From positions 1,520,291 through 1,584,290 of the forward strand of contig NZ_LT629735.1 in the NCBI RefSeq assembly GCF_900104925.1: a DNA stretch of 64,000 nt, given 5' to 3'. A program made the translations under genes and the position numbers. The stretch is from Opitutus sp. GAS368 (GTDB lineage: Bacteria; Verrucomicrobiota; Verrucomicrobiia; Opitutales; Opitutaceae). The notes under the pieces are model-generated. The model was not told where the DNA came from. It saw nothing but the letters and a program-made list of their open reading frames with translations, and searched no databases. Shown here in pieces: positions 1 through 64,000 of the stretch; the stretch's first letter is position 1; each line of letters starts with the position of its first letter.

Positions 1-612
<612 letters not shown>

Positions 613-655
613 GGTGGAGCGCGTTGACCTCAACGCGCTATCTTTCCCTCATTCA

Positions 656-684
656 AACCGCGGCAAATTGCCGCGGTTTTTCTT
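656..684 (+). terminator. Rho-independent terminator after hppA
   Basis: A perfect stem AACCGCGGCAA / TTGCCGCGGTT with a very small loop is followed by a T-rich run (TTTTTCTTTT). It lies about 45 bases after the hppA stop codon. Confidence 0.85.
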
Positions 685-694
685 TTCCACCAGG

Positions 695-766
695 GGTGGA
701 ACCCGGCCTCCGGACGGGTTTGTCTTTCGCGCATTCAACAAACGCGTCCGGAAGCCGCGTTCCACC
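695..766. repeat. Intergenic inverted repeat (imperfect 27-bp arms)
   Basis: Bases 695-721 and the reverse complement of 740-766 match at most positions; both begin GGTGGAAC and share TCCGGACG. The mismatches and short loop fit a REP-like hairpin, not a terminator, because no T-run follows. Confidence 0.65.
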
Positions 767-961
767 TACCTCAGCACTTTCCGCAACGCCGCGCGGTCCA
801 GCGCGTTTCCTCCGGCAGGCCGATGGAGATGTTCGGGCGGCTTGCGGTCAAGCCGCTCCACCTTCGTGCTTTTTTGCCTGAGAATCCGCCGGAGGACGGA
901 GTTCTCGGGGCAAACACCGGGCCCGGCAGCAGCGGGCAACGGCGCGTGCCTTCGTGGGTAA

Positions 962-1408
962 TCAGGTCCGTTGCACCGGCGGCTCGCGGCCCTCGCTGAG
1001 GTCGATGAGCTCGAAAGTGGTGCAGGCGGGATGCGCCTCCAGCCCGGCTTCCTTCTTCACCTTGGCAACAAAGCCGGAGACGCGGTCATTCCAGCCGAGC
1101 TTGCGCACATATTCGTTCCAGACGTTGGCCTGGCCGCGGTTCGGGCGCAGGCCGCGAGCGAAAATCCATTCCGCGATCTCCTCGTCCGTGCCGCCCTGCG
1201 CCACGCGCGCCTCGACCTCCTCAAACTTCACGTCGAGGAAACCGCACAGGTTGCCGTCGAGGCCGACCGACAGGCCGTAGTTGCGGTGGTAGTCCTCGGG
1301 CAGCCGGCCGGCCAGCTTCAGGCGCATCTTGTCGAGCATGCGGCCAAGGTGGTGCAGGCCGGCGAGGGTCTTGTCGGAGGGCGAGCGGAGGCCGTCAACT
1401 CGGGGCAT
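962..1408 (-). CDS. DUF5069 domain-containing protein
   Basis: A 148-residue protein starting MPRVDGLRSPSDKTLAGLHH. The leucine/arginine-rich N-terminal part and the central LGRMLDKMRLKLAGRLPEDY and GLDGNLCGFLDV segments are typical of DUF5069, a small soluble family of unknown function common in Verrucomicrobiota and Planctomycetes. The start was placed at this ATG because the upstream open frame runs antisense through the DUF885 gene and reads as low-complexity sequence. It is divergent from the DUF885 gene. No function can be given. Confidence 0.82.
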   Translation of the reverse strand: MPRVDGLRSPSDKTLAGLHHLGRMLDKMRLKLAGRLPEDYHRNYGLSVGLDGNLCGFLDVKFEEVEARVAQGGTDEEIAEWIFARGLRPNRGQANVWNEYVRKLGWNDRVSGFVAKVKKEAGLEAHPACTTFELIDLSEGREPPVQRT

Positions 1409-1567
1409 GGAGGCAAGTTTTGCACAGGAGAAAACGGAGGCAAGGCAGGAGGCTGTGCTTTTCTCCGTTGGCTCTGTTTCCTCCTGTAAAAGCAATTTTT
1501 GGCGCATTGGTCTTTCTCGGCTAGCCTTCCGTGTGTTCCGTGTATTCCGTGGTAAAACTTCATCCCC

Positions 1568-3319
1568 ATGAAACCCACCCGCCTGCTTGCCCTGCTTGCC
1601 ACCAGCGTTTCCGCGCTGTTCGCCGCCGACAAAAACTTCGACACCTGGGCCGAGACCTTCTCCGCCGACTGGGTGCGCTCGAACCCGACGTTCTCGACCA
1701 TCCAGCAATACCTGCCCGCCGGCGAACAAGACGCGCTCGACCGCCAGCTGACCAAGATCACCAAGGAAGCTCGCGCCGAACGCGTCGCGAAGGCCAGGGC
1801 CGGGCTCGCGGAGCTCGCGAAGTTTGACCGCGCCTCGCTGGACGCCCAGCAGCGCGTCTCCGCCGCCACCATCGAGTGGTCGCTCAAGGGCATCATCGAG
1901 TCCGAGCCGTTCGCCGACTACAGCTACGTCTTCAACCAGTTCCAAGGGCTGCACGTGAACCTCGTGAACTTCATGAGCCAGTCGCACCCCATCCGGAACA
2001 AGCGCGACGTCGAGAACTACCTGGCCCGCCTCGCGCTCATCGCCGGCCAGATGGACGAGGGCGTCGCCCAGGCCAGGGACGCCGCCGCGCGCGGGTTTCT
2101 CATGCCGGACTTCATCACCAAGTCCGCGCTCGGCCAGTTCGAGCGCTTCCTCGCCGACGCCCCGCGCCAGAACCGGTTCGTCGCCTCGCTCGACGAGCGC
2201 GCCGCCAAGCTCAAGGATGTCACGGAAGCCGAGCGCGCCCAGTTTGTCGCCGAGGCCGAGAAGATCACCACCGAGGCGATCATCCCCGCCTTCAAGCGCG
2301 CGCAGGCGCTGCTGCAAGCGCAGCTCCCGCTGACCACCGACCACGCCGGCATCTGCTGGCTGCCGGGCGGCGACAAAGCCTACGCCAACGCCCTCCGCCG
2401 CAGCACGACCACCGACATGACGGCCGAGCAGATCCATGCGCTCGGCCTCTCGGAGGTCGCGCGCATTGAGAAGGAAATGGACGCCCTGTTCCGGCAACTC
2501 GGCTACCAGGACGGCACCATCAAGGAGCGCATGGAAAAGCTCGAGGCCGACCAGCAGCCGAAGGAAGCCGACCCGCGCCCCGCCCTCCTGGCCCGTTTCG
2601 AATCGATCCTCCGGGACGCGCAGGAGCGGTCCAAGCTGGTGTTCGACATCACGCCCAAAGCGCCCGTCGTCGTGAAGCGCGAGCCGCCGTTCACCGAGAA
2701 GACCGCCGCCGCCCACTACACCGGCCCGGCCAAGGACGGCTCCCGCCCCGGCACGTTCTGGGCGCCGCTGCCCGGCCCCAAGTTCGAAATGGTGACAATG
2801 CGCACGCTCGTCTACCATGAGGGCGTCCCGGGCCACCACTTCCAGATCGCGCTGCAGCGCGAGACCGACAGCCTGCCGCGCTACCGGCGCGACGGCGTGT
2901 TCGGCGGCGGCTCGGCTTTCGCCGAGGGCTGGGCGCTTTACGCCGAGCAGCTGGCCGCGGAGAACAACTGGTATGACGGCGACCTCGTCGGCCACCTCGG
3001 CCAGCTCAACGACGAGCTCTTCCGCGCCCGCCGGCTGGTGGTCGACACCGGCCTGCACGCCATGAAATGGACGCGCCAGCAGGCGATCGACTACGGCATT
3101 CCCCCCTCGGAGGTGGAGCGTTACGTGGTCTGGCCCGGCCAGGCCTGCTCCTACAAGATCGGCCAGCTGAAGATCCTGGAGCTGCGCGCCAAGGCGAAGG
3201 CCGCGCTCGGGCCCAAGTTCGAGATCAAGCAATTCCACAATCTCGTCCTGCAGAACGGCAACGTGCCGCTGGCCGTGCTGGCGCAGGAGGTCGACGACTG
3301 GGTCGCGGCGAAGCGGTAG
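1568..3319 (+). CDS. DUF885 family protein, putative secreted zinc peptidase
   Basis: A 583-residue protein with a signal peptide (MKPTRLLALLATSVSALFAA). The motif HEGVPGHHFQ begins at residue 417 and an EGWALYAE segment has its Glu at about 453; together they resemble the HExxH-plus-distal-Glu zinc site of gluzincin-like DUF885 proteins. Length fits the family. The likely role is peptide or dipeptide hydrolysis in the periplasm, but substrate is unknown. Just upstream (about 1528-1557) is a run of tandem TTCCGTG-like units. The TAG stop codon lies inside an intergenic hairpin repeat shared with the convergent LysR gene. Confidence 0.87.
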   Translation: MKPTRLLALLATSVSALFAADKNFDTWAETFSADWVRSNPTFSTIQQYLPAGEQDALDRQLTKITKEARAERVAKARAGLAELAKFDRASLDAQQRVSAATIEWSLKGIIESEPFADYSYVFNQFQGLHVNLVNFMSQSHPIRNKRDVENYLARLALIAGQMDEGVAQARDAAARGFLMPDFITKSALGQFERFLADAPRQNRFVASLDERAAKLKDVTEAERAQFVAEAEKITTEAIIPAFKRAQALLQAQLPLTTDHAGICWLPGGDKAYANALRRSTTTDMTAEQIHALGLSEVARIEKEMDALFRQLGYQDGTIKERMEKLEADQQPKEADPRPALLARFESILRDAQERSKLVFDITPKAPVVVKREPPFTEKTAAAHYTGPAKDGSRPGTFWAPLPGPKFEMVTMRTLVYHEGVPGHHFQIALQRETDSLPRYRRDGVFGGGSAFAEGWALYAEQLAAENNWYDGDLVGHLGQLNDELFRARRLVVDTGLHAMKWTRQQAIDYGIPPSEVERYVVWPGQACSYKIGQLKILELRAKAKAALGPKFEIKQFHNLVLQNGNVPLAVLAQEVDDWVAAKR

Positions 3320-3369
3320 GGCGGCGAGTCCCTTCGCCGCCGGGCGCGAAACGGAGTCCGCGCCCTACC
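3315..3369. repeat. Hairpin repeat carrying the stop codons of both flanking genes
   Basis: The left arm GGTAGGGCGGCGAGTCCC (3315-3332) is mirrored by a diverged right arm ending CGCCCTACC. TAG at 3317-3319 ends the DUF885 gene, and the TAG read from 3367-3365 on the minus strand ends the LysR gene. The same 18-bp arm recurs exactly at 22917-22934. Confidence 0.75.
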
Positions 3370-4267
3370 CCAACCGGTCCGACACCGCGAGGTCGGGCCA
3401 GTGTTTCGCCACGAAGCGCTGCGATTCCTCGAGCACCACGCGCACGAGCGGCGACGGCTCGCCGCTCCACAGCGCCGCCATCTCGAGCGGATCGAAACCC
3501 TCGAGCGGCAGCACGCGCACGTCCGGGTGTTTGACCACCTCGGTGTCGCCGAGGCTCACGCCGATGCCGTAGCCGTTGGCCACGTAGCGCGTGACCAGCT
3601 CCATCGAGCTCGCCTCGATCGAGTGCGGCCAGTCGATCTGCCGGCGCTGCAGACCCGTGCGGAAATTCCTGGTCATCGGCTCCGTGGGCGGCAGGCAGAT
3701 GAGGGGCGCGGTGATTTCGCCGCCGGCCCAGAGTGTCGCGGCGGACTTGAGCTTGGATTTCTTGTGCACCAGCAGCACCAGCGGCAGGCGCAACAACCGC
3801 AGGCAGCGCACCCGCGCGGGCGGCTTGCTCTCGAGCGGAACGATGGCGAGGTCGATCTCCCGGTCGAGCAGCCACTGCTCCACCTCGTGCTGGAAACCCG
3901 AGCGCAGGCCGAGCCGCAGCTTCGGCTCGTGGCGGCGCAGCTGCTCGACGACGGCCGGCAGGTAGTCGCGCAGCACCAGCTCGGAAGCCCCGATGCGCAG
4001 CGACGGGGCGGACTGCTTGCGCAGTTTCTCGGCCACCGGAAAGAGGTTGTCGAAGAACGGCCGGACAAACTCATAGAGCTCCTCCCCCTCGCGGGTGAGC
4101 TTGAACGGCTGGCGCTCGAAGAGCTTCGCCCCGAGATCCTCCTCCAACAGCAGGATCTGGCTGCTGACCGCCGGCTGCTGGATGCCGTAGGGCATGTTGC
4201 GCACCGCGCGGCTGATGCCGCCGTGCCGCGCCACATAGTAGAACAGCTCCAGGTGGTGGATGTTCAT
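3365..4267 (-). CDS. LysR family transcriptional regulator
   Basis: A 300-residue protein. The N-terminal winged helix-turn-helix (MNIHHLELFYYVARHGGISR, with AVSSQILLLEEDLGAKLFER) is followed by a LysR substrate-binding domain. The start was set at MNIHHLE because the upstream codons read through a hairpin repeat (4316-4375). No target gene is obvious: the divergent neighbour is the rhombotarget lipoprotein, and the two share a 190-base intergenic region, so control of that operon is possible but unproven. The stop codon falls in the repeat at 3315-3369. Confidence 0.9.
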   Translation of the reverse strand: MNIHHLELFYYVARHGGISRAVRNMPYGIQQPAVSSQILLLEEDLGAKLFERQPFKLTREGEELYEFVRPFFDNLFPVAEKLRKQSAPSLRIGASELVLRDYLPAVVEQLRRHEPKLRLGLRSGFQHEVEQWLLDREIDLAIVPLESKPPARVRCLRLLRLPLVLLVHKKSKLKSAATLWAGGEITAPLICLPPTEPMTRNFRTGLQRRQIDWPHSIEASSMELVTRYVANGYGIGVSLGDTEVVKHPDVRVLPLEGFDPLEMAALWSGEPSPLVRVVLEESQRFVAKHWPDLAVSDRLG

Positions 4268-4315
4268 GCGAGGCCAGACAGTGCAAGACCACGTGACGGA
4301 CGCAATGTAGTTCGG

Positions 4316-4375
4316 CCTGTCGCGGCGGTCTATGACCGCCGCCATCCGGAAACGGCGCGCATAGAGCGCCGCTAC
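4316..4375. repeat. Family 1 hairpin repeat (GCGGCGGTCTATGACCGCC type), diverged copy
   Basis: The left arm contains GCGGCGGTCTATGACCGCCG and the right arm CATAGAGCGCCGCTAC. It is related to the near-perfect copies at 23967-24040 and 54839-54910. It lies between the LysR start and the lipoprotein gene. Confidence 0.75.
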
Positions 4376-4456
4376 GGTCATCCATTGGGCCGCTCAATGG
4401 CCCGCATCGGGTTTATCGATTAACGCGGCCGCGGCCTTTCCGGTATCCTGCGCACC

Positions 4457-5371
4457 ATGAAATCCAAGTCCTTGCCCCTGCTCCTCGGCGCGATCCTATC
4501 CCTCGGTCTTGGCGGTTGCGCCACCTGGTATAACAGCAGCCGCCACGAGGCGAACAGCGTCGTGCAGTTCCTTTACCCGGACCAGAGCCAGCCCTTCATC
4601 CAGCCGCAGATTCCTACCTTGCGGCTGCCGTTGCGGGTCGGCGTGGCCTTCGTCCCGCCCGCACCCAGCAAGGGCCAGGCCTGGCGCGCGCCCGAGATGA
4701 TTTCCGAGACGCAGAAAGCCCTCCTGCTGCGCCGGGTGGCCGCGGAGTTCAAGGCGCTGCCCTTTGTCCAGTCGATCGAGATCGTGCCGACGACCTACCT
4801 GCGCCCGGGCGGCGGGTTTGACAACCTGGACCAGCTCCATGGGCTCATGGGCATCGATGTCGTCGCCCTGGTGTCCTATGACCAGGCCCAGAACACCAGC
4901 GACACCCCGTGGAGTCTTTCCTACTGGACCATTGTCGGGGCGTATTTCGTGCCGGCCCAGAAGAACGACACCCACACGCTCATGGAGGCCGTCGTCTACG
5001 ACATTCCCAGCCGGAGCCTGCTCTTCCGCGCGCCCGGGGTGAGCATGGTCAACGGTCACTCCACTCCCATCCGCACCGACGCCGAACTGCGGGCCGACTC
5101 GGCGCGCAGCCTCGACGAGGCCGCCAAGGATCTCACCGTCAACCTGCAGCAGGAACTCGAGCTCTTCAAGGTCCGCGCCAAGGAGGAGCCGCAGAGCATC
5201 CACATCGAGCACAAGCCCGGCTACACCGGCGGCGGCGCGTTGGACGGTTGGTTCGCCGCGCTGCTGGTGCTGCTGCTCGCCGGCCGTTTCGCCTGTCCCC
5301 TCATTTGCAGGAGCCTGCTTGCAGGCGATTCGAAACGCCCGACAGCAGGCCACCTACCCAATCGCCTGTAA
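4457..5371 (+). CDS. Rhombotarget lipoprotein (GlyGly-CTERM-like rhombosortase substrate)
   Basis: A 304-residue lipoprotein precursor. The N-terminus is a type II signal with lipobox LGGC at about residues 18-21. Residues 258-260 are GGG followed by a hydrophobic helix (LDGWFAALLVLLLAGRF), the layout of a GlyGly-CTERM sorting tail. The next complete gene is a rhombosortase, matching the rhombotarget lipoprotein family, which is typically encoded beside its own protease. Inferred fate: export, lipidation, and C-terminal cleavage near the Gly-Gly. The function of the body is unknown. The last 21 or so residues after about 284, and the stop, come from an inserted hairpin repeat and not from family sequence. 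Confidence 0.88.
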   Translation: MKSKSLPLLLGAILSLGLGGCATWYNSSRHEANSVVQFLYPDQSQPFIQPQIPTLRLPLRVGVAFVPPAPSKGQAWRAPEMISETQKALLLRRVAAEFKALPFVQSIEIVPTTYLRPGGGFDNLDQLHGLMGIDVVALVSYDQAQNTSDTPWSLSYWTIVGAYFVPAQKNDTHTLMEAVVYDIPSRSLLFRAPGVSMVNGHSTPIRTDAELRADSARSLDEAAKDLTVNLQQELELFKVRAKEEPQSIHIEHKPGYTGGGALDGWFAALLVLLLAGRFACPLICRSLLAGDSKRPTAGHLPNRL

Positions 5372-5384
5372 ACAGGCTCCTACA
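5306..5384. repeat. Family 3 hairpin repeat (GGAGCCTGCTTGCAGGCGA type)
   Basis: The arms GCAGGAGCCTGCTTGCAGGC and GCCTGTAAACAGGCTCCTAC are inverted copies. The repeat begins inside the 3' end of the rhombotarget gene and its right arm contains that gene's TAA (5369-5371). A second copy lies at 45335-45396. Confidence 0.85.
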
Positions 5385-5400
5385 ACGAACCCGAGCACTG

Positions 5401-6018
5401 ATGAAATCCTTCCGCCCAGTCCTGCTGCTCGCGGTGTTGCCGGCGATTCTGCTTTGGTTCACCCCGGCCACCCACGGCGCGCTCCTCTACGATCGCACCG
5501 CGATCCTCCGGGGCGAGTGGTGGCGGCTGTGGACCGGGCATTGGGTGCACTTCTCCTTCTCCCATCTCGCTTGGAACCTGGCCGTCCTGCTCGGCGCCGG
5601 CACCTGGCTGGAACACCTGCGGCCGGGCTGGCTCCTCCGCTATATCTTAATCGGCTCGCCCTTGATCAGCCTGGGGCTGCTGGTAGGAGAACTCACGATG
5701 CACACCTACGGCGGCCTGTCCGGCCTGGCCACGGGGACCATCACTTTGCTCGCCCTGACGCAGCTCGCCCAGACCGGCACAGCGCGGGTGTGGTGGGCCG
5801 GCATGTTGGCGCTGATCGTGGCCAAATGCGCCTTCGATGCCAGTCACACGCAGGCGCTGTTTGCGCAATTCGACTCACCCGACATCCGGCCTTCCACCCT
5901 GGCGCATATCGCCGGCGCCGGGACCGCGCTGGTCTTTTTCCTGTCGCGGCCCATCCGGTTTTGTCTTCCGCTGGGGCGGGCCGTTCGCTCTGCCTCGCCA
6001 CCCTCTGCCGTTTCCTGA
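5401..6018 (+). CDS. rrtA: Rhombosortase (rhomboid-type intramembrane serine protease)
   Basis: A 205-residue polytopic protein. The rhomboid catalytic pair is visible: Ser107 in YGGLSGLATG and His169 in STLAHIAGAG, each in a membrane segment. The N-terminal loop WWRLWTGHWVHFSFSHLAWN is also typical. Rhombosortases cleave GlyGly-CTERM tails at the inner membrane. The preceding gene encodes a suitable substrate. The start ATG at 5401 follows the repeat. The stop TGA overlaps the lplT ATG by one base (TGATG), implying translational coupling to phospholipid salvage genes. Confidence 0.92.
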   Translation: MKSFRPVLLLAVLPAILLWFTPATHGALLYDRTAILRGEWWRLWTGHWVHFSFSHLAWNLAVLLGAGTWLEHLRPGWLLRYILIGSPLISLGLLVGELTMHTYGGLSGLATGTITLLALTQLAQTGTARVWWAGMLALIVAKCAFDASHTQALFAQFDSPDIRPSTLAHIAGAGTALVFFLSRPIRFCLPLGRAVRSASPPSAVS

Positions 6019-7274
6019 TGAAACCGAACCGCAACTACCTCCTCCTGCTCGCCGGCCAGTTTCTCAGCGCCTTTGGCGACAACGCTATCCTCGCCGTCAT
6101 CGTCGGCCAGCTCACCTACCTGCAGAAGGCGGGCGCGATCACCGCCGAGCAGCTGCGCACGAGCAACACGATCTACACGAGCCTGCTGTTTGTGCCGTAT
6201 GTGCTGCTCGCCCCGCTCGCCGGTTACCTCAATGACCGCTTCGCCAAGACCATGTGGCTCGTCGGCGGCAACGCGCTGAAGCTCCTCGGCACCGGCCTGT
6301 GCGCCCTGAGCGTGTGGTTTGGCCCCACCTGGCAGGGCCTCGGCTACCTCGTGGTCGGCATCGGCGCGTGTTTCTACGGTCCGGCCAAATACGGCATCCT
6401 GCCCGAGATCCTGCCGCGCGAACGCCTCGTCAAGGCCAACGGCACGGTCGAGCTGCTCACGCTCGTCGCGATTCTCAGCGGCTACATCACCGGCTCGGCG
6501 CTGGCCGATGTCTTCAAAGACCGCGTGCTTGTCTCCTACGGCGTCCTCGGGGTGCTCTTTGGCACCGCGCTGCTGCTCAACTTCCTGATGACGCCCACGC
6601 CGCACAAGCCCGACATCCGGCTCGGCGAAAGCATCGGCGAGTTTACCGGCCACCTGCGCGACCTGCTGGCCGGCGCCCGGCTCCGGCGCGTGATCGTAGG
6701 CACGGCGCTCTTCTGGGTCTGCGGCGCCGCAATGAAGATCAACTTCCAGCCCTGGGGCCTCGAGGTGCTGCACTTGTCGGACAACACCCAGATCGCATTG
6801 CTCAGCGCCTGGCTCGCGGTGGGCATCATGCTCGGCAGCATCCTCGCCGGGCAGTTGCACGCGGTCGGCGACCTGAGCCGCGCCAAGACCTACGGTTTCG
6901 CCCTGGCCGCGATGCTGGCACTGCTGTCCACGGTCAATACGCTCGGTTTCTGGCGCACGCCGGTCGTTCAGCTCGGGCCGTTGCACCTGGTCGTACCGGT
7001 CGTGCTGCTGCTCATCGCCACCGGCGTGGCCGCCGGATTGTTCCTCATCCCGCTCAACGCCGCACTGCAGGCCGAGTCCGACCCGGCCAAGCTCGGCAAG
7101 ACGATCGCCGTGCAGAACCTCGGCGACAACCTCGGCATGCTGCTGGCCGGCGCCTATGTGTTCGCCGGCGTGAAGGTCGGGCTCAGCTCCAGCGGCGTGT
7201 TCCTCGGCCTCGCCCTCGGCGTCGCCGCCATCGTGGCCTGGATGAAATTCGCGGCCAAGCCCGTCTCACCATGA
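6018..7274 (+). CDS. lplT: Lysophospholipid transporter LplT (MFS)
   Basis: A 418-residue major facilitator protein with about 12 membrane helices, starting MKPNRNYLLLLAGQFLSAFG. The conserved FSAFGDNAI-like start (here FLSAFGDNAILAVIVGQL), the YGPAKYGILPEILP segment and the position beside aas identify it as LplT, which flips lysophosphatidylethanolamine inward across the inner membrane. Its start overlaps the rrtA stop and its stop overlaps the aas start (ATGA), so the three genes form a tight unit. Confidence 0.92.
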   Translation: MKPNRNYLLLLAGQFLSAFGDNAILAVIVGQLTYLQKAGAITAEQLRTSNTIYTSLLFVPYVLLAPLAGYLNDRFAKTMWLVGGNALKLLGTGLCALSVWFGPTWQGLGYLVVGIGACFYGPAKYGILPEILPRERLVKANGTVELLTLVAILSGYITGSALADVFKDRVLVSYGVLGVLFGTALLLNFLMTPTPHKPDIRLGESIGEFTGHLRDLLAGARLRRVIVGTALFWVCGAAMKINFQPWGLEVLHLSDNTQIALLSAWLAVGIMLGSILAGQLHAVGDLSRAKTYGFALAAMLALLSTVNTLGFWRTPVVQLGPLHLVVPVVLLLIATGVAAGLFLIPLNAALQAESDPAKLGKTIAVQNLGDNLGMLLAGAYVFAGVKVGLSSSGVFLGLALGVAAIVAWMKFAAKPVSP

Positions 7275-9409
7275 AAGCGCTGCTCCGCCTTATCGCCCGC
7301 CTTTGTTTCCGGTTCCGCGCCTACAACACGGCGGCGCTGACGACGCCCGGCCCGGTGCTGCTCGTGCCGAACCACGTGTCCTGGCTCGACTGGCTCTTTC
7401 TGGCGGCGGTGCTCGGCGACGACTGGAAGTTCGTCACCTCCAGCACGACCGCCCAGACGAGCTGGCTGCACCGGAAGATGATGATCAATGCGCGCACCTT
7501 CCCGGTGGACAACGCCTCGCCCTATGCCGTGCGGGACATGGCTGAACATCTCAAACAGGGCGGCCGTCTTGTGCTCTTCGCCGAGGGCCGGATCACGCTC
7601 AGCGGCAGCCTCATGAAGGTCTACGACGGCACCGGCTTCCTCATCCGCCAGACCAACGCCAGGATCATCACCTGCTACCTGCGCGGCGCCACCCGCGTGC
7701 GCTTCGTCCGGCACCACGGCTGGACCCGCTGGTTTCCGCGCGTCACGGCGCATTTCAGCGAAGCGCTGACGGCCCCGACGTTTGAAAACGTCTCGAACAC
7801 GGTGGCCCGGCAGAAAATCACCACCTGGCTGCGCGATCGGATGACGCTGCAGCAATTCGAGACGGAAATGGAATTCGGCCCGCCCAATCTGCTCGCGGCC
7901 GTGGCCGAGACCGCCGCCAACATCCCCGGCCGCATCGCCCTCGAGGACGTCACCTTCCAGGAACTCACCTACCGCCGCCTGCTGGTCGGGGCCGACGTGC
8001 TCGCGGACGAATGGCGCCGCCGCCTCGGCCCGGTCACGGGTGAACGCGTCGGCGTGCTGCTGCCCAACGTCAACACCCAGCCCGTCACGCTGCTCAGCCT
8101 GTGGGCCGCGCAGAAGGTGCCGGCCATGCTGAATTTTTCCACCGGCATCCCGGTCATGCTGCTCTGCGCCCAGCTCGCGGGCCTGAAGCACATCGTCACC
8201 TCGCGGCAGTTCCTCGAGAAGGCGCGGCTCAACATCGCGCCGCTGGCCGAGGCGGGCATCGTCTTCCATTATCTCGAGGAGATCCGCCCCGGGATTTCCG
8301 GCTTCGCGAAGTTCGCCGCGCTCGCCCGGCACACCTGGAATTGCGGTGCCGGGCTGCGCGACACCCCGCTCGCCGCGGAGGATACGGCCGTCGTCCTGTT
8401 CACCAGCGGCTCCGAGGGCGTGCCCAAGGGCGTCGAGCTCAGTCATCGCAACCTGCTCGCCAACGTCCGCCAGGCCATCGCGGTCATCGACGTAACGGAT
8501 GCCGACCGGTTCTTCAACGCGCTGCCCATGTTCCACAGCTTCGGGCTGCTCGGCGGCACGCTCTTCCCGCTCGTGCGCGGCTGCTACACCTTCCTCTATC
8601 CGTCGCCGCTGCATTACCGCGTCGTGCCGACGCTGGTCTACGACAAGACCTGCACGGTTTTGCTGGGCACGAACACCTTCCTCAACGGCTACGCGCGGAA
8701 GGCTCACCCCTACGACTTCAACTCCCTGCGCTACCTCATCGCCGGCGCGGAAAAGGTGCAGACCGCCACGCTCGACACCTGGGCGCGCAAGTTCGGCGTG
8801 CGCATTCTCGAGGGCTATGGCGCCACCGAGTGCAGCCCGATGATCAGCCTCAACACGCGCATGGAGCCGTCCATCGGTTCGGCCGGCCGCCTCGTGCCGG
8901 GTCTCGAGCACAAGCTGGAAGCCGTTGAAGGCGTCGAGGAAGGCGGCCGGCTGTTCGTGCGCGGCCCGAATGTCATGAAGGGCTACCTCAATCCCGATGC
9001 GCAGGTGAAGTTCGCCGCGCTCGGGGGCTGGTATGACACCGGCGACATCGTGCACGTGGACGTCGACGGCTACCTGCACATCCGCGGCCGCCTGAAGCGC
9101 TTTGCCAAGGTCAGCGGCGAGATGGTCAGCCTCACCGCGGTCGAGGACGCGCTCGCCGGCGCCTTCCCGCAGTTCGGACTCCGCTGCGCCGTGGCCGTAA
9201 TCACCCGGCCCGATGAGGACAAGGGCGAGAAGCTCATCGCCGTGACCAACGAACCGAAGCTGCAGCTCGCCGATCTGCGCGCCGCCATCAAGGCGAAGGG
9301 GCTCAGCAATCTCTGCGTCCCGCGCGAAATCACCGTCGTGCCGAGCATCCCCAAGCTCGGCACCGGCAAGACCAACCACCGCGAACTCGAAAAACTGATC
9401 GCCGCCTGA
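7271..9409 (+). CDS. aas: Bifunctional lysophospholipid acyltransferase / acyl-ACP synthetase
   Basis: A 712-residue two-domain protein. Residues about 1-200 are a PlsC-type acyltransferase with the HX4D motif NHVSWLDW (His35, Asp40) and a downstream FAEGRI motif. Residues about 215-710 are an AMP-binding ligase with TSGSEGVPKG near residue 378 and GYGATECSP further on. Aas re-acylates lysophosphatidylethanolamine with acyl-ACP on the cytoplasmic face, completing the salvage begun by LplT. The ATG overlaps the lplT stop. The next gene follows after 71 bases. Confidence 0.95.
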   Translation: MKALLRLIARLCFRFRAYNTAALTTPGPVLLVPNHVSWLDWLFLAAVLGDDWKFVTSSTTAQTSWLHRKMMINARTFPVDNASPYAVRDMAEHLKQGGRLVLFAEGRITLSGSLMKVYDGTGFLIRQTNARIITCYLRGATRVRFVRHHGWTRWFPRVTAHFSEALTAPTFENVSNTVARQKITTWLRDRMTLQQFETEMEFGPPNLLAAVAETAANIPGRIALEDVTFQELTYRRLLVGADVLADEWRRRLGPVTGERVGVLLPNVNTQPVTLLSLWAAQKVPAMLNFSTGIPVMLLCAQLAGLKHIVTSRQFLEKARLNIAPLAEAGIVFHYLEEIRPGISGFAKFAALARHTWNCGAGLRDTPLAAEDTAVVLFTSGSEGVPKGVELSHRNLLANVRQAIAVIDVTDADRFFNALPMFHSFGLLGGTLFPLVRGCYTFLYPSPLHYRVVPTLVYDKTCTVLLGTNTFLNGYARKAHPYDFNSLRYLIAGAEKVQTATLDTWARKFGVRILEGYGATECSPMISLNTRMEPSIGSAGRLVPGLEHKLEAVEGVEEGGRLFVRGPNVMKGYLNPDAQVKFAALGGWYDTGDIVHVDVDGYLHIRGRLKRFAKVSGEMVSLTAVEDALAGAFPQFGLRCAVAVITRPDEDKGEKLIAVTNEPKLQLADLRAAIKAKGLSNLCVPREITVVPSIPKLGTGKTNHRELEKLIAA

Positions 9410-9480
9410 CCCGGTTTTAGACCCCTCAAGGCTACCGCCTTGCCCATTTTTCCCCGTCAACCTCAACCCAACCACGTCCC

Positions 9481-10137
9481 ATGAATGCCTTCGTCTTCCT
9501 TCCGCCGCGTCCCCGCCGCGTGCCGCTCTGGTTGAAAGTCGCCTACACCGCGTTCCTTGCCGTGCTGATCCCGGTGTATTGGGCCAACTACGGCCCGACC
9601 AACTTCCTCTACTTCTGCGATGTCGCCCTGCTGCTCACCCTGGTGGGTCTCTGGACGGAAAGCCCCCTGCTCTCCTCGCTGCCGGCGGTCGGTATCCTGC
9701 TGCCCCAGGCGCTGTGGTGCACGGACTTCGCCGCCCACCTGCTGGGTTGGAAGCTCACCGGCATGACCGACTATATGTTCGACCGGAACCGTTCGGTCTT
9801 CCTGCGCGGCCTGTCGCTGTTCCACGGCTGGCTCCCCTTCCTCGTGTTCTATCTCGTCCGCAAGCTGGGCTACGACCGCCGCGCTTTCCTCGGCTGGACG
9901 CTGCTCAGCGTGGGCCTGTGCCTGGCGGCGTATTTCTTCCTGCCGGGCGCCGGCGCCGTGCTCGCGGATCCCAAGACCCCGCGCAACGTGAACTATGTCT
10001 TCGGCCTGAGCGACGCCCAGCCGCAGCGGCTGCTGCCGGCCTTCGCCTACCTGTGGGCGTGGATCGCGGCGCTCATCGGCCTAGTCTACGTGCCCACCCA
10101 TTTCGTGCTCAAGAAGACCTGCCCGGTCGCCAACTGA
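9481..10137 (+). CDS. Conserved integral membrane protein of unknown function
   Basis: A 218-residue protein with roughly six hydrophobic segments and a basic cytoplasmic-looking start (RPRRVPLWLKVAY). Notable conserved-looking polar positions are HGWLPFLVFY and DRRAFLGW in the middle. No family function is recognised. It sits 71 bases after aas and ends 12 bases before the GNAT-aminotransferase fusion, so it probably works with one of them. A membrane enzyme or lipid-handling role would fit the context but is inference. Confidence 0.7.
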   Translation: MNAFVFLPPRPRRVPLWLKVAYTAFLAVLIPVYWANYGPTNFLYFCDVALLLTLVGLWTESPLLSSLPAVGILLPQALWCTDFAAHLLGWKLTGMTDYMFDRNRSVFLRGLSLFHGWLPFLVFYLVRKLGYDRRAFLGWTLLSVGLCLAAYFFLPGAGAVLADPKTPRNVNYVFGLSDAQPQRLLPAFAYLWAWIAALIGLVYVPTHFVLKKTCPVAN

Positions 10138-10149
10138 ATCCCACCCGCC

Positions 10150-11916
10150 ATGAGCCCGACCGCCACCCTGTCCCGCCGACCCGCGCAAATCTTCTCCTTC
10201 CCGCAGACCGAGGCCACCTACGTGCTCGGCCTGGCCGACGCGGAGGACCGCGAGGAGATCTTCCGCCTGCGCCACGAGATCTACGCCCGCGAGCTCGGCC
10301 AGCACGCCGTGAACCACGCCGGCGCACTGCGGGATGCGCTCGACACGGTGAACATCTACCTGACCGCCCGCTGCGGCCCCGAGATCGCCGGCTTCGTCAG
10401 CATCACGCCGCCGCGCGCACCGTCGTTCTCCGTGGACAAGTATTTCGCGCGCAGCAGCCTGCCGTTTGCCTTCGACGACCGGCTCTACGAGGTCCGCCTG
10501 CTCACGGTGCTGCAGCCGCACCGCGGGCGCGAGCTGGCCACGCTGCTCATGTATGCCGCCTACCGCTGGGTCGAGGCCCACGGCGGCACCCGCATCGTCG
10601 GCATCGGCCGGCGCGAGGTCATGGACCTCTACCGCCGGGTCGGCTTGGAGCCGGTCGGGCTTTCCACCCAGTCAGGCGCCGTCACCTACGACCTCGTGCT
10701 CGGCACGATCACCGGCCTGCGGCAGCGCACCATGGAGTTTTCCCCGCTGCTGGCGCGACTCGAGGCCCGCACCGCCTGGCGGCTGCCGTTCCCGTTCCGC
10801 CAGCCGGCCAGCTGTTTTCACGGCGGGGCGTTCTTCTCCGCCATCGGCGAACAATTCGACACGCTCGAACGCCGGCACGACATCATCAACGCCGACGTGC
10901 TCGACGCGTGGTTCCCGCCGGCCCCGGGCGTGACCGACACCCTGCAAGCCCACCTGCCCTGGCTGCTGCGTACCTCGCCGCCAACCGACTGCGCCGGCCT
11001 GATCGAAACCCTCGCGGCCGCCCGCGGCGTCGCGCCGGAAAACATCCTGCCGGGCGCCGGTTCGTCCGACCTGATCTTCCGCGTCTTCCGCCATTGGCTC
11101 ACCGCGGACTCGCGCGTGCTGATCCTCGACCCGACCTACGGCGAATACTCGCACGTGCTGGAAAAGGTCATCGGCTGCACCGTGGACCGGTTGCCGCTCG
11201 ACCGGGCGAAGGGCTACGCGGTCAATCTCGCGAAACTCGAGGCCGCGCTGGCCCTTGACTATGACCTGGTCGCGCTCGTCAACCCGAACAGCCCGACCGG
11301 CCGGCAGGTGCCCCGCGAAAAACTGGAGGCCGTGCTGCGCACGGCCCCGTGGCACACCCGCGTCTGGATTGATGAGACCTACGTCGAGTATGCCGGGCCG
11401 GGCCAGTCGCTGGAAAAATTCGCCGCCGCCTCGGAGAACGTGATCGTGGCCAAGTCCATGTCGAAGGTCTATGCGCTCAGCGGCGCCCGCGCCGCCTACC
11501 TGTGTGCCGGCCCGCACCAGCTCGAGGCCTTGCGTGCCATCACCCCGCCGTGGGTCATCGGCCTGCCGGCCCAGGTCGCCGCCGTCCGCGCCCTGCAGGA
11601 TCCGGCCTATTATGCCGCCCGTTATCGGGAAACCGCCGCGTTGCGCGAATCGCTGGCGCGGGAATTGCGCACCCTCGGCTGGGACGTGCTGCCCGGCATC
11701 GCCAATTTTCTGCTGTGCCACCTGCCGGTGAACAGCCCGGACGCCGACACCCTCGTGCGCCTGGCCCGGGCCGAGGGGTTGTTCCTGCGCGATGCCGTCC
11801 GCATGGGCGCCCGGCTCGGGCCGCGCAGCATCCGTATCGCCGTCAAGGACGCCGCGACCAACGATCGCATGCTTGAAGTTCTTCGCACGCTCTGCCCGCC
11901 CGGTTCAAGGGCCTGA
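10150..11916 (+). CDS. Fusion of GNAT-like N-acyltransferase and PLP aminotransferase (HisC-like)
   Basis: A 588-residue protein. Residues about 25-210 resemble a GNAT/N-acyl-amino-acid-synthase fold (LRHEIYARELGQHA, then VRLLTVLQPHRGRELATLL and GIGRREVMDLYRRVGLEPVG). Residues about 250-580 are a class I/II aminotransferase like histidinol-phosphate aminotransferase, with VNPNSPTGR, WIDETYVEYAG and the PLP lysine at about 439 in KSMSKVYALSG. Substrates cannot be read from sequence. The fusion suggests that an amine made or consumed by one half is acylated by the other. It follows the membrane protein closely, and a hydrolase begins 21 bases later. Confidence 0.82.
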   Translation: MSPTATLSRRPAQIFSFPQTEATYVLGLADAEDREEIFRLRHEIYARELGQHAVNHAGALRDALDTVNIYLTARCGPEIAGFVSITPPRAPSFSVDKYFARSSLPFAFDDRLYEVRLLTVLQPHRGRELATLLMYAAYRWVEAHGGTRIVGIGRREVMDLYRRVGLEPVGLSTQSGAVTYDLVLGTITGLRQRTMEFSPLLARLEARTAWRLPFPFRQPASCFHGGAFFSAIGEQFDTLERRHDIINADVLDAWFPPAPGVTDTLQAHLPWLLRTSPPTDCAGLIETLAAARGVAPENILPGAGSSDLIFRVFRHWLTADSRVLILDPTYGEYSHVLEKVIGCTVDRLPLDRAKGYAVNLAKLEAALALDYDLVALVNPNSPTGRQVPREKLEAVLRTAPWHTRVWIDETYVEYAGPGQSLEKFAAASENVIVAKSMSKVYALSGARAAYLCAGPHQLEALRAITPPWVIGLPAQVAAVRALQDPAYYAARYRETAALRESLARELRTLGWDVLPGIANFLLCHLPVNSPDADTLVRLARAEGLFLRDAVRMGARLGPRSIRIAVKDAATNDRMLEVLRTLCPPGSRA

Positions 11917-11937
11917 GCCGCTCGCCTCACTCGCACC

Positions 11938-12657
11938 ATGTTCGGCCGGTCGCTTTGCCTTATGCTCGCACTCGCCCCCTGCGCCCGTTCTCTCGCATCG
12001 ACCGAGCACGTCATTCTGCTTCATGGACTCTGTCGCACGAGCCGCTCGATGCAGCCGATGGCGGACGCACTGCAAGCGGCCGGCTACGTCGTCCACAACG
12101 TTGACTATCCCTCGCGCACGGCGCCGATCGAGGAACTCGCCGCCCGGGCCATCGCTCCCGCCGTCGCAGCTTGCGAGAGGGCCGGCGCATCCCGGATTCA
12201 CTTCGTCACCCACTCGCTCGGCGGCATCCTCGTGCGCGAATATCTCGCCCACCATGCGCTGCCGGCCCTTGGCCGGGTCGTCATGCTCGGTCCGCCGAAC
12301 CAGGGGAGCGAAGTCGTCGACGGGCTTGGCTCCTGGCGGTTCTTCGCCGCGATCAACGGTCCCGCCGGCCGGCAGCTCGGCACCGGCACCGACTCTGTGC
12401 CCAACCGGCTTGGTCCGGTGACTTATCCCGTCGGCGTGATCGCCGGCCGCCATTCCATCAATTGGATCAACAGTCTGCTCATCCCCGGACCTGACGATGG
12501 CAAGGTCTCCGTCGAGCGGACGCGGGTGGCCGGCATGACCAGCCACCTGGTGCTGCCGTGCTCCCATCCTTTTCTGATGCGCGACCGGACGGCGATCCGC
12601 CAGGCGGCCCATTTTCTGGCTTACGGCCGGTTTCAAGACCTGCCGCCATCTCCATGA
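11938..12657 (+). CDS. Secreted alpha/beta hydrolase (lipase/esterase-like)
   Basis: A 239-residue protein with a signal peptide (MFGRSLCLMLALAPCARSLA). HGLCRTSRSM gives the oxyanion region and THSLGG the nucleophile elbow serine; a distal PCSHPFLM supplies a candidate catalytic His. The fold matches triacylglycerol lipase/PGAP1-like esterases. It starts 21 bases after the GNAT-aminotransferase gene, probably in the same transcript, so a lipid substrate at the envelope is plausible. Confidence 0.84.
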   Translation: MFGRSLCLMLALAPCARSLASTEHVILLHGLCRTSRSMQPMADALQAAGYVVHNVDYPSRTAPIEELAARAIAPAVAACERAGASRIHFVTHSLGGILVREYLAHHALPALGRVVMLGPPNQGSEVVDGLGSWRFFAAINGPAGRQLGTGTDSVPNRLGPVTYPVGVIAGRHSINWINSLLIPGPDDGKVSVERTRVAGMTSHLVLPCSHPFLMRDRTAIRQAAHFLAYGRFQDLPPSP

Positions 12658-12730
12658 CAATTTCCGGGAAATTTGCCGTTACACTAATCGGTTGGTGGCA
12701 CGGCACCCGGAAATATGCCACGGTCAGGCC

Positions 12731-13543
12731 ATGGTCCCCGACCTCGACGCCTACTTCGCCCGCATCGGCTACACCGGCCCGCGCACGCCGGTGCTCGAGA
12801 CGCTGCACGCCATCGCGGCGCACCAGGCCGCGGCGATTCCGTTCGAGAATCTCGACGTGTTGCTCAACCGGCCGCCGAAGCTGGACCCCGCGTCGCTCGA
12901 ACAGCAGCTCGTGCACGCGCGACGTGGCGGCTATTGCTTCCAGCAAAACGGCTTGCTGCTGCACGTGCTCGGCGCGCTCGGGTTCAACGTCACGCCGCTC
13001 TCCGCGCGCGTGCGTCTGCAACGGGCCCGCGACTTCATCCCGCCGCGCACGCATCTTTTCGTGAAAGTCGACCTCGACGGTGCGCCGTGGGTGGTCGACT
13101 GCGGTGTCGGCAGCTTTTCGCTCACCGCCGCCATCCGTCTCGAGGAAAACACCGAGCAGGCCACGCCCCATGAGCCGCGGCGCTTCGTGCGCGAAGGCGG
13201 CGTCCTCATGCATCAGGTCAGGGTGGTGAACGACTGGGTGGATGTCTGCGAGTTCACCGGCGAGGAGATGCCGCTCATCGACCGCGAGCTGGCCAACTGG
13301 TGGACGAGCACAAACCCCGAATCAAATTTCCGCCAGCGCCTGACCGCCGCGCGCGCCGGCCTGGACGGCACACGCCGGAGTGTTCTCAATCGTGAGTTCA
13401 CCCACCGGCGCGGCGCCGAGATTCTCGAGCAGCGCGTGATCGCCACCCCCGAGGAACTGCTCACGGTGCTCGCTCAGCACTTCGACCTGCATTTCTCCGC
13501 CGACACGCGCTTCGGTCCGCCCGGCTCGCTGTGGCCGGCGTGA
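12731..13543 (+). CDS. nat: Arylamine N-acetyltransferase
   Basis: A 270-residue protein with the full NAT triad: Cys69 in RRGGYCFQQNG, His108 in PPRTHLFVKV and Asp123 in WVVDCGVG. FENLDVLLN is another family hallmark. NATs transfer acetyl (or another acyl) from CoA to arylamines or hydrazines in the cytoplasm. The start MVPDLDAYFARIGY was preferred over an ATG 39 bases upstream because the family begins close to the YxxRIGY segment. Convergent with the transglutaminase-like gene. Confidence 0.93.
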   Translation: MVPDLDAYFARIGYTGPRTPVLETLHAIAAHQAAAIPFENLDVLLNRPPKLDPASLEQQLVHARRGGYCFQQNGLLLHVLGALGFNVTPLSARVRLQRARDFIPPRTHLFVKVDLDGAPWVVDCGVGSFSLTAAIRLEENTEQATPHEPRRFVREGGVLMHQVRVVNDWVDVCEFTGEEMPLIDRELANWWTSTNPESNFRQRLTAARAGLDGTRRSVLNREFTHRRGAEILEQRVIATPEELLTVLAQHFDLHFSADTRFGPPGSLWPA

Positions 13544-13546
13544 GGC

Positions 13547-14353
13547 TCAGCCCGCGGCCTGGGCGGGCGGCGGCAGGATCTTCGCGGTGGTCACGCGCAC
13601 GGGGGTCATCTGCACCTTGCCGAAGATGGTGGTGAGCGCCGCATTGGTGGCGTCGCGACCGCGCGCGATGATCACGATCTCGTCGGGCGGGATCTGGTCG
13701 GTGGGATCGAAGAGATACCACTGGCCGCCAAGGTAGGCCTCGAAGCAGGCGTGGAAGTTCATCGGGTCGAGCCCGGCCGCGTAGCCGCCGATGTAGCGCG
13801 CGGGGATGTTGAGCGCCCGGCAGAAGGCGATGGCGAGGTGCGAGTAGTCGCGGCACACCCCCTTGCGGCCCTGCCACACCTCCCACGCCGAAGTGCGGCC
13901 GTCGGTCGAGCCGATCGCGTAGGTGAGGTTGGCGTCGAGCCAGCGGCAGATCTCGCGCACCTGCTCGGCCCGGTTTTCGGTCTGGCCAAAGAGTTCCCAG
14001 GCCAGCTGCGCGAACCGGTCGCTTTCACAATAGCGGCTGGGCAGCAGGTAGGTGAGCACCGTGAGCGGCAGGCGGCCGGGATTGTCGGCCTTGACCTCGG
14101 CCGGCAACACCGGGCGGGTGACCTCGACCTCGGCGGCGTAGCGCACCTCAAACGGCCCCGCTGGCGCCTCGGCGCGGACGACGCGGTTGCCCTTCGACGT
14201 TGAGACCTTCTCCGGCACGACCTCCGGCGTGAACGTCAACGACTCGTCGAGCAGGCGCTGGTGGGCGTCAGTGTTGGCGAGGACGTTGAAGGTGAAGTGC
14301 GCGGTGGGGGACAGGACCTGGTAGTCCAGCGCGCAGCCGACGGAGAGGATCAT
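13547..14353 (-). CDS. Transglutaminase-like cysteine protease family protein
   Basis: A 268-residue protein without a clear signal peptide. The transglutaminase core carries Cys167 in GRKGVCRDYSH, His201 in PMNFHACFEAYL and Asp216 in YLFDPTDQ. An N-terminal beta-rich region of about 90 residues precedes it, as in bacterial transglutaminase-like proteins that act as peptidases or unknown transferases. The stop lies 3 bases from the convergent nat gene. Substrate unknown. Confidence 0.88.
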   Translation of the reverse strand: MILSVGCALDYQVLSPTAHFTFNVLANTDAHQRLLDESLTFTPEVVPEKVSTSKGNRVVRAEAPAGPFEVRYAAEVEVTRPVLPAEVKADNPGRLPLTVLTYLLPSRYCESDRFAQLAWELFGQTENRAEQVREICRWLDANLTYAIGSTDGRTSAWEVWQGRKGVCRDYSHLAIAFCRALNIPARYIGGYAAGLDPMNFHACFEAYLGGQWYLFDPTDQIPPDEIVIIARGRDATNAALTTIFGKVQMTPVRVTTAKILPPPAQAAG

Positions 14354-14430
14354 GGCGCGCCCACAGTGCGCAGCCGGGCCCCGTCGGCAATCTCCCGTCG
14401 CGTTATACCGTCCAACCCGCTGGTGGACCG

Positions 14431-14468
14431 GAAAATAAAAAGGCGCGGACCGGGTGGTCCGCGCCTTG
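14431..14468 (-). terminator. Terminator of the TonB receptor gene
   Basis: On the minus strand the stem AAGGCGCGGACC / GGTCCGCGCCTT is followed by TTTTTATTTT. It lies about 20 bases beyond the receptor stop. Confidence 0.85.
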
Positions 14469-14486
14469 AAGATGACCCGGCCGAAC

Positions 14487-17153
14487 TCAGTATTTGAAGC
14501 TCAGCTTGCCGTAGTAGAACGCGCCGTTGAAGCCGAAGGGCGAGATGCCGCTGTAGGGGAAGATGCCGACGTTGTCGGCCCCGTTGAAGGCCACCCCGTT
14601 GACGACCTTTGAGCGGATGTTCTGGTCGGGATAAACGTCGAACAGGTTGTTCGCGCCGATCGAAACGGTGATGTTCTTGCTGTAGTGGTAGGTCACATCC
14701 AGGTCGGTGAGCCACTTGGCGCCGAAGGTCTGGATGATCTGCTGGTTGGCGGTGGTGCCGCCGACCGCGCCCGGGACCGCCGGCGCGAACGAGACATCAT
14801 ACCCCGGCGTGAGCGCGTCGATCTGCGCCTGCGTGGCGCTGGCAAACTGCACCGCCGAGACCTCGCCATAGCGCACCTCGCGCGCCAGGATGGAGAACTT
14901 GCCGATTTCCCAGGTGGTCGAGAGGTTGAGGTTGTCGCGCGGCTGGCCCTTCTCGAGGCGGGTGGTCTCGGTCAGGTCAAACAGCGGCGTGGTGGTGATG
15001 GCCGCGAGGTTGGCCGGGGCCTGCTTGATCTTGTCGGCCTTCGTCGTGTTGTGGTTATAGCCGGCGGTGAACGTGAACTTGCCCGCGTCGGTCGTCTTCC
15101 ACGTGTAGCGTCCGCTGACGTCAAGGCCCTTGGTCGTGGTGTCGACCGCGTTGGTGAAGTAGCGGCCGCCGCCGATGCCCGTGATGCCCTGGGTGGCGAG
15201 CAGCGCGATGACGGAGGCGCCGGTGAAGTTCGAGGACAGCACGATGCGGTCCTTGATCTTGATGTCGTAGTAATCGATGGAGGCCGAGAACCCGGTCTTG
15301 GTGTTCCAGGTGCCACCGAAACTGTAGTTGGTCGACTTCTCCGGGGTGAGCGGTTTGGCGCCCAGCGCGACGGCGGCCGGATTGCTGACCGGGAAGGTCA
15401 GGATGTCGAAGGGCACGCCGCCGATGAAGTTGGTGGCGGTGGAACTGAACCACTCCTGCGCGAGGTGCGGGGCCCGGAAGCCCGTGCTCACGGAGCCGCG
15501 CAGGGCCAGCGTGTCGGTGACCTCGACCCGGGTGGCGAGCTTCACGGTGCTGTTGTTGCCGAAGTCGCTGTAGTCCTCGAAGCGGCCGGCCAGGTCGACC
15601 AGCCACTTGTCGGTCAGGTTCTGCTCGAAGTCGAGGTAGACGGCCTTGGAGTTGCGGGTGTGGGCGCCGGCGTCGGTGGGCTTGAAGCCCGGGAACACCT
15701 GCGCGCCGACCGCACCGAGGTTGCCGTTGGACGGGCCGCCGATGATGGTCATGCCGCCGTTGATGTAGGAGTTGGGCTCGCCGGCGGTGATGGTGTATTT
15801 CTCGGCGCGGAACTCCGCGCCGGTGGCGAGCTTCAGCGGGGTGGCCAGGCCGGCGTTGAACGAGTTGGTCAGGTCGAGGTTGGTGGTCGACTGGTCGAAC
15901 TTCAGCCGGCCGTCGTAGAAGGCGGTCGGGCTGGCGTTGCCGAGCGTGACATTTTCCGAGTTCGACGTGCGGTAATCCAGGATGTTGGTGCCATAGGTGG
16001 TGCTGAGGTCGTAGTTCCAGTCGGTGGCCTTGCCCTTGACGCCGCCGCCGAAGGAGTAGTCCTTGACCACGGTATCAATGAAGGGAAGGAAACCGTCGGG
16101 CCAGATGGCGCGGATGGTGCGGTCGTCACCGGAACGGCGGAAGAACCCGGCGCCATTGGCGTGGCGGTCGCTGGCGCCGCCGAAGAAATAGAGGTCCATG
16201 CCGTCGGCCAGCGGGTAGTCGCCGTTGAACCAGATGCCCTTGTCCTTGGTCTTCGGGTCGCCGAAGCGGTGGTCGATGCGGTTGACGGTCGCCTCGCGGG
16301 GATCGAGCGTGCCGTTCGACGGGCTGAGGCCGGTGCCCGAGCCGTAGTTGCCGGAGGGCAGCACGGGGAGTCCCGTCGTGGTGCTGATGCCGAAATACTG
16401 CTGGCGCGTATCCGGCTGGATCCGGTTGGTGGCGCCATGGTCGCGCAGGTAGAGGCTGACGAAGAGCGAGCCCTTGTCCCCGAGCGCGGTGCCGGCAAAG
16501 GCATCGAGCTTGTAGTCCGCGCCGTCGCCCACCTTGGTCTTGCCGTAGCCGAGGTTCAGGCCCCAGCCGGCGTCCTTGCGGAGGATGACGTTGATGACGC
16601 CGGCGATGGCATCCGAGCCGTATTGGGCGGAGGCCCCGTCACGCAGCACCTCGATGCGCTCGATCATGGACGCCGGGATGGCGTTGAAATCCGTCGAGAC
16701 CGAGCCGCGGCCGATGGAGCCGTTGAGGTTGACGAGCGCGCTGGTGTGGCGGCGCTTGCCGTTGATCAGCACGAGCGTCTGGTCGGGGGCGAGGCCGCGC
16801 AGCGTGGCGGGCCGGATGTGGTCCGTGCCGTCGGTGAGGGACGGACGCGGGAAGTTGAACGAGGGGATGTTGGCCTGCAGCATCTGGCTGGTCTCGTTGT
16901 AGCCGCCCTGCTTCATCTCGGTGCCGCTGATCACGTCGATCGGCACCGGCGACTGGGTCACCGTGCGGTCGTTGAAGCGGGAACCCGTGGCGACGAATTT
17001 CTCCAGCTGGACGACTTCGTCCTTGGGGGCGGCGGCGGTCGTCTGGCCGAAAGCGGCCGTGGCCGTGGCTAACAAGGCGAGAGACGCGAAAACGCGCATC
17101 CGCCGCGGGCCGGCTCGGTGAGCGGCCCGGGAATCAGACATCTTGGTATTCAT
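14487..17153 (-). CDS. TonB-dependent outer membrane receptor
   Basis: An 888-residue protein with a long N-terminus and signal peptide (MRVFASLALLATATAAFGQ follows an 18-residue extension, so an internal start at about 17099 is possible). The plug domain shows the VTQSPVPIDVISGTEMKQGG segment and VLRDGASAQYGSDAIAGVIN, which is highly conserved. A long beta-barrel follows and ends in GKLSFKY with a terminal aromatic residue. It imports a siderophore, vitamin or carbohydrate with TonB energy; the substrate cannot be named. It is divergent from ggt, and an own terminator follows. Confidence 0.95.
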   Translation of the reverse strand: MNTKMSDSRAAHRAGPRRMRVFASLALLATATAAFGQTTAAAPKDEVVQLEKFVATGSRFNDRTVTQSPVPIDVISGTEMKQGGYNETSQMLQANIPSFNFPRPSLTDGTDHIRPATLRGLAPDQTLVLINGKRRHTSALVNLNGSIGRGSVSTDFNAIPASMIERIEVLRDGASAQYGSDAIAGVINVILRKDAGWGLNLGYGKTKVGDGADYKLDAFAGTALGDKGSLFVSLYLRDHGATNRIQPDTRQQYFGISTTTGLPVLPSGNYGSGTGLSPSNGTLDPREATVNRIDHRFGDPKTKDKGIWFNGDYPLADGMDLYFFGGASDRHANGAGFFRRSGDDRTIRAIWPDGFLPFIDTVVKDYSFGGGVKGKATDWNYDLSTTYGTNILDYRTSNSENVTLGNASPTAFYDGRLKFDQSTTNLDLTNSFNAGLATPLKLATGAEFRAEKYTITAGEPNSYINGGMTIIGGPSNGNLGAVGAQVFPGFKPTDAGAHTRNSKAVYLDFEQNLTDKWLVDLAGRFEDYSDFGNNSTVKLATRVEVTDTLALRGSVSTGFRAPHLAQEWFSSTATNFIGGVPFDILTFPVSNPAAVALGAKPLTPEKSTNYSFGGTWNTKTGFSASIDYYDIKIKDRIVLSSNFTGASVIALLATQGITGIGGGRYFTNAVDTTTKGLDVSGRYTWKTTDAGKFTFTAGYNHNTTKADKIKQAPANLAAITTTPLFDLTETTRLEKGQPRDNLNLSTTWEIGKFSILAREVRYGEVSAVQFASATQAQIDALTPGYDVSFAPAVPGAVGGTTANQQIIQTFGAKWLTDLDVTYHYSKNITVSIGANNLFDVYPDQNIRSKVVNGVAFNGADNVGIFPYSGISPFGFNGAFYYGKLSFKY

Positions 17154-17310
17154 ACGGTGTTAAGGAAGAACGCTCAGCCTGCTTACAGGCCGGTTAGGTG
17201 GTCGGTTATTCAATAGCCAACCCTCCGTCCGAAACAAGTGATATCATCCGGCGGGGCCGGTCGCGGCGTTTGTGACTTGAGCCGGCCCGGAGCCGCGGGA
17301 TGATGCGCGC

Positions 17311-19116
17311 ATGAGATTTACCCCGCGTTTTGTCGTCCCCCCGGTGATCACCGCGCTGGTGCTGGCCGCGCCCCTCACGGCGTTCGCGCAGCGCATGGCG
17401 GTCGAGGCCGAGCACGGCATGGTCGTGTCGGCGCACGAACTCGCCGCCCAGGTCGGCGCCGATGTGCTGCAGCGGGGTGGCAACGCCGTGGATGCGGCGG
17501 TGGCGACCGGTTTCGCGCTCGGCGTCGTTTATCCCTGGGCCGGGCCGCTCGGCGGCGGCGGCTTCATGATGATCCACCTGGCCGACGGCCGGGACATCGC
17601 GATCGACTATCGCGAACGCGCGCCGGCCGCCGCCTCGCGCGACATGTATCTCGGCCCCGACGGCAACGTGCTCAAGGGCCCCGGCTCGTCCACCTTCGGC
17701 TGGCGCGCGAGCGGCGTGCCCGGCGACGTCGCCGGCTGGGCGCTCGCCCTCGAGAAATACGGCTCCCACAAACTCACGTGGGCCGAGCTCATCGAGCCGG
17801 CGCGCCGCCTGGCCGCGGACGGCCACCGCCTCACGCAATTCACGGCGGCGCGCTTCCGCGGCCAGGCCGAGAAGCTCGGCGCGTTTCCCGATTCCAAGAA
17901 GATCTTCCTCAACGGCGGCGCGCTCTGGCGCGCCGGCGATCTCTGGCGCCAGCCCGAGCTGGCCGCGACGCTCGCGCGGCTGCAGCAGAACGGCCCCCGC
18001 GAGTTCTACGAAGGGGAGACGGCGCGCCTGATCGCCGACGCCATGGCGCGGAACGGCGGCACCATCAGCCTCGCCGACCTGAAGAATTACACGGCGGTCG
18101 AGCGGGTGCCGCTGCGCACGACCTACCGCGGCTACGAGATCGTCACGATGCCGCCGCCCAGCTCGAGCGGCATCGCGCTCCTGCAGATGTTCGCCATGAT
18201 CGAACCCTTCGACGTCGCGGCGCTCGGGCCGAATTCCGCCGCGAAATACCACCTCTTCATCGAGGCCATGCGCCGCGCCTACCGCGACCGCGCGGAATAC
18301 CTCGGCGATCCGGATTTCGTCAAGGTGCCGGTCGCCGGCCTGCTGGATCGCGGCTATATCGCCGGGCTGATGAAAAATTTCGACCCCAACAAGGCCACGC
18401 CCTCGGCCGGACTGGCCCCGGGCAATCCGGCCGGTTGGGAACCGCCGAAGGTCGCCATGCTCCAGGCGCGACGCGCCGAATTGGCCGCCGAGTCCACCGA
18501 GACCACGCACTTCTCGATCGTCGATGCCGACGGCAACGCGGTCGCCAACACCTTCACGCTCAACGGCGGCTTTGGTTCCGGCGTGACGATCCCGGGCACG
18601 GGCGTGCTCATGAACAACGAAATGGATGACTTCACCTCGAAGCCCGGCACGCCAAACCAGTTCCGCCTGATCCAGGGCGAGGCCAATGCCATCGCGCCGG
18701 GCAAGCACCCGCTCTCGTCCATGGCGCCCACCTTCGTGTTCAAGGACAAAAAGATCTTCCTCGTCACCGGCGCGCCCGGCGGCTCGACGATCATCAACGC
18801 GGTTTTCCAGGTGATCACCAATGTCATCGATTTCGACCTGCCGGTCTCGCTCGCCGTCGAAGCGCCGCGCATCCATCACCAGTGGATGCCCGATGTCGTG
18901 AACTACGATCCCTACGGGCTCAGCACCGACACCATGGAGGCGCTGCGCGCAAAGGGGCACCAGCTCGAGCAGCGCAACTTTTTCGGCGCCCAGCGCGTGC
19001 CCGTCATCGAGCGCTACCCGAACGACACGATGACCATCATGGTCGATCCGGCCACCCACCTCCGGCTCGGCGCCGCGGACTCGCGCAAGCCCGACAGCAA
19101 GGCGGTCGGCTACTGA
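17311..19116 (+). CDS. ggt: Gamma-glutamyltransferase / glutathione hydrolase
   Basis: A 601-residue protein with a signal sequence (VITALVLAAPLTAFAQ). The N-terminal substrate loop has GGGGFMMIH and YRERAPAAASRDMY. The maturation site is ESTETTHFSIVD, with the catalytic threonine at about residue 398 exposed after autocleavage into large and small subunits. GGT hydrolyses or transfers the gamma-glutamyl group of glutathione in the periplasm. Transcribed away from the TonB receptor; convergent with the ADOP permease. Confidence 0.94.
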   Translation: MRFTPRFVVPPVITALVLAAPLTAFAQRMAVEAEHGMVVSAHELAAQVGADVLQRGGNAVDAAVATGFALGVVYPWAGPLGGGGFMMIHLADGRDIAIDYRERAPAAASRDMYLGPDGNVLKGPGSSTFGWRASGVPGDVAGWALALEKYGSHKLTWAELIEPARRLAADGHRLTQFTAARFRGQAEKLGAFPDSKKIFLNGGALWRAGDLWRQPELAATLARLQQNGPREFYEGETARLIADAMARNGGTISLADLKNYTAVERVPLRTTYRGYEIVTMPPPSSSGIALLQMFAMIEPFDVAALGPNSAAKYHLFIEAMRRAYRDRAEYLGDPDFVKVPVAGLLDRGYIAGLMKNFDPNKATPSAGLAPGNPAGWEPPKVAMLQARRAELAAESTETTHFSIVDADGNAVANTFTLNGGFGSGVTIPGTGVLMNNEMDDFTSKPGTPNQFRLIQGEANAIAPGKHPLSSMAPTFVFKDKKIFLVTGAPGGSTIINAVFQVITNVIDFDLPVSLAVEAPRIHHQWMPDVVNYDPYGLSTDTMEALRAKGHQLEQRNFFGAQRVPVIERYPNDTMTIMVDPATHLRLGAADSRKPDSKAVGY

Positions 19117-19121
19117 CCGCC

Positions 19122-21548
19122 TCACTCGCCACGCAGCGCCTCGACCGGGTTGACCCGCAGCGCGCGGAGCGCCGGCATGAGCAGCGCCAGCGCGCCGGCC
19201 AGCCCGAGGGAGAGCAACGTGGTGCCGAACGTCACGGGATCGCGCGGGCTCACGCCGTAGAGGAACGTGGCGAGCAGCTGGCCGGCGAAGAACGCGGCGC
19301 CAAGGCCGAGACCGAGACCGAGGCCCAGTTGCCAGCCACCCTGGCGGCAGACCAGCGCGAGGATGTCACCCGGGGTCGCCCCGAGCGCCACGCGCACCCC
19401 GATCTCCTGCGTGCGCTGGCTGACCGCGTAGCTCATCACGCCATAGAGGCCGATGCCCGCGAGACCGTAGGCCACGGCGCCGAACACCCCGAAGAGCCAG
19501 GCGATGATTTTTTTCGAGGCCGCCGCCTCGGCCAGCATCTGGTCCATCGTCTGGGCGAAATAGACCGGCAGGTCGTCGCGCACCTCCCGCACGGTGCGGC
19601 GCAGGACGGGAGCCAGCAGCGCGGCGTCCCCGCGGCGCGCGCGGGCGAACACGCTCATGCGGTCGAGCTCGGCGTTGGCCGTCTGCTGGTAGGAAACGTA
19701 GGCCTGCGGCGTCACCTCGTTGTCGAAGCGCCCCTGCATGACCTGGCGGGCCACGCCCACCACCGTGATCCACTCCGGCTTCTCGCCGGGTTTTCCGCCG
19801 CCCCGGCGGAACCGCTGGCCGAGCGGGCTGCGACCGGGCCAGTATTTCTCGGCAAAATTCGTGCTGATGACCGCCACGGCCGGCGCTTCGGCCGCGTCCG
19901 CCTCGGTGAGATTGCGGCCCTGCAGGATCGGGATGCCCAGCGTCGGCAGATAGCCGGGGGACGCCGCCTTGACCGTCGCCACGGGCCCGCGCGTGCCGGC
20001 GGGCTCCGGCGCCCGGCCGTCGATGACCACCGGTTCATTGCCCCCGTAGGTCGGCTGCGAATCCACCAGGCCGGCGCTGGCGATTTCCGGGGCGGCCTGG
20101 AGCCGCGCGGCGAGCTGCTTGAAGAACGCCCGCTGTTGCGCGGCGCCCTTCGACTCCCGGTCGAGGAGCGCGACCCGGCCGTGGTAGATGCCGGCGGTGT
20201 CGAAGCCGAGCGGCGCGCTCTGCATTTTTACGACGGTGCGCACCATCAGGCCCGAGAGGACGAGCAGCAGGCAGGACATGGCGATCTCACCGATGACCAG
20301 CAGGCGCGTGAACCGGCCCAGTCCGCCCGCCGTCGAGCCGCGCCCCCCGTCCTTCAGCACCGAGTTCAGGTCCGTGCGCGAAGCGCGCAGCGCCGGGTAG
20401 AGGCCCGCGAGCAGGCAGGTCGCGGTCGTGATGCCGGCGGCGTAGAGCAGCGCGGTGCCGTCGAGTTCAAAGACCATCCAGTAGGGTGGCTTGAGGTCGG
20501 AGATGTTGTTGCGGAAGAGCACGACGCCGGCGTAGGCCAGCACCAGGCCGACCAGGGCCCCGAGCCCGGTCAGAACCGCCGTCTCGGTCAGCAGCAGGCG
20601 CACGACGCGGCCGCGGCCGGCGCCCAGCGCGGCCCGGACGGCCAGCTCCTTTTCCCGGGCGGCCGCGCGGGCGAGGAGCAGGTTGGCGACATTGGCGCAG
20701 GCGATGAGCAGCACGAAAAACACCGCCCCAAGCATGACGCCGAGCAGCAGGCGGGTCTCCTGGTCCACGAAAACCTCGCGCAGCGTCTGCACGTGGTAGC
20801 CGACGCCCTTCGTCTCCACGGGATGCCCGGCCGCGAAGCGCTGCCCGATGGCCGCGAACTCCGCCTGGGCCTGCGCCACGGAGACCCCGGGTTTGAGCCG
20901 GCCGAAGACGGACAGCTGACGGTTGTCGCGCTGGTCCTCACGAAACATGTCCCGCACCGGATGGAAGGCGTCGGCGTTTTCCGGAAAGCGGAACGCGGCC
21001 GGGGCGACGCCAATGACGGTGGCGGACTCGCCGTTGAGTTTCACCTGCCGGCCAAGGATGGCGGGGTCGGCCTTGAAGCGGTTCTCCCAGAGCGCATGGC
21101 CAAGCACGATGGTGGCGGGCGCGCCCGGATTGTCCTCCGCGGCATTGAACCAGCGGCCGAGCTCGATGGGCGCATGCAGGGTCGCCAGGCCCGCGGCCGT
21201 GATCGCCGTGCCCTCGACACGTTCGGGGTCGCCGCCGGCACTGCTGAGGGTGGTCGTGCGATCCTGATAAACGGCGTAATCGATGCAGGATTGCTGCTGC
21301 GCGCGCAGGTCGGTGAATTCGCCCCATGACAGGCCCCCGCGGTCGTCGGGGTTGCCCGAGGTGGTGGTGTAGATGGAGATGAGCCGGTCCTGCTCCGGGA
21401 ACGGCAGTCCGCGCAGGGCGATGCCCTCGACGATGCTGAACATCGCGGTGTTCACGCCGATGCCGAGCGCCAGCGTGCTGATGGCGATCAAGGCAAAGGC
21501 CGGACTCTTGGTGAGAGTCCGCAGGGAAAGGCGGAGGTCGGACAGCAT
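19122..21548 (-). CDS. ABC transporter permease, ADOP family (MacB/FtsX-like)
   Basis: An 808-residue protein made of two FtsX-type halves. Each half has a leading helix, a large periplasmic MacB-like domain and a helix cluster (LIACANVANLLLARAAAREKE and YGVMSYAVSQRTQEIGVR). These are the hallmarks of ADOP permeases of Acidobacteria and Verrucomicrobiota. No ATPase gene is adjacent, so the partner must be encoded elsewhere. Probable role is mechanotransmission or export rather than classic transport. Substrate unknown. Confidence 0.92.
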   Translation of the reverse strand: MLSDLRLSLRTLTKSPAFALIAISTLALGIGVNTAMFSIVEGIALRGLPFPEQDRLISIYTTTSGNPDDRGGLSWGEFTDLRAQQQSCIDYAVYQDRTTTLSSAGGDPERVEGTAITAAGLATLHAPIELGRWFNAAEDNPGAPATIVLGHALWENRFKADPAILGRQVKLNGESATVIGVAPAAFRFPENADAFHPVRDMFREDQRDNRQLSVFGRLKPGVSVAQAQAEFAAIGQRFAAGHPVETKGVGYHVQTLREVFVDQETRLLLGVMLGAVFFVLLIACANVANLLLARAAAREKELAVRAALGAGRGRVVRLLLTETAVLTGLGALVGLVLAYAGVVLFRNNISDLKPPYWMVFELDGTALLYAAGITTATCLLAGLYPALRASRTDLNSVLKDGGRGSTAGGLGRFTRLLVIGEIAMSCLLLVLSGLMVRTVVKMQSAPLGFDTAGIYHGRVALLDRESKGAAQQRAFFKQLAARLQAAPEIASAGLVDSQPTYGGNEPVVIDGRAPEPAGTRGPVATVKAASPGYLPTLGIPILQGRNLTEADAAEAPAVAVISTNFAEKYWPGRSPLGQRFRRGGGKPGEKPEWITVVGVARQVMQGRFDNEVTPQAYVSYQQTANAELDRMSVFARARRGDAALLAPVLRRTVREVRDDLPVYFAQTMDQMLAEAAASKKIIAWLFGVFGAVAYGLAGIGLYGVMSYAVSQRTQEIGVRVALGATPGDILALVCRQGGWQLGLGLGLGLGAAFFAGQLLATFLYGVSPRDPVTFGTTLLSLGLAGALALLMPALRALRVNPVEALRGE

Positions 21549-21607
21549 GGTGTGGGGGAGTTGCCCCTTGAAACACCCCGCCCCACCCCGAAGTTGCAGC
21601 TAGTTTC

Positions 21608-22069
21608 TCAGAGCGGCGACAAGCCGACGATCAACCCGATCACCCCACCGTAAGCCACGTGGCCGGCCATGTGACTGAGGCCGACGAGCAGGTCGGTCTC
21701 CTTGAACTCCTCCAGCGGGTGCTGGTCCGCCACCACCCACACCAGCATCAGGCTGACGATCAGGCCGTGCAGCGCGCCGACCCCCAGCCCGAGCATGAGT
21801 GAAATGGGCATGTGCGTGTAGCCGAGCGTCACCATCAGCAGGGTGTAAACCAGCCCGAACCCGATCGCCGCCGTCACGTGTACGATCAGCCCGACCCGGT
21901 AGGCGTTGTCGCGGGACTTGGTGATGAGGCTGCCGAGGGCGAGGATCATGTCGCCTTTGACGTGGCCGCCGTGCGCGATGAGCCGCATGGCGAGCTGCAT
22001 CGCGAGGCCGCCGCTCACGCCCGCGACCAGCGCGGTGCAAAGATACTTCACGAGGAACATTGCGGTCAT
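21608..22069 (-). CDS. Small integral membrane protein of unknown function
   Basis: A 153-residue protein with about four hydrophobic helices (LVAGVSGGLAMQLAMRL, GFGLVYTLLMVTLGY, ALHGLIVSLMLVWVV and GGVIGLIVGLSPL) and His residues near helix ends. No family function is recognised. It ends 59 bases upstream of the ADOP start on the same strand, so co-transcription is possible. Confidence 0.72.
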   Translation of the reverse strand: MTAMFLVKYLCTALVAGVSGGLAMQLAMRLIAHGGHVKGDMILALGSLITKSRDNAYRVGLIVHVTAAIGFGLVYTLLMVTLGYTHMPISLMLGLGVGALHGLIVSLMLVWVVADQHPLEEFKETDLLVGLSHMAGHVAYGGVIGLIVGLSPL

Positions 22070-22181
22070 GGCTGACTCCGGGGTTGGGATTGCACGGCCG
22101 GCAGCACGTCGGTCGCTGCCCGCACCATACCGCCCGGGCCGCGGAATTCCATCCCGGAATGCGGTGCACTGTCTTTGGTGG

Positions 22182-22427
22182 AACCTGCGCTCCGCGCAGG
22201 TTTAGCCCGCGCGGAGCGCGGGGCTAAACCTATCCGCAGTAAAGATCCCCGGGGCAAGCCCCGGGGGCATTGATCGAACCACCCGCGGGCGGGGTCGCCC
22301 GCTCTCCAGTAATTCGTTCTGGAGCCACGGCGACCTCGCCGTGGAATCTCAAGACCAAGCCGGAGCAAGCTCCGGGAGATTGAACCCAAAGGGAATAAAA
22401 TCTGGCCTCGCGGCGGCCGGGCCGCGA
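22182..22427. repeat. Cluster of seven short hairpins
   Basis: The gap 22070-22441 contains consecutive stems: 22182-22203 (AACCTGCG arms), 22201-22229 (TTTAGCCC arms), 22247-22267 (CCCCGGGGC arms), 22285-22302, 22326-22343 (CACGGCGA arms), 22360-22375 (CCGGAGC arms) and 22409-22427. The minus strand reads through as an open frame, but its Arg/Gly/Pro-rich translation follows the palindromes and shows no family features. I consider it non-coding. Confidence 0.75.
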
Positions 22428-22441
22428 AATTGACTCCGTCC

Positions 22442-22816
22442 ATGAATCCCTCCGCGCTGCTTGCGCCGCTTTTCCTCGCCTTCGAGCTCTGGCAGCTCGT
22501 GGTCAGCGAGCGCTACCTCGGCATCAAGCAGATCCGGGTCAACGCCGACCCGCGCGAGCTGCCGATGGCCGGCTGGATGGCCGCCACCTGGGCCGGCGGG
22601 TTGCTCTTCTACTATGCCTGGATGCTCACGCTGCTGCTGCACCCGGTCGGCCGCGCCCAAGGCGTCGTGCTGATCTTGGTGACGGGCGCCGGCTATCTCA
22701 TCCGCAGCACCTGCGGTCTCAAGTGGGTGCTGGTCGTGCTGACCTTCGAGGGCTCGATCCGCATCGGCATGCTCGTCTCGTTCCTGGCCCAGTCCTGGCG
22801 CCAGCTGATGGCGTGA
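22442..22816 (+). CDS. Small membrane protein of unknown function
   Basis: A 124-residue protein starting MNPSALLAPLFLAFELWQLV with three to four hydrophobic segments and a conserved-looking YLGIKQIRV stretch. An in-frame TTG twelve bases upstream is less likely to be the start. Isolated between the hairpin cluster and another repeat. No function assigned. Confidence 0.68.
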   Translation: MNPSALLAPLFLAFELWQLVVSERYLGIKQIRVNADPRELPMAGWMAATWAGGLLFYYAWMLTLLLHPVGRAQGVVLILVTGAGYLIRSTCGLKWVLVVLTFEGSIRIGMLVSFLAQSWRQLMA

Positions 22817-22916
22817 GGCAGGGCAGCGGGCTCCGCCTTGTCCGTCGTAGCGCTGGCGAAGCCGGATCCGCGCCACGGCGGCGGGCAGCCTTCGCCAAGC
22901 CTATGGCCGGCCAAGA

Positions 22917-22934
22917 GGGACTCGCCGCCCTACC
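22917..22934. repeat. Repeat arm identical to that at 3315-3332
   Basis: The minus strand reads GGTAGGGCGGCGAGTCCC, an exact 18-bp match to the arm at 3315-3332. The TAG within it is the stop codon of the minus-strand gene ending at 22930. A diverged hairpin (GCTGGCGAAGCC / CTTCGCCAAGC) precedes it from about 22840. Confidence 0.7.
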
Positions 22935-23193
22935 GGCGCGCCGGGGCGTCGCCCGGGTGCGACTGGCCGAAAAACTCCTGCGCCGCGGCGAGCAACTGGC
23001 CGTATTGGCCGTAGTCCCCGGCCCAGGAGTTCGGCACGCACACCCGCTTGATGACGCCCCGCCCGAGCTTGTCCGGCGCCTCGTGGTCCGGCGTCAGTTC
23101 CACCGTGAACTTCGGATTGCCGGTGTGCACCACGTAGTGACACTCCAGCCCGCGGCGCTCCCGGTCGATCCGCACGAAGTGGGAAAAGTTCAT
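22930..23193 (-). CDS. Conserved hypothetical protein (87 residues)
   Basis: A small soluble protein, starting MNFSHFVRIDRERRGLECHY and containing the VVHTGNPKFTVEL and VPNSWAGDYGQYGQLLAAAQ segments. The start was placed at this ATG because the upstream part of the frame overlaps the promoter of the divergent gene at 23321 and reads as basic, low-complexity sequence. Function not recognised. The stop lies inside a repeat arm. Confidence 0.6.
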   Translation of the reverse strand: MNFSHFVRIDRERRGLECHYVVHTGNPKFTVELTPDHEAPDKLGRGVIKRVCVPNSWAGDYGQYGQLLAAAQEFFGQSHPGDAPARR

Positions 23194-23320
23194 CGGCTGT
23201 GCCGGCAGTCTGCCCGGCTCCGCCGGCTGCTCAAGGTTCTTTTCCGGCGGCGCCGCCACTGCGTTTAGCCTTGAGAAACCGCCCGCGCCCCGTGAAAAGA
23301 AGCGTGCGCGCGACTCGCCT

Positions 23321-24574
23321 ATGAATCTGGACCCCGCCCCCCGTCTGCCCAAATGGATCTTTCTGGTGATCGACCTCGGCCTGCTGCTCACGGCGTTCAT
23401 CATCGTCTTTTTCAATGACAAGAACCCCTACGCCCCCCTGCCCTTTGTCAGCGCGGTGGTCTGCGTCGGGCTGGCCGCCATCATCGGCCTGATCCCGTTC
23501 CTCATCGACTACGCCGCCGACTCCGCGGAATACGTCCAGACCGAGCGCACCAAGGTTTCCGACCATGTCCAGCGCCTCAACGCCGCCAGCGAGAGCCTCG
23601 CCCGGGCCGCCGCGCAGATCAAGGCGGTCGAAGAGGCCGTGCACAAGACCGCCCACGCCGCCGAGAACCTGCCCTACCGCATGCAGGAGAAGCTCGCCGA
23701 GTTCAACCAGCAGCTGGCCACCTCCGAGGACGAGGAGAAGGAGCGCCTGACCGAGGAGCTCGCCACCCTGCGCCAGAGCGAAAGCGAGCGCCTGGCGGTC
23801 ATCGCCGACAAGATTCACAAGGCCACCGCCGAGCTGGCCGCCTTGGAGACCGCCACCCGCAAATCGCTCGCCGCCGCCCAGGACGCCGCCGTCGGCAAGT
23901 TCGAGGCCCGCCTCACCGCCGCCGTGGCCGCGCTCGACGCGAAGCTCGCCGCAATTGCGTCAGCCCCTGTAGCGGCGGTCTATGACCGCCGGGCCGAAAC
24001 CACGCTGACGGAAGACGGCGGTCATAGACCGCCGTTACAGGAAGAGCCCAAGGCCGTGCCTGTCGTCGAATCCGTCTCCGTCACGGAATCCCCCGTCGCC
24101 ATCGTCGAGGAGCCCAAGCCGAAGAAACCCCGCGCCCCGCGCAAGCCCAAGCCCGAGGACACGCTCGCCGCCATGTCCGAGGCGATGCCGGGTGACACGC
24201 CAACCGAAAATTCCGGCGAAGCCGCTTTCCCCGACTCCCCGGCCGACACGGCCGCCGCGCCGTCCGATGACCTCACCGCCGAGGCCGCCGCCACGGTCGA
24301 GCCCTCCGTCTCCGCCGACGGCGCCACCCGCCTGCTGGTCACCGCTTACATCGGCATCGGCAACAAGCTTTATATCCGCGGCGACGGCCCGGGCCTCAGC
24401 TGGGACAAGGGTCTGCCGATGAAATTCGTTTCCATCGGCAAGTGGGGCTGGGCGACCGACGAGGCCACGGGGCCCGTTGCGTGCAAGCTCTACAAGAACG
24501 ACGAGACAGCGGCGGTCTCGGGCGAGATTTTCCTCGAGCCTGGCCAGCACGTCGAGGTCACCGCGCTGTTCTGA
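23321..24574 (+). CDS. Membrane-anchored coiled-coil protein with C-terminal beta domain
   Basis: A 417-residue protein. Residues about 12-30 and 42-63 are hydrophobic helices; 70-215 is a long Ala/Glu/Lys-rich coiled coil; 216-240 derive from a hairpin repeat inside the frame; 245-335 is a Pro/Ala/Glu-rich linker with PKPKKPRAPRKPKPED; 336-417 is a compact domain (TRLLVTAYIGIGNKLYIRGD, with SWDKGLPMKFVSIGKWGW) that recalls carbohydrate-binding or early-set beta folds. Cytoplasmic or envelope structural roles are possible. No known name applies. Confidence 0.75.
   Translation: MNLDPAPRLPKWIFLVIDLGLLLTAFIIVFFNDKNPYAPLPFVSAVVCVGLAAIIGLIPFLIDYAADSAEYVQTERTKVSDHVQRLNAASESLARAAAQIKAVEEAVHKTAHAAENLPYRMQEKLAEFNQQLATSEDEEKERLTEELATLRQSESERLAVIADKIHKATAELAALETATRKSLAAAQDAAVGKFEARLTAAVAALDAKLAAIASAPVAAVYDRRAETTLTEDGGHRPPLQEEPKAVPVVESVSVTESPVAIVEEPKPKKPRAPRKPKPEDTLAAMSEAMPGDTPTENSGEAAFPDSPADTAAAPSDDLTAEAAATVEPSVSADGATRLLVTAYIGIGNKLYIRGDGPGLSWDKGLPMKFVSIGKWGWATDEATGPVACKLYKNDETAAVSGEIFLEPGQHVEVTALF
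23967..24040. repeat. Family 1 hairpin repeat inside a coding frame
   Basis: Left arm CTGTAGCGGCGGTCTATGAC continuing CGCC; right arm GGCGGTCATAGACCGCCGTT then ACAG. The arms are nearly perfect inverted copies. It translates without a stop as APVAAVYDRRAETT and following residues. Confidence 0.88.
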
Positions 24575-24588
24575 TCGCCTTTCTCCGT

Positions 24589-24655
24589 TGTAGGGTCGCC
24601 GCTTGCGGCGACCTTGGGTTGTGAGGCGAGGTCGTCGCAAGCGACGACCCTACAA
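24589..24655. repeat. Family 2 hairpin repeat (TGTAGGGTCGCCGCTTGCGG type)
   Basis: Left arm TGTAGGGTCGCCGCTTGCGG continuing CGACC, right arm GGTCGTCGCAAGCGACGACC then CTACA. It sits between the coiled-coil gene and slyX. A second copy is at 45906-45965. Confidence 0.88.
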
Positions 24656-24679
24656 AATCCGGCCGGCCTGCCAGCTGTC

Positions 24680-24880
24680 TCAATAGTGCGGCGGGCGCTC
24701 GTCCGGCGCCTCCTCGCTGTCGCGTCCGCCCGCTTGCTGCGTGCGCAGCGCCGCCAGCTCCTTCCGGAGCTTCGCCAGTTCGTCGGCCAGCTGAAGCATG
24801 ACCTTGTCCTGTTCGGCGCTGTGGCGCTGCAGGTGCGCGTAGCGTTCCTCCAGCAGGATCAGGCGTTCGATTTCCGTCAT
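24680..24880 (-). CDS. slyX: SlyX family protein
   Basis: A 66-residue coiled-coil protein starting MTEIERLILLEERYAHLQRH with the family pattern of an early E-x-R-x-x-x-L-E heptad region and a C-terminal RPPHY, which matches the PPHY ending of SlyX. Function is poorly known. The start was chosen at the ATG giving the family length. Divergent from the nucleotide pyrophosphatase genes. Confidence 0.85.
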   Translation of the reverse strand: MTEIERLILLEERYAHLQRHSAEQDKVMLQLADELAKLRKELAALRTQQAGGRDSEEAPDERPPHY

Positions 24881-24933
24881 GCACCCACAGGAAGCAGGTT
24901 GCGCGACCCGAGGCAATCCACCAACTTGCGGGG

Positions 24934-26172
24934 ATGAAGTGCTTTTCGGCCGCCCTCGGCCTTCTGCTCTGCGGCCTGCTCCTTTCCTGCTCCACCCCGC
25001 CGCCCCCGGCGGCCGGCCCGCTGATCCTGGTTTCGCTCGACGGCTTTCGCTGGGACTACCTGCAGAAATACGACGCGCCCACCCTCACGGCTCTCGCCGC
25101 CGCCGGCGTGCACGCCCGGCGGATGACGCCGTCGTTCCCGTCCAAGACTTTCCCCAACCACTACACTCTCGTCACCGGCCTGCGGCCCGAGCACCACGGC
25201 ATCGTCTCCAATTACTTCTACGACCCGGTCCGGCAGGCCTCCTTCAGCAAGAACCTGCCCGGGGACAACGCGGATGCGCGCTGGTGGCAGCAGGGCGAGC
25301 CGATCTGGATCACGGCGGAGAAACAGGGCGTGCGCAGCGCCGTCTATTTCTGGCCGGGCAGCGAGGCGGAAATCCACGGCACCCGGCCGAGCCTCCACAA
25401 GGCCTTTGACGGCCGCATCGGCGCCGCCCGCCGGGTGGACGACCTGCTCGCCTGGCTCGACCTGCCGGCGGACCGGCGCCCGCGCTTCGCCGCGCTTTAT
25501 ATAGATATCGTCGATGCGGTCGGCCACAAGGCCGGGCCCGACGCGCCCGAGACCGCCGCCGCCGTCAAGGAGGCCGACGACGCCATCGCCCGCCTGCTTG
25601 CCGGCCTCACCGCCCGCGGTCTGCGGGACCAGGTCAACCTCGTCGTGGTGTCTGACCACGGCATGTCCGAGCAGAGCGCCGACCGGTTCGTGTTCCTTGA
25701 GGACCTGCTGGATATCTCGCAGGTGGAGGTGGAGTCCACCGGGCCCAATGGCGGCGTCCGGCCCAAGCCCGGCACGGTCACTCCGGCCGAGCTCGCCGCA
25801 CAGATGCGCGCCAAGGCCCCGCCGCAGGTGCAGGTCTACGCGCGCGAGGCCGTGCCGGCGCGCTACCATTACAGCGCCGATCCACGGATCCCGGCCGTCG
25901 TCTTCATCGCGGACGACCACTGGAACGTGGAAAGCAAGGCGGTCCTGAAAAGGTTCACCGGGAATCTCGATCGCGGCAACCACGGCTGGGACCCGGCCAC
26001 GCCCAACATGGGCGCGCTTTTCATCGCGCAGGGCCCCTCGTTCCGCCACGGCCACGAATTCGCCGACGTGGAAAACATTCATCTCTATAATTTCCTCTGC
26101 GCCACCCTGGGGGTGAAACCCGCGCCAAACGATGGGGACAACCGCCTCGCCCGCGAAGTGCTGGCCCGCTGA
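24934..26172 (+). CDS. Nucleotide pyrophosphatase/phosphodiesterase family lipoprotein (copy 1)
   Basis: A 412-residue alkaline-phosphatase-superfamily enzyme of the ENPP type. The lipobox is LLSC (Cys19). Metal-binding Asp36 lies in SLDGFRWDYL and the nucleophile Thr72 in SFPSKTFPNHYTLVTGL. Further metal ligands appear in DIVDAVGHKAG, VSDHGMSEQ and the late NHGWDP. It should cleave phosphodiester or pyrophosphate bonds in nucleotides in the periplasm. A second, clearly paralogous copy follows after 3 bases. Confidence 0.93.
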   Translation: MKCFSAALGLLLCGLLLSCSTPPPPAAGPLILVSLDGFRWDYLQKYDAPTLTALAAAGVHARRMTPSFPSKTFPNHYTLVTGLRPEHHGIVSNYFYDPVRQASFSKNLPGDNADARWWQQGEPIWITAEKQGVRSAVYFWPGSEAEIHGTRPSLHKAFDGRIGAARRVDDLLAWLDLPADRRPRFAALYIDIVDAVGHKAGPDAPETAAAVKEADDAIARLLAGLTARGLRDQVNLVVVSDHGMSEQSADRFVFLEDLLDISQVEVESTGPNGGVRPKPGTVTPAELAAQMRAKAPPQVQVYAREAVPARYHYSADPRIPAVVFIADDHWNVESKAVLKRFTGNLDRGNHGWDPATPNMGALFIAQGPSFRHGHEFADVENIHLYNFLCATLGVKPAPNDGDNRLAREVLAR

Positions 26173-26175
26173 ACC

Positions 26176-27429
26176 ATGTCGCCCCGACTTTCACCCCGCC
26201 TCCTGGCCGGCCTGCTGTTCATCCTCGGCTTGGCGGCGTGCACCACGCCCCCGCCCGCCGCCCCGCGCAACCAGCTGCTGATCCTCATTTCCATCGACGG
26301 CTTCCGCTGGGACTACCTGCAGAAATACGACGCGCCCACCCTGCGCGCCCTCGCGCGGGACGGTGTTCATGCCACGCGCATGACCTCCTCGTTCCCCTCG
26401 AAAACCTTCCCCAACCACTACACCCTCGTCACCGGCCTCTATCCCGCGCACCACGGCATCGTCGGCAACGAGTTCTTCGACCCGGCCTTCAACGAGACTT
26501 TCAGCATGGGCAAGCCGGCCAGCAACAAGGAGGAACGTTGGTGGGCCGCGGGTGAACCGGCGTGGATCACCGCGGAAAAACAGGGCGTGCGCAGCGCTTG
26601 CTATTTCTGGCCGGGGTCCGAGGTGGAGAATCACGGCCTGCGGCCCAGCCGTTTCAAGCCCTTCGACGGCAAGATCCCGACGGAACAACGGGTGGACGAG
26701 CTGCTGGGTTGGCTCACCGCGCCCGCGGCGGAGCGCCCGCGTTTCTGCACGCTGTATTTTGATATCGTCGACCATGCCGGCCACACTTTCGGCCCGGATG
26801 CGCCCGAAACCGGGGATGCCGTCCGACGGGCGGACGCCGCCATCGCCCGGCTGCTGGCCGGCTTGGAACGCCTGGGCCTGCGCGACCATACCAGCCTCGT
26901 GATCGTGTCCGACCACGGAATGTCGGAGCAGGGCCCCGACCGGGTGATCTTTCTCGAGGACTTAATGGACGTCGCCCGGGTGCGGGTGGAATCCACCGGG
27001 CCGACCGGCGGCGTGCGCCCCAAGCCCGGCACGGGCACCGCGGCGGAACTCGCCGCGCACATCCGAGCCAAGGCCCCGCCGCAATTGCACGTCTGGCTCC
27101 GCGACGAAACCCCCGAGCGTTTTCACTACCGGGGCAATCCGCGCATCCCTGACGTCGTGCTCATCCCCGACGACCACTGGAATATCGAGAGCCGGGTCGG
27201 CTGGCCCAATCGCGTGCTCACCTACAACAAGGGCAGCCACGGTTGGGATCCCGCCCTCGCCAACATGGGCGCGCTCTTTATCGCCAGCGGCCCCGCCTTC
27301 AAGCACGGCGTCGAGATTCCCGACGTGGACAACATCCACGTCTACAACCTGCTCTGCGCCGCGCTCGGCATCAAACCCGCCCCCAATGACGGCGACCGGC
27401 GGCTGGTGAAAGCCGCCCTGGCCCGGTGA
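26176..27429 (+). CDS. Nucleotide pyrophosphatase/phosphodiesterase family lipoprotein (copy 2)
   Basis: A 417-residue paralogue of the preceding gene. Lipobox LAAC (Cys22), Asp41 in SIDGFRWDYL, nucleophile Thr77 in SFPSKTFPNHYTLVTGL, DIVDHAGHTFG, VSDHGMSEQ and SHGWDP are all retained. Long stretches match copy 1, so the pair arose by tandem duplication, with divergence mainly in the central and late segments. Both copies look catalytically intact, so different nucleotide specificities are more likely than decay. Confidence 0.93.
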   Translation: MSPRLSPRLLAGLLFILGLAACTTPPPAAPRNQLLILISIDGFRWDYLQKYDAPTLRALARDGVHATRMTSSFPSKTFPNHYTLVTGLYPAHHGIVGNEFFDPAFNETFSMGKPASNKEERWWAAGEPAWITAEKQGVRSACYFWPGSEVENHGLRPSRFKPFDGKIPTEQRVDELLGWLTAPAAERPRFCTLYFDIVDHAGHTFGPDAPETGDAVRRADAAIARLLAGLERLGLRDHTSLVIVSDHGMSEQGPDRVIFLEDLMDVARVRVESTGPTGGVRPKPGTGTAAELAAHIRAKAPPQLHVWLRDETPERFHYRGNPRIPDVVLIPDDHWNIESRVGWPNRVLTYNKGSHGWDPALANMGALFIASGPAFKHGVEIPDVDNIHVYNLLCAALGIKPAPNDGDRRLVKAALAR

Positions 27430-27435
27430 TCGCCG

Positions 27436-27867
27436 TCAAAGGGTTTGCGACGCGCCCAAGCATTGCTCCAAGGCCGCGAGAAGATCGGTGAAAGCGCACG
27501 GTTTGCGCAGCAGCCGGACCCAATAGGCCTCCTTGAGGCTCAACTCCAGAATCGCCTGTGGCCGGATGGTCAGAAAGACCGCCGGGAGCCGCTCCCGACC
27601 TTGAAAAAGCAACCGCGCATACAGCTCCAGGCCGCTTGCGTCGGGCAGGTCCAGCTCCGTCACCAGGCAGTCCCAGTCCGACTGCTGGCCGGCCGCCAAG
27701 GCCTCGTGGGCCGTCGCGGCCGTCTGCACCGCGTAACCCGCGCGTTGCAAAAGTTGCGCCAAAGCGCTTCGCATCAACCCGTCCTGTTCGACCACGAGCA
27801 ACCGGACGCGGTCGCGGGGGGCCCGCCGGCGCCTCAGCGCAGCTTGATCGGCGGAGTGCACGTCCAT
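27436..27867 (-). CDS. Response-regulator-like receiver protein with Glu at the phosphoacceptor site
   Basis: A 143-residue stand-alone receiver fold without an output domain. The switch Thr100 (VFLTIR) and Lys122 (LLRKPC) are kept, but the expected phosphoacceptor Asp in the beta-3 strand reads Glu71 (CLVTELDLPDASG), and the acidic pair is E27/D29. A Glu often mimics the phosphorylated state, so this could be a constitutively active or phosphorylation-independent receiver. The start overlaps the small upstream gene by 34 bases on the same strand, suggesting coupling. Confidence 0.8.
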   Translation of the reverse strand: MDVHSADQAALRRRRAPRDRVRLLVVEQDGLMRSALAQLLQRAGYAVQTAATAHEALAAGQQSDWDCLVTELDLPDASGLELYARLLFQGRERLPAVFLTIRPQAILELSLKEAYWVRLLRKPCAFTDLLAALEQCLGASQTL

Positions 27868-28064
27868 TTTTCTTTTTGCGACTGCTGCACCAGTTTCATG
27901 AGATGTTGCTCGACCTCAAGGTAGGCGGCGCAAACCACTTCGTCGGATTGCGCCCAGCGCAATTCCCGGCAGATGCCCGCCAGGGTCATGAGCAATCGGT
28001 GGGCGTGGGCACGGCGTAACGCTTGCTCCCTCGCCCCCGTCCGGCCCTGACGGTGGGGTTTCAT
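27834..28064 (-). CDS. Small helical protein of unknown function
   Basis: A 76-residue basic helical protein (MKPHRQGRTGAREQALRRAH, then GICRELRWAQSDEVVCAAYL). The ATG at 28064 was preferred over one at 28154 because the latter would run through three phased operator-like boxes. It is divergent from the XRE regulator and overlaps the start of the receiver gene. Function unknown. Confidence 0.5.
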   Translation of the reverse strand: MKPHRQGRTGAREQALRRAHAHRLLMTLAGICRELRWAQSDEVVCAAYLEVEQHLMKLVQQSQKEKWTCTPPIKLR

Positions 28065-28068
28065 CGCG

Positions 28069-28140
28069 GTTAACAACTTTTTTGTGCGCACATGTTTTGT
28101 CAACAACTTTTCTTGCACGTCGCCTGCGTTGACAAAGTTT
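28069..28140. promoter_or_regulatory. Three phased GTYRACAA boxes between divergent genes
   Basis: GTTAACAACTTT (28069), GTCAACAACTTT (28099) and GTTGACAAAGTTT (28128) begin 30 and 29 bases apart, about three helical turns. They fill the intergenic region between the XRE regulator and the small-protein/receiver pair, where the local base composition is also AT-richer. This fits operator sites, most simply for the XRE protein itself. The third box also contains TTGACA, a -35-like hexamer. Confidence 0.55.
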
Positions 28141-28165
28141 CGGACCGCCATCATGCAACCACCCG

Positions 28166-28642
28166 ATGCAATATGCGCAGCTTTTCCGCCGGTTGCGGGA
28201 GCAAAAAGACCTGAGCCACGAGGCTTTGGCCAAGTTGGCGCGTTGCCACCGCAATACGATTTTGAATGTCGAGAGCGGACGCCCGGTGAAGTTCAAGACC
28301 ATTGCGCGCTTGATGGCCAAAATGGGCTACCCGTCCGATTCCCCCGAGATGGCCAGCCTTGCCCTGCTCTGGCTGGAATCCGTGAGCGGAGTCGATCTCG
28401 CCGACCCGGCAACCTTGGGGCCCGTCCGGCAAAAACTGGCGGTTTACGACCGGGCCCTGGGCCTGGCGGCCCGCCAATTGATGGACGCCGTGCGCCAGGC
28501 GAAGCTTGATGAACGGAGGATCCGGTTGCTGACCTTCGCCGCCCGGCATCCGGAAATGCTGGCGATCATTGAATCAATCCAGGATCTCCTGCACACCACG
28601 GCGGGCGGCACCGCCGAGCTCAAGGTGGCCGAGGACGAGTAA
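28166..28642 (+). CDS. XRE family transcriptional regulator
   Basis: A 158-residue protein. Residues about 4-58 form a Cro/CI helix-turn-helix (LFRRLREQKDLSHEALAKLA, then NTILNVESGRPVKFKTIARL). The remaining 100 residues are helical with no known sensor domain. It is divergent from the receiver/small-protein pair and preceded by three phased boxes that could be its operators. It probably controls that pair and itself; this is inference from position. Confidence 0.87.
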   Translation: MQYAQLFRRLREQKDLSHEALAKLARCHRNTILNVESGRPVKFKTIARLMAKMGYPSDSPEMASLALLWLESVSGVDLADPATLGPVRQKLAVYDRALGLAARQLMDAVRQAKLDERRIRLLTFAARHPEMLAIIESIQDLLHTTAGGTAELKVAEDE

Positions 28643-28663
28643 CCGGGCCCGCCCATCTAGGGC

Positions 28664-30868
<2,205 letters not shown>

Positions 30869-30996
30869 CGAGGCAGGAAACGCCAAGCCCCGCGCGATTG
30901 CAAATCCCGCCGCGGACTCCCGAGCCGCCTGAGGGAAAATAGGGTTTGAACAATTCGGGCCGGGTTGCGTTATGGGCGCGCCTCGTCCCTCCCCGC

Positions 30997-32061
30997 ATGC
31001 CCGACCCTTCGCGTCCGCCCACCCCCTCGCCGCTCCTGCGCGTGCCGCTTTTCTGGCAGCTGCAGCTCGCCGGTTGGAGCGGCTTCATGCTGCTGTCCCT
31101 GCCGCTGAAAGTGACGGTCTATGACTCGATGCCGGCCGCGCTGTTGATCACAGCCTATCAATTGCCGCTGAGCATCACCCTTACCTGTCTGCTGCGGCTC
31201 TTTTTCCGCCGGGTCCGGCCCACCGAGCGCGCGCTCGGATCGGCGGCGGCGTTGGTGTTGGCCGGTTGCATGACCGCCGGCGCCCTGGACGTGCTGGTCA
31301 GCCTCCCGGTCAACCACTACTTCGGATTTTTTGGGCCGGCGGAGATTCTCAGTTCGGGCCTCTTTTTCTTCCGGACCGCCATCTACCTGATCTGGACCCT
31401 GGCGTATGTCCTGATCAAGTCGCTGCTGGCCAACCGCGCCCAGGCGTTCCAGGCCGCCGTGGCGGAGGAGCGGCACCGTTTCGAACTGCTCCGCTACCAA
31501 CTCAACCCGGGCTTCCTCGCGCGGTCCCTCGCCACCATCAGCCACGAGATCGGCCAGAACCCGGCGGCCGCCCGGGCCATGACCGCCCGGCTCGCCGACT
31601 TCTACCGGAGCACCGTCCGCCAGACCGACCAGCAGCGGGCGACCACCATCGGCGATGAGATCGCCCTCGTCCGGGCCTATCTTGAAATCGAGCGCCTGCG
31701 GCAACCCGAAACACTCCGGATCCGTTTTGCGCTGGAAGACGCCCTGCTGGCCCAGTCCCTTCCGCCCATCCTGCTCCTCCCCTTGGTCGAAAAAGCCGTC
31801 AACGAGGGCCGCGGCACCGCGGCACAACCGCTGGAAATCACCGTCACGGTCCAGCGGGCCACCGACGGGCTCACCCTGCTGGAGGTCGCCAATTCCGGCC
31901 GGCTGGGCCAAAGCCGGGCCCCGATGCCGGTGACGGCGGAAAACGGCGTGGCCGACGTGCGGGCTAGCCTCGAACGGCACTACCCGGGACGCTATCGCTT
32001 CGCCCTGAGCCAGGACAGTTTGCAGACTCGCGCCACGGTCTGCGTGCCGCCGGGGACCTGA
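30997..32061 (+). CDS. LytS-like histidine kinase homologue lacking the phosphoacceptor His
   Basis: A 354-residue protein with about four N-terminal helices and a His_kinase/HATPase C-terminal region. The canonical NPHFLFNSL is here NPGFLARSL: the His position is Gly172. The N-box LVENAVKYG seen in the intact LytS of this window reads LVEKAVNEG, so its key Asn is Lys. Both changes predict loss of autophosphorylation. It may act as a membrane sensor or partner. The start MPDPSRP was chosen over an upstream in-frame ATG at 30946. No response regulator is adjacent; the ABC-F gene follows. Confidence 0.82.
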
Positions 32062-32125
32062 ATTTCCCGGCCCGAGCAAAGCCCTTGACGGAGGCGTGGC
32101 CAGCGGGCTCACTCGCGGGTTCGCC

Positions 32126-33991
32126 ATGCTGACCATTGCAGATGTCGCCAAGTCCTACGGCACCCGGGAACTCTTCTCCGAGGTGTCGCTCTTCGTCGCG
32201 CGCACCGACCGCTTCGGCCTGGTCGGGCCCAACGGCGCGGGCAAATCCACCCTTTTCAACCTCATCCTCGGCGAGGAGCAGGCCGACGAGGGCACCATCG
32301 AGTGGGAGCGCGGCGCCGACTTCGGCTACCTGCCCCAGGAGAGCGCCCCGGTGCGCGACGAGAGCATCCTCGCCATCGCCACCAGCGGCAAGAAGCTCGT
32401 CCCGGAAAACGACGACGATTACGACATCGACTGGACGCTCGAGCCGCGCGCCAAGAAGATCCTCGCGGGCCTCGGTTTCCGCGAGACCGACCACGACAAG
32501 CCCGCCAAGTCCTTCTCCGGCGGCTGGGTCATGCGCGCCCATCTCGCCCGCCTCCTCGTCAGCGAGCCCGCCCTGCTCATGCTCGACGAGCCGACCAACC
32601 ACCTCGATCTCGAGGCGCTGCTCTGGTTCCAGGACTACCTGACGCGCTATCCCGGCGGCCTGGTCATCATCTCCCACGACCGCGAGTTCCTGAACTCGCT
32701 CTGCAACGGCATCCTCGAGCTGCGCAGCGGCACGCTCAACAAATATACCGGGAATTACGACGACTACCTGAACGAGAAGGACGCCCGCAAGGAGCAGCAG
32801 GCCGCGCAATTCAAGAACCAGCAGCGCGAGATCGCCCACCTCCAGAAGTTCGTCGACCGCTTCGGGGCCAAGGCCTCGATGGCCTCCCGCGCCAAATCCA
32901 AGGAGAAGCAGATCGAGCGCCTCAAGGATGTCGCCGTCGAGGAGCCCTGGGAGGACCTCAAGAAGATCAATTTCCGCTTTCCCCAGCCGCCGCGCTCCGG
33001 GCTCAAGGTCGTCAATCTCAAGAACGTCCGGCAGGCCTACGGCGACCACGTGGTCTACACCGACCTGAACTTCGAGGCCGAGCGCGCGCAGAAGATCGTG
33101 CTCGTCGGCCCCAACGGCGCCGGCAAGTCCACGCTCCTCAAGATTCTCGCCGGTGTCGTGCCCATCCAGGGCGGCGAGATCAACCTCGGCAGCAACGTGG
33201 TGCCCGGCTACTTCGCCCAGAACCGCGCGGACAACCTCAAGCTCGACCTCACCGTGTTCGAGAACGTGATGGAGCTCCGCACGAACGAGAACCAGCTCAC
33301 CGAGCAGCAGGCGCGCGCCGTGCTCGGCGGCTTCCTCTTCCGCAAGGACGACGTCCACAAGAAGGTCTCGGTGCTCTCCGGCGGCGAGAAGTCCCGCCTC
33401 GCGCTGGCCCGCCTCCTCGTCAATCCGCCCAATCTGCTCCTGATGGACGAGCCCACGACCCACCTCGACATCCCGTCGATCGACGCGCTGGTCAACGCGC
33501 TCAAGAGCTACGAGGGCACGTTCATCTTCATCAGCCACGACGTGTATTTCATCCGCGCGCTTGCGCAGACCGTCCTGCACGTCCACTCCGGCCGGCTCAC
33601 GCCCTACGCCGGCAACTACGACTACTACCTGGAGAAGTCCAAGGCCGGCAACGCCCGCGCCGCGCTGACCGCCGGCTTCACCGACGCCCGCCCTGTGCAG
33701 AAGACAGAGGTCCGAGGTCAGAAGTCAGCCGAGCCCAAGGCCAGCAAACCCAATCCCGCCGAGATCAAGAAACTCCGCACCGAGGTCGGCCACCTCGAGG
33801 AGAAGGTCGCGCAACTCGAGACCAAGCAGAACGAGCTCACCTCCGAACTCGAGGCGCCCGAGACCTATGCCTCACCCGGCAAGGCCCAGCACCTGAACCG
33901 CGAACTTTCCGTCATTGTCGACCAGCTGCAGGCAGCGACCTCCGCGTGGGAAACCGCCGCCGCCCGGCTGGCCGAGCTGGAAAAAGCCTGA
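32126..33991 (+). CDS. ABC-F family ATPase (ribosome-associated, Uup/EttA-like)
   Basis: A 621-residue protein with two ABC domains: Walker A GPNGAGKST at residue 34 and again at 328, with LSGGE-type signatures (FSGGWVMRAHLARLL; LSGGEKSRLALARLL), separated by the ABC-F linker about residues 245-305. The C-terminal region is a coiled coil. ABC-F proteins act on translating ribosomes and lack membrane helices. The start MLTIADVAKSYG was chosen because 10 upstream codons show no homology. A short repeat at 33704-33728 adds residues near 527 between domain 2 and the coiled coil. Confidence 0.94.
   Translation: MLTIADVAKSYGTRELFSEVSLFVARTDRFGLVGPNGAGKSTLFNLILGEEQADEGTIEWERGADFGYLPQESAPVRDESILAIATSGKKLVPENDDDYDIDWTLEPRAKKILAGLGFRETDHDKPAKSFSGGWVMRAHLARLLVSEPALLMLDEPTNHLDLEALLWFQDYLTRYPGGLVIISHDREFLNSLCNGILELRSGTLNKYTGNYDDYLNEKDARKEQQAAQFKNQQREIAHLQKFVDRFGAKASMASRAKSKEKQIERLKDVAVEEPWEDLKKINFRFPQPPRSGLKVVNLKNVRQAYGDHVVYTDLNFEAERAQKIVLVGPNGAGKSTLLKILAGVVPIQGGEINLGSNVVPGYFAQNRADNLKLDLTVFENVMELRTNENQLTEQQARAVLGGFLFRKDDVHKKVSVLSGGEKSRLALARLLVNPPNLLLMDEPTTHLDIPSIDALVNALKSYEGTFIFISHDVYFIRALAQTVLHVHSGRLTPYAGNYDYYLEKSKAGNARAALTAGFTDARPVQKTEVRGQKSAEPKASKPNPAEIKKLRTEVGHLEEKVAQLETKQNELTSELEAPETYASPGKAQHLNRELSVIVDQLQAATSAWETAAARLAELEKA
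33704..33728 (+). repeat. Short AGGTC/AAGTC tandem repeat inside the ABC-F gene
   Basis: The stretch ACAGAGGTCCGAGGTCAGAA and following bases consists of near-repeated AGGTC units. It is read in frame as KTEVRGQKS, in a linker where additions are tolerated. Confidence 0.5.
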
Positions 33992-33994
33992 GCC

Positions 33995-34510
33995 TCAGCC
34001 GTTGGTTTTCTTGGGCTGGAACAGCTTGCGGGTGGCCCGCAGCGGGGAGGTGACAAAGGAGGGGTTCGAGTCCGGCGCAGGCGCCTTGACGACAACCGGG
34101 ACCGCCGCGAGCTCCTGTTCGCGCGCCTTGATCCAGGCTTCGCGGCGGGCGACATCCACCTCGCGCCGGGCGAGCTTCTCCTCGCGCTCCTTGAGGGCCA
34201 GGCGGTCGTCGGTCAGACCGCGGCGGGCCGCCTCGAGCAGGGCGTGGGCCCGGTCGTATTTCTCCCATTCCTCATCGAGCGCGGCCTGGCTGTTGGGCCC
34301 GGCGGTGACGTAGTGCTGGTTGGCCTGCGCAGCCGGCTGGCCCTGCTGGTTGTGCTCCATGAGCAGGCGCAGGCGCTGTTCGTATTCCTTCAGGCTGGCC
34401 TCCTTTTGCTGCATGGCCTCGATGTCCGTGGAAATCTGATCGCGCAGTTTCTTGAGGTGCGCGGCCTCCTGGGCGGTGTCCGGCGTGGCCGGTCTGGTGG
34501 GCGTGTTCAT
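33995..34510 (-). CDS. Hypothetical coiled-coil protein
   Basis: A 171-residue, highly charged helical protein with two coiled-coil blocks (residues about 14-55 and 80-138, e.g. EREEKLARREVDVARREAWI). No signal peptide or known domain. It is convergent with the ABC-F gene, with stops 3 bases apart. Function unknown. Confidence 0.7.
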   Translation of the reverse strand: MNTPTRPATPDTAQEAAHLKKLRDQISTDIEAMQQKEASLKEYEQRLRLLMEHNQQGQPAAQANQHYVTAGPNSQAALDEEWEKYDRAHALLEAARRGLTDDRLALKEREEKLARREVDVARREAWIKAREQELAAVPVVVKAPAPDSNPSFVTSPLRATRKLFQPKKTNG

Positions 34511-34625
34511 GGTGATGTGAGAAGTGCGACCGCAACATAGCAGGCTTGGTTCGCCGCGACTAGAGGCCTAGGGCCTATTTACCCGGGGTTTACCCCCAGC
34601 CGGCCGGGTTTTACGGAAATATGAA

Positions 34626-34646
34626 AGCCGCCCCGATGGGGCGGCT
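34626..34646 (-). terminator. Probable terminator of the NatB-like gene
   Basis: A GC stem AGCCGCCCC / GGGGCGGCT with a 3-base loop, 25 bases past the permease stop; the following minus-strand run (TTTCAT) is only weakly T-rich. Confidence 0.6.
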
Positions 34647-34670
34647 CTCAGCTTGCACCCACACCAAAAA

Positions 34671-35915
34671 TCAGGCCCGGAACATCACGCTCTCGCGATT
34701 GAACATTCGCACGCAAAGCGCGAATGCGAGACCTGCGTAGAGGGCGCTCGAGCCGAAGATCAAGGCGATGTAGTTCCAGTGCCAAACACCCGAGAGCATT
34801 TCCTTGCAGACGAGGGAAAGGTTGAAGATGGGGATCAACGCCGTGCGCGCAGTGAGCTCGATGCCGGGCATCAGTCCCAGGATTGCAGGCATAACCACGA
34901 CAAACATCATCGGCGCGAGGTAGCTTTGCGCCTCCTTCATGCTCTTGGCAAAAAGTGAAATGGTCAGCGCAACCGCGGCGAACAGCATCGCTACCGGCAG
35001 CACCATCGCCATCACGCCAAACATGCCGAGTGGGTCGATCGCGGGCATCATCGTGAAGGTGGTCGAGGCCTTCGCCGCAACCGGGCCGCCCCCGCCACCA
35101 AACACGGTGCCGGCGACGACGCCCATCACGGCCATCGAAGTCAGCGAGCACACAATCGCCGTCAGCGAGCCCGTGAGGACGAGCAGGAACTTTCCGAGCA
35201 CGAGGTTGAGCCGCGGCACGGGGCTGCACAGCAGCGTTTCCATCGTGCCTCTCTCCTTCTCCCCGGCGGTCGTGTCCATCGCCGGATACATCGCGCCCGT
35301 GAAGCACAGGATGATGATCAGGTAGGGAATGAAACCGCCGAACTTCGCGCCGTCGACGCGCTGCTGCGGGGCGACGTTCTTGCGCTCGACCGTAAACGGC
35401 GTCATCACCGTCGGCGACAGACCGCGGTCGGTCAGCCGCTTTTCCACCAGTTTCCGTCGGTATTCGTTGAAGAACTTCTCGAGGTCGGCCGCGGCGATGC
35501 CCGACTTGATCTCGCCCTCGAAGTAGTCGAGGCGGACCTTCTGCGCGCCGCCGGCCTGCAGCGCCGCCTCGAATCCGGCGGGAATCTCCACGGCCACGCT
35601 GAGCTGCTTGTTGGTGATCTGCTGGGTGTAGTCACCCAGCGGCACGATGCGCGCCAGCGGACGGTCGCGATCGGGATGGCGCGCGGACTTGAGCGTCGCC
35701 ACGATGCCGGGCGAGTCTTCCCCGCCGACAATCATCACGGTGGGGAGTTCTTCCTGCGCCTGGGAAAACGCGCGGGACATCGCCTTGCCGACGAAGAAGA
35801 ACATCAGCGGAATGGCGACCGTTGGGATGACGATGACGGAAATGAGCGTGCGGCGGTCGCGGACGGCCTCGCGAAGTTCCTTCACATAAACGGCGAGAAT
35901 GGCTTGGAGTTTCAT
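34671..35915 (-). CDS. ABC-2 type exporter permease (NatB-like)
   Basis: A 414-residue membrane protein: one N-terminal helix (LISVIVIPTVAIPLMFFFVG), a large extracytoplasmic domain to about residue 190, and a block of five or six helices with the family segment GEKERGTMETLLCSPVPR. That layout matches NatB, the permease of Na+/drug exporters. Its ATPase gene is 6 bases upstream on the same strand. The exported substrate is not readable. Confidence 0.9.
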   Translation of the reverse strand: MKLQAILAVYVKELREAVRDRRTLISVIVIPTVAIPLMFFFVGKAMSRAFSQAQEELPTVMIVGGEDSPGIVATLKSARHPDRDRPLARIVPLGDYTQQITNKQLSVAVEIPAGFEAALQAGGAQKVRLDYFEGEIKSGIAAADLEKFFNEYRRKLVEKRLTDRGLSPTVMTPFTVERKNVAPQQRVDGAKFGGFIPYLIIILCFTGAMYPAMDTTAGEKERGTMETLLCSPVPRLNLVLGKFLLVLTGSLTAIVCSLTSMAVMGVVAGTVFGGGGGPVAAKASTTFTMMPAIDPLGMFGVMAMVLPVAMLFAAVALTISLFAKSMKEAQSYLAPMMFVVVMPAILGLMPGIELTARTALIPIFNLSLVCKEMLSGVWHWNYIALIFGSSALYAGLAFALCVRMFNRESVMFRA

Positions 35916-35921
35916 GAGGAT

Positions 35922-36683
35922 TTATTTGTTGGCGGCGGCGACCAGTGCGGCTTCGCCGCCCACGGCCTTGACGAACATCTCCTCGGTGTCGGTCTCACCG
36001 AAGCGCCGGCGGAGGTCGTCGAGCGTCCCTTCTGCGACCAGACGGCCGTCATGGATGATGCCAACCGTGTCACAGAGCTTCTCGACCTCGCTCATGATGT
36101 GGGTGGAGTAGATGACGGTCTTGCCGCGGTTGCGGCACTCGCGGACAAACTTGACGATCGACCGCGCGGTCATGACGTCGAGCCCGAGCGTGGGCTCGTC
36201 AAAGATCATCACCGCCGGGTCGTGGATGAGCGTGCGGGCGATGGAGGTCTTCTGCTTCATGCCGGTGGAGAATTTCTCGCAGCGGCGGTCGAGGAACTCG
36301 TGCATGTCGAGCTCGTCGGCCAGCTGCTTGATCCGGGCCTTGATGGCGGCCTCGGTGAGGCCGTTGAGTTCGCCGAAATACGTGATCATCTCGCGGGCGG
36401 TCAGGCGGCCGTAGAGCGCGGTGCTGGCGGCGAGGAAGCCGACGTTGGCGCGCACCGCGTCGGGGGCGGTCGCGGCGTCGTGCCCGGCGAGAGTCGCCGT
36501 GCCGCTCGTGGGTTGCAGCAGCGTGGCCAGCAGGCGGAGCGTGGTGGTCTTGCCCGCGCCGTTGGCGCCGAGCAGGCCGTAGATCTGTCCGGGGCGGCAG
36601 GTGAAGGACACATTGTCCACCGCGGTGATGACCCCGCGCTTCTTGTCCTTGAACGTCTTGGTCAGGTTGTGGGCTTCGATCAT
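35922..36683 (-). CDS. ABC transporter ATPase (NatA-like)
   Basis: A 253-residue ATPase: Walker A GANGAGKTTT, signature FSTGMKQKTSIA, Walker B AVMIFDEPTLGLD and switch His in YSTHIM. The start MIEAHNLTKTF was chosen because upstream codons run into a tandem repeat. It powers the permease encoded 6 bases downstream. A LytS/LytTR two-component pair lies immediately upstream on the same strand, and in Bacillus natAB is controlled by such a pair (NatK/NatR). Confidence 0.94.
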   Translation of the reverse strand: MIEAHNLTKTFKDKKRGVITAVDNVSFTCRPGQIYGLLGANGAGKTTTLRLLATLLQPTSGTATLAGHDAATAPDAVRANVGFLAASTALYGRLTAREMITYFGELNGLTEAAIKARIKQLADELDMHEFLDRRCEKFSTGMKQKTSIARTLIHDPAVMIFDEPTLGLDVMTARSIVKFVRECRNRGKTVIYSTHIMSEVEKLCDTVGIIHDGRLVAEGTLDDLRRRFGETDTEEMFVKAVGGEAALVAAANK

Positions 36684-36806
36684 AAAAAGGCTGAAAGACT
36701 GAAGGACTGAAAGGCTGAAAGCCGGCGTAGAAGACCGAAGCCGGGTTGGCACCAGGTTTTCCGGTCCAAGTTCAGCCCTTCGGTCATTCGGCCCTTCAGT
36801 CTTTTT
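36684..36806. repeat. Inverted pair of CTGAAAGA/CTGAAGG tandem arrays
   Basis: The left arm 36684-36721 repeats units such as GGCTGAAAGACTGAAGGACT; the right arm 36771-36806 is a diverged reverse complement. The repeat separates the LytTR regulator from natA, so it could act as an attenuator or terminator between them. Confidence 0.65.
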
Positions 36807-36807
36807 C

Positions 36808-37533
36808 TCATAGGCTCATGCGGTCGCGGAAGTCCTGCGCCTGGCGCCGGGAAAGCTCAACCTTCATTCCGCCCTTGAGCTTCACGAGCAGGCCGCCGCT
36901 GAACCAGGGCTCGATGCCCTCGACCCAGGCGAGATTGATGACCTGCTTGCGGTTGGCGCGGAAAAAGCTCTTCGCGTCGAGCCGTTCCTCCATCGCGGTG
37001 AGCGAGCGGAAAAGCTGCGGCTTCTGGTCGTCGAAATACAGGCGGGTGTAGTTGCCCTCGGACTCGAGCAGCCGGAGGTTCTTCACCGGCACGAACCAGC
37101 AGCGGTCGCCCTCGCGGACGAAAACCTTGTCCTCCAGCGTCAGGCGGTGCGACGCGGTGCCCGGCGCGAACGGCGCCGCGCTGCCGCGCGGGCGGAGCTT
37201 CTCCAGCGCGGCCACGAGGCGGTTGGGATCGACGGGCTTCAGCAGGTAGTCGAGCGCGCTGAACTCGAAGGCCTTCACGGCAAACTCGTCGTAGGCCGTG
37301 GTGAAGATCACCTGCGGGAGCGGCGGCTCGAGCTGCTCGAGCAGGCTGAAACCGTCGGCTCCGGGCATCTGCACGTCGAGAAAGAGCAGCTCCGGCCTGA
37401 GGGTGCCCACCTTGGTCAGCGCGTCCTCCACGTCCACGGCCTCGCCGACGATCTGGATGTCGGCGTGGGCCGCCAGCAGACGGCGGAGTTCGTTGCGCGC
37501 CAGGCGCTCGTCGTCGACGAGGAGGGCTTTCAT
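36808..37533 (-). CDS. LytTR family response regulator
   Basis: A 241-residue regulator: receiver domain with Asp53 in LLFLDVQMPGADG, Thr/Lys in IFTTAYDEFA and YLLKPVD, then a LytTR DNA-binding domain from about residue 140 (VKNLRLLESEGNYTRLYF, then FFRANRKQVINLAWVEGI). The gene overlaps the LytS-type kinase stop by 4 bases (ATGA), so the two form a classic pair. It may regulate the NatAB-like exporter downstream. Confidence 0.95.
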   Translation of the reverse strand: MKALLVDDERLARNELRRLLAAHADIQIVGEAVDVEDALTKVGTLRPELLFLDVQMPGADGFSLLEQLEPPLPQVIFTTAYDEFAVKAFEFSALDYLLKPVDPNRLVAALEKLRPRGSAAPFAPGTASHRLTLEDKVFVREGDRCWFVPVKNLRLLESEGNYTRLYFDDQKPQLFRSLTAMEERLDAKSFFRANRKQVINLAWVEGIEPWFSGGLLVKLKGGMKVELSRRQAQDFRDRMSL

Positions 37534-38663
37534 CGGGCGGGGGGGTTCAGCGGGATCAGGACGTCGGCGGTGACACAGCCGGCCGGCTCGGCCAGCAGGC
37601 TGAGCGTCGCCCGGTCGCCAAAGAGGAGCTTCAGGCGCTCGGAGGCGTTGCGCAGGCCGACGCCGGTGGAGGAACCCGCGCGGGCGGCCGCCGCGCTCGT
37701 GGGCGCGCCGAGGTCGCCGGGATTGGAGACGCGGATGTTGAGGGCGGCGCCGTCGATCCGGGCCGAGATCACCAGCTCGCCGCCCTCCCGGCGCGTGCTG
37801 ATGCCGTATTTGACGGCGTTTTCCACCAGGGTTTGCAGCAGCATCGGCGGCACGTTGAGCAGGCGCGCCTCGGCGGCGACCTCCCACCGGACGCGCAGGC
37901 GGCTCTCATGGCGGATCTGCTCCAGCGCCAGGTAGTCCTCGACGATGCGGATCTCCTCGTCGAGCGACACCGTCTCCTGCTGGCCCGACTGCAGGGAGTA
38001 GCGCAGCATGTTGGCGAGGCGCGTGACCGCCTCGCGGGCGCGCGGCGCATCCTCGTCGATCAAGGCGCGCAGGCTGTTGAGCGAGTTGAAGAGGAAGTGC
38101 GGGTTGACCTGGGATTTGAGGGCGCGCAGCTCGGCTTCCTTGACGCTGGCGGCGAGGCGCAGCTGGTCGACCTGCAGGCGGTTCAGCCGCTCGAAGATAT
38201 GGTAGAAAAAATACAGGCACAGCCAGCCGAACAGCATGCCGCCGCCGTAGAGGCAGCTGGCCAGGAAAACCAGCCACGGGCTGTATTTGGAGGTCCAGGC
38301 CACACAGACCACGCCGTAGACATAGCCATAACCCACCGCGCTCCACAGGACCGAGAGCACCACGCTCATCAGGAGCACCCGGGGCAGGAGCGCCCGCCAG
38401 CCCAGCTGCTGCCAGCCCCACCGGGTCATGAACGGCCGGGCATAATGCGTGAGCACCACGCCCATCAGGACCACCATCACTATGATTGCGGCCTCCGTCA
38501 GCGGGTCGCGACCGGGCGAGACCGTCTTGTCGGCGAACGCCCGCGAAAAAACCAACTGCGAGGTCAGATACGTGCCCCAGCCGCCGACCTGGCACAACAC
38601 ATAGAGCCGCTCCTTCGCCCGCTGCAATTTGGCGGCAGCATCGATCACGGGGGCAGCGGTCAT
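37530..38663 (-). CDS. LytS-type sensor histidine kinase
   Basis: A 377-residue membrane kinase: about four helices in residues 25-155, then the His_kinase domain with His189 in QVNPHFLFNSLNSLR and an HATPase domain with N-box LVENAVKYG and GVGLRNASERL. All key residues are present, in contrast to the homologue at 30997. The ATG at 38663 starts the real protein; the frame stays open far upstream antisense to other genes. It phosphorylates the LytTR regulator encoded with overlap downstream. Confidence 0.93.
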   Translation of the reverse strand: MTAAPVIDAAAKLQRAKERLYVLCQVGGWGTYLTSQLVFSRAFADKTVSPGRDPLTEAAIIVMVVLMGVVLTHYARPFMTRWGWQQLGWRALLPRVLLMSVVLSVLWSAVGYGYVYGVVCVAWTSKYSPWLVFLASCLYGGGMLFGWLCLYFFYHIFERLNRLQVDQLRLAASVKEAELRALKSQVNPHFLFNSLNSLRALIDEDAPRAREAVTRLANMLRYSLQSGQQETVSLDEEIRIVEDYLALEQIRHESRLRVRWEVAAEARLLNVPPMLLQTLVENAVKYGISTRREGGELVISARIDGAALNIRVSNPGDLGAPTSAAAARAGSSTGVGLRNASERLKLLFGDRATLSLLAEPAGCVTADVLIPLNPPAR

Positions 38664-38864
38664 GGCGCCACGAAACAATCCCGGGTGCGCGGCGGCAAGC
38701 CCGTCCGTCGGACGCGGCCGGGGCAGCGGGGAGACCTGTTCAGCTGGCATCGCCGGACATGAGCAGGGAGAAACGCCCGTGGTGACAGGGCGGACTGGAC
38801 AAACGGCCCGCGTGCGGGATGAGTGGCCGCGGCCGGGGTTGCCTTGCCGCGGGGAACTGTCTTC

Positions 38865-41567
38865 ATGTGGGCTTCGATGAGCGGCTGGTTCACCCAAAAT
38901 ACCGACTACCTGGTGTTCCTCGTCCTGGTGGCCAGCCTGTGGCTGGGGCTGGGCCTGTGGCTGCACCGCACCGGCCGGCTGGCGTCCCTGCCCAAGATCA
39001 CCTGGTTGTTGCTGGCCGTGGTGGCCGGCGGTGGGTGGTGGGCGGTAAACCGCGCGGGTTACGACGCCCAGGGCAACATCCGCCGGCAGGTCGAGCTGCT
39101 GGTGCCCTACTACGTGCAGGAAATGCAGCAGGCCGGCCATGCGCGCCTGGCCGACAACCCGCCTCCCGGCGATGCCCTGTATGAAAAGCTGATCCAGATG
39201 GAAATCAACTGGCTCAAGCTCAACCCCGCCATCGCCGACGTCTACACCTTCCGACGGCGCGCCGATGGGGCGATCTTCCTGCTGGCGGACTCGGAGACGG
39301 ACTACGACCACAACGGCCGCATCGCGAGCGCGCGCGGACAGCGTACCCCGCCGGGGGAGATTTACGAAGGCCTCACCCCTGCGCTCAACCGCGCGTTCCG
39401 GGGCGAACTCATCTTTGACGAGGACATCGTCGAGGACCGCCGGGGCCGGTGGGTCAGCGTGTTTGCCCCTTTGCGCAACGCCAGCGGCCTGGTCGAGGCC
39501 GTCCTCGGCGTGGATTTTGACGCCACCCAGTGGCTGGAGCAGCGCACCCGGGCCCGCCTCATGACCCTGTGGTTTCTGGGCGGCGCGATCCTCCTCTTCA
39601 CCGGCCCCGCCCTGCTCGTCACCGTCCTGCGGCACGACCTGCAGCGGCGCCGTCAGGTCGAGGTGCAGTTGCGCGAGCAAGCCGAGGTGCGACGCATAAT
39701 TTTCGATCACGCCCCGGGCGGGATCGCCCTGGCCGACCTGAACAACCGCCTCCTCGAGGTCAACGACGCCCTCTGCACCATGCTGGGCTACCGGCGGGAC
39801 GAGTTGCTGCAGCTGAGCTTCGTGCAGATCACCCACCCGGACGATGTGGGAAAAAACCTGACGCTGAACCGGCAGATCACTTCCGGCGAAATCCGGGTGG
39901 GCCAGCTGGAAAAGCGCTACATCCGCAAGGACGGCTCCGTCATCCATGCCGCGCTCAGCGTCGGCCTCGCCCGGGACGAACAGGGGGCGCCGCGGTTTTT
40001 CGTGGGGCAGGTCACCGACATCACCGAGCGCCGGCAGGTCGAGTCCGAGTTGCATCTCCGCCAGAAGCAGCTCGCCGCCATCCTCGCGCACGCGCCGATC
40101 ATCCTCTTCGCGACCGACCTGCAGGGGATCTACACCCTGTGCGAGGGGGCCGCCCTGACGGCGATCGGCTACCAGCCGGGCGCGGCCGTGGGCCAGTCGA
40201 TTTTCGACCGCTACGCCGCCCGGCCGGACATCCTCGGCGACATTCGCCGCGCGCTCGCCGGCGAGTCCCTCGCGATCCAGCGTGAAATCAACGGCGTGAT
40301 CTTCGAGGGTCGTTGCATGCCCCAACGCGAGGCGGACGGACGCATCACCGGCATGATCGGCATCACCATCGATGTCACCGACCGCGTGGCCGCGGCGCGG
40401 GAGCGGGAGAAGATCGAGCACAAGCTGCTCGAGGTGCAGAAGCTTGAGAGCCTGGGGGTGCTCGCCGGCGGCGTCGCCCACGACTTCAACAACCTCCTCA
40501 CCGCCATCATGGGCAACACCAGCCTGGCGCGGCAGTCCCTCCCACCCGGCTCGCCGCTGACCGGCAATCTGGACCAGGTCGAGCAGGCCTCGCAGCTCGC
40601 CGCCGGACTGTGCCAGCAGTTGCTCGCCTATGCCGGTCGCAGTCGCCTCGACCCGCAGATAACGGACCTCAACACGCTGGTCCGCGAGACCACCGACCTG
40701 CTCCGCCTCTCCATCGGCAATCACGCCCAGCTCCGGCTCAACCTGGCCCCGGACCTGCCGGGCCTCATGGCCGACCCGGCCCAGATCCGGCAGGTGTTGC
40801 TCAACATCGTGCAGAACGCCGCCGAGGCCATCGGCCGCCGCGACGGCGTGATCACGCTGACCACCCGCGTCCTGGCGGTGGATGCCGCCTGGCTGGCCGA
40901 GGCCAGCAGCGGCCGGGAGCTGCCGCCCGCCGCCTATGTCTGCCTCGAGGTGACCGACAACGGCCCGGGTCTGGACCGCGCGGCGCGGTCCCGGGTGTTC
41001 GATCCTTTTTTCTCCACCAAGGGCAGCGGCCGGGGGCTCGGGCTGGCCGCGGCCCTCGGCATCATGCGCAGTCACAAGGGCGCGCTCCGGCTGGTGAGCG
41101 AGCCCGGGCAGGGCGCCACCTTCACGCTGGCCTTCCCGCCCAATGCCAGGCCCGCCCCCAAGTCCGTGGCCTCCGCCCCGTCCGCCCCCACCTGGCGCAG
41201 CAGCGGCACCGTGCTCATCGTCGATGACGAGCAGGCGGTGCGCGCCACCGCCGCCCAGATGATCGCCTTCTTCGGCTTCACCGTGAAGCAGGCCGAGTCC
41301 GGCCAGCAAGCGCTGGATTTTCTCCGTCAGCGCGGCAGCCGCTTCGACCTCGTGCTGCTGGACCTGACCATGCCGGGGATGGACGGCTACGCGACTTTCA
41401 CCGCGCTCCGCCAGCTGCAGCCCGACCAGCGCATCGTGGTCTTCAGCGGCTACAGCGCCCAGGACGCCCAACAGCGCTTTGCCGGCCAGAACCTGAACGG
41501 TTTCCTCCAGAAACCCTTCAGCACCGACTCGCTCCGCGACGTCCTGCGCGAGGCCACCCTGAACTGA
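38865..41567 (+). CDS. Hybrid sensor histidine kinase (PAS-PAS-HisKA-HATPase-REC)
   Basis: A 900-residue protein. Two N-terminal helices and a periplasmic sensor region (to about residue 245) are followed by two PAS domains (about 275-400 and 405-525), HisKA with His539 in GGVAHDFNNLLTA, an HATPase domain with TDNGPGLD and GRGLGLAAALGIM, and a C-terminal receiver with Asp833 in LVLLDLTMPGMDG. A GTG 42 bases upstream and an ATG at 38877 are alternative starts. The signal is unknown. The ribokinase gene follows after 6 bases. Confidence 0.92.
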   Translation: MWASMSGWFTQNTDYLVFLVLVASLWLGLGLWLHRTGRLASLPKITWLLLAVVAGGGWWAVNRAGYDAQGNIRRQVELLVPYYVQEMQQAGHARLADNPPPGDALYEKLIQMEINWLKLNPAIADVYTFRRRADGAIFLLADSETDYDHNGRIASARGQRTPPGEIYEGLTPALNRAFRGELIFDEDIVEDRRGRWVSVFAPLRNASGLVEAVLGVDFDATQWLEQRTRARLMTLWFLGGAILLFTGPALLVTVLRHDLQRRRQVEVQLREQAEVRRIIFDHAPGGIALADLNNRLLEVNDALCTMLGYRRDELLQLSFVQITHPDDVGKNLTLNRQITSGEIRVGQLEKRYIRKDGSVIHAALSVGLARDEQGAPRFFVGQVTDITERRQVESELHLRQKQLAAILAHAPIILFATDLQGIYTLCEGAALTAIGYQPGAAVGQSIFDRYAARPDILGDIRRALAGESLAIQREINGVIFEGRCMPQREADGRITGMIGITIDVTDRVAAAREREKIEHKLLEVQKLESLGVLAGGVAHDFNNLLTAIMGNTSLARQSLPPGSPLTGNLDQVEQASQLAAGLCQQLLAYAGRSRLDPQITDLNTLVRETTDLLRLSIGNHAQLRLNLAPDLPGLMADPAQIRQVLLNIVQNAAEAIGRRDGVITLTTRVLAVDAAWLAEASSGRELPPAAYVCLEVTDNGPGLDRAARSRVFDPFFSTKGSGRGLGLAAALGIMRSHKGALRLVSEPGQGATFTLAFPPNARPAPKSVASAPSAPTWRSSGTVLIVDDEQAVRATAAQMIAFFGFTVKQAESGQQALDFLRQRGSRFDLVLLDLTMPGMDGYATFTALRQLQPDQRIVVFSGYSAQDAQQRFAGQNLNGFLQKPFSTDSLRDVLREATLN

Positions 41568-41573
41568 CCGCGC

Positions 41574-42560
41574 ATGAAATCCTCGGTCGTCGTCGTCGGC
41601 AGCTTTGTCCAGGACCTGGCGTTCTACACGAAAAACTTTCCGCGGCCGGGCGAGACCGTGGTCGGCGACTTCCGGCCCGGGCCCGGCGGCAAGGGCTTCA
41701 ACCAGGCCGTCGCCGCCGCGCGCGCCGGCATCCCCACCCTGTTCATCGGCGCCGTCGGGCCCGATGCGGCCGGCGCCGGCGCCCGGCAGTTCGCCCGCAC
41801 CGCCGGCCTCCATCTGCACCTGGTCGAAAAACCCAAGCACGCCACCGGCGCGGCGGTCGTCACCGTCAACGGCGCGGGCCAGAACCACATCATCATCTCC
41901 CTCGGCGCCAACCTCGGCCTCAAGCCGCGCGACATCCCGGCGCCGCTGCTCGCACCCGCCCAGGTTGTCGTCTGCCAGGGCGAGTCCGCTTACGCCACCG
42001 TCGGCCACGTGCTGCGCACCGCCCGCCGCAACGGCGCCATCACCGTCTTCAATCCCGCGCCGATGCGGCCCGAGTTCGATCCCGCCGTGCTCCGGCACAC
42101 CGAGGTCCTCATTCCCAACGAGAGTGAGTTCGCCGCCCTCGTGAAACAGTGCCCGTCCTGCGCCGCGCTGCTGCGCACGGCGCCCTTCAACGCCGGCGGC
42201 GAGTTCACCGAGGCCACGCTGCATGCGCTCAGCCCCGAGGCCCTGCACCGGCTCTGCCGCTGCCTGCAGGTGCCGGTGGTCATCGTCACGCTCGGCGCCC
42301 GCGGCTGCTTCGTCTCCCAGCCGGACGTCTACCTGCGCATCCGCGCCCACGACGTCGAGGTGGTGGACACCGCCGGCGCCGGGGACGGGTTTGTCGGCGG
42401 CTTCGCCGCCGGGCTCGTGAAGTTCAAGCACAACATCTTCGAGGCCGCCCACTATGCCAGCGCCGTGGCCGCCCTGTCCGTCATGCAGCCGGGCACCGCG
42501 CCTTCCATGCCCATCGCCCGCGAGATCGCCCGCTTCCTCAAGAAGCGCGACCACCGCTAG
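41574..42560 (+). CDS. rbsK: Ribokinase (PfkB family)
   Basis: A 328-residue PfkB-type sugar kinase. GPGGKGFNQAVAAARAG and the catalytic DTAGAGDGFVGGFAAGL are intact, and substrate-side GAVGPDAAG is typical of ribokinases. It phosphorylates D-ribose (or a related sugar) to the 5-phosphate in the cytoplasm. It could feed the same pentose pool as DeoC, encoded 8 kb away. A 26-residue segment at about residue 184-214 (LVKQCPSCAALLRTAPFNAG) is longer than usual for RbsK. Confidence 0.88.
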   Translation: MKSSVVVVGSFVQDLAFYTKNFPRPGETVVGDFRPGPGGKGFNQAVAAARAGIPTLFIGAVGPDAAGAGARQFARTAGLHLHLVEKPKHATGAAVVTVNGAGQNHIIISLGANLGLKPRDIPAPLLAPAQVVVCQGESAYATVGHVLRTARRNGAITVFNPAPMRPEFDPAVLRHTEVLIPNESEFAALVKQCPSCAALLRTAPFNAGGEFTEATLHALSPEALHRLCRCLQVPVVIVTLGARGCFVSQPDVYLRIRAHDVEVVDTAGAGDGFVGGFAAGLVKFKHNIFEAAHYASAVAALSVMQPGTAPSMPIAREIARFLKKRDHR

Positions 42561-42620
42561 CCCGTCTTGTCGCCCGGCCGTTGACACCCGGCCGGAGCCG
42601 GACAAGCGTTCCCTCACCCT

Positions 42621-45311
42621 ATGCTGACCTCACTCCGCGGCACGCGAGCGGTGCTGCTTGCCTGCTGCCTGCCCGCCGCGCTGCTCGCCGAAAAACCCTT
42701 CGCCTTCACCGACACTCCCGGCCAGCTGCCGAAGACGGTCGTGCCGCGCCACTACACGCTGCGCATCGCGCCTGATCTCACCGCCCGCACCACCACGGGC
42801 ACGGCCACCATCGAGCTGGAAGTGCTCCAGCCGGTCGCGGAGCTCGTGCTCAACGCCAACGAGCTCACGATCGATTCCGCCGCGCTCACCGACGAACCCG
42901 CCGCGCCACGCGCCCTGGCGCCGCGCCTCGATCCGGCGAAGCAAACGCTCACGCTCCCTGCCGCGCTTCCGGCCGGCCGGCACACGATCACGATCACCTA
43001 CCGCGGCAAGATCGGCACGCAGGCCGAGGGCTTCTTCGTGGACAAATACCCCACGCCCACCGGCGACAAGCTGATGCTCGGCACCCAGTTCGAGCCGACC
43101 GACGCCCGCCGCGTCTTTCCGTGCTGGGACGAGCCGGTCTACCGCGCCACTTACGACGTCACGCTCGTCGTGCCCGAGAAGCTCATGGCCGTGGCCAACA
43201 TGCCCGCCGTGAGTGAAAAACCGCTCGGCAACGGCCTGAAGGAGGTCGTGTTCGCGCGCACCCCGGCGATGGCCAGCTACCTCGTCGCGCTCTACGCCGG
43301 CGAGTTCGAGACCGTCGAGGGCGAGCAGGACGGCGTGAAGCTCCGCATCATCACCACCGAGGGCAAGCGCGCCACCGCCGCCTATGCGCTCGAGTCCACC
43401 AAGCGCATCCTCGCCTACTACAACGAGTATTTCGGCGTCCGCTACCCGCTGCCCAAGCTCGACCAGATCGCCGTGCCCAATGCCTTCGCCACCTTCGGCG
43501 CTATGGAAAACTGGGGCTGCATCACCTACATCGACCCCGCGCTGCTGTTCGACCCGGTGAATTCCTCGCCGGAACGCCGCGAGCGCGTCTTCGCCGTCAT
43601 CGCCCACGAGATGGCGCACCAGTGGTTCGGCGACCTCGTCACCATGGCGTGGTGGGACAACCTCTGGCTCAACGAGGGCTTCGCCTCGTGGATGGGCACC
43701 AAGGCCAGCGATGCGCTGAACCCCGACTGGCAGCTTTGGGTCCGCGCCGCCGAGGCCAAGGAAGGCGCGATGGGGCTCGACGCCCGCAAGACCACGCATC
43801 CCATCCAGCGGCCCATTGCCAACGAGAGCCAGGCCAACGATGCGTTCGACACCATCTCCTACCAAAAGGGCCAGGGGTTCCTCAAGATGCTCGAGGCTTA
43901 TCTCGGGCCGGATATCTTCCGCGACGGCCTCCGCCGCTATGTCGACCAGCACAAGTATTCCAACAGCACCACCGCCGACCTCTGGGCCGCGCTGGGCGAG
44001 GCTTCGGGCAAACCTGTGGCGTCCGTCGCCGCCGGCTGGACCGAGCAGCCCGGCTTCCCGATCGTGCTCGTCTCCACCGTAGGGGCGTCGCTTGTCGACG
44101 CCCGGGCACCGGCCAGCGGCGCCCCTATGCCAACCCGCTCGCTTCGCCTCGAACAGTCACGCTTCACCGTCAATGATCCCGCCGCCGCGCCGCTCACGTG
44201 GCGGATTCCCGTCACGCTTGCCAACACCGCGAATCTCTCCGCGGTTTCCCTGACCCTCCTCGACAAGGATCCTGTCACCGTGCCGTGGCCCGCCGGCAGC
44301 GGCACGCCCAAGGCCAATCTCCGCAACACGGGCTTCTACCGCGTGCTCTACGACGACGCGCTGGGCGACGCTCTGCGCCGCGAGATTACCACCCTGCCGG
44401 TCACCGACCAGCTCAACCTGCTCGGCGACACCTGGGCGCTGGTCGAGGCCGGCCGGCAACCCGCGACCTCCTGGCTCGGCCTGGCCGAGCAGTTGCGCAG
44501 CAGCCCGAGTCAGCCTGTCTGGGAGCACATTCTGGAAAAGCTCGCGCTGATCGACCGCCTCCAGTTCGACCAGCCCGGCCGCCGCGCCTTCCAGGCCTGG
44601 GCCTGCCAGCTGCTCTCGCCCAAGCTGGCCCGGCTTGGCTGGGACGCCAAGCCGGAGGAGCCGGCGCTCGACGCCACCCTGCGCGTGAAGGTGGTCGACG
44701 CCCTCGGCAACTACGGCGACCGCGCCACCGTCGAGGAGTGCACGCGCCGGTTCCAGGCCTACCTCGCCCATCCGGCCAGCCTGCCCGGCAACCTGCGCGG
44801 CGCCGTGCTCGATGTCGTCGGCCGCTACGCCACGCCCGAGACCTACGAGCAATTGCACCAGCTGGCCCGGGCCGCCAAGACCACCGAGGAGAAACGCCGC
44901 GCCTACGGCGGCATGCAGGCCGCGCTCGACCCCGTGCTCGCCGCCAAGACGCTGGCCCTCACGCTCGGCGATGAGATGTCCGCCACCGAGTCCTCGCGCA
45001 ACGTCGCGGCGGTCGCGAACAACGAGCATGCCGACCTCGCCTGGGAATTTGCCCAGGCGCACACCGACGAATTGTTCCAGCGCACCACTTTCTTCGGCCG
45101 CAACGTCTTCCTGCCCGGCATCGCCCGCGCCTCCACCAACGCCGCCCGCGCCACGGAGCTTGAGGACTACGTGCGCCAGAAGCTGCCGGTCGACGCCTTC
45201 GCCGAGGCCGCCAAGGGCGCCGACCTCATCCGCCTGCGCGCCGTGGTGAAAAAGCGCGAGCTCCCCGCCATCGACGCGTGGATCAAGGAGCGCGTCAAGC
45301 TGCCCGAATAA
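42621..45311 (+). CDS. M1 family aminopeptidase (puromycin-sensitive type)
   Basis: An 896-residue zinc aminopeptidase with a signal peptide (VLLACCLPAALLAE). GAMEN is at residues 293-297; HEMAHQWFGD at 329 supplies the HExxH ligands with the third ligand Glu352 in LNEGF. The long C-terminal helical ERAP1-like domain (about 550-890) completes the architecture. It removes N-terminal residues from peptides, probably in the periplasm. A hairpin repeat at 44079-44130 is read in frame at residues 487-504, in the loop before the C-terminal domain. Confidence 0.95.
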   Translation: MLTSLRGTRAVLLACCLPAALLAEKPFAFTDTPGQLPKTVVPRHYTLRIAPDLTARTTTGTATIELEVLQPVAELVLNANELTIDSAALTDEPAAPRALAPRLDPAKQTLTLPAALPAGRHTITITYRGKIGTQAEGFFVDKYPTPTGDKLMLGTQFEPTDARRVFPCWDEPVYRATYDVTLVVPEKLMAVANMPAVSEKPLGNGLKEVVFARTPAMASYLVALYAGEFETVEGEQDGVKLRIITTEGKRATAAYALESTKRILAYYNEYFGVRYPLPKLDQIAVPNAFATFGAMENWGCITYIDPALLFDPVNSSPERRERVFAVIAHEMAHQWFGDLVTMAWWDNLWLNEGFASWMGTKASDALNPDWQLWVRAAEAKEGAMGLDARKTTHPIQRPIANESQANDAFDTISYQKGQGFLKMLEAYLGPDIFRDGLRRYVDQHKYSNSTTADLWAALGEASGKPVASVAAGWTEQPGFPIVLVSTVGASLVDARAPASGAPMPTRSLRLEQSRFTVNDPAAAPLTWRIPVTLANTANLSAVSLTLLDKDPVTVPWPAGSGTPKANLRNTGFYRVLYDDALGDALRREITTLPVTDQLNLLGDTWALVEAGRQPATSWLGLAEQLRSSPSQPVWEHILEKLALIDRLQFDQPGRRAFQAWACQLLSPKLARLGWDAKPEEPALDATLRVKVVDALGNYGDRATVEECTRRFQAYLAHPASLPGNLRGAVLDVVGRYATPETYEQLHQLARAAKTTEEKRRAYGGMQAALDPVLAAKTLALTLGDEMSATESSRNVAAVANNEHADLAWEFAQAHTDELFQRTTFFGRNVFLPGIARASTNAARATELEDYVRQKLPVDAFAEAAKGADLIRLRAVVKKRELPAIDAWIKERVKLPE
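44079..44130. repeat. Hairpin repeat inside the aminopeptidase gene
   Basis: Left arm CGTAGGGGCGTCGCTTGTCG continuing ACGCCC; right arm GGCGCCCCTATG. It is related to the intergenic GTAGGG(T/C)CG hairpins and translates as VGASLVDARAPASGAPM. Confidence 0.7.
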
Positions 45312-45334
45312 CAAAACTGCATTTCCGGATCTTT

Positions 45335-45396
45335 GGTAGGAGCCTGCTTGCAGGCGATTCCACGCGTCCGATTCGCCTGCAAGCAGGCTTCTACAA
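45335..45396. repeat. Family 3 hairpin repeat, second copy
   Basis: Left arm GGTAGGAGCCTGCTTGCAGG continuing CGATTC, right arm CGCCTGCAAGCAGGCTTCTA. It lies between the aminopeptidase and the YdeI-like gene, 14 bases before the latter's ATG. Confidence 0.88.
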
Positions 45397-45410
45397 GGAA
45401 ACGAGGCCTC

Positions 45411-45896
45411 ATGGTCAAACTTCGCGCCAAGCTCTACAAGGTCGCGCTCGTCCGCTGGGTCGACGTGCCGAAGGCGGCCGTCGCCCCGCTCGCGCTCACG
45501 CCCGCCGACATCAAGGGCGCGATCAAGGGCTGGAACGCCCTGCTCCGCTTCAACGACGACCTCGATCGCGTCACGTTGTTCGCCAGCAGCAAGCGCGGTC
45601 ACTTCAAGTTTGCCTTCAAGGTTGAGCTGCTGAAGGCCGCCGGCGTGGACGCCGGTGACACCGTGGAGTTCACGCTCGAGCGCGACACCGCCTCCCGCGA
45701 GCCGGATCTGCCCGAAGAGATGGCGCGCACGTTCCGCACGCGTCCCGAACTGCGGGAACGCTGGCAGGCGCACAGCGTCGCGATGCGCCGGCAGGTCGTC
45801 CGCTACATCGAGCAGGCCAAAAGCTCCGAGGTCCGCGCGAAACGCTGCTGGATCTTCCTCGAGCGGCTCGCCGAGACCGGTAAGCTCGGCGGCTGA
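45411..45896 (+). CDS. YdeI/OmpD-associated family protein with DUF1905 domain
   Basis: A 161-residue soluble protein. Residues about 3-95 are a DUF1905-like beta fold (FKFAFKVELLKAAGVDAGDT near its end) and the rest a YdeI/OmdA-like helical segment (RQVVRYIEQAKSSEVRAKRC, IFLERLAE). YdeI-type proteins are linked to tolerance of peptides at the envelope, but the role is not established. The ATG at 45411 was chosen because the earlier frame reads through the repeat. Confidence 0.82.
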   Translation: MVKLRAKLYKVALVRWVDVPKAAVAPLALTPADIKGAIKGWNALLRFNDDLDRVTLFASSKRGHFKFAFKVELLKAAGVDAGDTVEFTLERDTASREPDLPEEMARTFRTRPELRERWQAHSVAMRRQVVRYIEQAKSSEVRAKRCWIFLERLAETGKLGG

Positions 45897-45905
45897 TCGA
45901 TTGAA

Positions 45906-45965
45906 TGTAGGGTCGCCGCTTGCGGCGACCTCGCGTGTATAGGTCGGCGCAAGCGCCGACCCTAC
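45906..45965. repeat. Family 2 hairpin repeat, second copy
   Basis: Left arm TGTAGGGTCGCCGCTTGCGG continuing CGACC; right arm GGTCGGCGCAAGCGCCGACC then CTACA. Compensating changes keep the right arm self-complementary. Confidence 0.88.
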
Positions 45966-46069
45966 AGGGTAAGGTAGCAGCACACTTCGACGGAATCGCC
46001 GGGAGCACAGCGCGAAACCAGCCACCCGCCCATGGCGCCCGGGCGTAACCGGAGTAGGGTGGCCGCATC

Positions 46070-46279
46070 ATGAACACTTGCTGTCCGCCCACCTCCCTTT
46101 CCGCCGCTACTCCCCCCGCCAAGACCCCGGCCGCCCGCGGTCTGTTCGCCGCGCTCGAGCGGCTCATCAACACCGCCGGCTTCGTCTCGGTTGACCTGAC
46201 CGACACCATCTTCGCCTCCCTGCCCCGCTCGGACGGCGCGCCCTACGAGGCCGTCGTGAGGACTAATTGTTCGGAATGA
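46070..46279 (+). CDS. Possible small protein or gene remnant
   Basis: A 69-residue open frame (MNTCCPPTSLSAATPPAKTP, then GLFAALERLINTAGFVSVDL) with an amphipathic central helix. It overlaps the 3' end of the convergent membrane gene by 17 bases. Composition of the second half looks protein-like, but no family is recognised. It may be the truncated N-terminus of a longer lost gene. Confidence 0.3.
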   Translation: MNTCCPPTSLSAATPPAKTPAARGLFAALERLINTAGFVSVDLTDTIFASLPRSDGAPYEAVVRTNCSE

Positions 46280-46682
46280 AGCCCGCGCCCTTCGGGTCGA
46301 AGAGCTTCCTCGCGTAGAACGGCACGTATTGGGCGATCCCCAGCCCGCCGAGCACGAAGAGACTGTCACGATACGGCCCGCCGAAGACGGTGCCGAGAAT
46401 GCCGCAGCCCTCGGCCAGAGCGATGCCCACGATGAAGAGCACAAACGCCCGGTTGGGGTCCGTGGCGCGCGGCAGCACGAGCCAGCGAATGACAATGCTG
46501 ACGAACAGCGGCACGACGGCGATCAGTCCGGTCAGCGAGTTGTCCTTGGTCGGTGCGGGCAGTGGCTTGCCGCGAGTGAGAGCCGAATAGGCCAGCAGCA
46601 ACCAGATCAGGACCAAGGCCCAGGTAATCCACCAGACCTTGAGGCGGCTCTTGATCTTCCGGTCGTCGTAGCCGGGCATCAT
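46263..46682 (-). CDS. Small membrane protein of the deoC cluster
   Basis: A 139-residue protein with four hydrophobic helices (WWITWALVLIWLLLAYSAL, GLIAVVPLFVSIVIRWLVLP, RAFVLFIVGIALAEGCGIL, DSLFVLGGLGIAQYVPFYA). The ATG overlaps the truncated aldehyde dehydrogenase stop (ATGA), so it is translationally coupled and the last gene of the cluster. No function is known. Confidence 0.78.
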   Translation of the reverse strand: MMPGYDDRKIKSRLKVWWITWALVLIWLLLAYSALTRGKPLPAPTKDNSLTGLIAVVPLFVSIVIRWLVLPRATDPNRAFVLFIVGIALAEGCGILGTVFGGPYRDSLFVLGGLGIAQYVPFYARKLFDPKGAGFIPNN

Positions 46683-47545
46683 GCGCCGATGGGGTGCCAG
46701 GTGGTCTTGAATTCGAGGTGGTCGCGGAGGTCGTAGAGACTCTGCGCCTTGTCGGAGAACCAGTCGACCGGCTCCTCGGCCTTGGCGAGCTTCACCCGCT
46801 TCACGCTCTCGGCCGCGCCGAGCTTGAGCGCCTTGCGCTCGTCGGCGCTGGCCACGCCCGCGATGGCGCGGAGGTGGGTGTGCGTCGCAAAAGTCGGGAC
46901 CATCTCCTTGCGGAAACCGGTGAGCAGGTTGACCACCCCGCCGGGCAGGTCGCTTGTGGCGAGCATCTCGCCGAGCACAATCGCCGGATAGGGCTGCGCC
47001 GTGGAGGCGAGCGCGACGACCGTGTTGCCGCTGGTGATGGCCGGGGCGATGAGCGACACCAGCGCCAGCAACGGCGCCTCCTCGGGCGCGAGCAGGCCGA
47101 CGATGCCCATGGGTTCGGTGACAGTGAAGTTGAAGTGCGGCGAGGCGACGGGGTTTACGTTGCCAAGCACCTGCTCGTATTTGTCGGCCCAGCCGGCGTA
47201 ATAGATGAGGCGGTCGATCGTCGCGGCGATTTCCCTGGCGGCGGCGGGCCTGGATGCGCCACCGACCAGGAGCGCGTCGGCCATGTCGGCCTTGCGCGCC
47301 TCCAGCATCTCGCCAAGGCGGTAGATGATCTGGCCGCGGTTGTAGGGCGTGCGCCTGGCCCAGCCCGGGCCGGCCTTGGCGGCGGCCTCGACGGCGTTGC
47401 GCAGGTCCTTGCGGGTGCACTGCGGGATGTTGGCGAAGAAGCTGCCGGCGGCGTCCTTGATCGGGAAGGTGCGCGCGCTCTCGGAGCGGATGAAGGCTCC
47501 GCCGACGTAAACCTTCGGGGTCTTGGTGATGGGCAGGCGGCTCAT
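46679..47545 (-). CDS. Truncated aldehyde dehydrogenase-like protein without catalytic domain
   Basis: A 288-residue protein that aligns with the N-terminal NAD-binding half of aldehyde dehydrogenases (VYVGGAFIRSESARTFPI, EPMGIVGLLAPEEAPLLALV, ITSGNTVVALAS, LPGGVVNLLTGFRKE), but stops before the ELGGK and catalytic Cys regions. A compact charged tail (residues about 245-288) replaces the catalytic domain. It overlaps both neighbours by 4 bases and looks like a maintained gene, not a fresh pseudogene. It may pair with the full-length enzyme encoded upstream. Confidence 0.85.
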   Translation of the reverse strand: MSRLPITKTPKVYVGGAFIRSESARTFPIKDAAGSFFANIPQCTRKDLRNAVEAAAKAGPGWARRTPYNRGQIIYRLGEMLEARKADMADALLVGGASRPAAAREIAATIDRLIYYAGWADKYEQVLGNVNPVASPHFNFTVTEPMGIVGLLAPEEAPLLALVSLIAPAITSGNTVVALASTAQPYPAIVLGEMLATSDLPGGVVNLLTGFRKEMVPTFATHTHLRAIAGVASADERKALKLGAAESVKRVKLAKAEEPVDWFSDKAQSLYDLRDHLEFKTTWHPIGA

Positions 47546-48921
47546 GTGGTGGCGGCGTTTTCGGCTTCGATTTCAGTGCTGGGCGCGTCGCCCTGCAGGT
47601 AGGATTTTTCTTTGTAGGCTCTGGCGACAAAGACGTAGAACGCCACGCAGCCGATCGAGAGTGCCGCGAAGAAATTGTAGTAGGACGCGCCGTGCAGTTT
47701 CACGGTGCCGTCGGGATTGGCGATGAACACATGGACGAGCGCCGTGAAGAGATTGCCGGCGGAAACCGCGAGCAGGTAGATGGCCTGCACCATCGCCTTC
47801 ATGTGCTTCGGGGCCTGGGTGTAGGCAAACTCGAGACCGGTGATCGACACCATCACCTCACCCGCCGAGAGCAGCGCGTAGGCGGGCAGTTGCCAGCCGA
47901 TGCTGGGTCGCAGGCCGGCGGCGATCTGGGTCTCGATCCAGGCGCTGACGAGGAACGAGAGCCCGGTGACGATCAGCCCGATGCCGATTTTGCGCAGCGA
48001 CGTGAGCCGCCACACGCGATCGATCGCCGGGTAGATCACGTATTGGAAGAGCGGGATGAACGCCAAGATCATGATCGCGTTGAGCGCCTGGATTTGGGCC
48101 GCAAGCCAGTCGATGCCGGCGAAGTGCAGGTTCATCTTCTGCGCCTGCGTCACCCACTCGCCGCCGCTCTGGTCCCAGAGCGACCAGAAGACGGCAACAA
48201 ACACGAAGATGATCGCGATGCGACCGAGGGTTGCGAATCCCTCGGCGTTGAAGGTGTCGCGCAGGAAGGTCTTCCCGCCCGGCGGGATGTGCGCGTATTT
48301 GTAGCGGCCGCTCCAGAAAATCACCGTGGCCAGCAGCATGAGCCCGGCTGGCACGCCGAAGGCGAGGCCGGCGCCGGATTTGTCGAGCAGGACCGGGATG
48401 AGCAGGATCGAGAAGAACGAGCCGAAGTTCACCGAGAAGTAAAACCAGCCGAAGGCGCGGGCGAGGAGATGCTGGTTGCCGGCGCCGAATTGGTCGCCGA
48501 CATGCGAGGACACGCAGGGTTTGATGCCGCCGGCCCCGATGGCGATCAGCGTGAGGCCCAGCGTCAGGCCGAGCCGCGTGTGGTCAAACGCCAGCACCAG
48601 GCTGCCGAGGCAGTAGACCAGCGAGAGGCGGATAATCATGTTGTATTTGCCCCAGAAGGCATCCGAGACGATCGCGCCGATCGCCGGGAAGAAGTAGTTG
48701 GCCGAGAGGAACAGGTGATACCATTTGTTTGCGTCGTTCTCGCTCATCGGCGCCAGCGTGCCGCTGCGGTCGACCAGATACTTCGTCATGAACACGACGA
48801 GGACGGCGCGCATCCCGTAGAAGTTGAACCGCTCGGCGGCCTCGTTGCCCACGATGTAGGGGATGCCCGGCGGCATCGTGGTCAGTTTCTGCGGGGCGGT
48901 GAGATACGGGGTGTTAGACAT
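47542..48921 (-). CDS. POT/PTR family peptide:H+ symporter-like MFS transporter
   Basis: A 459-residue protein with about 12-14 helices. The POT signature ExxER is present in GNEAAERFNFYGMRAVLVVF, and the late PTR motif FAYTQAPKHMKAMVQAIYLL is clear. Family members import di/tripeptides, and some carry other small solutes. Here it is in a deoC/aldehyde dehydrogenase cluster, so a nucleoside-derived or aldehyde-linked substrate should be considered. The stop overlaps the truncated aldehyde dehydrogenase start. A GxxExxY element lies 13 bases upstream of its ATG. Confidence 0.92.
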   Translation of the reverse strand: MSNTPYLTAPQKLTTMPPGIPYIVGNEAAERFNFYGMRAVLVVFMTKYLVDRSGTLAPMSENDANKWYHLFLSANYFFPAIGAIVSDAFWGKYNMIIRLSLVYCLGSLVLAFDHTRLGLTLGLTLIAIGAGGIKPCVSSHVGDQFGAGNQHLLARAFGWFYFSVNFGSFFSILLIPVLLDKSGAGLAFGVPAGLMLLATVIFWSGRYKYAHIPPGGKTFLRDTFNAEGFATLGRIAIIFVFVAVFWSLWDQSGGEWVTQAQKMNLHFAGIDWLAAQIQALNAIMILAFIPLFQYVIYPAIDRVWRLTSLRKIGIGLIVTGLSFLVSAWIETQIAAGLRPSIGWQLPAYALLSAGEVMVSITGLEFAYTQAPKHMKAMVQAIYLLAVSAGNLFTALVHVFIANPDGTVKLHGASYYNFFAALSIGCVAFYVFVARAYKEKSYLQGDAPSTEIEAENAATT

Positions 48922-48934
48922 CAGGATTGGGGAA

Positions 48935-49370
48935 AACCACGAATGGACACGAATTCACACGAATGGGATCAGAGGATAATCCGCTCCCACTCCAGTTTGG
49001 CGCGCTTGAAATTAATGATGAGGCCGACACGCAGTTTGGTGATCCGAAGATAATTCAGCATCTGGCCGCGCTCCAGATCGGTGATGCGTTCAATGACCTT
49101 GGTATCAACGACCACGACACCGCCTGCGATAAGATCCGGGACAAATTCAGCGACCTGAATGCCCTTGTATAGCACATCAAAGCGTCGCTGTTGTTCGCAA
49201 GAGATACCCTTGAGTTTAAACTCAACCACCAACGCATTTTCATAAGGCTTCTCATGGAGCCCATGTCCCACTTCCTTGAGCACTTCGAGGGCACAACCGA
49301 CAACCGAGTATACCAGCTCCTTATGGAGGATTTGGCCCTCTTCGTGTCCATTTGTGTCCATTCGTGGTTT
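48935..49370. mobile_element. Inverted-repeat element carrying a GxxExxY gene
   Basis: The left arm (48935-48963) begins AACCACGAATGGACACGAAT and continues TCACACGAA. The reverse complement of the right arm (ending at 49370) matches it at about 26 of 29 positions. The only gene inside is the GxxExxY gene, which uses the right arm for its start codon and first seven codons, and stops 5 bases from the left arm. The unit exactly fills the gap between the aldehyde dehydrogenase and POT genes. No transposase or target duplication was identified, so mobility is inferred. Confidence 0.6.
48969..49361 (-). CDS. GxxExxY protein (PD-(D/E)XK nuclease-like)
   Basis: A 130-residue protein with the family signature GLHEKPY (Gly34, Glu37, Tyr40). 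The family is placed with PD-(D/E)XK-type nucleases; here the candidate metal site is Asp76 in VPDLIAG and Asp86-Thr-Lys88 in VVVDTKVI, with Asp in place of the usual Glu. The start MDTNGHEEG is encoded by the right inverted arm, and longer upstream codons run into the aldehyde dehydrogenase gene. Unrelated to the deoC pathway, so probably cargo or driver of the flanking repeat element. No activity has been shown for this protein. Confidence 0.88.
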   Translation of the reverse strand: MDTNGHEEGQILHKELVYSVVGCALEVLKEVGHGLHEKPYENALVVEFKLKGISCEQQRRFDVLYKGIQVAEFVPDLIAGGVVVVDTKVIERITDLERGQMLNYLRITKLRVGLIINFKRAKLEWERIIL

Positions 49371-49371
49371 C

Positions 49372-50880
49372 TCATACCAGTTTGCAGTAGTCGAGCAGGC
49401 CCTGGCGGCCACCCTCGCGGCCGAAGCCGGACTCCTTGTAGCCGCCGAACGGCGACGTGGGGTCGAACTTGTTGTAGGTGTTGGCCCAGACGACGCCGGC
49501 CTTGAGCTCGGTGGACATCTTCAGGATGCGCGAGCCCTTGTCGGTCCACACGCCGGCGCTCAGGCCGTAGGCGGTGTTGTTGGCCTTCTCGACCGCCTCC
49601 TCGAGCGTGCGGAACGTCAGGATGCTGAGCACCGGGCCGAAGATCTCCTCGCGGGCGATCCGGTGGCTCATCGAAACGCCGGAGAAGAGCGTCGGGCGGA
49701 AATAATAGCCCTTGGCCGGCAGCTTGCACGGCGCCTGATAGAGCGTTGCACCCTCCTTCACCCCGGCGGCGACGAGCCGCTCGATCGTGCCGAGCTGCTC
49801 CTTCGAGTTGATGGCGCCAACGTCGGTGTTCTTGTCGAGCGGGTCGCCGACGCGCAGCACCTTGAGGCGGGTCTTCAGTTTCGCGAGCACCTCGGCGGCC
49901 ACCGTCTCCTGCACGAGCAGACGGGAACCGGCGCAGCACACGTGGCCCTGGTTGAAGAAGATGCCGTTGATGATGCCCTCAACGGCCTGGCCGATCGGCG
50001 CGTCGTCGAACACGATGTTCGCCGCCTTGCCGCCGAGCTCCATGGTCATCTTCTTGTCGGTGCCGGCCAGCGAGCGCATGATGATCTTGCCCACCTCGGT
50101 CGAGCCGGTGAAGGCCACCTTCGCCGCAGTCGGGTGGCTCATGACGGCCGCACCCGTGTCGCCGAAGCCGGTGACGATGTTGACGACGCCCGCGGGCAGG
50201 CCGGCGTCCTGGAAGATCTCGGCGAGCTTCAGCGCGGTGATGCTGGTCGTCTCGGCCGGCTTGATGACGACGGTGTTGCCCATCGCCAGCGCGGGCGCGA
50301 GCTTCCACGCCATCATCAGCAGCGGGAAATTCCACGGGATGACCTGGCCGACGACGCCGAGCGGCGCGACCTTCCGGCCGGGCGCCACGTAGTCGAGCTT
50401 GTCGGCCCAGCCGGCGTGATAGAAGAAATGCGCCGCGGCCATCGGGATGTCGAAGTCGCGCGACTCCTTGATCGGCTTGCCGCCGTCCATCGTCTCGGCG
50501 ACGGCAAACTCGCGGGCGCGGTCCTGCAGCAGGCGGGCGATGCGGTAGATGTATTTGGCGCGTTCCTTGCCGGGCATCTTGCCCCAGACGTTATCGTGAG
50601 CCTTCTTGGCCGCGGCGTAGGCCGCCTCGACGTCGGCCGCGCTGCCGTGGGCGATCTCGGCGAGCTTCGATTCGTTAGCCGGATTGATGGAGTCGAAATA
50701 CTTGCCGGAGGCCGGGGCGGTGAACTTGCCGCCAATGAACAAATCGTAGCGGGCCTTGAGCTTCGGGTCGGCGGTCTCGGGCGCGGGATCGTATTCCCAG
50801 AGGTCGCCGAAGATGAGCTCGGGCGCCGGGCGGCCGGCGGACCGGGACGCGGGACGTTTTTTTTCCGTCAGAGTGGGCAT
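49372..50880 (-). CDS. Aldehyde dehydrogenase (NAD-dependent, full length)
   Basis: A 502-residue ALDH with Glu281 in MELGGKAANIVF and catalytic Cys315 in NQGHVCCAGSR; PWNFPLLMMAWK, GNTVVIKPAE and the C-terminal SPFGGYKESGFGREGG are all present. In this cluster it probably oxidises the acetaldehyde released by DeoC to acetate. The start MPTLTEKK was preferred over one 33 bases upstream that overlaps the repeat. An 84-bp inverted repeat separates it from deoC, and a related element with a GxxExxY gene follows it. Confidence 0.93.
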   Translation of the reverse strand: MPTLTEKKRPASRSAGRPAPELIFGDLWEYDPAPETADPKLKARYDLFIGGKFTAPASGKYFDSINPANESKLAEIAHGSAADVEAAYAAAKKAHDNVWGKMPGKERAKYIYRIARLLQDRAREFAVAETMDGGKPIKESRDFDIPMAAAHFFYHAGWADKLDYVAPGRKVAPLGVVGQVIPWNFPLLMMAWKLAPALAMGNTVVIKPAETTSITALKLAEIFQDAGLPAGVVNIVTGFGDTGAAVMSHPTAAKVAFTGSTEVGKIIMRSLAGTDKKMTMELGGKAANIVFDDAPIGQAVEGIINGIFFNQGHVCCAGSRLLVQETVAAEVLAKLKTRLKVLRVGDPLDKNTDVGAINSKEQLGTIERLVAAGVKEGATLYQAPCKLPAKGYYFRPTLFSGVSMSHRIAREEIFGPVLSILTFRTLEEAVEKANNTAYGLSAGVWTDKGSRILKMSTELKAGVVWANTYNKFDPTSPFGGYKESGFGREGGRQGLLDYCKLV

Positions 50881-50895
50881 GGGAGGAATGATTTT

Positions 50896-50979
50896 AACCA
50901 CGAATGGACCCAAATAGACACGAAGATGAATTTAGTCCGACCTGCGGCCATTCGTGTGAATTCGTGTCCATTCGTGGTT
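50896..50979. mobile_element. Gene-less copy of the AACCACGAATGGAC inverted-repeat element
   Basis: The right arm 50951-50979, read on the minus strand, is identical over 29 bases to the left arm of the GxxExxY element (48935-48963). The left arm 50896-50924 is a diverged copy starting AACCACGAATGGACCCAAAT. Only about 26 bases separate the arms. It fills the deoC-aldehyde dehydrogenase gap (12 bases to the deoC stop, 15 to the ALDH ATG). This resembles a MITE-like deletion derivative. Confidence 0.6.
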
Positions 50980-50991
50980 TTGTTCAGTAGC

Positions 50992-51930
50992 TCAGTAGCT
51001 TTCGGCGGCTTCGCTGAAGTAATACGGGGCCTGGTAGGCGCCGGTGCGCTCCTTCTCGATCTGGCGGAGCAGGTCGTTGAGCAGCGAGGAGGCGCCGAAG
51101 CGGTAGCGGGTGTTGTTGAGCCACTCGTCGCCGAGTGTCTCCTTGACGGCGATGAGGAACTGGAGGGCCTGCTTGGCGGTGCGGATGCCGCCGGCGGGTT
51201 TCATCGCGATGGGGGTGCCGGTATCGAGGTAGAAGTCGCGGATGGCCTCGATCATCACCTGGTTGTTGCCGAGCGTGGCGTTGAGCGAGGTCTTGCCGGT
51301 GCTGGTCTTGATGAAGTCGTTCGGCCGCAGCACGCGCATGGCGAGGAAGGACGCGGCGCGGATGTTGTCGTAGGTCTCCAGCTCGCTGACCTCGAGGATG
51401 ACCTTGAGGGTCGCCGGGCCGCAGGCCTGCACCACGGCGGCGATCTCGTCCTGCACCAGCTGGAACTCGCCCGCGAGGAACGAGCCGCGGTTGATGACCA
51501 TGTCGATCTCGTCCGCGCCATCGGCGACGGCGGCCTTCACCTCGGCGAGGCGGGTCTTGAGCGGGGCCTGGCCGGACGGAAAGGCGGTGGCGACCGACGC
51601 AATGCGGACGGGTGTGTCCTCGCCCAGCGCACGGCGGGCGTATTTCACCATGGACGGATAGACGCAGACGGCGGCGACGGTCGGGACGTCGGGGTCATCG
51701 GAGGGGCTGAGCGCCTTCTGGCAGAGCGAGGCGACCTTGCCGGGCGTGTCCTTGCCCTCGAGGGTGGTGAGGTCGACCATCGAGGCGGCCAATTTCAGGC
51801 CGAAAAGCTTCGCGCCCTTCTTGATGCTGCGGGTGGTGTATTTGGCGACACGCTCTTCGATGCCCACCTGGTCAACGGTGCCGATATCATGGAACAACCG
51901 CCCGAAAGCGGCCTGCGCTGTGCCTGTCAT
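50992..51930 (-). CDS. deoC: Deoxyribose-phosphate aldolase
   Basis: A 312-residue class I aldolase. The Schiff-base lysine lies in DFIKTSTGKTS and the second essential lysine in AMKPAGGIRTAKQA; DEIDMVINRG and VILEVSELETY are also conserved. It splits 2-deoxyribose-5-phosphate into glyceraldehyde-3-phosphate and acetaldehyde in nucleoside breakdown. First gene of the minus-strand cluster with two aldehyde dehydrogenase homologues and a POT transporter. The start MTGTAQAAFGRL is the first ATG after the divergent thioesterase. Confidence 0.96.
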   Translation of the reverse strand: MTGTAQAAFGRLFHDIGTVDQVGIEERVAKYTTRSIKKGAKLFGLKLAASMVDLTTLEGKDTPGKVASLCQKALSPSDDPDVPTVAAVCVYPSMVKYARRALGEDTPVRIASVATAFPSGQAPLKTRLAEVKAAVADGADEIDMVINRGSFLAGEFQLVQDEIAAVVQACGPATLKVILEVSELETYDNIRAASFLAMRVLRPNDFIKTSTGKTSLNATLGNNQVMIEAIRDFYLDTGTPIAMKPAGGIRTAKQALQFLIAVKETLGDEWLNNTRYRFGASSLLNDLLRQIEKERTGAYQAPYYFSEAAESY

Positions 51931-52024
51931 GGTTCGCGTAATATCCGACCTCCGCCCCTTGAAAACAACGCCAAAGTCGGCCGGCGCTTGCCAGTCGCCC
52001 GGCCCCGGCCTACCCTCGCCCCGC

Positions 52025-52426
52025 ATGTCCCATCCGCCTGCCCCCACCTCCTCCGAGCCGCAAGGCGAGCTGGTCATCCGCACCATCGCGATGCCAGCGG
52101 ACACCAACGCCAACGGCGACATCTTCGGCGGCTGGCTGCTCTCGCAGATGGACCTCGGCGCCGCCATCTATGCGCGCAACCTTTCCCGCTCCCGCGTCAC
52201 GACCGTCGCCATTGACGCGATGACGTTCATCGCGCCCGTCTACGTCGGCGACATCGTCAGCTGTCACGCCACCCTCCTCAAGGTCGGCCGCACCTCGATG
52301 CGCATTGCGGTCGAGGCCTGGGCCCAGCGCACCAAGGGCGGCGAGCTGGTGCGCGTCACCGCGGGCGTGTTCACCTACGTCGCCATCGATGATGCCGGCC
52401 GGCCCCAGCCCGTGCACCGGACCTGA
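52025..52426 (+). CDS. Acyl-CoA thioesterase (YciA/cytoplasmic hotdog type)
   Basis: A 133-residue hotdog protein with the YciA-type motif NANGDIFGGWLLSQMDLGAA and TTVAIDAMTFIAPVYVGD. It hydrolyses short to medium acyl-CoA esters in the cytoplasm. The ATG at 52025 gives the usual length. Divergent from deoC; a small exported NTF2-like protein follows after 15 bases. Confidence 0.92.
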   Translation: MSHPPAPTSSEPQGELVIRTIAMPADTNANGDIFGGWLLSQMDLGAAIYARNLSRSRVTTVAIDAMTFIAPVYVGDIVSCHATLLKVGRTSMRIAVEAWAQRTKGGELVRVTAGVFTYVAIDDAGRPQPVHRT

Positions 52427-52441
52427 CCGGCCCCGTCCTCC

Positions 52442-52900
52442 ATGAAAACACTACCCCGCCTCCTGCTCCTGCTCACCCTGGCCGCCGGTGCCTTGCGCGC
52501 CGCCGAGGACAAGTCGATCGCCGCGGCCCGCGCGGCCGACGACGAACGCATCGCCGCCACCCTGGCCGCCGATCCGGCCCGCCTCGCCGCCATCTTTTCG
52601 GATGAGCTGCGCTACGCCCACTCGAGCGGCAAGGTCGACACCAAGACCTCCTACGTCCAGGCACTGACCAGCCACAACACCGTCTACGAATCCTTCAAGT
52701 ATCAGGAACGCACCTTCAAGGCCGCCGGGCCGGGGGTGGTGCTCATGACCGGGCGCGTGGTCATCCATGCGAGCAATGCCGGGCAGAAGGTCGTCAACGA
52801 CCTGAATTTCCTCGCCGTCTGGCGGGAGGAGGCCGGCGCGTGGCGTTTCCTCGCCTGGCAATCCTGCAAGAACCCGGCGCCGGCCGAGCCAAAACCATAG
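52442..52900 (+). CDS. Secreted NTF2-like (DUF4440) protein
   Basis: A 152-residue protein with a signal peptide (LPRLLLLLTLAAGALRA). The mature domain is an NTF2-like cone fold (ILSDELRYAHSSGKVDTKTS is the recognisable segment, here LAAIFSDELRYAHSSGKVDT) as in DUF4440/SnoaL-like proteins. It may bind a small molecule in the periplasm. No catalytic role can be assigned. A hairpin repeat begins right after the stop. Confidence 0.82.
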   Translation: MKTLPRLLLLLTLAAGALRAAEDKSIAAARAADDERIAATLAADPARLAAIFSDELRYAHSSGKVDTKTSYVQALTSHNTVYESFKYQERTFKAAGPGVVLMTGRVVIHASNAGQKVVNDLNFLAVWREEAGAWRFLAWQSCKNPAPAEPKP

Positions 52901-52901
52901 C

Positions 52902-52984
52902 CTGTAGGGCGGGATCACCGTATCCCGCCTCGCCCGTGATATCATCGGCGAACGCAGGCGGGATACGGTGATCCCGCCCTACAG
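52902..52984. repeat. Hairpin repeat (CTGTAGGGCGGGATCACCGT type)
   Basis: Left arm CTGTAGGGCGGGATCACCGT continuing ATCCCGCC, right arm GGCGGGATACGGTGATCCCG then CCCTACAG; arms match exactly over about 26 bases. It lies between the NTF2-like and rarD genes. Confidence 0.88.
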
Positions 52985-53057
52985 TAGCCCGTGCTACGGT
53001 GCGGCACACTGCCCGGCGGGTTGACGCGACCCCGCGGGCGCCCCACGTTGGCCGGCC

Positions 53058-53978
53058 TTGTCCAAGATTTCCCCTCATCCCGATGCCACCCGCGGCGCCC
53101 TCGCCGCCACCGGCAGCTTTTTGATCTGGGGCCTGGTGCCGATTTACTGGAAGCAGCTGGCGGCCGTGGCCCCGCTGGAGCTCATCACTCATCGCATCGT
53201 GTGGTCGCTGGTGTTCCTGCTGGGGGTGATCGCCTGGCAGGGCAATTTTCCCGTGCTGCGCGCCGCCTTCAAGGATTCCCGGCTGGTCGGGCTCAACCTG
53301 CTCAGCAGCCTGCTGCTCGCCGCCAACTGGACCGTCTACATCTGGGCGGTCAACACCGGGCATGTCATCGAATCCAGCCTCGGCTATTTCCTCGTGCCGC
53401 TGGTCAACGTCACGCTGGGTTCCCTGCTCCTGCACGAGCGCCTGCGGCCGTTGCAATGGACCGCCATCGGCTGCGCCGCGCTCGGCGTCGGCTTCCTGTT
53501 GTTCCGCGTCGGCCATGTGCCGTGGATCGCCCTGTCCCTGGCGGTGACCTGGGCCGGCTACGGCCTGTTGAAGAAAAAATCCGCGCTCGGCGCGATCACC
53601 GGCCTCACGGTCGAGACCTTGCTGCTGTTCCCCCTCGCCGCGGGCGCGCTGCTCTGGTGGAACCACACCGGCGAGGGCGCCCTGGGCCGCGTCGACGCCT
53701 GGCACCACGTGCTTGTGCTCATCGTCGGCGTGGTGACCGCCGTGCCGCTGTTGCTGTTCGCCTACGGCGCCCAGCGCATCCAATTGACCACACTCGGCCT
53801 GTTGCAATACCTGGCCCCCAGCGTGCAGTTCCTGCTCGGTTACTTTCTCTACCGCGAGCCGTTCGACGCCGCGCGCCTGCAGGCCTATGGATTCATCTGG
53901 TGCGGGCTCGCCCTCTACAGCGCCGACGGGTTCTGGACCCAGCGCCGGCTGCTGCTCAAGTCCGTCGGCGCGGGCTGA
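53058..53978 (+). CDS. rarD: EamA/RarD family permease
   Basis: A 306-residue drug/metabolite transporter with ten predicted helices in two EamA repeats. The family start GALAATGSFLIWGLVPIYWK and NWTVYIWAVNTGHVIESSLG are characteristic of RarD. Start codon TTG at 53058 is the only one placing the conserved start properly. The substrate is not established for the family. Confidence 0.92.
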   Translation: MSKISPHPDATRGALAATGSFLIWGLVPIYWKQLAAVAPLELITHRIVWSLVFLLGVIAWQGNFPVLRAAFKDSRLVGLNLLSSLLLAANWTVYIWAVNTGHVIESSLGYFLVPLVNVTLGSLLLHERLRPLQWTAIGCAALGVGFLLFRVGHVPWIALSLAVTWAGYGLLKKKSALGAITGLTVETLLLFPLAAGALLWWNHTGEGALGRVDAWHHVLVLIVGVVTAVPLLLFAYGAQRIQLTTLGLLQYLAPSVQFLLGYFLYREPFDAARLQAYGFIWCGLALYSADGFWTQRRLLLKSVGAG

Positions 53979-54041
53979 GCGGCGTGACGCGGGGAAGCCT
54001 TGCCTCAAACCGGGCCGTCATTTGACTGCCCCGCCTACCCT

Positions 54042-54836
54042 ATGAAAAAGCTGCTCCGCTTCCTTGTGCCCGCGTTTGCCGGGCTGGTTTCCCTTGCCGT
54101 CGCCCAGACGCCCGCGCCGGCCCCCGTGCCCGCCACCCCGATGATGGCCCCGACCACCCCGGTCGATGCCTCGGTCGGCGCGCCGAAGGTCGGCAACAAG
54201 CGCTTCTTCGAGCTGCACGACTCCTTCCTGGCCCGCGGCAAGGCGGGTCCGATCGGCGTGCTCTTCCTCGGCGATTCCATCACCGAGGGCTGGGGCAAAG
54301 CCCCGCACATCTGGGAGCACTATTTCGGCAAATACCAGCCGGCCAACTTCGGCATCGGGGGCGACCAGACCCAGCACGTGATCTGGCGCATCGAGAACGG
54401 CGAACTGGACGGCATCAGCCCCAAGGTCGTGGTCCTCATGATCGGCACCAACAATTCCGCCTCCCACACCGGCGAGCAGATCGCGGACGCCGTCAAAAAG
54501 ATCATCGACCTGACCCGGACGAAGATCCCGGGGGTGAAGGTGCTGCTGCTTGCCATCCTGCCCCGCGACGCCCGCCGCAACACCGACGGCCTTATCACCG
54601 AGGCTGCCATCGAGGACGCGGGCAAGCGCGTGGCCGCCAACGACCGGGCCAACGACCTGCTCGCCAAGCTGGGCGACGGCGTGAACGTGCGCTTCCTCAA
54701 TACCAACGCCATCTTCCTCGGCCGGGACGGGAAAATCCCGTGGACCATCATGCCGGACCAGCTGCACCCGACCGCGGCCGGCTACCAGCTCTGGGCCGAG
54801 GCGATCGAGAAGCCGCTGGCCGAGATGATGAAGTAG
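54042..54836 (+). CDS. GDSL-type esterase/lipase, exported
   Basis: A 264-residue SGNH hydrolase with a signal peptide (MKKLLRFLVPAFAGLVSLAV, AQTP). All four blocks are visible: nucleophile Ser in LFLGDSITEGWG, Gly in GIGGDQTQH, Asn in MIGTNNSASH and the Asp/His dyad in DQLHPTAAGY. The closest recognisable shape is platelet-activating-factor-acetylhydrolase-like. A family 1 repeat follows the stop. Confidence 0.93.
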   Translation: MKKLLRFLVPAFAGLVSLAVAQTPAPAPVPATPMMAPTTPVDASVGAPKVGNKRFFELHDSFLARGKAGPIGVLFLGDSITEGWGKAPHIWEHYFGKYQPANFGIGGDQTQHVIWRIENGELDGISPKVVVLMIGTNNSASHTGEQIADAVKKIIDLTRTKIPGVKVLLLAILPRDARRNTDGLITEAAIEDAGKRVAANDRANDLLAKLGDGVNVRFLNTNAIFLGRDGKIPWTIMPDQLHPTAAGYQLWAEAIEKPLAEMMK

Positions 54837-54838
54837 AC

Positions 54839-54910
54839 CTGTAGCGGCGGTCTATGACCGCCGGCGAACATCGCATGTCCTGCGTCGGCGGTCATAGACC
54901 GCCGCTACAG
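54839..54910. repeat. Family 1 hairpin repeat, intergenic copy
   Basis: Left arm CTGTAGCGGCGGTCTATGAC continuing CGCCG; right arm CGGCGGTCATAGACCGCCGC then TACAG. This is the best-preserved copy of the family seen inside the gene at 23967-24040. Confidence 0.9.
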
Positions 54911-54915
54911 CTCCG

Positions 54916-55398
54916 TCACTTCATGAAGCCGATCAGCTCCATCTCGAACACGAGCGTGGCGTCGCGTTTGATGGTGGGCAGCTTGCCGCGCGCACCGTAG
55001 CCCATCTCCGGCGGCACGATCAGCAGCCATTTCTCGCCCTTGTGCATTTTCTGCAGGGCCTCCTCCCAGCCCTCGATGAGGTTGCCGCGGCCGATCCGCA
55101 TCTTGAGCGGGTGCTCCGCATCGGGCGACTCGTCAAAGACGGTCCCGTCCAGCAGCATGCCCTTGTAGAGCACGGTGACCTCCATGCCTTTTTCCGGCAT
55201 TGGGCCCTTGGCATCGCCGGGCTTGAGGATGAGGTAACGCAGGCCGGTGTAGGTGCGCTTGGCATCGGGCCATTTCTTCTCGACGAACTCCAAGTCTTCC
55301 ATCGGCAGCTTCTCGCGCTGTGCGTGAAGCGGGGCGGCGCTCAGGCCCAGGAGGGCGAGCAGGACATAGGCAAGGCGGCGAAGGACAGGGGTATTCAC
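54916..55398 (-). CDS. FKBP-type peptidyl-prolyl cis-trans isomerase
   Basis: A 160-residue protein with a signal peptide (LAYVLLALLGLSAAPLHA) and a C-terminal FKBP domain from about residue 65 (VTVLYKGMLLDGTVFDES, LIEGWEEALQKMHKGEKWLL, VPPEMGYGARG). It catalyses proline isomerisation in periplasmic protein folding. Its start overlaps the upstream peptidase stop by 4 bases. Confidence 0.93.
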   Translation of the reverse strand: MNTPVLRRLAYVLLALLGLSAAPLHAQREKLPMEDLEFVEKKWPDAKRTYTGLRYLILKPGDAKGPMPEKGMEVTVLYKGMLLDGTVFDESPDAEHPLKMRIGRGNLIEGWEEALQKMHKGEKWLLIVPPEMGYGARGKLPTIKRDATLVFEMELIGFMK

Positions 55399-56450
55399 GG
55401 TTTTTTGGCGGGTGGAGGTGTGACGCGGAAATTAAACATGGGTTCCGCGGCGGTCGAGGCCTGTTCAGGCGGCTTGGCCGGCGCGGGGCTGGCGGGAACC
55501 GTCTTGTCGGTCTTGACGGTGGGTATCTCCGCCGGCTTGGCCGGGGCGGCGGCCGGGCCTTCGGTCTTCATTGCGGGCAGCGCCACCGGGGTCGCGGCAA
55601 AACCCCGCTCGAACAGCTCCATGACCTTGAGATCGCGGCCCTTGGAATCCGGGCTGCCCATCACCACAACGATGATGCGCCGGCCGTTGCGCTCGGCGGT
55701 GGCGGCGAGACAGTAACCGGCGCCGCCGGTAAAGCCGGTCTTGAGGCCGTCCAATCCCGCGAATTTCCCCAGCAGGTTGTTGTGGTTGCGCATCGCGACC
55801 AGCTGTGTGCGCTGGCCCGCGCCGAACTGGCGGGTCTTGATGGACGTGTATTTGAGCACATCGGTGTGCAGCACCAGATGGCGGGAGAGAATCGCGTAAT
55901 CGCGGGGGGTGGTCAGGTCGGTCGTGCTGGGATCAACCCGTCCCTTGCTCAGTCCGTGCGGCGTCCGGAAGGTCGTGCGGGTCATGCCCAGGGCGCGGGC
56001 CTTCGCGTTCATCAGCTCCACGAACGCCTCCGGCGAACCGGCCGCCGCCCGGGCCAGGACCAGCGCCGCATCGTTCGCCGACTGGATCATCATGGCGTAG
56101 ATCAGCTCCTCGACCGGGAAGGTTTCCTTCTCCTTCAGCCAGACCGCGGTGCTGTCGGACTTCATCGCAAACTTCGCATCCTCGCGGCCGACCGTGACGG
56201 GCGTGTCGAGCTTGAGGGAACCGTCGGCCAGTTTGTCTTGCAGCACGGCGAAGGTCATCAGCTTCGTCATGCTGGCCGGCGGATTCGCCGTGTCGGCGCT
56301 GTCCTCGAACAGCACCCGGCCGGACTCCGCCTCGGTCACGATGGCCCCGACGTAGGCCGGGCGGGTGGCGGCCGTCTTGGCCGCCGGCGCGTCCACGGCG
56401 CAGCCGAGGGCCAGCAGGGGAAAAAGGAAGAGGCGACGGGCGGTGATCAT
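55395..56450 (-). CDS. D-alanyl-D-alanine carboxypeptidase (peptidase S11)
   Basis: A 351-residue penicillin-binding protein. Motifs: Ser60-x-x-Lys63 in PPASMTKLMTF, SxN in QSANDAALVLA and KTG in DGLKTGFTGGAGYC. A signal-like N-terminus with GCAVD may be a lipobox or type I signal. The C-terminus is a Pro/Ala-rich tail. It trims D-Ala from peptidoglycan stem peptides. The FKBP gene overlaps downstream. Confidence 0.94.
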   Translation of the reverse strand: MITARRLFLFPLLALGCAVDAPAAKTAATRPAYVGAIVTEAESGRVLFEDSADTANPPASMTKLMTFAVLQDKLADGSLKLDTPVTVGREDAKFAMKSDSTAVWLKEKETFPVEELIYAMMIQSANDAALVLARAAAGSPEAFVELMNAKARALGMTRTTFRTPHGLSKGRVDPSTTDLTTPRDYAILSRHLVLHTDVLKYTSIKTRQFGAGQRTQLVAMRNHNNLLGKFAGLDGLKTGFTGGAGYCLAATAERNGRRIIVVVMGSPDSKGRDLKVMELFERGFAATPVALPAMKTEGPAAAPAKPAEIPTVKTDKTVPASPAPAKPPEQASTAAEPMFNFRVTPPPAKKP

Positions 56451-56557
56451 GGAAAATGGAAAGCGCCAAGGCAGCGGGCCGCCCCGGGCCGTGCAACCAA
56501 ATTTCCGCGAGCCCCGGCTTGCGGGGGTGCCGGGCCGGCGATTAGCTGCTTTTTGCC

Positions 56558-57526
56558 ATGGCCCAGCCCCTCGTTGTCATCCTCTGCCCCAAGGAATTCA
56601 CCTTCAGCGACCCCGCCGCCGTGGAACGCGGGGTGCTCGACGGCACCGCCGAGGTGCGGACCATCGCGTTGGATTTCCACGAACCGCTGCCGGCGGCGGC
56701 GCTGGCGGCGGACGTGCTGCTGCTCTGGCACAACATTCCCATCGACGCGGCGGTCGTCGCCCAACTCAAGAACTGCCGGGCGCTCATCCGCAACGGCGTG
56801 GGCTACGACAGCGTGGACACGGCGGCCGCGGCCGCCCGCGGCATCCCGGTCTGCAATGTGCCCGATTACGGCACCGAGGAGGTGGCCGACCATGCCATCG
56901 CGCTGACCCTGGCGCTGTGCCGGCAGCTTTTTCCGCTGGACGCCGAGGCCAAGCGGCTGGGCTGGAAAATCAACGTGGCCGCGAAGATGCGCCGGCTGCG
57001 CACGCTGACCTTCGGGCTCATCGGCCTCGGCGCGATCGGGACCGCCACGGCGCTGCGGGCCAAGGCCCTGGGTTTTCGCGTCGTCTTCTTCGACCCTTAC
57101 CTGCCCCGCGGCACGCGCAAGGCCCTGGGCATTGAGCGCGCGGAATCGCTCGACGAGTTGCTGCGGTCTTCCGACGTGGTGTCGGTCCACTGCCCGCTGA
57201 CCAAGGAAACCCACGGCATGATCGGCGCCCGGGAGATCGCCCTGCTGAAGCCGGCGTCGTATCTCGTGAACACCGCGCGCGGCGACATCGTGCAAAAGGC
57301 GCCGCTCTTCGCCGCGCTGCGCGCGGGCCGCCTCGCCGGCGCCGGGCTTGATGTCGTCGAGCACGAGCCGCTGCAAACGGCGGAGGAAGCCGCGACGCCC
57401 AACCTGATCGTCACCTGCCACGCGGCGTTCTGCAGCCCCGAGGGTATGATCGAGATGCGCACCAGTTCCGCGAAAATCGCCCGTGCCGCCGTGCGCGGCG
57501 AGCCGGTGTGGAACAAGGTCAACTAG
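56558..57526 (+). CDS. D-isomer-specific 2-hydroxyacid dehydrogenase
   Basis: A 322-residue NAD-dependent dehydrogenase: nucleotide motif GLGAIGTATALRAKALG, catalytic Arg in NTARGDIVQ, Glu in EHEPLQT region and His in VTCHAAFCS. It resembles the CtBP/glyoxylate-phosphoglycerate dehydrogenase group; the substrate is unknown. Its stop TAG overlaps the convergent glycosylase stop by 4 bases (CTAG). Confidence 0.92.
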   Translation: MAQPLVVILCPKEFTFSDPAAVERGVLDGTAEVRTIALDFHEPLPAAALAADVLLLWHNIPIDAAVVAQLKNCRALIRNGVGYDSVDTAAAAARGIPVCNVPDYGTEEVADHAIALTLALCRQLFPLDAEAKRLGWKINVAAKMRRLRTLTFGLIGLGAIGTATALRAKALGFRVVFFDPYLPRGTRKALGIERAESLDELLRSSDVVSVHCPLTKETHGMIGAREIALLKPASYLVNTARGDIVQKAPLFAALRAGRLAGAGLDVVEHEPLQTAEEAATPNLIVTCHAAFCSPEGMIEMRTSSAKIARAAVRGEPVWNKVN

Positions 57527-58134
57527 CCGGCCGCCCGGACTGCGGGATGGGCCGCCACGAGCGCGAGGGCCTGGCGCAGCAGCGTCTTGCCCGGCTCCAT
57601 CCGGTGCCAGGGCGACGCCCCCGAGGGATGGGGCAGCGGGATGCAGTCCATGGCGTGGCCGCGGTAGGCGATCGCGAGTTTTTTCCCGATGAGATCATTC
57701 AACGGGGCCGGCGGCAGGAATTGGGTGATCGCCAGCTTGCCCACCGGCAACACGAGCTGCGGCTGCAGCAGCGCCACTTCGGCCGCGAGCCAGCGCGAGC
57801 AGTTCGCAATCTCGTCCTCGGCGGGCACGCGGTCGCCGCCGGTTTCCTTCTTGCCCGGGAAACAGCGGCAGACGGCGGCGAAATAAATGCGCTCGCGCAC
57901 CTCGTCCTCGGTCCAGCCGGGCGCCTCATTGAACCACTTGAAGAGCGTCTTGCCGGCAGTCCACGCAAAGGGGCGGCCGAGTTTCGGCTCCTTGTCTCCC
58001 GGGGCCTGGCCGACCAGCAGGATCCGGCTCGCGACCGGCCGGCCGACGACGACGGGTTTCTGCATCTGCGGACAGAGCGCGCAGGCCGAGAGCCGGGCCA
58101 GGTGGGTTTTGACGGCTGCAACGGAGGGAGTCAT
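57523..58134 (-). CDS. Uracil-DNA glycosylase superfamily protein
   Basis: A 203-residue protein: an N-terminal Cys pair in CALCPQM and further Cys in CRCFPG and CSRWL suggest an iron-sulfur cluster; ILLVGQAPGDKEPKLGRPFA is the motif region and HPSGASPWHR the second motif. This fits the iron-sulfur (type 4/5-like) glycosylases that excise uracil from DNA. The start is MTPSVAAVKTHLAR at 58134; upstream frame runs antisense through the RRM gene. Confidence 0.87.
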   Translation of the reverse strand: MTPSVAAVKTHLARLSACALCPQMQKPVVVGRPVASRILLVGQAPGDKEPKLGRPFAWTAGKTLFKWFNEAPGWTEDEVRERIYFAAVCRCFPGKKETGGDRVPAEDEIANCSRWLAAEVALLQPQLVLPVGKLAITQFLPPAPLNDLIGKKLAIAYRGHAMDCIPLPHPSGASPWHRMEPGKTLLRQALALVAAHPAVRAAG

Positions 58135-58182
58135 GCGCGGCGATGCTGGGCGCACGGCTCTGGATGGAAATAGGAAAAGAAA

Positions 58183-58210
58183 AAGGCGGAGCCGCAAAGG
58201 GCTCCGCCTT
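58183..58210 (-). terminator. Terminator of the RRM protein gene
   Basis: Minus-strand stem AAGGCGGAGCC / GGCTCCGCCTT followed by TTTTTCTTTT, 31 bases past the stop codon. Confidence 0.88.
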
Positions 58211-58240
58211 GAAAGTTTGTTCGCGGGTGCGAACGGGGGA

Positions 58241-58639
58241 TTAGTAGCGACCGCCGCCACCACCGCCGTAGCCGCCACCGCCGCCGCTGCGACCACCGCG
58301 ACCGCCGCCGTAGCCACCACGACCGCCGCCGCCGCCACCGAAGCCGCCGCGACCGCCGCCGCCGCCGAAGCCGCCACCCGGGCGCTCTTCCTTCGGACGG
58401 GCCTCATTGACCTGCAGGGCGCGACCGCCGAGCTCGACACCATTGGTCTTCTCGATGGCCATCTTGGCCTCATCGGGGGTGCCCATGGTGACGAACGCGA
58501 AACCGCGGGGGCGGCCGGTCATCTTGTCCATGGCGACATAGGTGTCGGTGACGGAACCGAATTGCTCGAAGTGCGAACGGAGTTCGCCCTCGGTGGTGTT
58601 GAACGACAGGTTTCCAACGTATAGTTTGGAATTGCTCAT
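58241..58639 (-). CDS. Glycine-rich RNA-binding protein (RRM)
   Basis: A 132-residue protein: RRM at residues 4-80 with RNP2 KLYVGNLSF and RNP1 [10 protein letters not shown], then a Gly/Arg/Tyr-rich tail (residues about 90-132). It binds RNA in the cytoplasm; family members are often cold- or stress-induced. An approximately 230-base leader separates it from the next gene, without a clear structure I could assign. Own terminator downstream. Confidence 0.94.
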
Positions 58640-58869
58640 ATGATAAATCGTAGATCCTTCGCCATCTGCCAGTCCGTTCCCACTGTGGGTTTCGAAATCA
58701 TCACTTAAGCGTATGCTCAGCCTACGACTCACCAGATCCTGTCATCAAAACGCTGTCTCTAACGAGGGTGGTAAAGAGCCTCAGCCGCGGCCACAATGCA
58801 AGGGTATTTTTTAAACGCCGCGGGCAACTCGCCGGCTGATAGCGGGTTGGCCGGGGCGGTCGCCGGGTC

Positions 58870-59331
58870 TCAAATCGCGTATTTGGCGCGGATATCCTCC
58901 GGCAGGCGCACAGCCCGGGCCGTTTCCATGGAAACCATGACGTAGTCGAACCAGCCGTCACAGCTGAGTTTTTTGTCCGCCGCGCGCTCGATCTGGAACT
59001 GCACCTTCACCCCGATGAGGGTGAACCGCTCGATCCAGGTGCGGACGATGACGCGGTCGCCGAGTCCGAGCGGGCGTTTGAAGTTCATCTGGGTCGCGGC
59101 CATGAACCACCCGTAACCGCGCCGCTGGAATTCAGCCATGGGCATCCGGTAGCAACGCTCCATCTGGTCGAACCGGGCCGCGAGCACGTAATCCATGTAG
59201 CGGCTGCTGTGGACGTGCTGATACATGTCGATGTCGTCGGGCCGCACCTGCAGTTCGGTCTCGAACTTCGAGTAGACTCCCTGCGCCTCGGGCAAAGGGG
59301 CGTCCTCCGGGGGTGGCACCGCGTCTTTCAC
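58870..59331 (-). CDS. Acyl-CoA thioesterase (4-hydroxybenzoyl-CoA thioesterase-like)
   Basis: A 153-residue hotdog protein with the motif VRPDDIDMYQHVHSSRYMDY and NFKRPLGLGDRVIV. The frame is open upstream, but the terminator of the next gene lies at 59375-59395, so a GTG at 59331 is the more credible start than an ATG at 59418. It hydrolyses an aromatic or medium-chain acyl-CoA in the cytoplasm. Confidence 0.88.
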   Translation of the reverse strand: MKDAVPPPEDAPLPEAQGVYSKFETELQVRPDDIDMYQHVHSSRYMDYVLAARFDQMERCYRMPMAEFQRRGYGWFMAATQMNFKRPLGLGDRVIVRTWIERFTLIGVKVQFQIERAADKKLSCDGWFDYVMVSMETARAVRLPEDIRAKYAI

Positions 59332-59374
59332 CCGGCCAGAGTGCCGGCACCCGCCCGGCCCGGTCAAAAGAAAA

Positions 59375-59395
59375 GGCGCCGGCGATGCCGGCGCC
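59375..59395 (-). terminator. Terminator of the DUF3016 gene
   Basis: Minus-strand stem GGCGCCGGC / GCCGGCGCC with 3-base loop followed by TTTTCTTTTG. Confidence 0.88.
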
Positions 59396-59421
59396 CGTAA
59401 AATCATCGCCCGATCCAACGC

Positions 59422-59940
59422 TCAGGAGGCCCGCTTGAATTCCTGCCGCAGCCAGTCGCTGAGCATTTCCTTTTCATAGCGCAGGCGGTCCGCGGTGGGC
59501 CGCGCCACGGTCAGCAGATAATCCGGGTTCCGCAGCTGGCGCTTGCCTTCGCTCACGACCTTGCCGTCGGCCCCAAGCAGGCGGAACTCCAGGTCGACCC
59601 GCGGCGGATAAATATCCTTCACGATGCGGATATCATTGAAATTCGGGCCCCGCCACGGTTCGAAATCGCCCGCGAGATCGACATCGGTCACCTTGATCTC
59701 CAGCTGCTGGCCCGGCACCATATATTTGGCCGCCTGCGTCACGAGGTGCTCTTTCAACTCGCCGAGCACTGCGTCGCGACCGCGATCGGTGCCCATCGCA
59801 TCATCCTTCACGTCGGTGAATTTTTCCGGCGCGATGAAAGTCACTTCAATCGGCGCGGCCGGTTTGTCCGCACTCGCGGCCGAGGCGGCACCGGCCGCGA
59901 CCAAACCAAGAAAAGCAGTCAGGAATAATTTTGTCTTCAT
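59422..59940 (-). CDS. DUF3016 domain-containing exported protein
   Basis: A 172-residue protein with a signal peptide (TAFLGLVAAGAASA). The IEVTFIAPEKFTDVKDDAMG start and PWRGPNFNDIRIVKDIYPPR segment match DUF3016, a periplasmic family of unknown function. The start is the ATG at 59940; an upstream in-frame ATG would cover a repeat and promoter region. Confidence 0.9.
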   Translation of the reverse strand: MKTKLFLTAFLGLVAAGAASAASADKPAAPIEVTFIAPEKFTDVKDDAMGTDRGRDAVLGELKEHLVTQAAKYMVPGQQLEIKVTDVDLAGDFEPWRGPNFNDIRIVKDIYPPRVDLEFRLLGADGKVVSEGKRQLRNPDYLLTVARPTADRLRYEKEMLSDWLRQEFKRAS

Positions 59941-60056
59941 AGGGTGGGCGTTTGAAACGAACTTAGGGGGTTGGTTCCGGACGCAACTGCTGCCGGTTTG
60001 GGGTAGTGCGTCAGTTTGATGCAGGTCGGGCATTATGCTGACATTCCACGCGCTCG

Positions 60057-60080
60057 GTCGGGGATAAGCCCCGACCTACA
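60057..60080. repeat. Short hairpin GTCGGGG/CCCCGAC
   Basis: Arms GTCGGGG and CCCCGAC are separated by ATAAG, and the right arm is followed by CTACA. It resembles half of the CTACA-ending hairpin families in this window. Confidence 0.5.
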
Positions 60081-60154
60081 ACACCGAAGAAACCAAACTG
60101 ACCCACTACCTGGTTTGGGCCGATGTCTAAGGGCCAGGTTGGGTTCAGGAAAGA

Positions 60155-60192
60155 TTGACCTGAATTAATACGATCGTTTAATACTATCGTAT
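60155..60192 (+). promoter_or_regulatory. Promoter and TetR-type operator of the TetR gene
   Basis: TTGACC (60155-60160) and TTTAAT (60177-60182) are separated by 16 bases. Inverted half-sites ATACGATCG (60168) and CTATCGTAT (60184) overlap the -10 box. The ATG is only 3 bases past the operator, implying a very short leader and autorepression. Confidence 0.7.
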
Positions 60193-60195
60193 ATC

Positions 60196-60849
60196 ATGAG
60201 TGATGCCCGGCCAAACGAAACGCTCGATCGTGTATTAATCGCAGCGGAGTCGTTATTTGCAGAGAATGGCTACGATGGGACAACCTTGCGGCAGATAACT
60301 CAGCTCGCGAAGGTTAATCTCGCCGCGGTCAATTATCACCATGGTGACAAAGAGAGCTTGTATCTGGAGATTATCCGGCGCCGCCTTCAACCCATCAATC
60401 AGTCCCGGCTCCGGAACCTCACCGAGGCCGAGCTGCAGGCAGGCGAGGCCCCGGTGCCGCTGGACACGCTCGTGGATATCATGGCTCGCCCCCTGTTCGA
60501 ATTATATGCGGATACCGACCACGGCGGTCGGCACGCGGCGCGGCTCATTGGGCGCAGCCTGGTCGAGCCCCTGCCTTTCATGACGAAATTCCTCGCCGAG
60601 GAATTCCAGCCGGTGATGTCCCGCTTCGGGCAGGCGCTGCGCCGCCATGCCCCGACGCTGAGCCCGGAGGATTTTCTCTGGCGGCTCAGTTTCGTGGTCG
60701 GCGCCATGCTGCACGCCCTCGCAACCCTGCCCCGGATGAAAGATCTGACCCGTGGCATTTGCCGCGACAACGATCAGGCCGCGGCCCGGGCCCGGTTCGT
60801 GCAATTTGCCGTCCGGGTCTTTGGGCCGCCTGAGTCGATCAGCCAATAA
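60196..60849 (+). CDS. TetR family transcriptional regulator (CerR/DUF1956-like)
   Basis: A 217-residue regulator. The N-terminal helix-turn-helix is AAESLFAENGYDGTTLRQIT and continues AKVNLAAVNYHHGDKESLYL; the C-terminal ligand domain resembles DUF1956. No effector gene is adjacent on either side. A strong inverted repeat overlaps its own promoter. Confidence 0.93.
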   Translation: MSDARPNETLDRVLIAAESLFAENGYDGTTLRQITQLAKVNLAAVNYHHGDKESLYLEIIRRRLQPINQSRLRNLTEAELQAGEAPVPLDTLVDIMARPLFELYADTDHGGRHAARLIGRSLVEPLPFMTKFLAEEFQPVMSRFGQALRRHAPTLSPEDFLWRLSFVVGAMLHALATLPRMKDLTRGICRDNDQAAARARFVQFAVRVFGPPESISQ

Positions 60850-61329
60850 TCCGATAGCCTTTCTAATCCTGCGGCCGCCGCACATTGCTACAGGCTGTTT
60901 TTTGCACGCGCAGCTTGCGCTGGAGCGGAATCTGCCTCTCTTCTCCGCCATTCGGGGCGCTGACCACGCCGCGAAGACCGCGGATTCCCGCAACAAAGCC
61001 CCGCTGCGTTGCGTTAAGAGAAGCAACGGAACAATTTCAGCCGCCTGTGCTCTGACCCAGCGCCGGCCTCACCAAGCAATGATTTCTGCCATTATCGTCA
61101 TCACGCTGCTCTCGCTGCTCGTGGCCACTGAGCCCGAGTCGGCGGGTTCGACCGTGCATCCCTCCCCGGAACCGCCTCTGCGGCCGGCTGGACAGAAATC
61201 GCGCGAGGAACCGGCCAAGCCCGACCGGCTGGCGGCCTGAGCGCAGAGCGGTATCCGCGCACACGGAATCCCTGGTGATTTCCGCCTACCGTGCCCGCTG
61301 GGCGTCGGCCTGGTCAGGCTGGTCCGCGC
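60850..61329. other. Intergenic region with one possible small gene
   Basis: This stretch has lower coding quality than its neighbours. Apart from the small frame at 61079-61240 I see no gene, RNA or clear repeat. It is the longest sparsely annotated interval of the window. Confidence 0.5.
61079..61240 (+). CDS. Possible small membrane protein
   Basis: A 53-residue frame with one hydrophobic helix (MISAIIVITLLSLLVATEPE) and a Pro/Arg/Lys-rich polar tail. The shape is that of a small membrane anchor, but the ribosome-binding site is unclear and no family is recognised. Confidence 0.3.
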   Translation: MISAIIVITLLSLLVATEPESAGSTVHPSPEPPLRPAGQKSREEPAKPDRLAA

Positions 61330-61878
61330 TCAATTCAGCGCCCACTTGACCAGCTTTTCGTATTCCTCGGGCGGCACCGCCCCGGTCTTCTGGTTCAGGA
61401 TGCGGCCCTCGCGGCTGATGAGAAAGGTGGTGGGGATGGCGGAGAAGTTCCCGAACGCCTCCACCGTGGCATCCTCGCCCATGACGATCGGGTAGTTCAT
61501 GCCGTTGGCCTGCACGAACTGCTTCACGCGGACCGGACCGGCGCGATCCATCGACACCCCCACGACAACCAGGCCGGCGGCGGCGTATTTCTTCTGCAGG
61601 GCGATGTAGCCGGGAATCTCCTCGACGCACGGCCCGCACCAGGTCGCCCAGAAATCCAGCACGACCACCTTGCCCTTGAACTGGTCGGAGCTGACCTCGT
61701 GGCCGTCCAGATCCTTGAGCTTCCAGGCCGGGGCCGGCAGCGCCGTCGTGGCGATCTGTGCGGGCGCCGGACCGCGGCGGTTTTTCTGGAGGAGCACCGC
61801 TCCGCCGACCAGTGCGGCGACAACGACGAGAACGGAGGCGAGGCGGAGAGAAGTCATGCGCGTGGTCGTGGGAGACAC
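61330..61878 (-). CDS. TlpA/ResA-like thiol-disulfide oxidoreductase
   Basis: A 182-residue membrane-anchored thioredoxin: helix at about residues 13-30, redox motif WATWCGPC (Cys81, Cys84), cis-Pro in SAIPTTFLI. It works in periplasmic disulfide exchange, often for cytochrome c maturation. The GTG at 61878 was chosen because GGAG lies 7 bases upstream; an ATG at 61857 is an alternative. Confidence 0.92.
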   Translation of the reverse strand: MSPTTTRMTSLRLASVLVVVAALVGGAVLLQKNRRGPAPAQIATTALPAPAWKLKDLDGHEVSSDQFKGKVVVLDFWATWCGPCVEEIPGYIALQKKYAAAGLVVVGVSMDRAGPVRVKQFVQANGMNYPIVMGEDATVEAFGNFSAIPTTFLISREGRILNQKTGAVPPEEYEKLVKWALN

Positions 61879-61921
61879 CAGCTCCGGTCTTGTTCCCGGA
61901 AAAAGCGGCTTCGGGGGCGCT

Positions 61922-62812
61922 TTATTCGCCGGTCGGCTCGACGTTGAGGATCTCGATGAACTTCTTCATCGCCGGGGTCAGCACCCGGCCCTTGCGGTGC
62001 AGGATGGCGAGCGGCCGGGTGAACTCCTTCCCCTTGAAGCTGATCGCGGTGAGCGTGCCCTGCTTCACTTCCTGCACGACGGTCGCATGCGGGACAATGG
62101 CGACACCGTGGTCGATCTCGACGGCGCGCTTCACCGTCTCGATGTTGTCGAATTCCATTACCGGCGTGATCTCGAGCTTGTAGTCGCGGAAAATCTGGTC
62201 GACGGCCTTGCGGGTCGGGATGTCGGGATCGAAGCCGATGAACTTGTGGCCGGCCAGCGCCTTGATGTCCACGTCGCCGACCTGCGCCAGCGGATGCTGG
62301 GGGTGGGTGATCAGCACCAGGGTGTCATTGCGGAAGGGAATGTTCTCGATCTGCCGGATGCGCTGCGGGAAGGCGACGAGGCCGAAATCGACCGAGTTAT
62401 GCAGGATATCCTCGTAGACCAGGTTGGAGCGGCGGTATTCGACCCGCACGTTGACCGAGGGGTAGTCGTGCAGGAATTTTTTGATGTAGGGCGGCAGCTC
62501 GTGCAGGCCGATGGAATAGATGGTCGAGATCCGGATGGTGCCGCTGATGACCTTTTTCATCTCCTGCAGCTCGCTCTCCAGCTTCTCATAGACGTGCAGG
62601 ATTTCCTTGGCCGCCTCGTAAATCCGCTGCCCCTCGCGGGTCAGGTTGAACTGCTTCTGGCTCCGGTCGATCATCAGCGTCTTGAAATTCCGTTCCATGG
62701 ACCGGGCCTGCTGGCTGACCGCCGACTGCGTGATGCCGTTCAACTTCGCGGCCTTGGAGAAACTCTTGGTTTCGACCAGATCGGCGAAGATTTTGAAGTT
62801 TTCGATTTGCAT
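61922..62812 (-). CDS. LysR family transcriptional regulator
   Basis: A 296-residue protein. MQIENFKIFADLVETKSFSK and ITQSAVSQQARSMER form the winged helix; residues about 90-290 are the LysR substrate-binding fold. CysB/CysL-like features are visible (NGITQSAVSQQ) but the effector is unknown. Divergent from yggS, with 70 bases between start codons, so it may regulate that gene. Confidence 0.93.
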   Translation of the reverse strand: MQIENFKIFADLVETKSFSKAAKLNGITQSAVSQQARSMERNFKTLMIDRSQKQFNLTREGQRIYEAAKEILHVYEKLESELQEMKKVISGTIRISTIYSIGLHELPPYIKKFLHDYPSVNVRVEYRRSNLVYEDILHNSVDFGLVAFPQRIRQIENIPFRNDTLVLITHPQHPLAQVGDVDIKALAGHKFIGFDPDIPTRKAVDQIFRDYKLEITPVMEFDNIETVKRAVEIDHGVAIVPHATVVQEVKQGTLTAISFKGKEFTRPLAILHRKGRVLTPAMKKFIEILNVEPTGE

Positions 62813-62882
62813 GCGGCCTTTAGGATTGGGTTCAGCATAAACAATGCTTATCTGCAATCCACCCTAAAAGCTGCTGTCCTAG

Positions 62883-63578
62883 ATGTTTATCGATTACGAA
62901 ACTTTCCGAATGCGCGCCGATGCCCTGCTCCATCGAATAGGGGAGCAATGCCGGGCGGCGGGTCGCAACCCCCGGGAAGTGACTCTTTTACCCGTGACCA
63001 AGACCCATCCCGCCGCCGCCGCGGATTACGCCGCGCGCTACGGTCTGGCCGCGGTCGGGGAAAATCGCGTGCAGGAAGCCGCGGAAAAGCGCACCCAAAC
63101 CGCCGCCGCCGTGCGCTGGGAGCTCATCGGCCACTTGCAGTCCAACAAGGCGAAGCTGGCCGTCGAACATTTCGGCCGCATCCAGAGCGTCGACAGCGAA
63201 AAGCTCCTGAACGTCCTCGATCGCGCCGCCGGCGAACTCGGCCGCAAGCTGCCCGTCCTGCTGCAGATCAACGCCGGCAACGATCCGGCCAAGTTCGGGG
63301 CCGAGCCCGCGGACGCCCCCCGCCTGCTCGAACTCGCCCTGACCAAGGCGCACCTGCAGGTCGAAGGCCTGATGACCATCGCGCCGCTCTCCGATGATCC
63401 CGCCGTGGCGCGCCGCACCTTCGCCCATCTCCGGACGATCCGCGACCAGCTGGCCGCCCGCTCCGGCGTCCCGCTGCGGGAACTGTCCATGGGCATGAGC
63501 GGCGACCTTGATGCCGCCCTCGCCGAGGGCAGCACGCTGGTGCGGATCGGTTCCGCCCTTTACGGGCCGCGCGATTAG
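62883..63578 (+). CDS. yggS: PLP homeostasis protein (YggS/PLPBP family)
   Basis: A 231-residue alanine-racemase-fold protein with the PLP lysine at residue 40 (LLPVTKTHP), GENRVQEAAEK, WELIGHLQSNKAK and the C-terminal LSMGMSGDLDAALAEGSTLV and GSALYGPRD. It binds and buffers pyridoxal phosphate in the cytoplasm. Divergent from the LysR gene. Confidence 0.95.
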   Translation: MFIDYETFRMRADALLHRIGEQCRAAGRNPREVTLLPVTKTHPAAAADYAARYGLAAVGENRVQEAAEKRTQTAAAVRWELIGHLQSNKAKLAVEHFGRIQSVDSEKLLNVLDRAAGELGRKLPVLLQINAGNDPAKFGAEPADAPRLLELALTKAHLQVEGLMTIAPLSDDPAVARRTFAHLRTIRDQLAARSGVPLRELSMGMSGDLDAALAEGSTLVRIGSALYGPRD

Positions 63579-63661
63579 TTCCCGCGACACCAGCAAAATC
63601 TTACGGCCCGTGAAAACTTTCCTCGTTGCGCTGCGGCCGGAAGCAACTTGGCTGCTCTTCC

Positions 63662-64000
63662 GTGGAAGCGAAAAAATTCACGGCCGCGCAGCGAAAAGCC
63701 CTGGAGGCGCTGCTGGATGATCCCTCCCCCGCGGTGCGCGCCGCCCTCCTCGCGCAGTTCGCCCGGCACGGCCGCGAAAGCGTCGATCTGCTCCGTTCCT
63801 TCACCAGCCAGTCCAACCGCGTGCTGGCCCTGCATGCCGCCTCCTATCTGCGCGAGCTGAATTTCTCCGACCCGGTCACGGAGTTCCGCGGTTTCATCCG
63901 CTCACTCAACTACGAACTGGAGACGGGGGCGCTGCTGCTCAGTCGCACCGTCAATCCCGACGTCGACATCGGCGCCTGCTGCACGCAGCTGGACGCGATG
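63662..64000 (+). CDS. SirB1/transglutaminase-like protein, N-terminal part (runs off window)
   Basis: The frame opens at a GTG and is still open at the window end. Residues 1-70 form HEAT-like helices (LEALLDDPSPAVRAALLAQF), then LNYELETGALLLSRTVNPDV and QLDAM, typical of the SirB1/DUF1202-type transglutaminase-like family. The catalytic region lies outside the window. Confidence 0.75.
   Translation, partial: MEAKKFTAAQRKALEALLDDPSPAVRAALLAQFARHGRESVDLLRSFTSQSNRVLALHAASYLRELNFSDPVTEFRGFIRSLNYELETGALLLSRTVNPDVDIGACCTQLDAM

Follow-up and report, generated by a model that had tools for sequence, protein, structure and literature searches.

A GxxExxY nuclease-like gene between inverted arms of tandem units: a candidate minimal selfish element in Opitutus sp. 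GAS368 and many other bacteria

Insertion sequences and MITEs have a gene-bearing form with terminal inverted repeats and also short gene-less forms. The RAYT/REPIN system (REPtron) is described as a gene of nuclease class with cognate repeats, with dispersed gene-less inverted doublets and with co-evolution of repeat and protein (PMC3116915, PMC8266576). The repeat is there a palindrome tagged with GTAG or CGTC (PMC3733652). A small ORF within a terminal inverted repeat is also found in 23S rRNA intervening sequences, where an element with an S23p ORF, a 28-bp terminal inverted repeat and an overall length of 428 nt has been termed selfish (PMC4990558). A match to the GxxExxY domain has been noted at the expected position of cas4 in another report (PMC8934634); a CRISPR link was considered here and then dropped. 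GxxExxY genes are common, with at least 586 confirmed stretches in species genomes found from one narrow peptide pattern, yet the word GxxExxY was found in only two papers of the open PubMed Central library.

The locus presented here lies in a window of 64,000 nucleotides from Opitutus sp. GAS368 (G000 in the comparisons below). A sequence-only reading of the window had described arms of about 26 matching bases in 29 around the gene, the start codon and first seven codons inside one arm, the stop codon 5 bases from the other, and a unit that fills its intergenic gap; measurement agrees on all these points. The gene (48969..49361, minus strand) encodes 130 amino acids. The arm at its 3' side (48934..48963, plus strand) has three CACGAAT-type units and the arm at its 5' side (49341..49370, minus strand) also has three; both are 30 nt long, they are complementary at 27 of 30 bases (90%) and they are 377 nt apart. 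The in-frame ATG at 49361 on the minus strand is within the upstream arm, which encodes MDTNGHE, and the stop codon (48969-48971) is separated from the other arm by 5 bases. Between the start of a transporter gene (48921) and the stop of an aldehyde dehydrogenase gene (49372) the unit leaves 12 bases and 1 base. The conserved flanks used for site comparison are all on the minus strand, and we take them to be a POT-type transporter (47542..48921), an aldehyde dehydrogenase (ALDH, 49372..50913) and a deoC-like gene (50992..52167); gene names outside the TIGR, Pfam or record annotation are putative, here and below.

A gene-less pair with the arms of the window cassette is found about 1.5 kb away in the deoC/ALDH gap (50896-50979). 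Its two arms (50896..50924, plus strand, and 50951..50979, minus strand) enclose a loop of 26 nt (50925..50950) that differs from the loops of the 12 other copies compared. The 20-mer AACCACGAATGGACACGAAT with at most 3 mismatches has 4 matches in the window compared with 0 in 100 shuffles, and occurs at 60 places in the 4.15-Mb one-contig genome, where the reversed-pattern control gives 0. A terminator or promoter role of the arms was rejected, since the region 48850-51050 has 0 promoter-like and 2 terminator-like sites (shuffle mean 2.2 terminator-like), none of them on the arms.

All 11 GxxExxY genes in G000 have inverted arms and each pair has its own sequence; at L038 the arms are further out, around an additional insertion. 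To test for arms, the 180-bp left flank was aligned to the reverse-complemented right flank, and the score was set against those from 100 alignments with a shuffled right flank; the control was made with shuffles of each locus, mis-paired flanks being inflated by near-identical loci. Arms were found (p≤0.05) at 140 of 157 GxxExxY loci, mostly bacterial, and no shuffle reached the score at 130 of them; the loci are the best-scoring family matches and not a random sample, and 8 of 165 had been left out before the count because they were short (L048, L051, L066, L094, L097, L101) or at a contig edge (L151, L171). The proportion is similar in the different sets: 11/11 in G000, 23/26 in its relatives, 20/22 in the phylum sample, 20/20 in further picks chosen by hand from a list of matches and 66/78 among named loci from GTDB species genomes. 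Pseudo-genes of equal length in the window reached p≤0.05 in 10 of 124 cases, with one unreached by any shuffle, and ribosomal S15 genes of the relatives in 2 of 26 cases, with none unreached (4 of 30 S15 loci were left out as short). On these two controls, chance was rejected as the origin of the arms.

Named records with arms include Verrucomicrobia, cyanobacteria, Chloroflexota, Planctomycetes, Acidobacteria, Bacteroidetes, several proteobacterial classes, Spirochaetota and Omnitrophota. Among archaeal records, arms are found in L199, labelled Methanosarcinales archaeon, and the flank test finds none in a Methanothrix record (L149). At 17 of the 157 loci the test does not reach p≤0.05; the motif is still visible by eye in L043, L046 and L134, and no motif is seen by eye in L065, L109, L148 and L168. 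Carriage by plasmids or phages is not frequent with the window protein as sole query (E≤1e-5): eight plasmid records out of 72,556 gave a match, and none of the 50,697 phage records did. The arm test is positive in three of the eight plasmid homologues (L383, L385, L386) and misses p≤0.05 in five. One of these plasmids, NZ_CP155749.1 from Sphingomonas (L383), has a cassette with CGCGAAG-type arms between fabD and fabG. On a Fusobacteria plasmid (CP102406.1, L382), the GxxExxY gene is seen by eye to be flanked by copies of about 20 bp, AGATTTAATCCGTGTACCTAT, that are direct and not inverted. The proposal that gene and arms form one unit is thus upheld at most loci, and the arm-less homologues named as its counter-case exist as a minority, consisting of the 17 loci and the five distant plasmid homologues below significance.

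The arms are built up of tandem units, usually three, at a pitch of 9-10 bp; each unit combines a short spacer with a core of 7 nt, CRCnnAn. Arm self-identity peaks at offsets 9-10 (0.42 and 0.36), compared with 0.28-0.30 in shuffled arms, and the best unit offset is 8-10 in 110 of the 122 arm pairs in the period analysis. Arms could be typed at 108 of the 157 loci (score ≥28 and at least three cores), and 24 kinds of core were found in them, for example CACGAAT, CACTAAT, CACGGAA, CGCGGAT, CACAGAG and CGCAAAG. Agreement of unit letters is 0.86 inside one arm and 0.50 between loci. A single AACCACGAATGGAC-type motif flanking the genes at a fixed distance, for which the sequence-only reading had suggested a check, is not what was found; the skeleton is common to all, but the arm sequence is particular to the cassette, and for this reason a universal motif at fixed distances was rejected.

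The left and right arm of a cassette differ in 324 of 834 spacer cells (0.388). The core letters agree better, with mismatches in 11/548 at letter 7 (0.020), 26/548 at letter 5 (0.047), 32/548 at letter 2 (0.058) and 144/548 at letter 4 (0.263), where each core was identified in one arm and its letters were then looked up in the partner arm, using the alignment with the greatest similarity between left and right. Because the core letters agree between left and right and the spacers do not, recognition, and not pairing alone, seems to be selected. The pattern fits a protein that would read repeated sites about one helical turn apart, rather than a stem kept for pairing alone.

The arm letters also vary together with the protein. 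Among the 108 typed loci, pairs with 25-35% protein identity agree on average at 1.30 of the four variable core letters and pairs above 80% at 4.00, the latter from 14 pairs that are largely orthologues at the same site. For pairs below 60% identity the Mantel r is 0.548 and is reached by 0 of 2000 permutations, though it arises partly from the mixing of sets. Within subsets, r is 0.194 in close relatives and 0.358 in the phylum, each with 0/2000. In the broad named set the co-variation is not significant (r 0.031, 585/2000 permutations); the range of this set was narrowed because it was gathered with peptide patterns of one subfamily. The nearest neighbour below 60% identity shares the arm type in 0.22 of loci, where the permuted mean is 0.104 and the maximum 0.222, so the observed value equals the permuted maximum and does not exceed it. 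In the LLE subfamily, 71 of 72 loci have G as core letter 7, and in the FLE/FVE and L[DH]EK groups 25 of 29 have T or A.

The window protein matches the GxxExxY family TIGR04256 (E 3e-36, 124.3 bits, cut-off 35) and PDDEXK_3, PF13366 (E 4e-33, 114.7 bits, cut-off 22), the latter being its only match in the Pfam scan (E≤0.001). Residues G17, E20, L27, D59, K71, Q83, Y87 and N100 are invariant in 29 sequences. These sequences contain the conserved D, the (E/D)xK and the QxxxY, which we take to be the RecB/Cas4-like motifs of a PD-(D/E)XK nuclease. The predicted model has a pLDDT of 95 and its nearest structure is 4ic1, SSO0001, presumably a Cas4, with a Foldseek E of 6.2e-4 and a Z of 10.4 (98 residues aligned, rmsd 3.0). 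Lambda exonuclease is at Foldseek rank 2; a Holliday-junction resolvase (Z 7.8) and R.SwaI (Z 7.7) come next in VIA-align with middling values, where rows below about Z 8 were taken to show only the common PD-(D/E)XK core. No relative in the PDB was found by sequence (best E 0.63). Cas4 proper has conserved cysteines for an Fe-S cluster, and no cysteine is invariant or nearly invariant in the alignments here; the fold alignment omitted four named loci (L193 and L198, both with an in-frame stop, as well as L204 and L210). By its predicted fold the protein resembles a small Cas4/lambda-exonuclease-like PD-(D/E)XK nuclease, although a shared fold does not show function. The PF13366 match, the motifs and the predicted fold agree with the class to which the sequence-only reading had assigned it. 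Profile searches in TIGR and Pfam gave no transposase family for the enclosed gene. In ten pairs of cassette proteins dN is 0.02-0.14 and dS ranges from 0.84 to saturated, and this low dN relative to dS indicates that the protein is maintained by purifying selection.

Thirteen gene-less inverted pairs were read out in G000. They are 76-116 bp long and intergenic by eye, with similar arms and loops of 18-58 nt. The average loop similarity in 78 pairs is 9.51 compared with 9.31 for shuffled loops, so loops as mutual copies were rejected; gene ends are not visible in the loops by eye. Since unrelated loops are found between similar arms, it seems unlikely that the gene-less hairpins were recently copied from each other. 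Their number is linked to the cognate gene. With own arms excluded and among the matches listed, there are 8, 8, 14, 16 and 39 CACGAAT arm copies in the five genomes of the genus with the cassette, compared with 0-8 in the 16 without (p 0.0011), and 3-44 CACTAAT copies in six genomes with the cassette compared with 0-17 in 15 without (p 0.0024); these p values treat genomes as independent and ignore shared ancestry. Without the window genome they are 0.0031 and 0.0063, respectively. Cognate status was taken from the gene and arm places listed, with the arm places of G002, G006 and G009 outside that listing, and G014, which has CACTGAT arms at the nadE/hemL site described below, was counted as lacking the cognate. 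One exception is G016, with 17 CACTAAT copies and no adjoining GxxExxY gene among the matches listed. These dispersed hairpins, and a copy number tied to the cognate gene, make the earlier comparison with RAYT/REP pairs apt.

In a 400-kb sample of G000 (L315-L334) 50 inverted repeats were found, compared with 3 after shuffling. Roughly half of the 50 are REPIN-like palindromes of the GTAGG or GGTGGA type, and another 7 consist of CRCnnAn-type units. In the same sample, arms in reversed orientation surround a gene that is presumably flavin-reductase-like (L325:9607-10256), and an ordinary resident gene can thus be flanked by arms. Other unit-built gene-less hairpins, of the GACAGAATGAACAGAAT type and the AATCGTTCTC/GAGAACGATT type, were seen in the ALDH/POT gap in L237 (G004) and L240 (G019), and in L242 (G017), L249 (G014) and L255 (G012).

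The comparison of the deoC-ALDH-POT operon covers 19 of 20 loci, each from a different genome of the genus; the omitted one is L252 (G020), whose contig ends at the transporter. The cassette is found in the ALDH/POT gap in G000 and G011, in the deoC/ALDH gap in G004, G010 and G018, and in neither gap in 14 of the 19 genomes. All five operon cassettes have ATG GAC ACN AAT in frame through the arm. The deoC/ALDH gap is short (8-11 bp) in G005, G007, G011, G015 and G019, and the ALDH/POT gap (10-29 bp) in G002, G005, G006, G007, G008, G009, G013 and G015. In G000 and G004 both flanking proteins are 96-97% identical, the cassette proteins are 66% identical and the cassettes occupy different gaps. 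Between G000 and G011 the identity is 80% for the cassette protein, 76% for the transporter and 93% for ALDH.

The nadE/hemL gap is shown for 20 of 21 genomes, without G013, which starts inside the gene. It has a CACTAAT cassette in six genomes and a CGCTAAT cassette in three (G001, G004, G010). In G014 (L356) a CGCTAAT cassette is broken off after 85 bases, its remainder is gone and a CACTGAT cassette directly follows; 73 of these 85 bases are the same as in the start of the G001 cassette. A gene-less CACGGAT-like hairpin is seen by eye in G019, other genes are found in G007, G009 (where a lone arm is kept) and G018, short repeats in G003, G011 and G016, and a gap of 37 bp in G002, G006 and G008. 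In L354 (G018) and L372 (G007) the gap is filled by a duplicate of the 5' part of hemL and by further small ORFs that may be toxin-antitoxin-like. G004 is nearest to G000 (hemL 97%), yet both arms differ and the cassette proteins are 63% identical, while G012 and G017 (hemL 87% and 85%) have cassette proteins 89% and 92% identical to that of G000. The difference between G000 and G004 ends at the arms, and the flanking genes run on almost unchanged. Empty orthologous sites, the search for which had been suggested in the sequence-only reading, are thus present in both regions, together with swapped ones.

Among 48 cassettes compared in the genus, 32 are found in 10 sites common to at least two genomes and 16 are unshared, that is, unshared among these 48, as the genus holds more (L346 was omitted as short). 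Since 32 of the 48 keep a common site, the gene-bearing form seems to jump only rarely, and it is the gene-less hairpin that is dispersed. One cassette, L121, is at another site than its relatives L050 and L058 (87% and 84% identity). In 54 same-site pairs, which are not independent, the two arms of one cassette score 44.6 on average compared with 33.9 for the same arm across genomes (Wilcoxon p 2e-4; 33/54 pairs). Pairs with less than about 75% protein identity account for nearly all of this excess, and at higher identity orthologous arms are usually closer. When filled and empty sites are compared by eye no target-site duplication is legible, the ends being too variable.

A similar architecture was found in another gene family. 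Four-helix-bundle genes (TIGR02436) are also placed between inverted unit-built arms, in 5/5 cases in G000 and 18/22 in relatives (L080-L085, L286-L314; 8 of 35 loci were left out as short). Their units are mostly 7 bp, with a self-identity of 0.66 at offsets 7 and 14 and a best offset of 7 or 14 in 17 of 23. The exceptions are L286 and L312 in G043, which have 9-bp GGCACAAAG units similar to those of GxxExxY cassettes. Two gene families with such arms speak for a general architecture and also for a unit set by the enclosed protein, L286 and L312 excepted.

At the level of sequence, the comparison shows the association of gene and arms, the unit structure, the agreement of cores between left and right, the joint variation of protein and arms in the phylum, a hairpin number that depends on the presence of the cognate gene, the purifying selection, and sites that are occupied, empty or swapped. 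We think it rather probable that the nuclease and its cognate arms are a minimal selfish element with non-autonomous hairpins, which would resemble RAYT/REPIN while using an unrelated enzyme; that the protein binds and cuts DNA and that copies are made is what we infer. The element would consist of an arm of tandem recognition units, the GxxExxY nuclease gene and the inverted arm, about 400-480 bp in all, filling the space from one gene's stop codon to the start codon of the next. The nuclease most likely recognises the units of its own arms (the 7-nt CRCnnAn core, repeated at about one helical turn), whether these are on its cassette or on gene-less hairpins that share the core. It would probably cut DNA at these units, perhaps once the inverted arms have become single-stranded or have extruded, and repair or template switching might then spread or restore arms in other intergenic gaps.

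It is unlikely, in comparison, that the arms serve a stable host gene as operators or as signals for processing, with the protein binding them to control itself or to act on transcripts or DNA structure for the host. The many cassettes that keep their site within the genus, the strong purifying selection on the protein and the apparent recognition of arms as units rather than pairs would suit such a gene, but the same gaps are empty, swapped or filled with broken cassettes in other genomes, dozens of arm copies are distant from the gene, and a related cassette is found elsewhere (L121 compared with L050 and L058, 84-87% identity). The existence of arms in other settings might instead suggest that an unrelated transposase moves MITE-like inverted arms, with the GxxExxY and four-helix-bundle genes as passive passengers. 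Gene-less arms, four-helix-bundle genes of similar architecture (two of them, L286 and L312, with GxxExxY-like 9-bp units) and the reversed arm pair around an ordinary reductase-like gene are all compatible with this. However, passengers would not explain that the arm letters track the protein, that the unit length depends on the gene family (mostly 7 bp for four-helix-bundle and 9-10 bp for GxxExxY genes) and that the number of arms tracks the cognate gene, which makes this explanation improbable.

Least probable, and in our opinion very doubtful, is an element at the RNA level whose arms pair in the transcript and are processed in the same way as 23S rRNA intervening sequences. The elements are located between genes that are probably co-transcribed, and the architecture is similar to that of an intervening sequence with a 28-bp terminal stem around a small ORF in 428 nt (PMC4990558). 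Against this, the spacers of the arms mismatch at 0.388 while the core letters hold, which is unexpected from pairing alone, and the window copy is outside rRNA.

The selfish element of nuclease and cognate arms could also be one member of a larger group. Tentatively, and with less confidence than for the element itself, we suggest that bacteria have a widespread class of selfish elements, as yet undescribed, with short unit-built inverted arms, in which the unit length and letters would be set by the small protein enclosed (9-10 bp for GxxExxY, mostly 7 bp for four-helix-bundle proteins). Each protein with its cognate hairpins would be a private recognition system in one genome, and the specificity of arm and protein would diversify jointly, even in place at one site. 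If so, GxxExxY genes and a share of the short intergenic hairpins gain one explanation, as self-maintaining pairs of nuclease and arms, and the life style of RAYT/REPIN has arisen also with an unrelated enzyme. The cassettes would further provide families of matched DNA sites and proteins for studying how reading specificity changes in a small nuclease.

No described pair of repeat and nuclease with a matching enzyme or repeat build was found in the open PubMed Central literature. The element shares with insertion sequences and MITEs a gene-bearing form with terminal inverted repeats and short gene-less forms, but no transposase domain was found, its terminal repeats are cassette-specific and built of tandem units, and the loops of its short forms are unrelated. 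As in the 23S rRNA intervening sequence, a small ORF is enclosed by a terminal inverted repeat; here, however, it is placed in a gap between protein genes, the protein is different and the arms are made of cassette-specific recognition units. The predicted fold and the D-(E/D)xK and QxxxY motifs are those of Cas4/RecB-like and lambda-type PD-(D/E)XK nucleases, whereas the GxxExxY protein has only about 125 residues, lacks an invariant or nearly invariant cysteine and is encoded between inverted arms. The closest likeness is to RAYT/REPIN. In both, a gene has cognate repeats, gene-less inverted doublets (hairpins) are scattered between genes, and repeat and protein co-vary. The GxxExxY enzyme is of the PD-(D/E)XK class and not an HUH/Y1 transposase, and its arms are tandem 9-10-bp CRCnnAn units and not a tagged palindrome. 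G000 has nine matches to Y1_Tnp (RAYT-type, L071-L079), which are located elsewhere, and four of them (L071, L075, L077, L078) have palindromes of the GTAGGG or GGAGG type; since these palindromes are of another kind, the arms were rejected as REPs of RAYT. By analogy, the element would work in the same way as a RAYT/REPIN pair, but it is not one.
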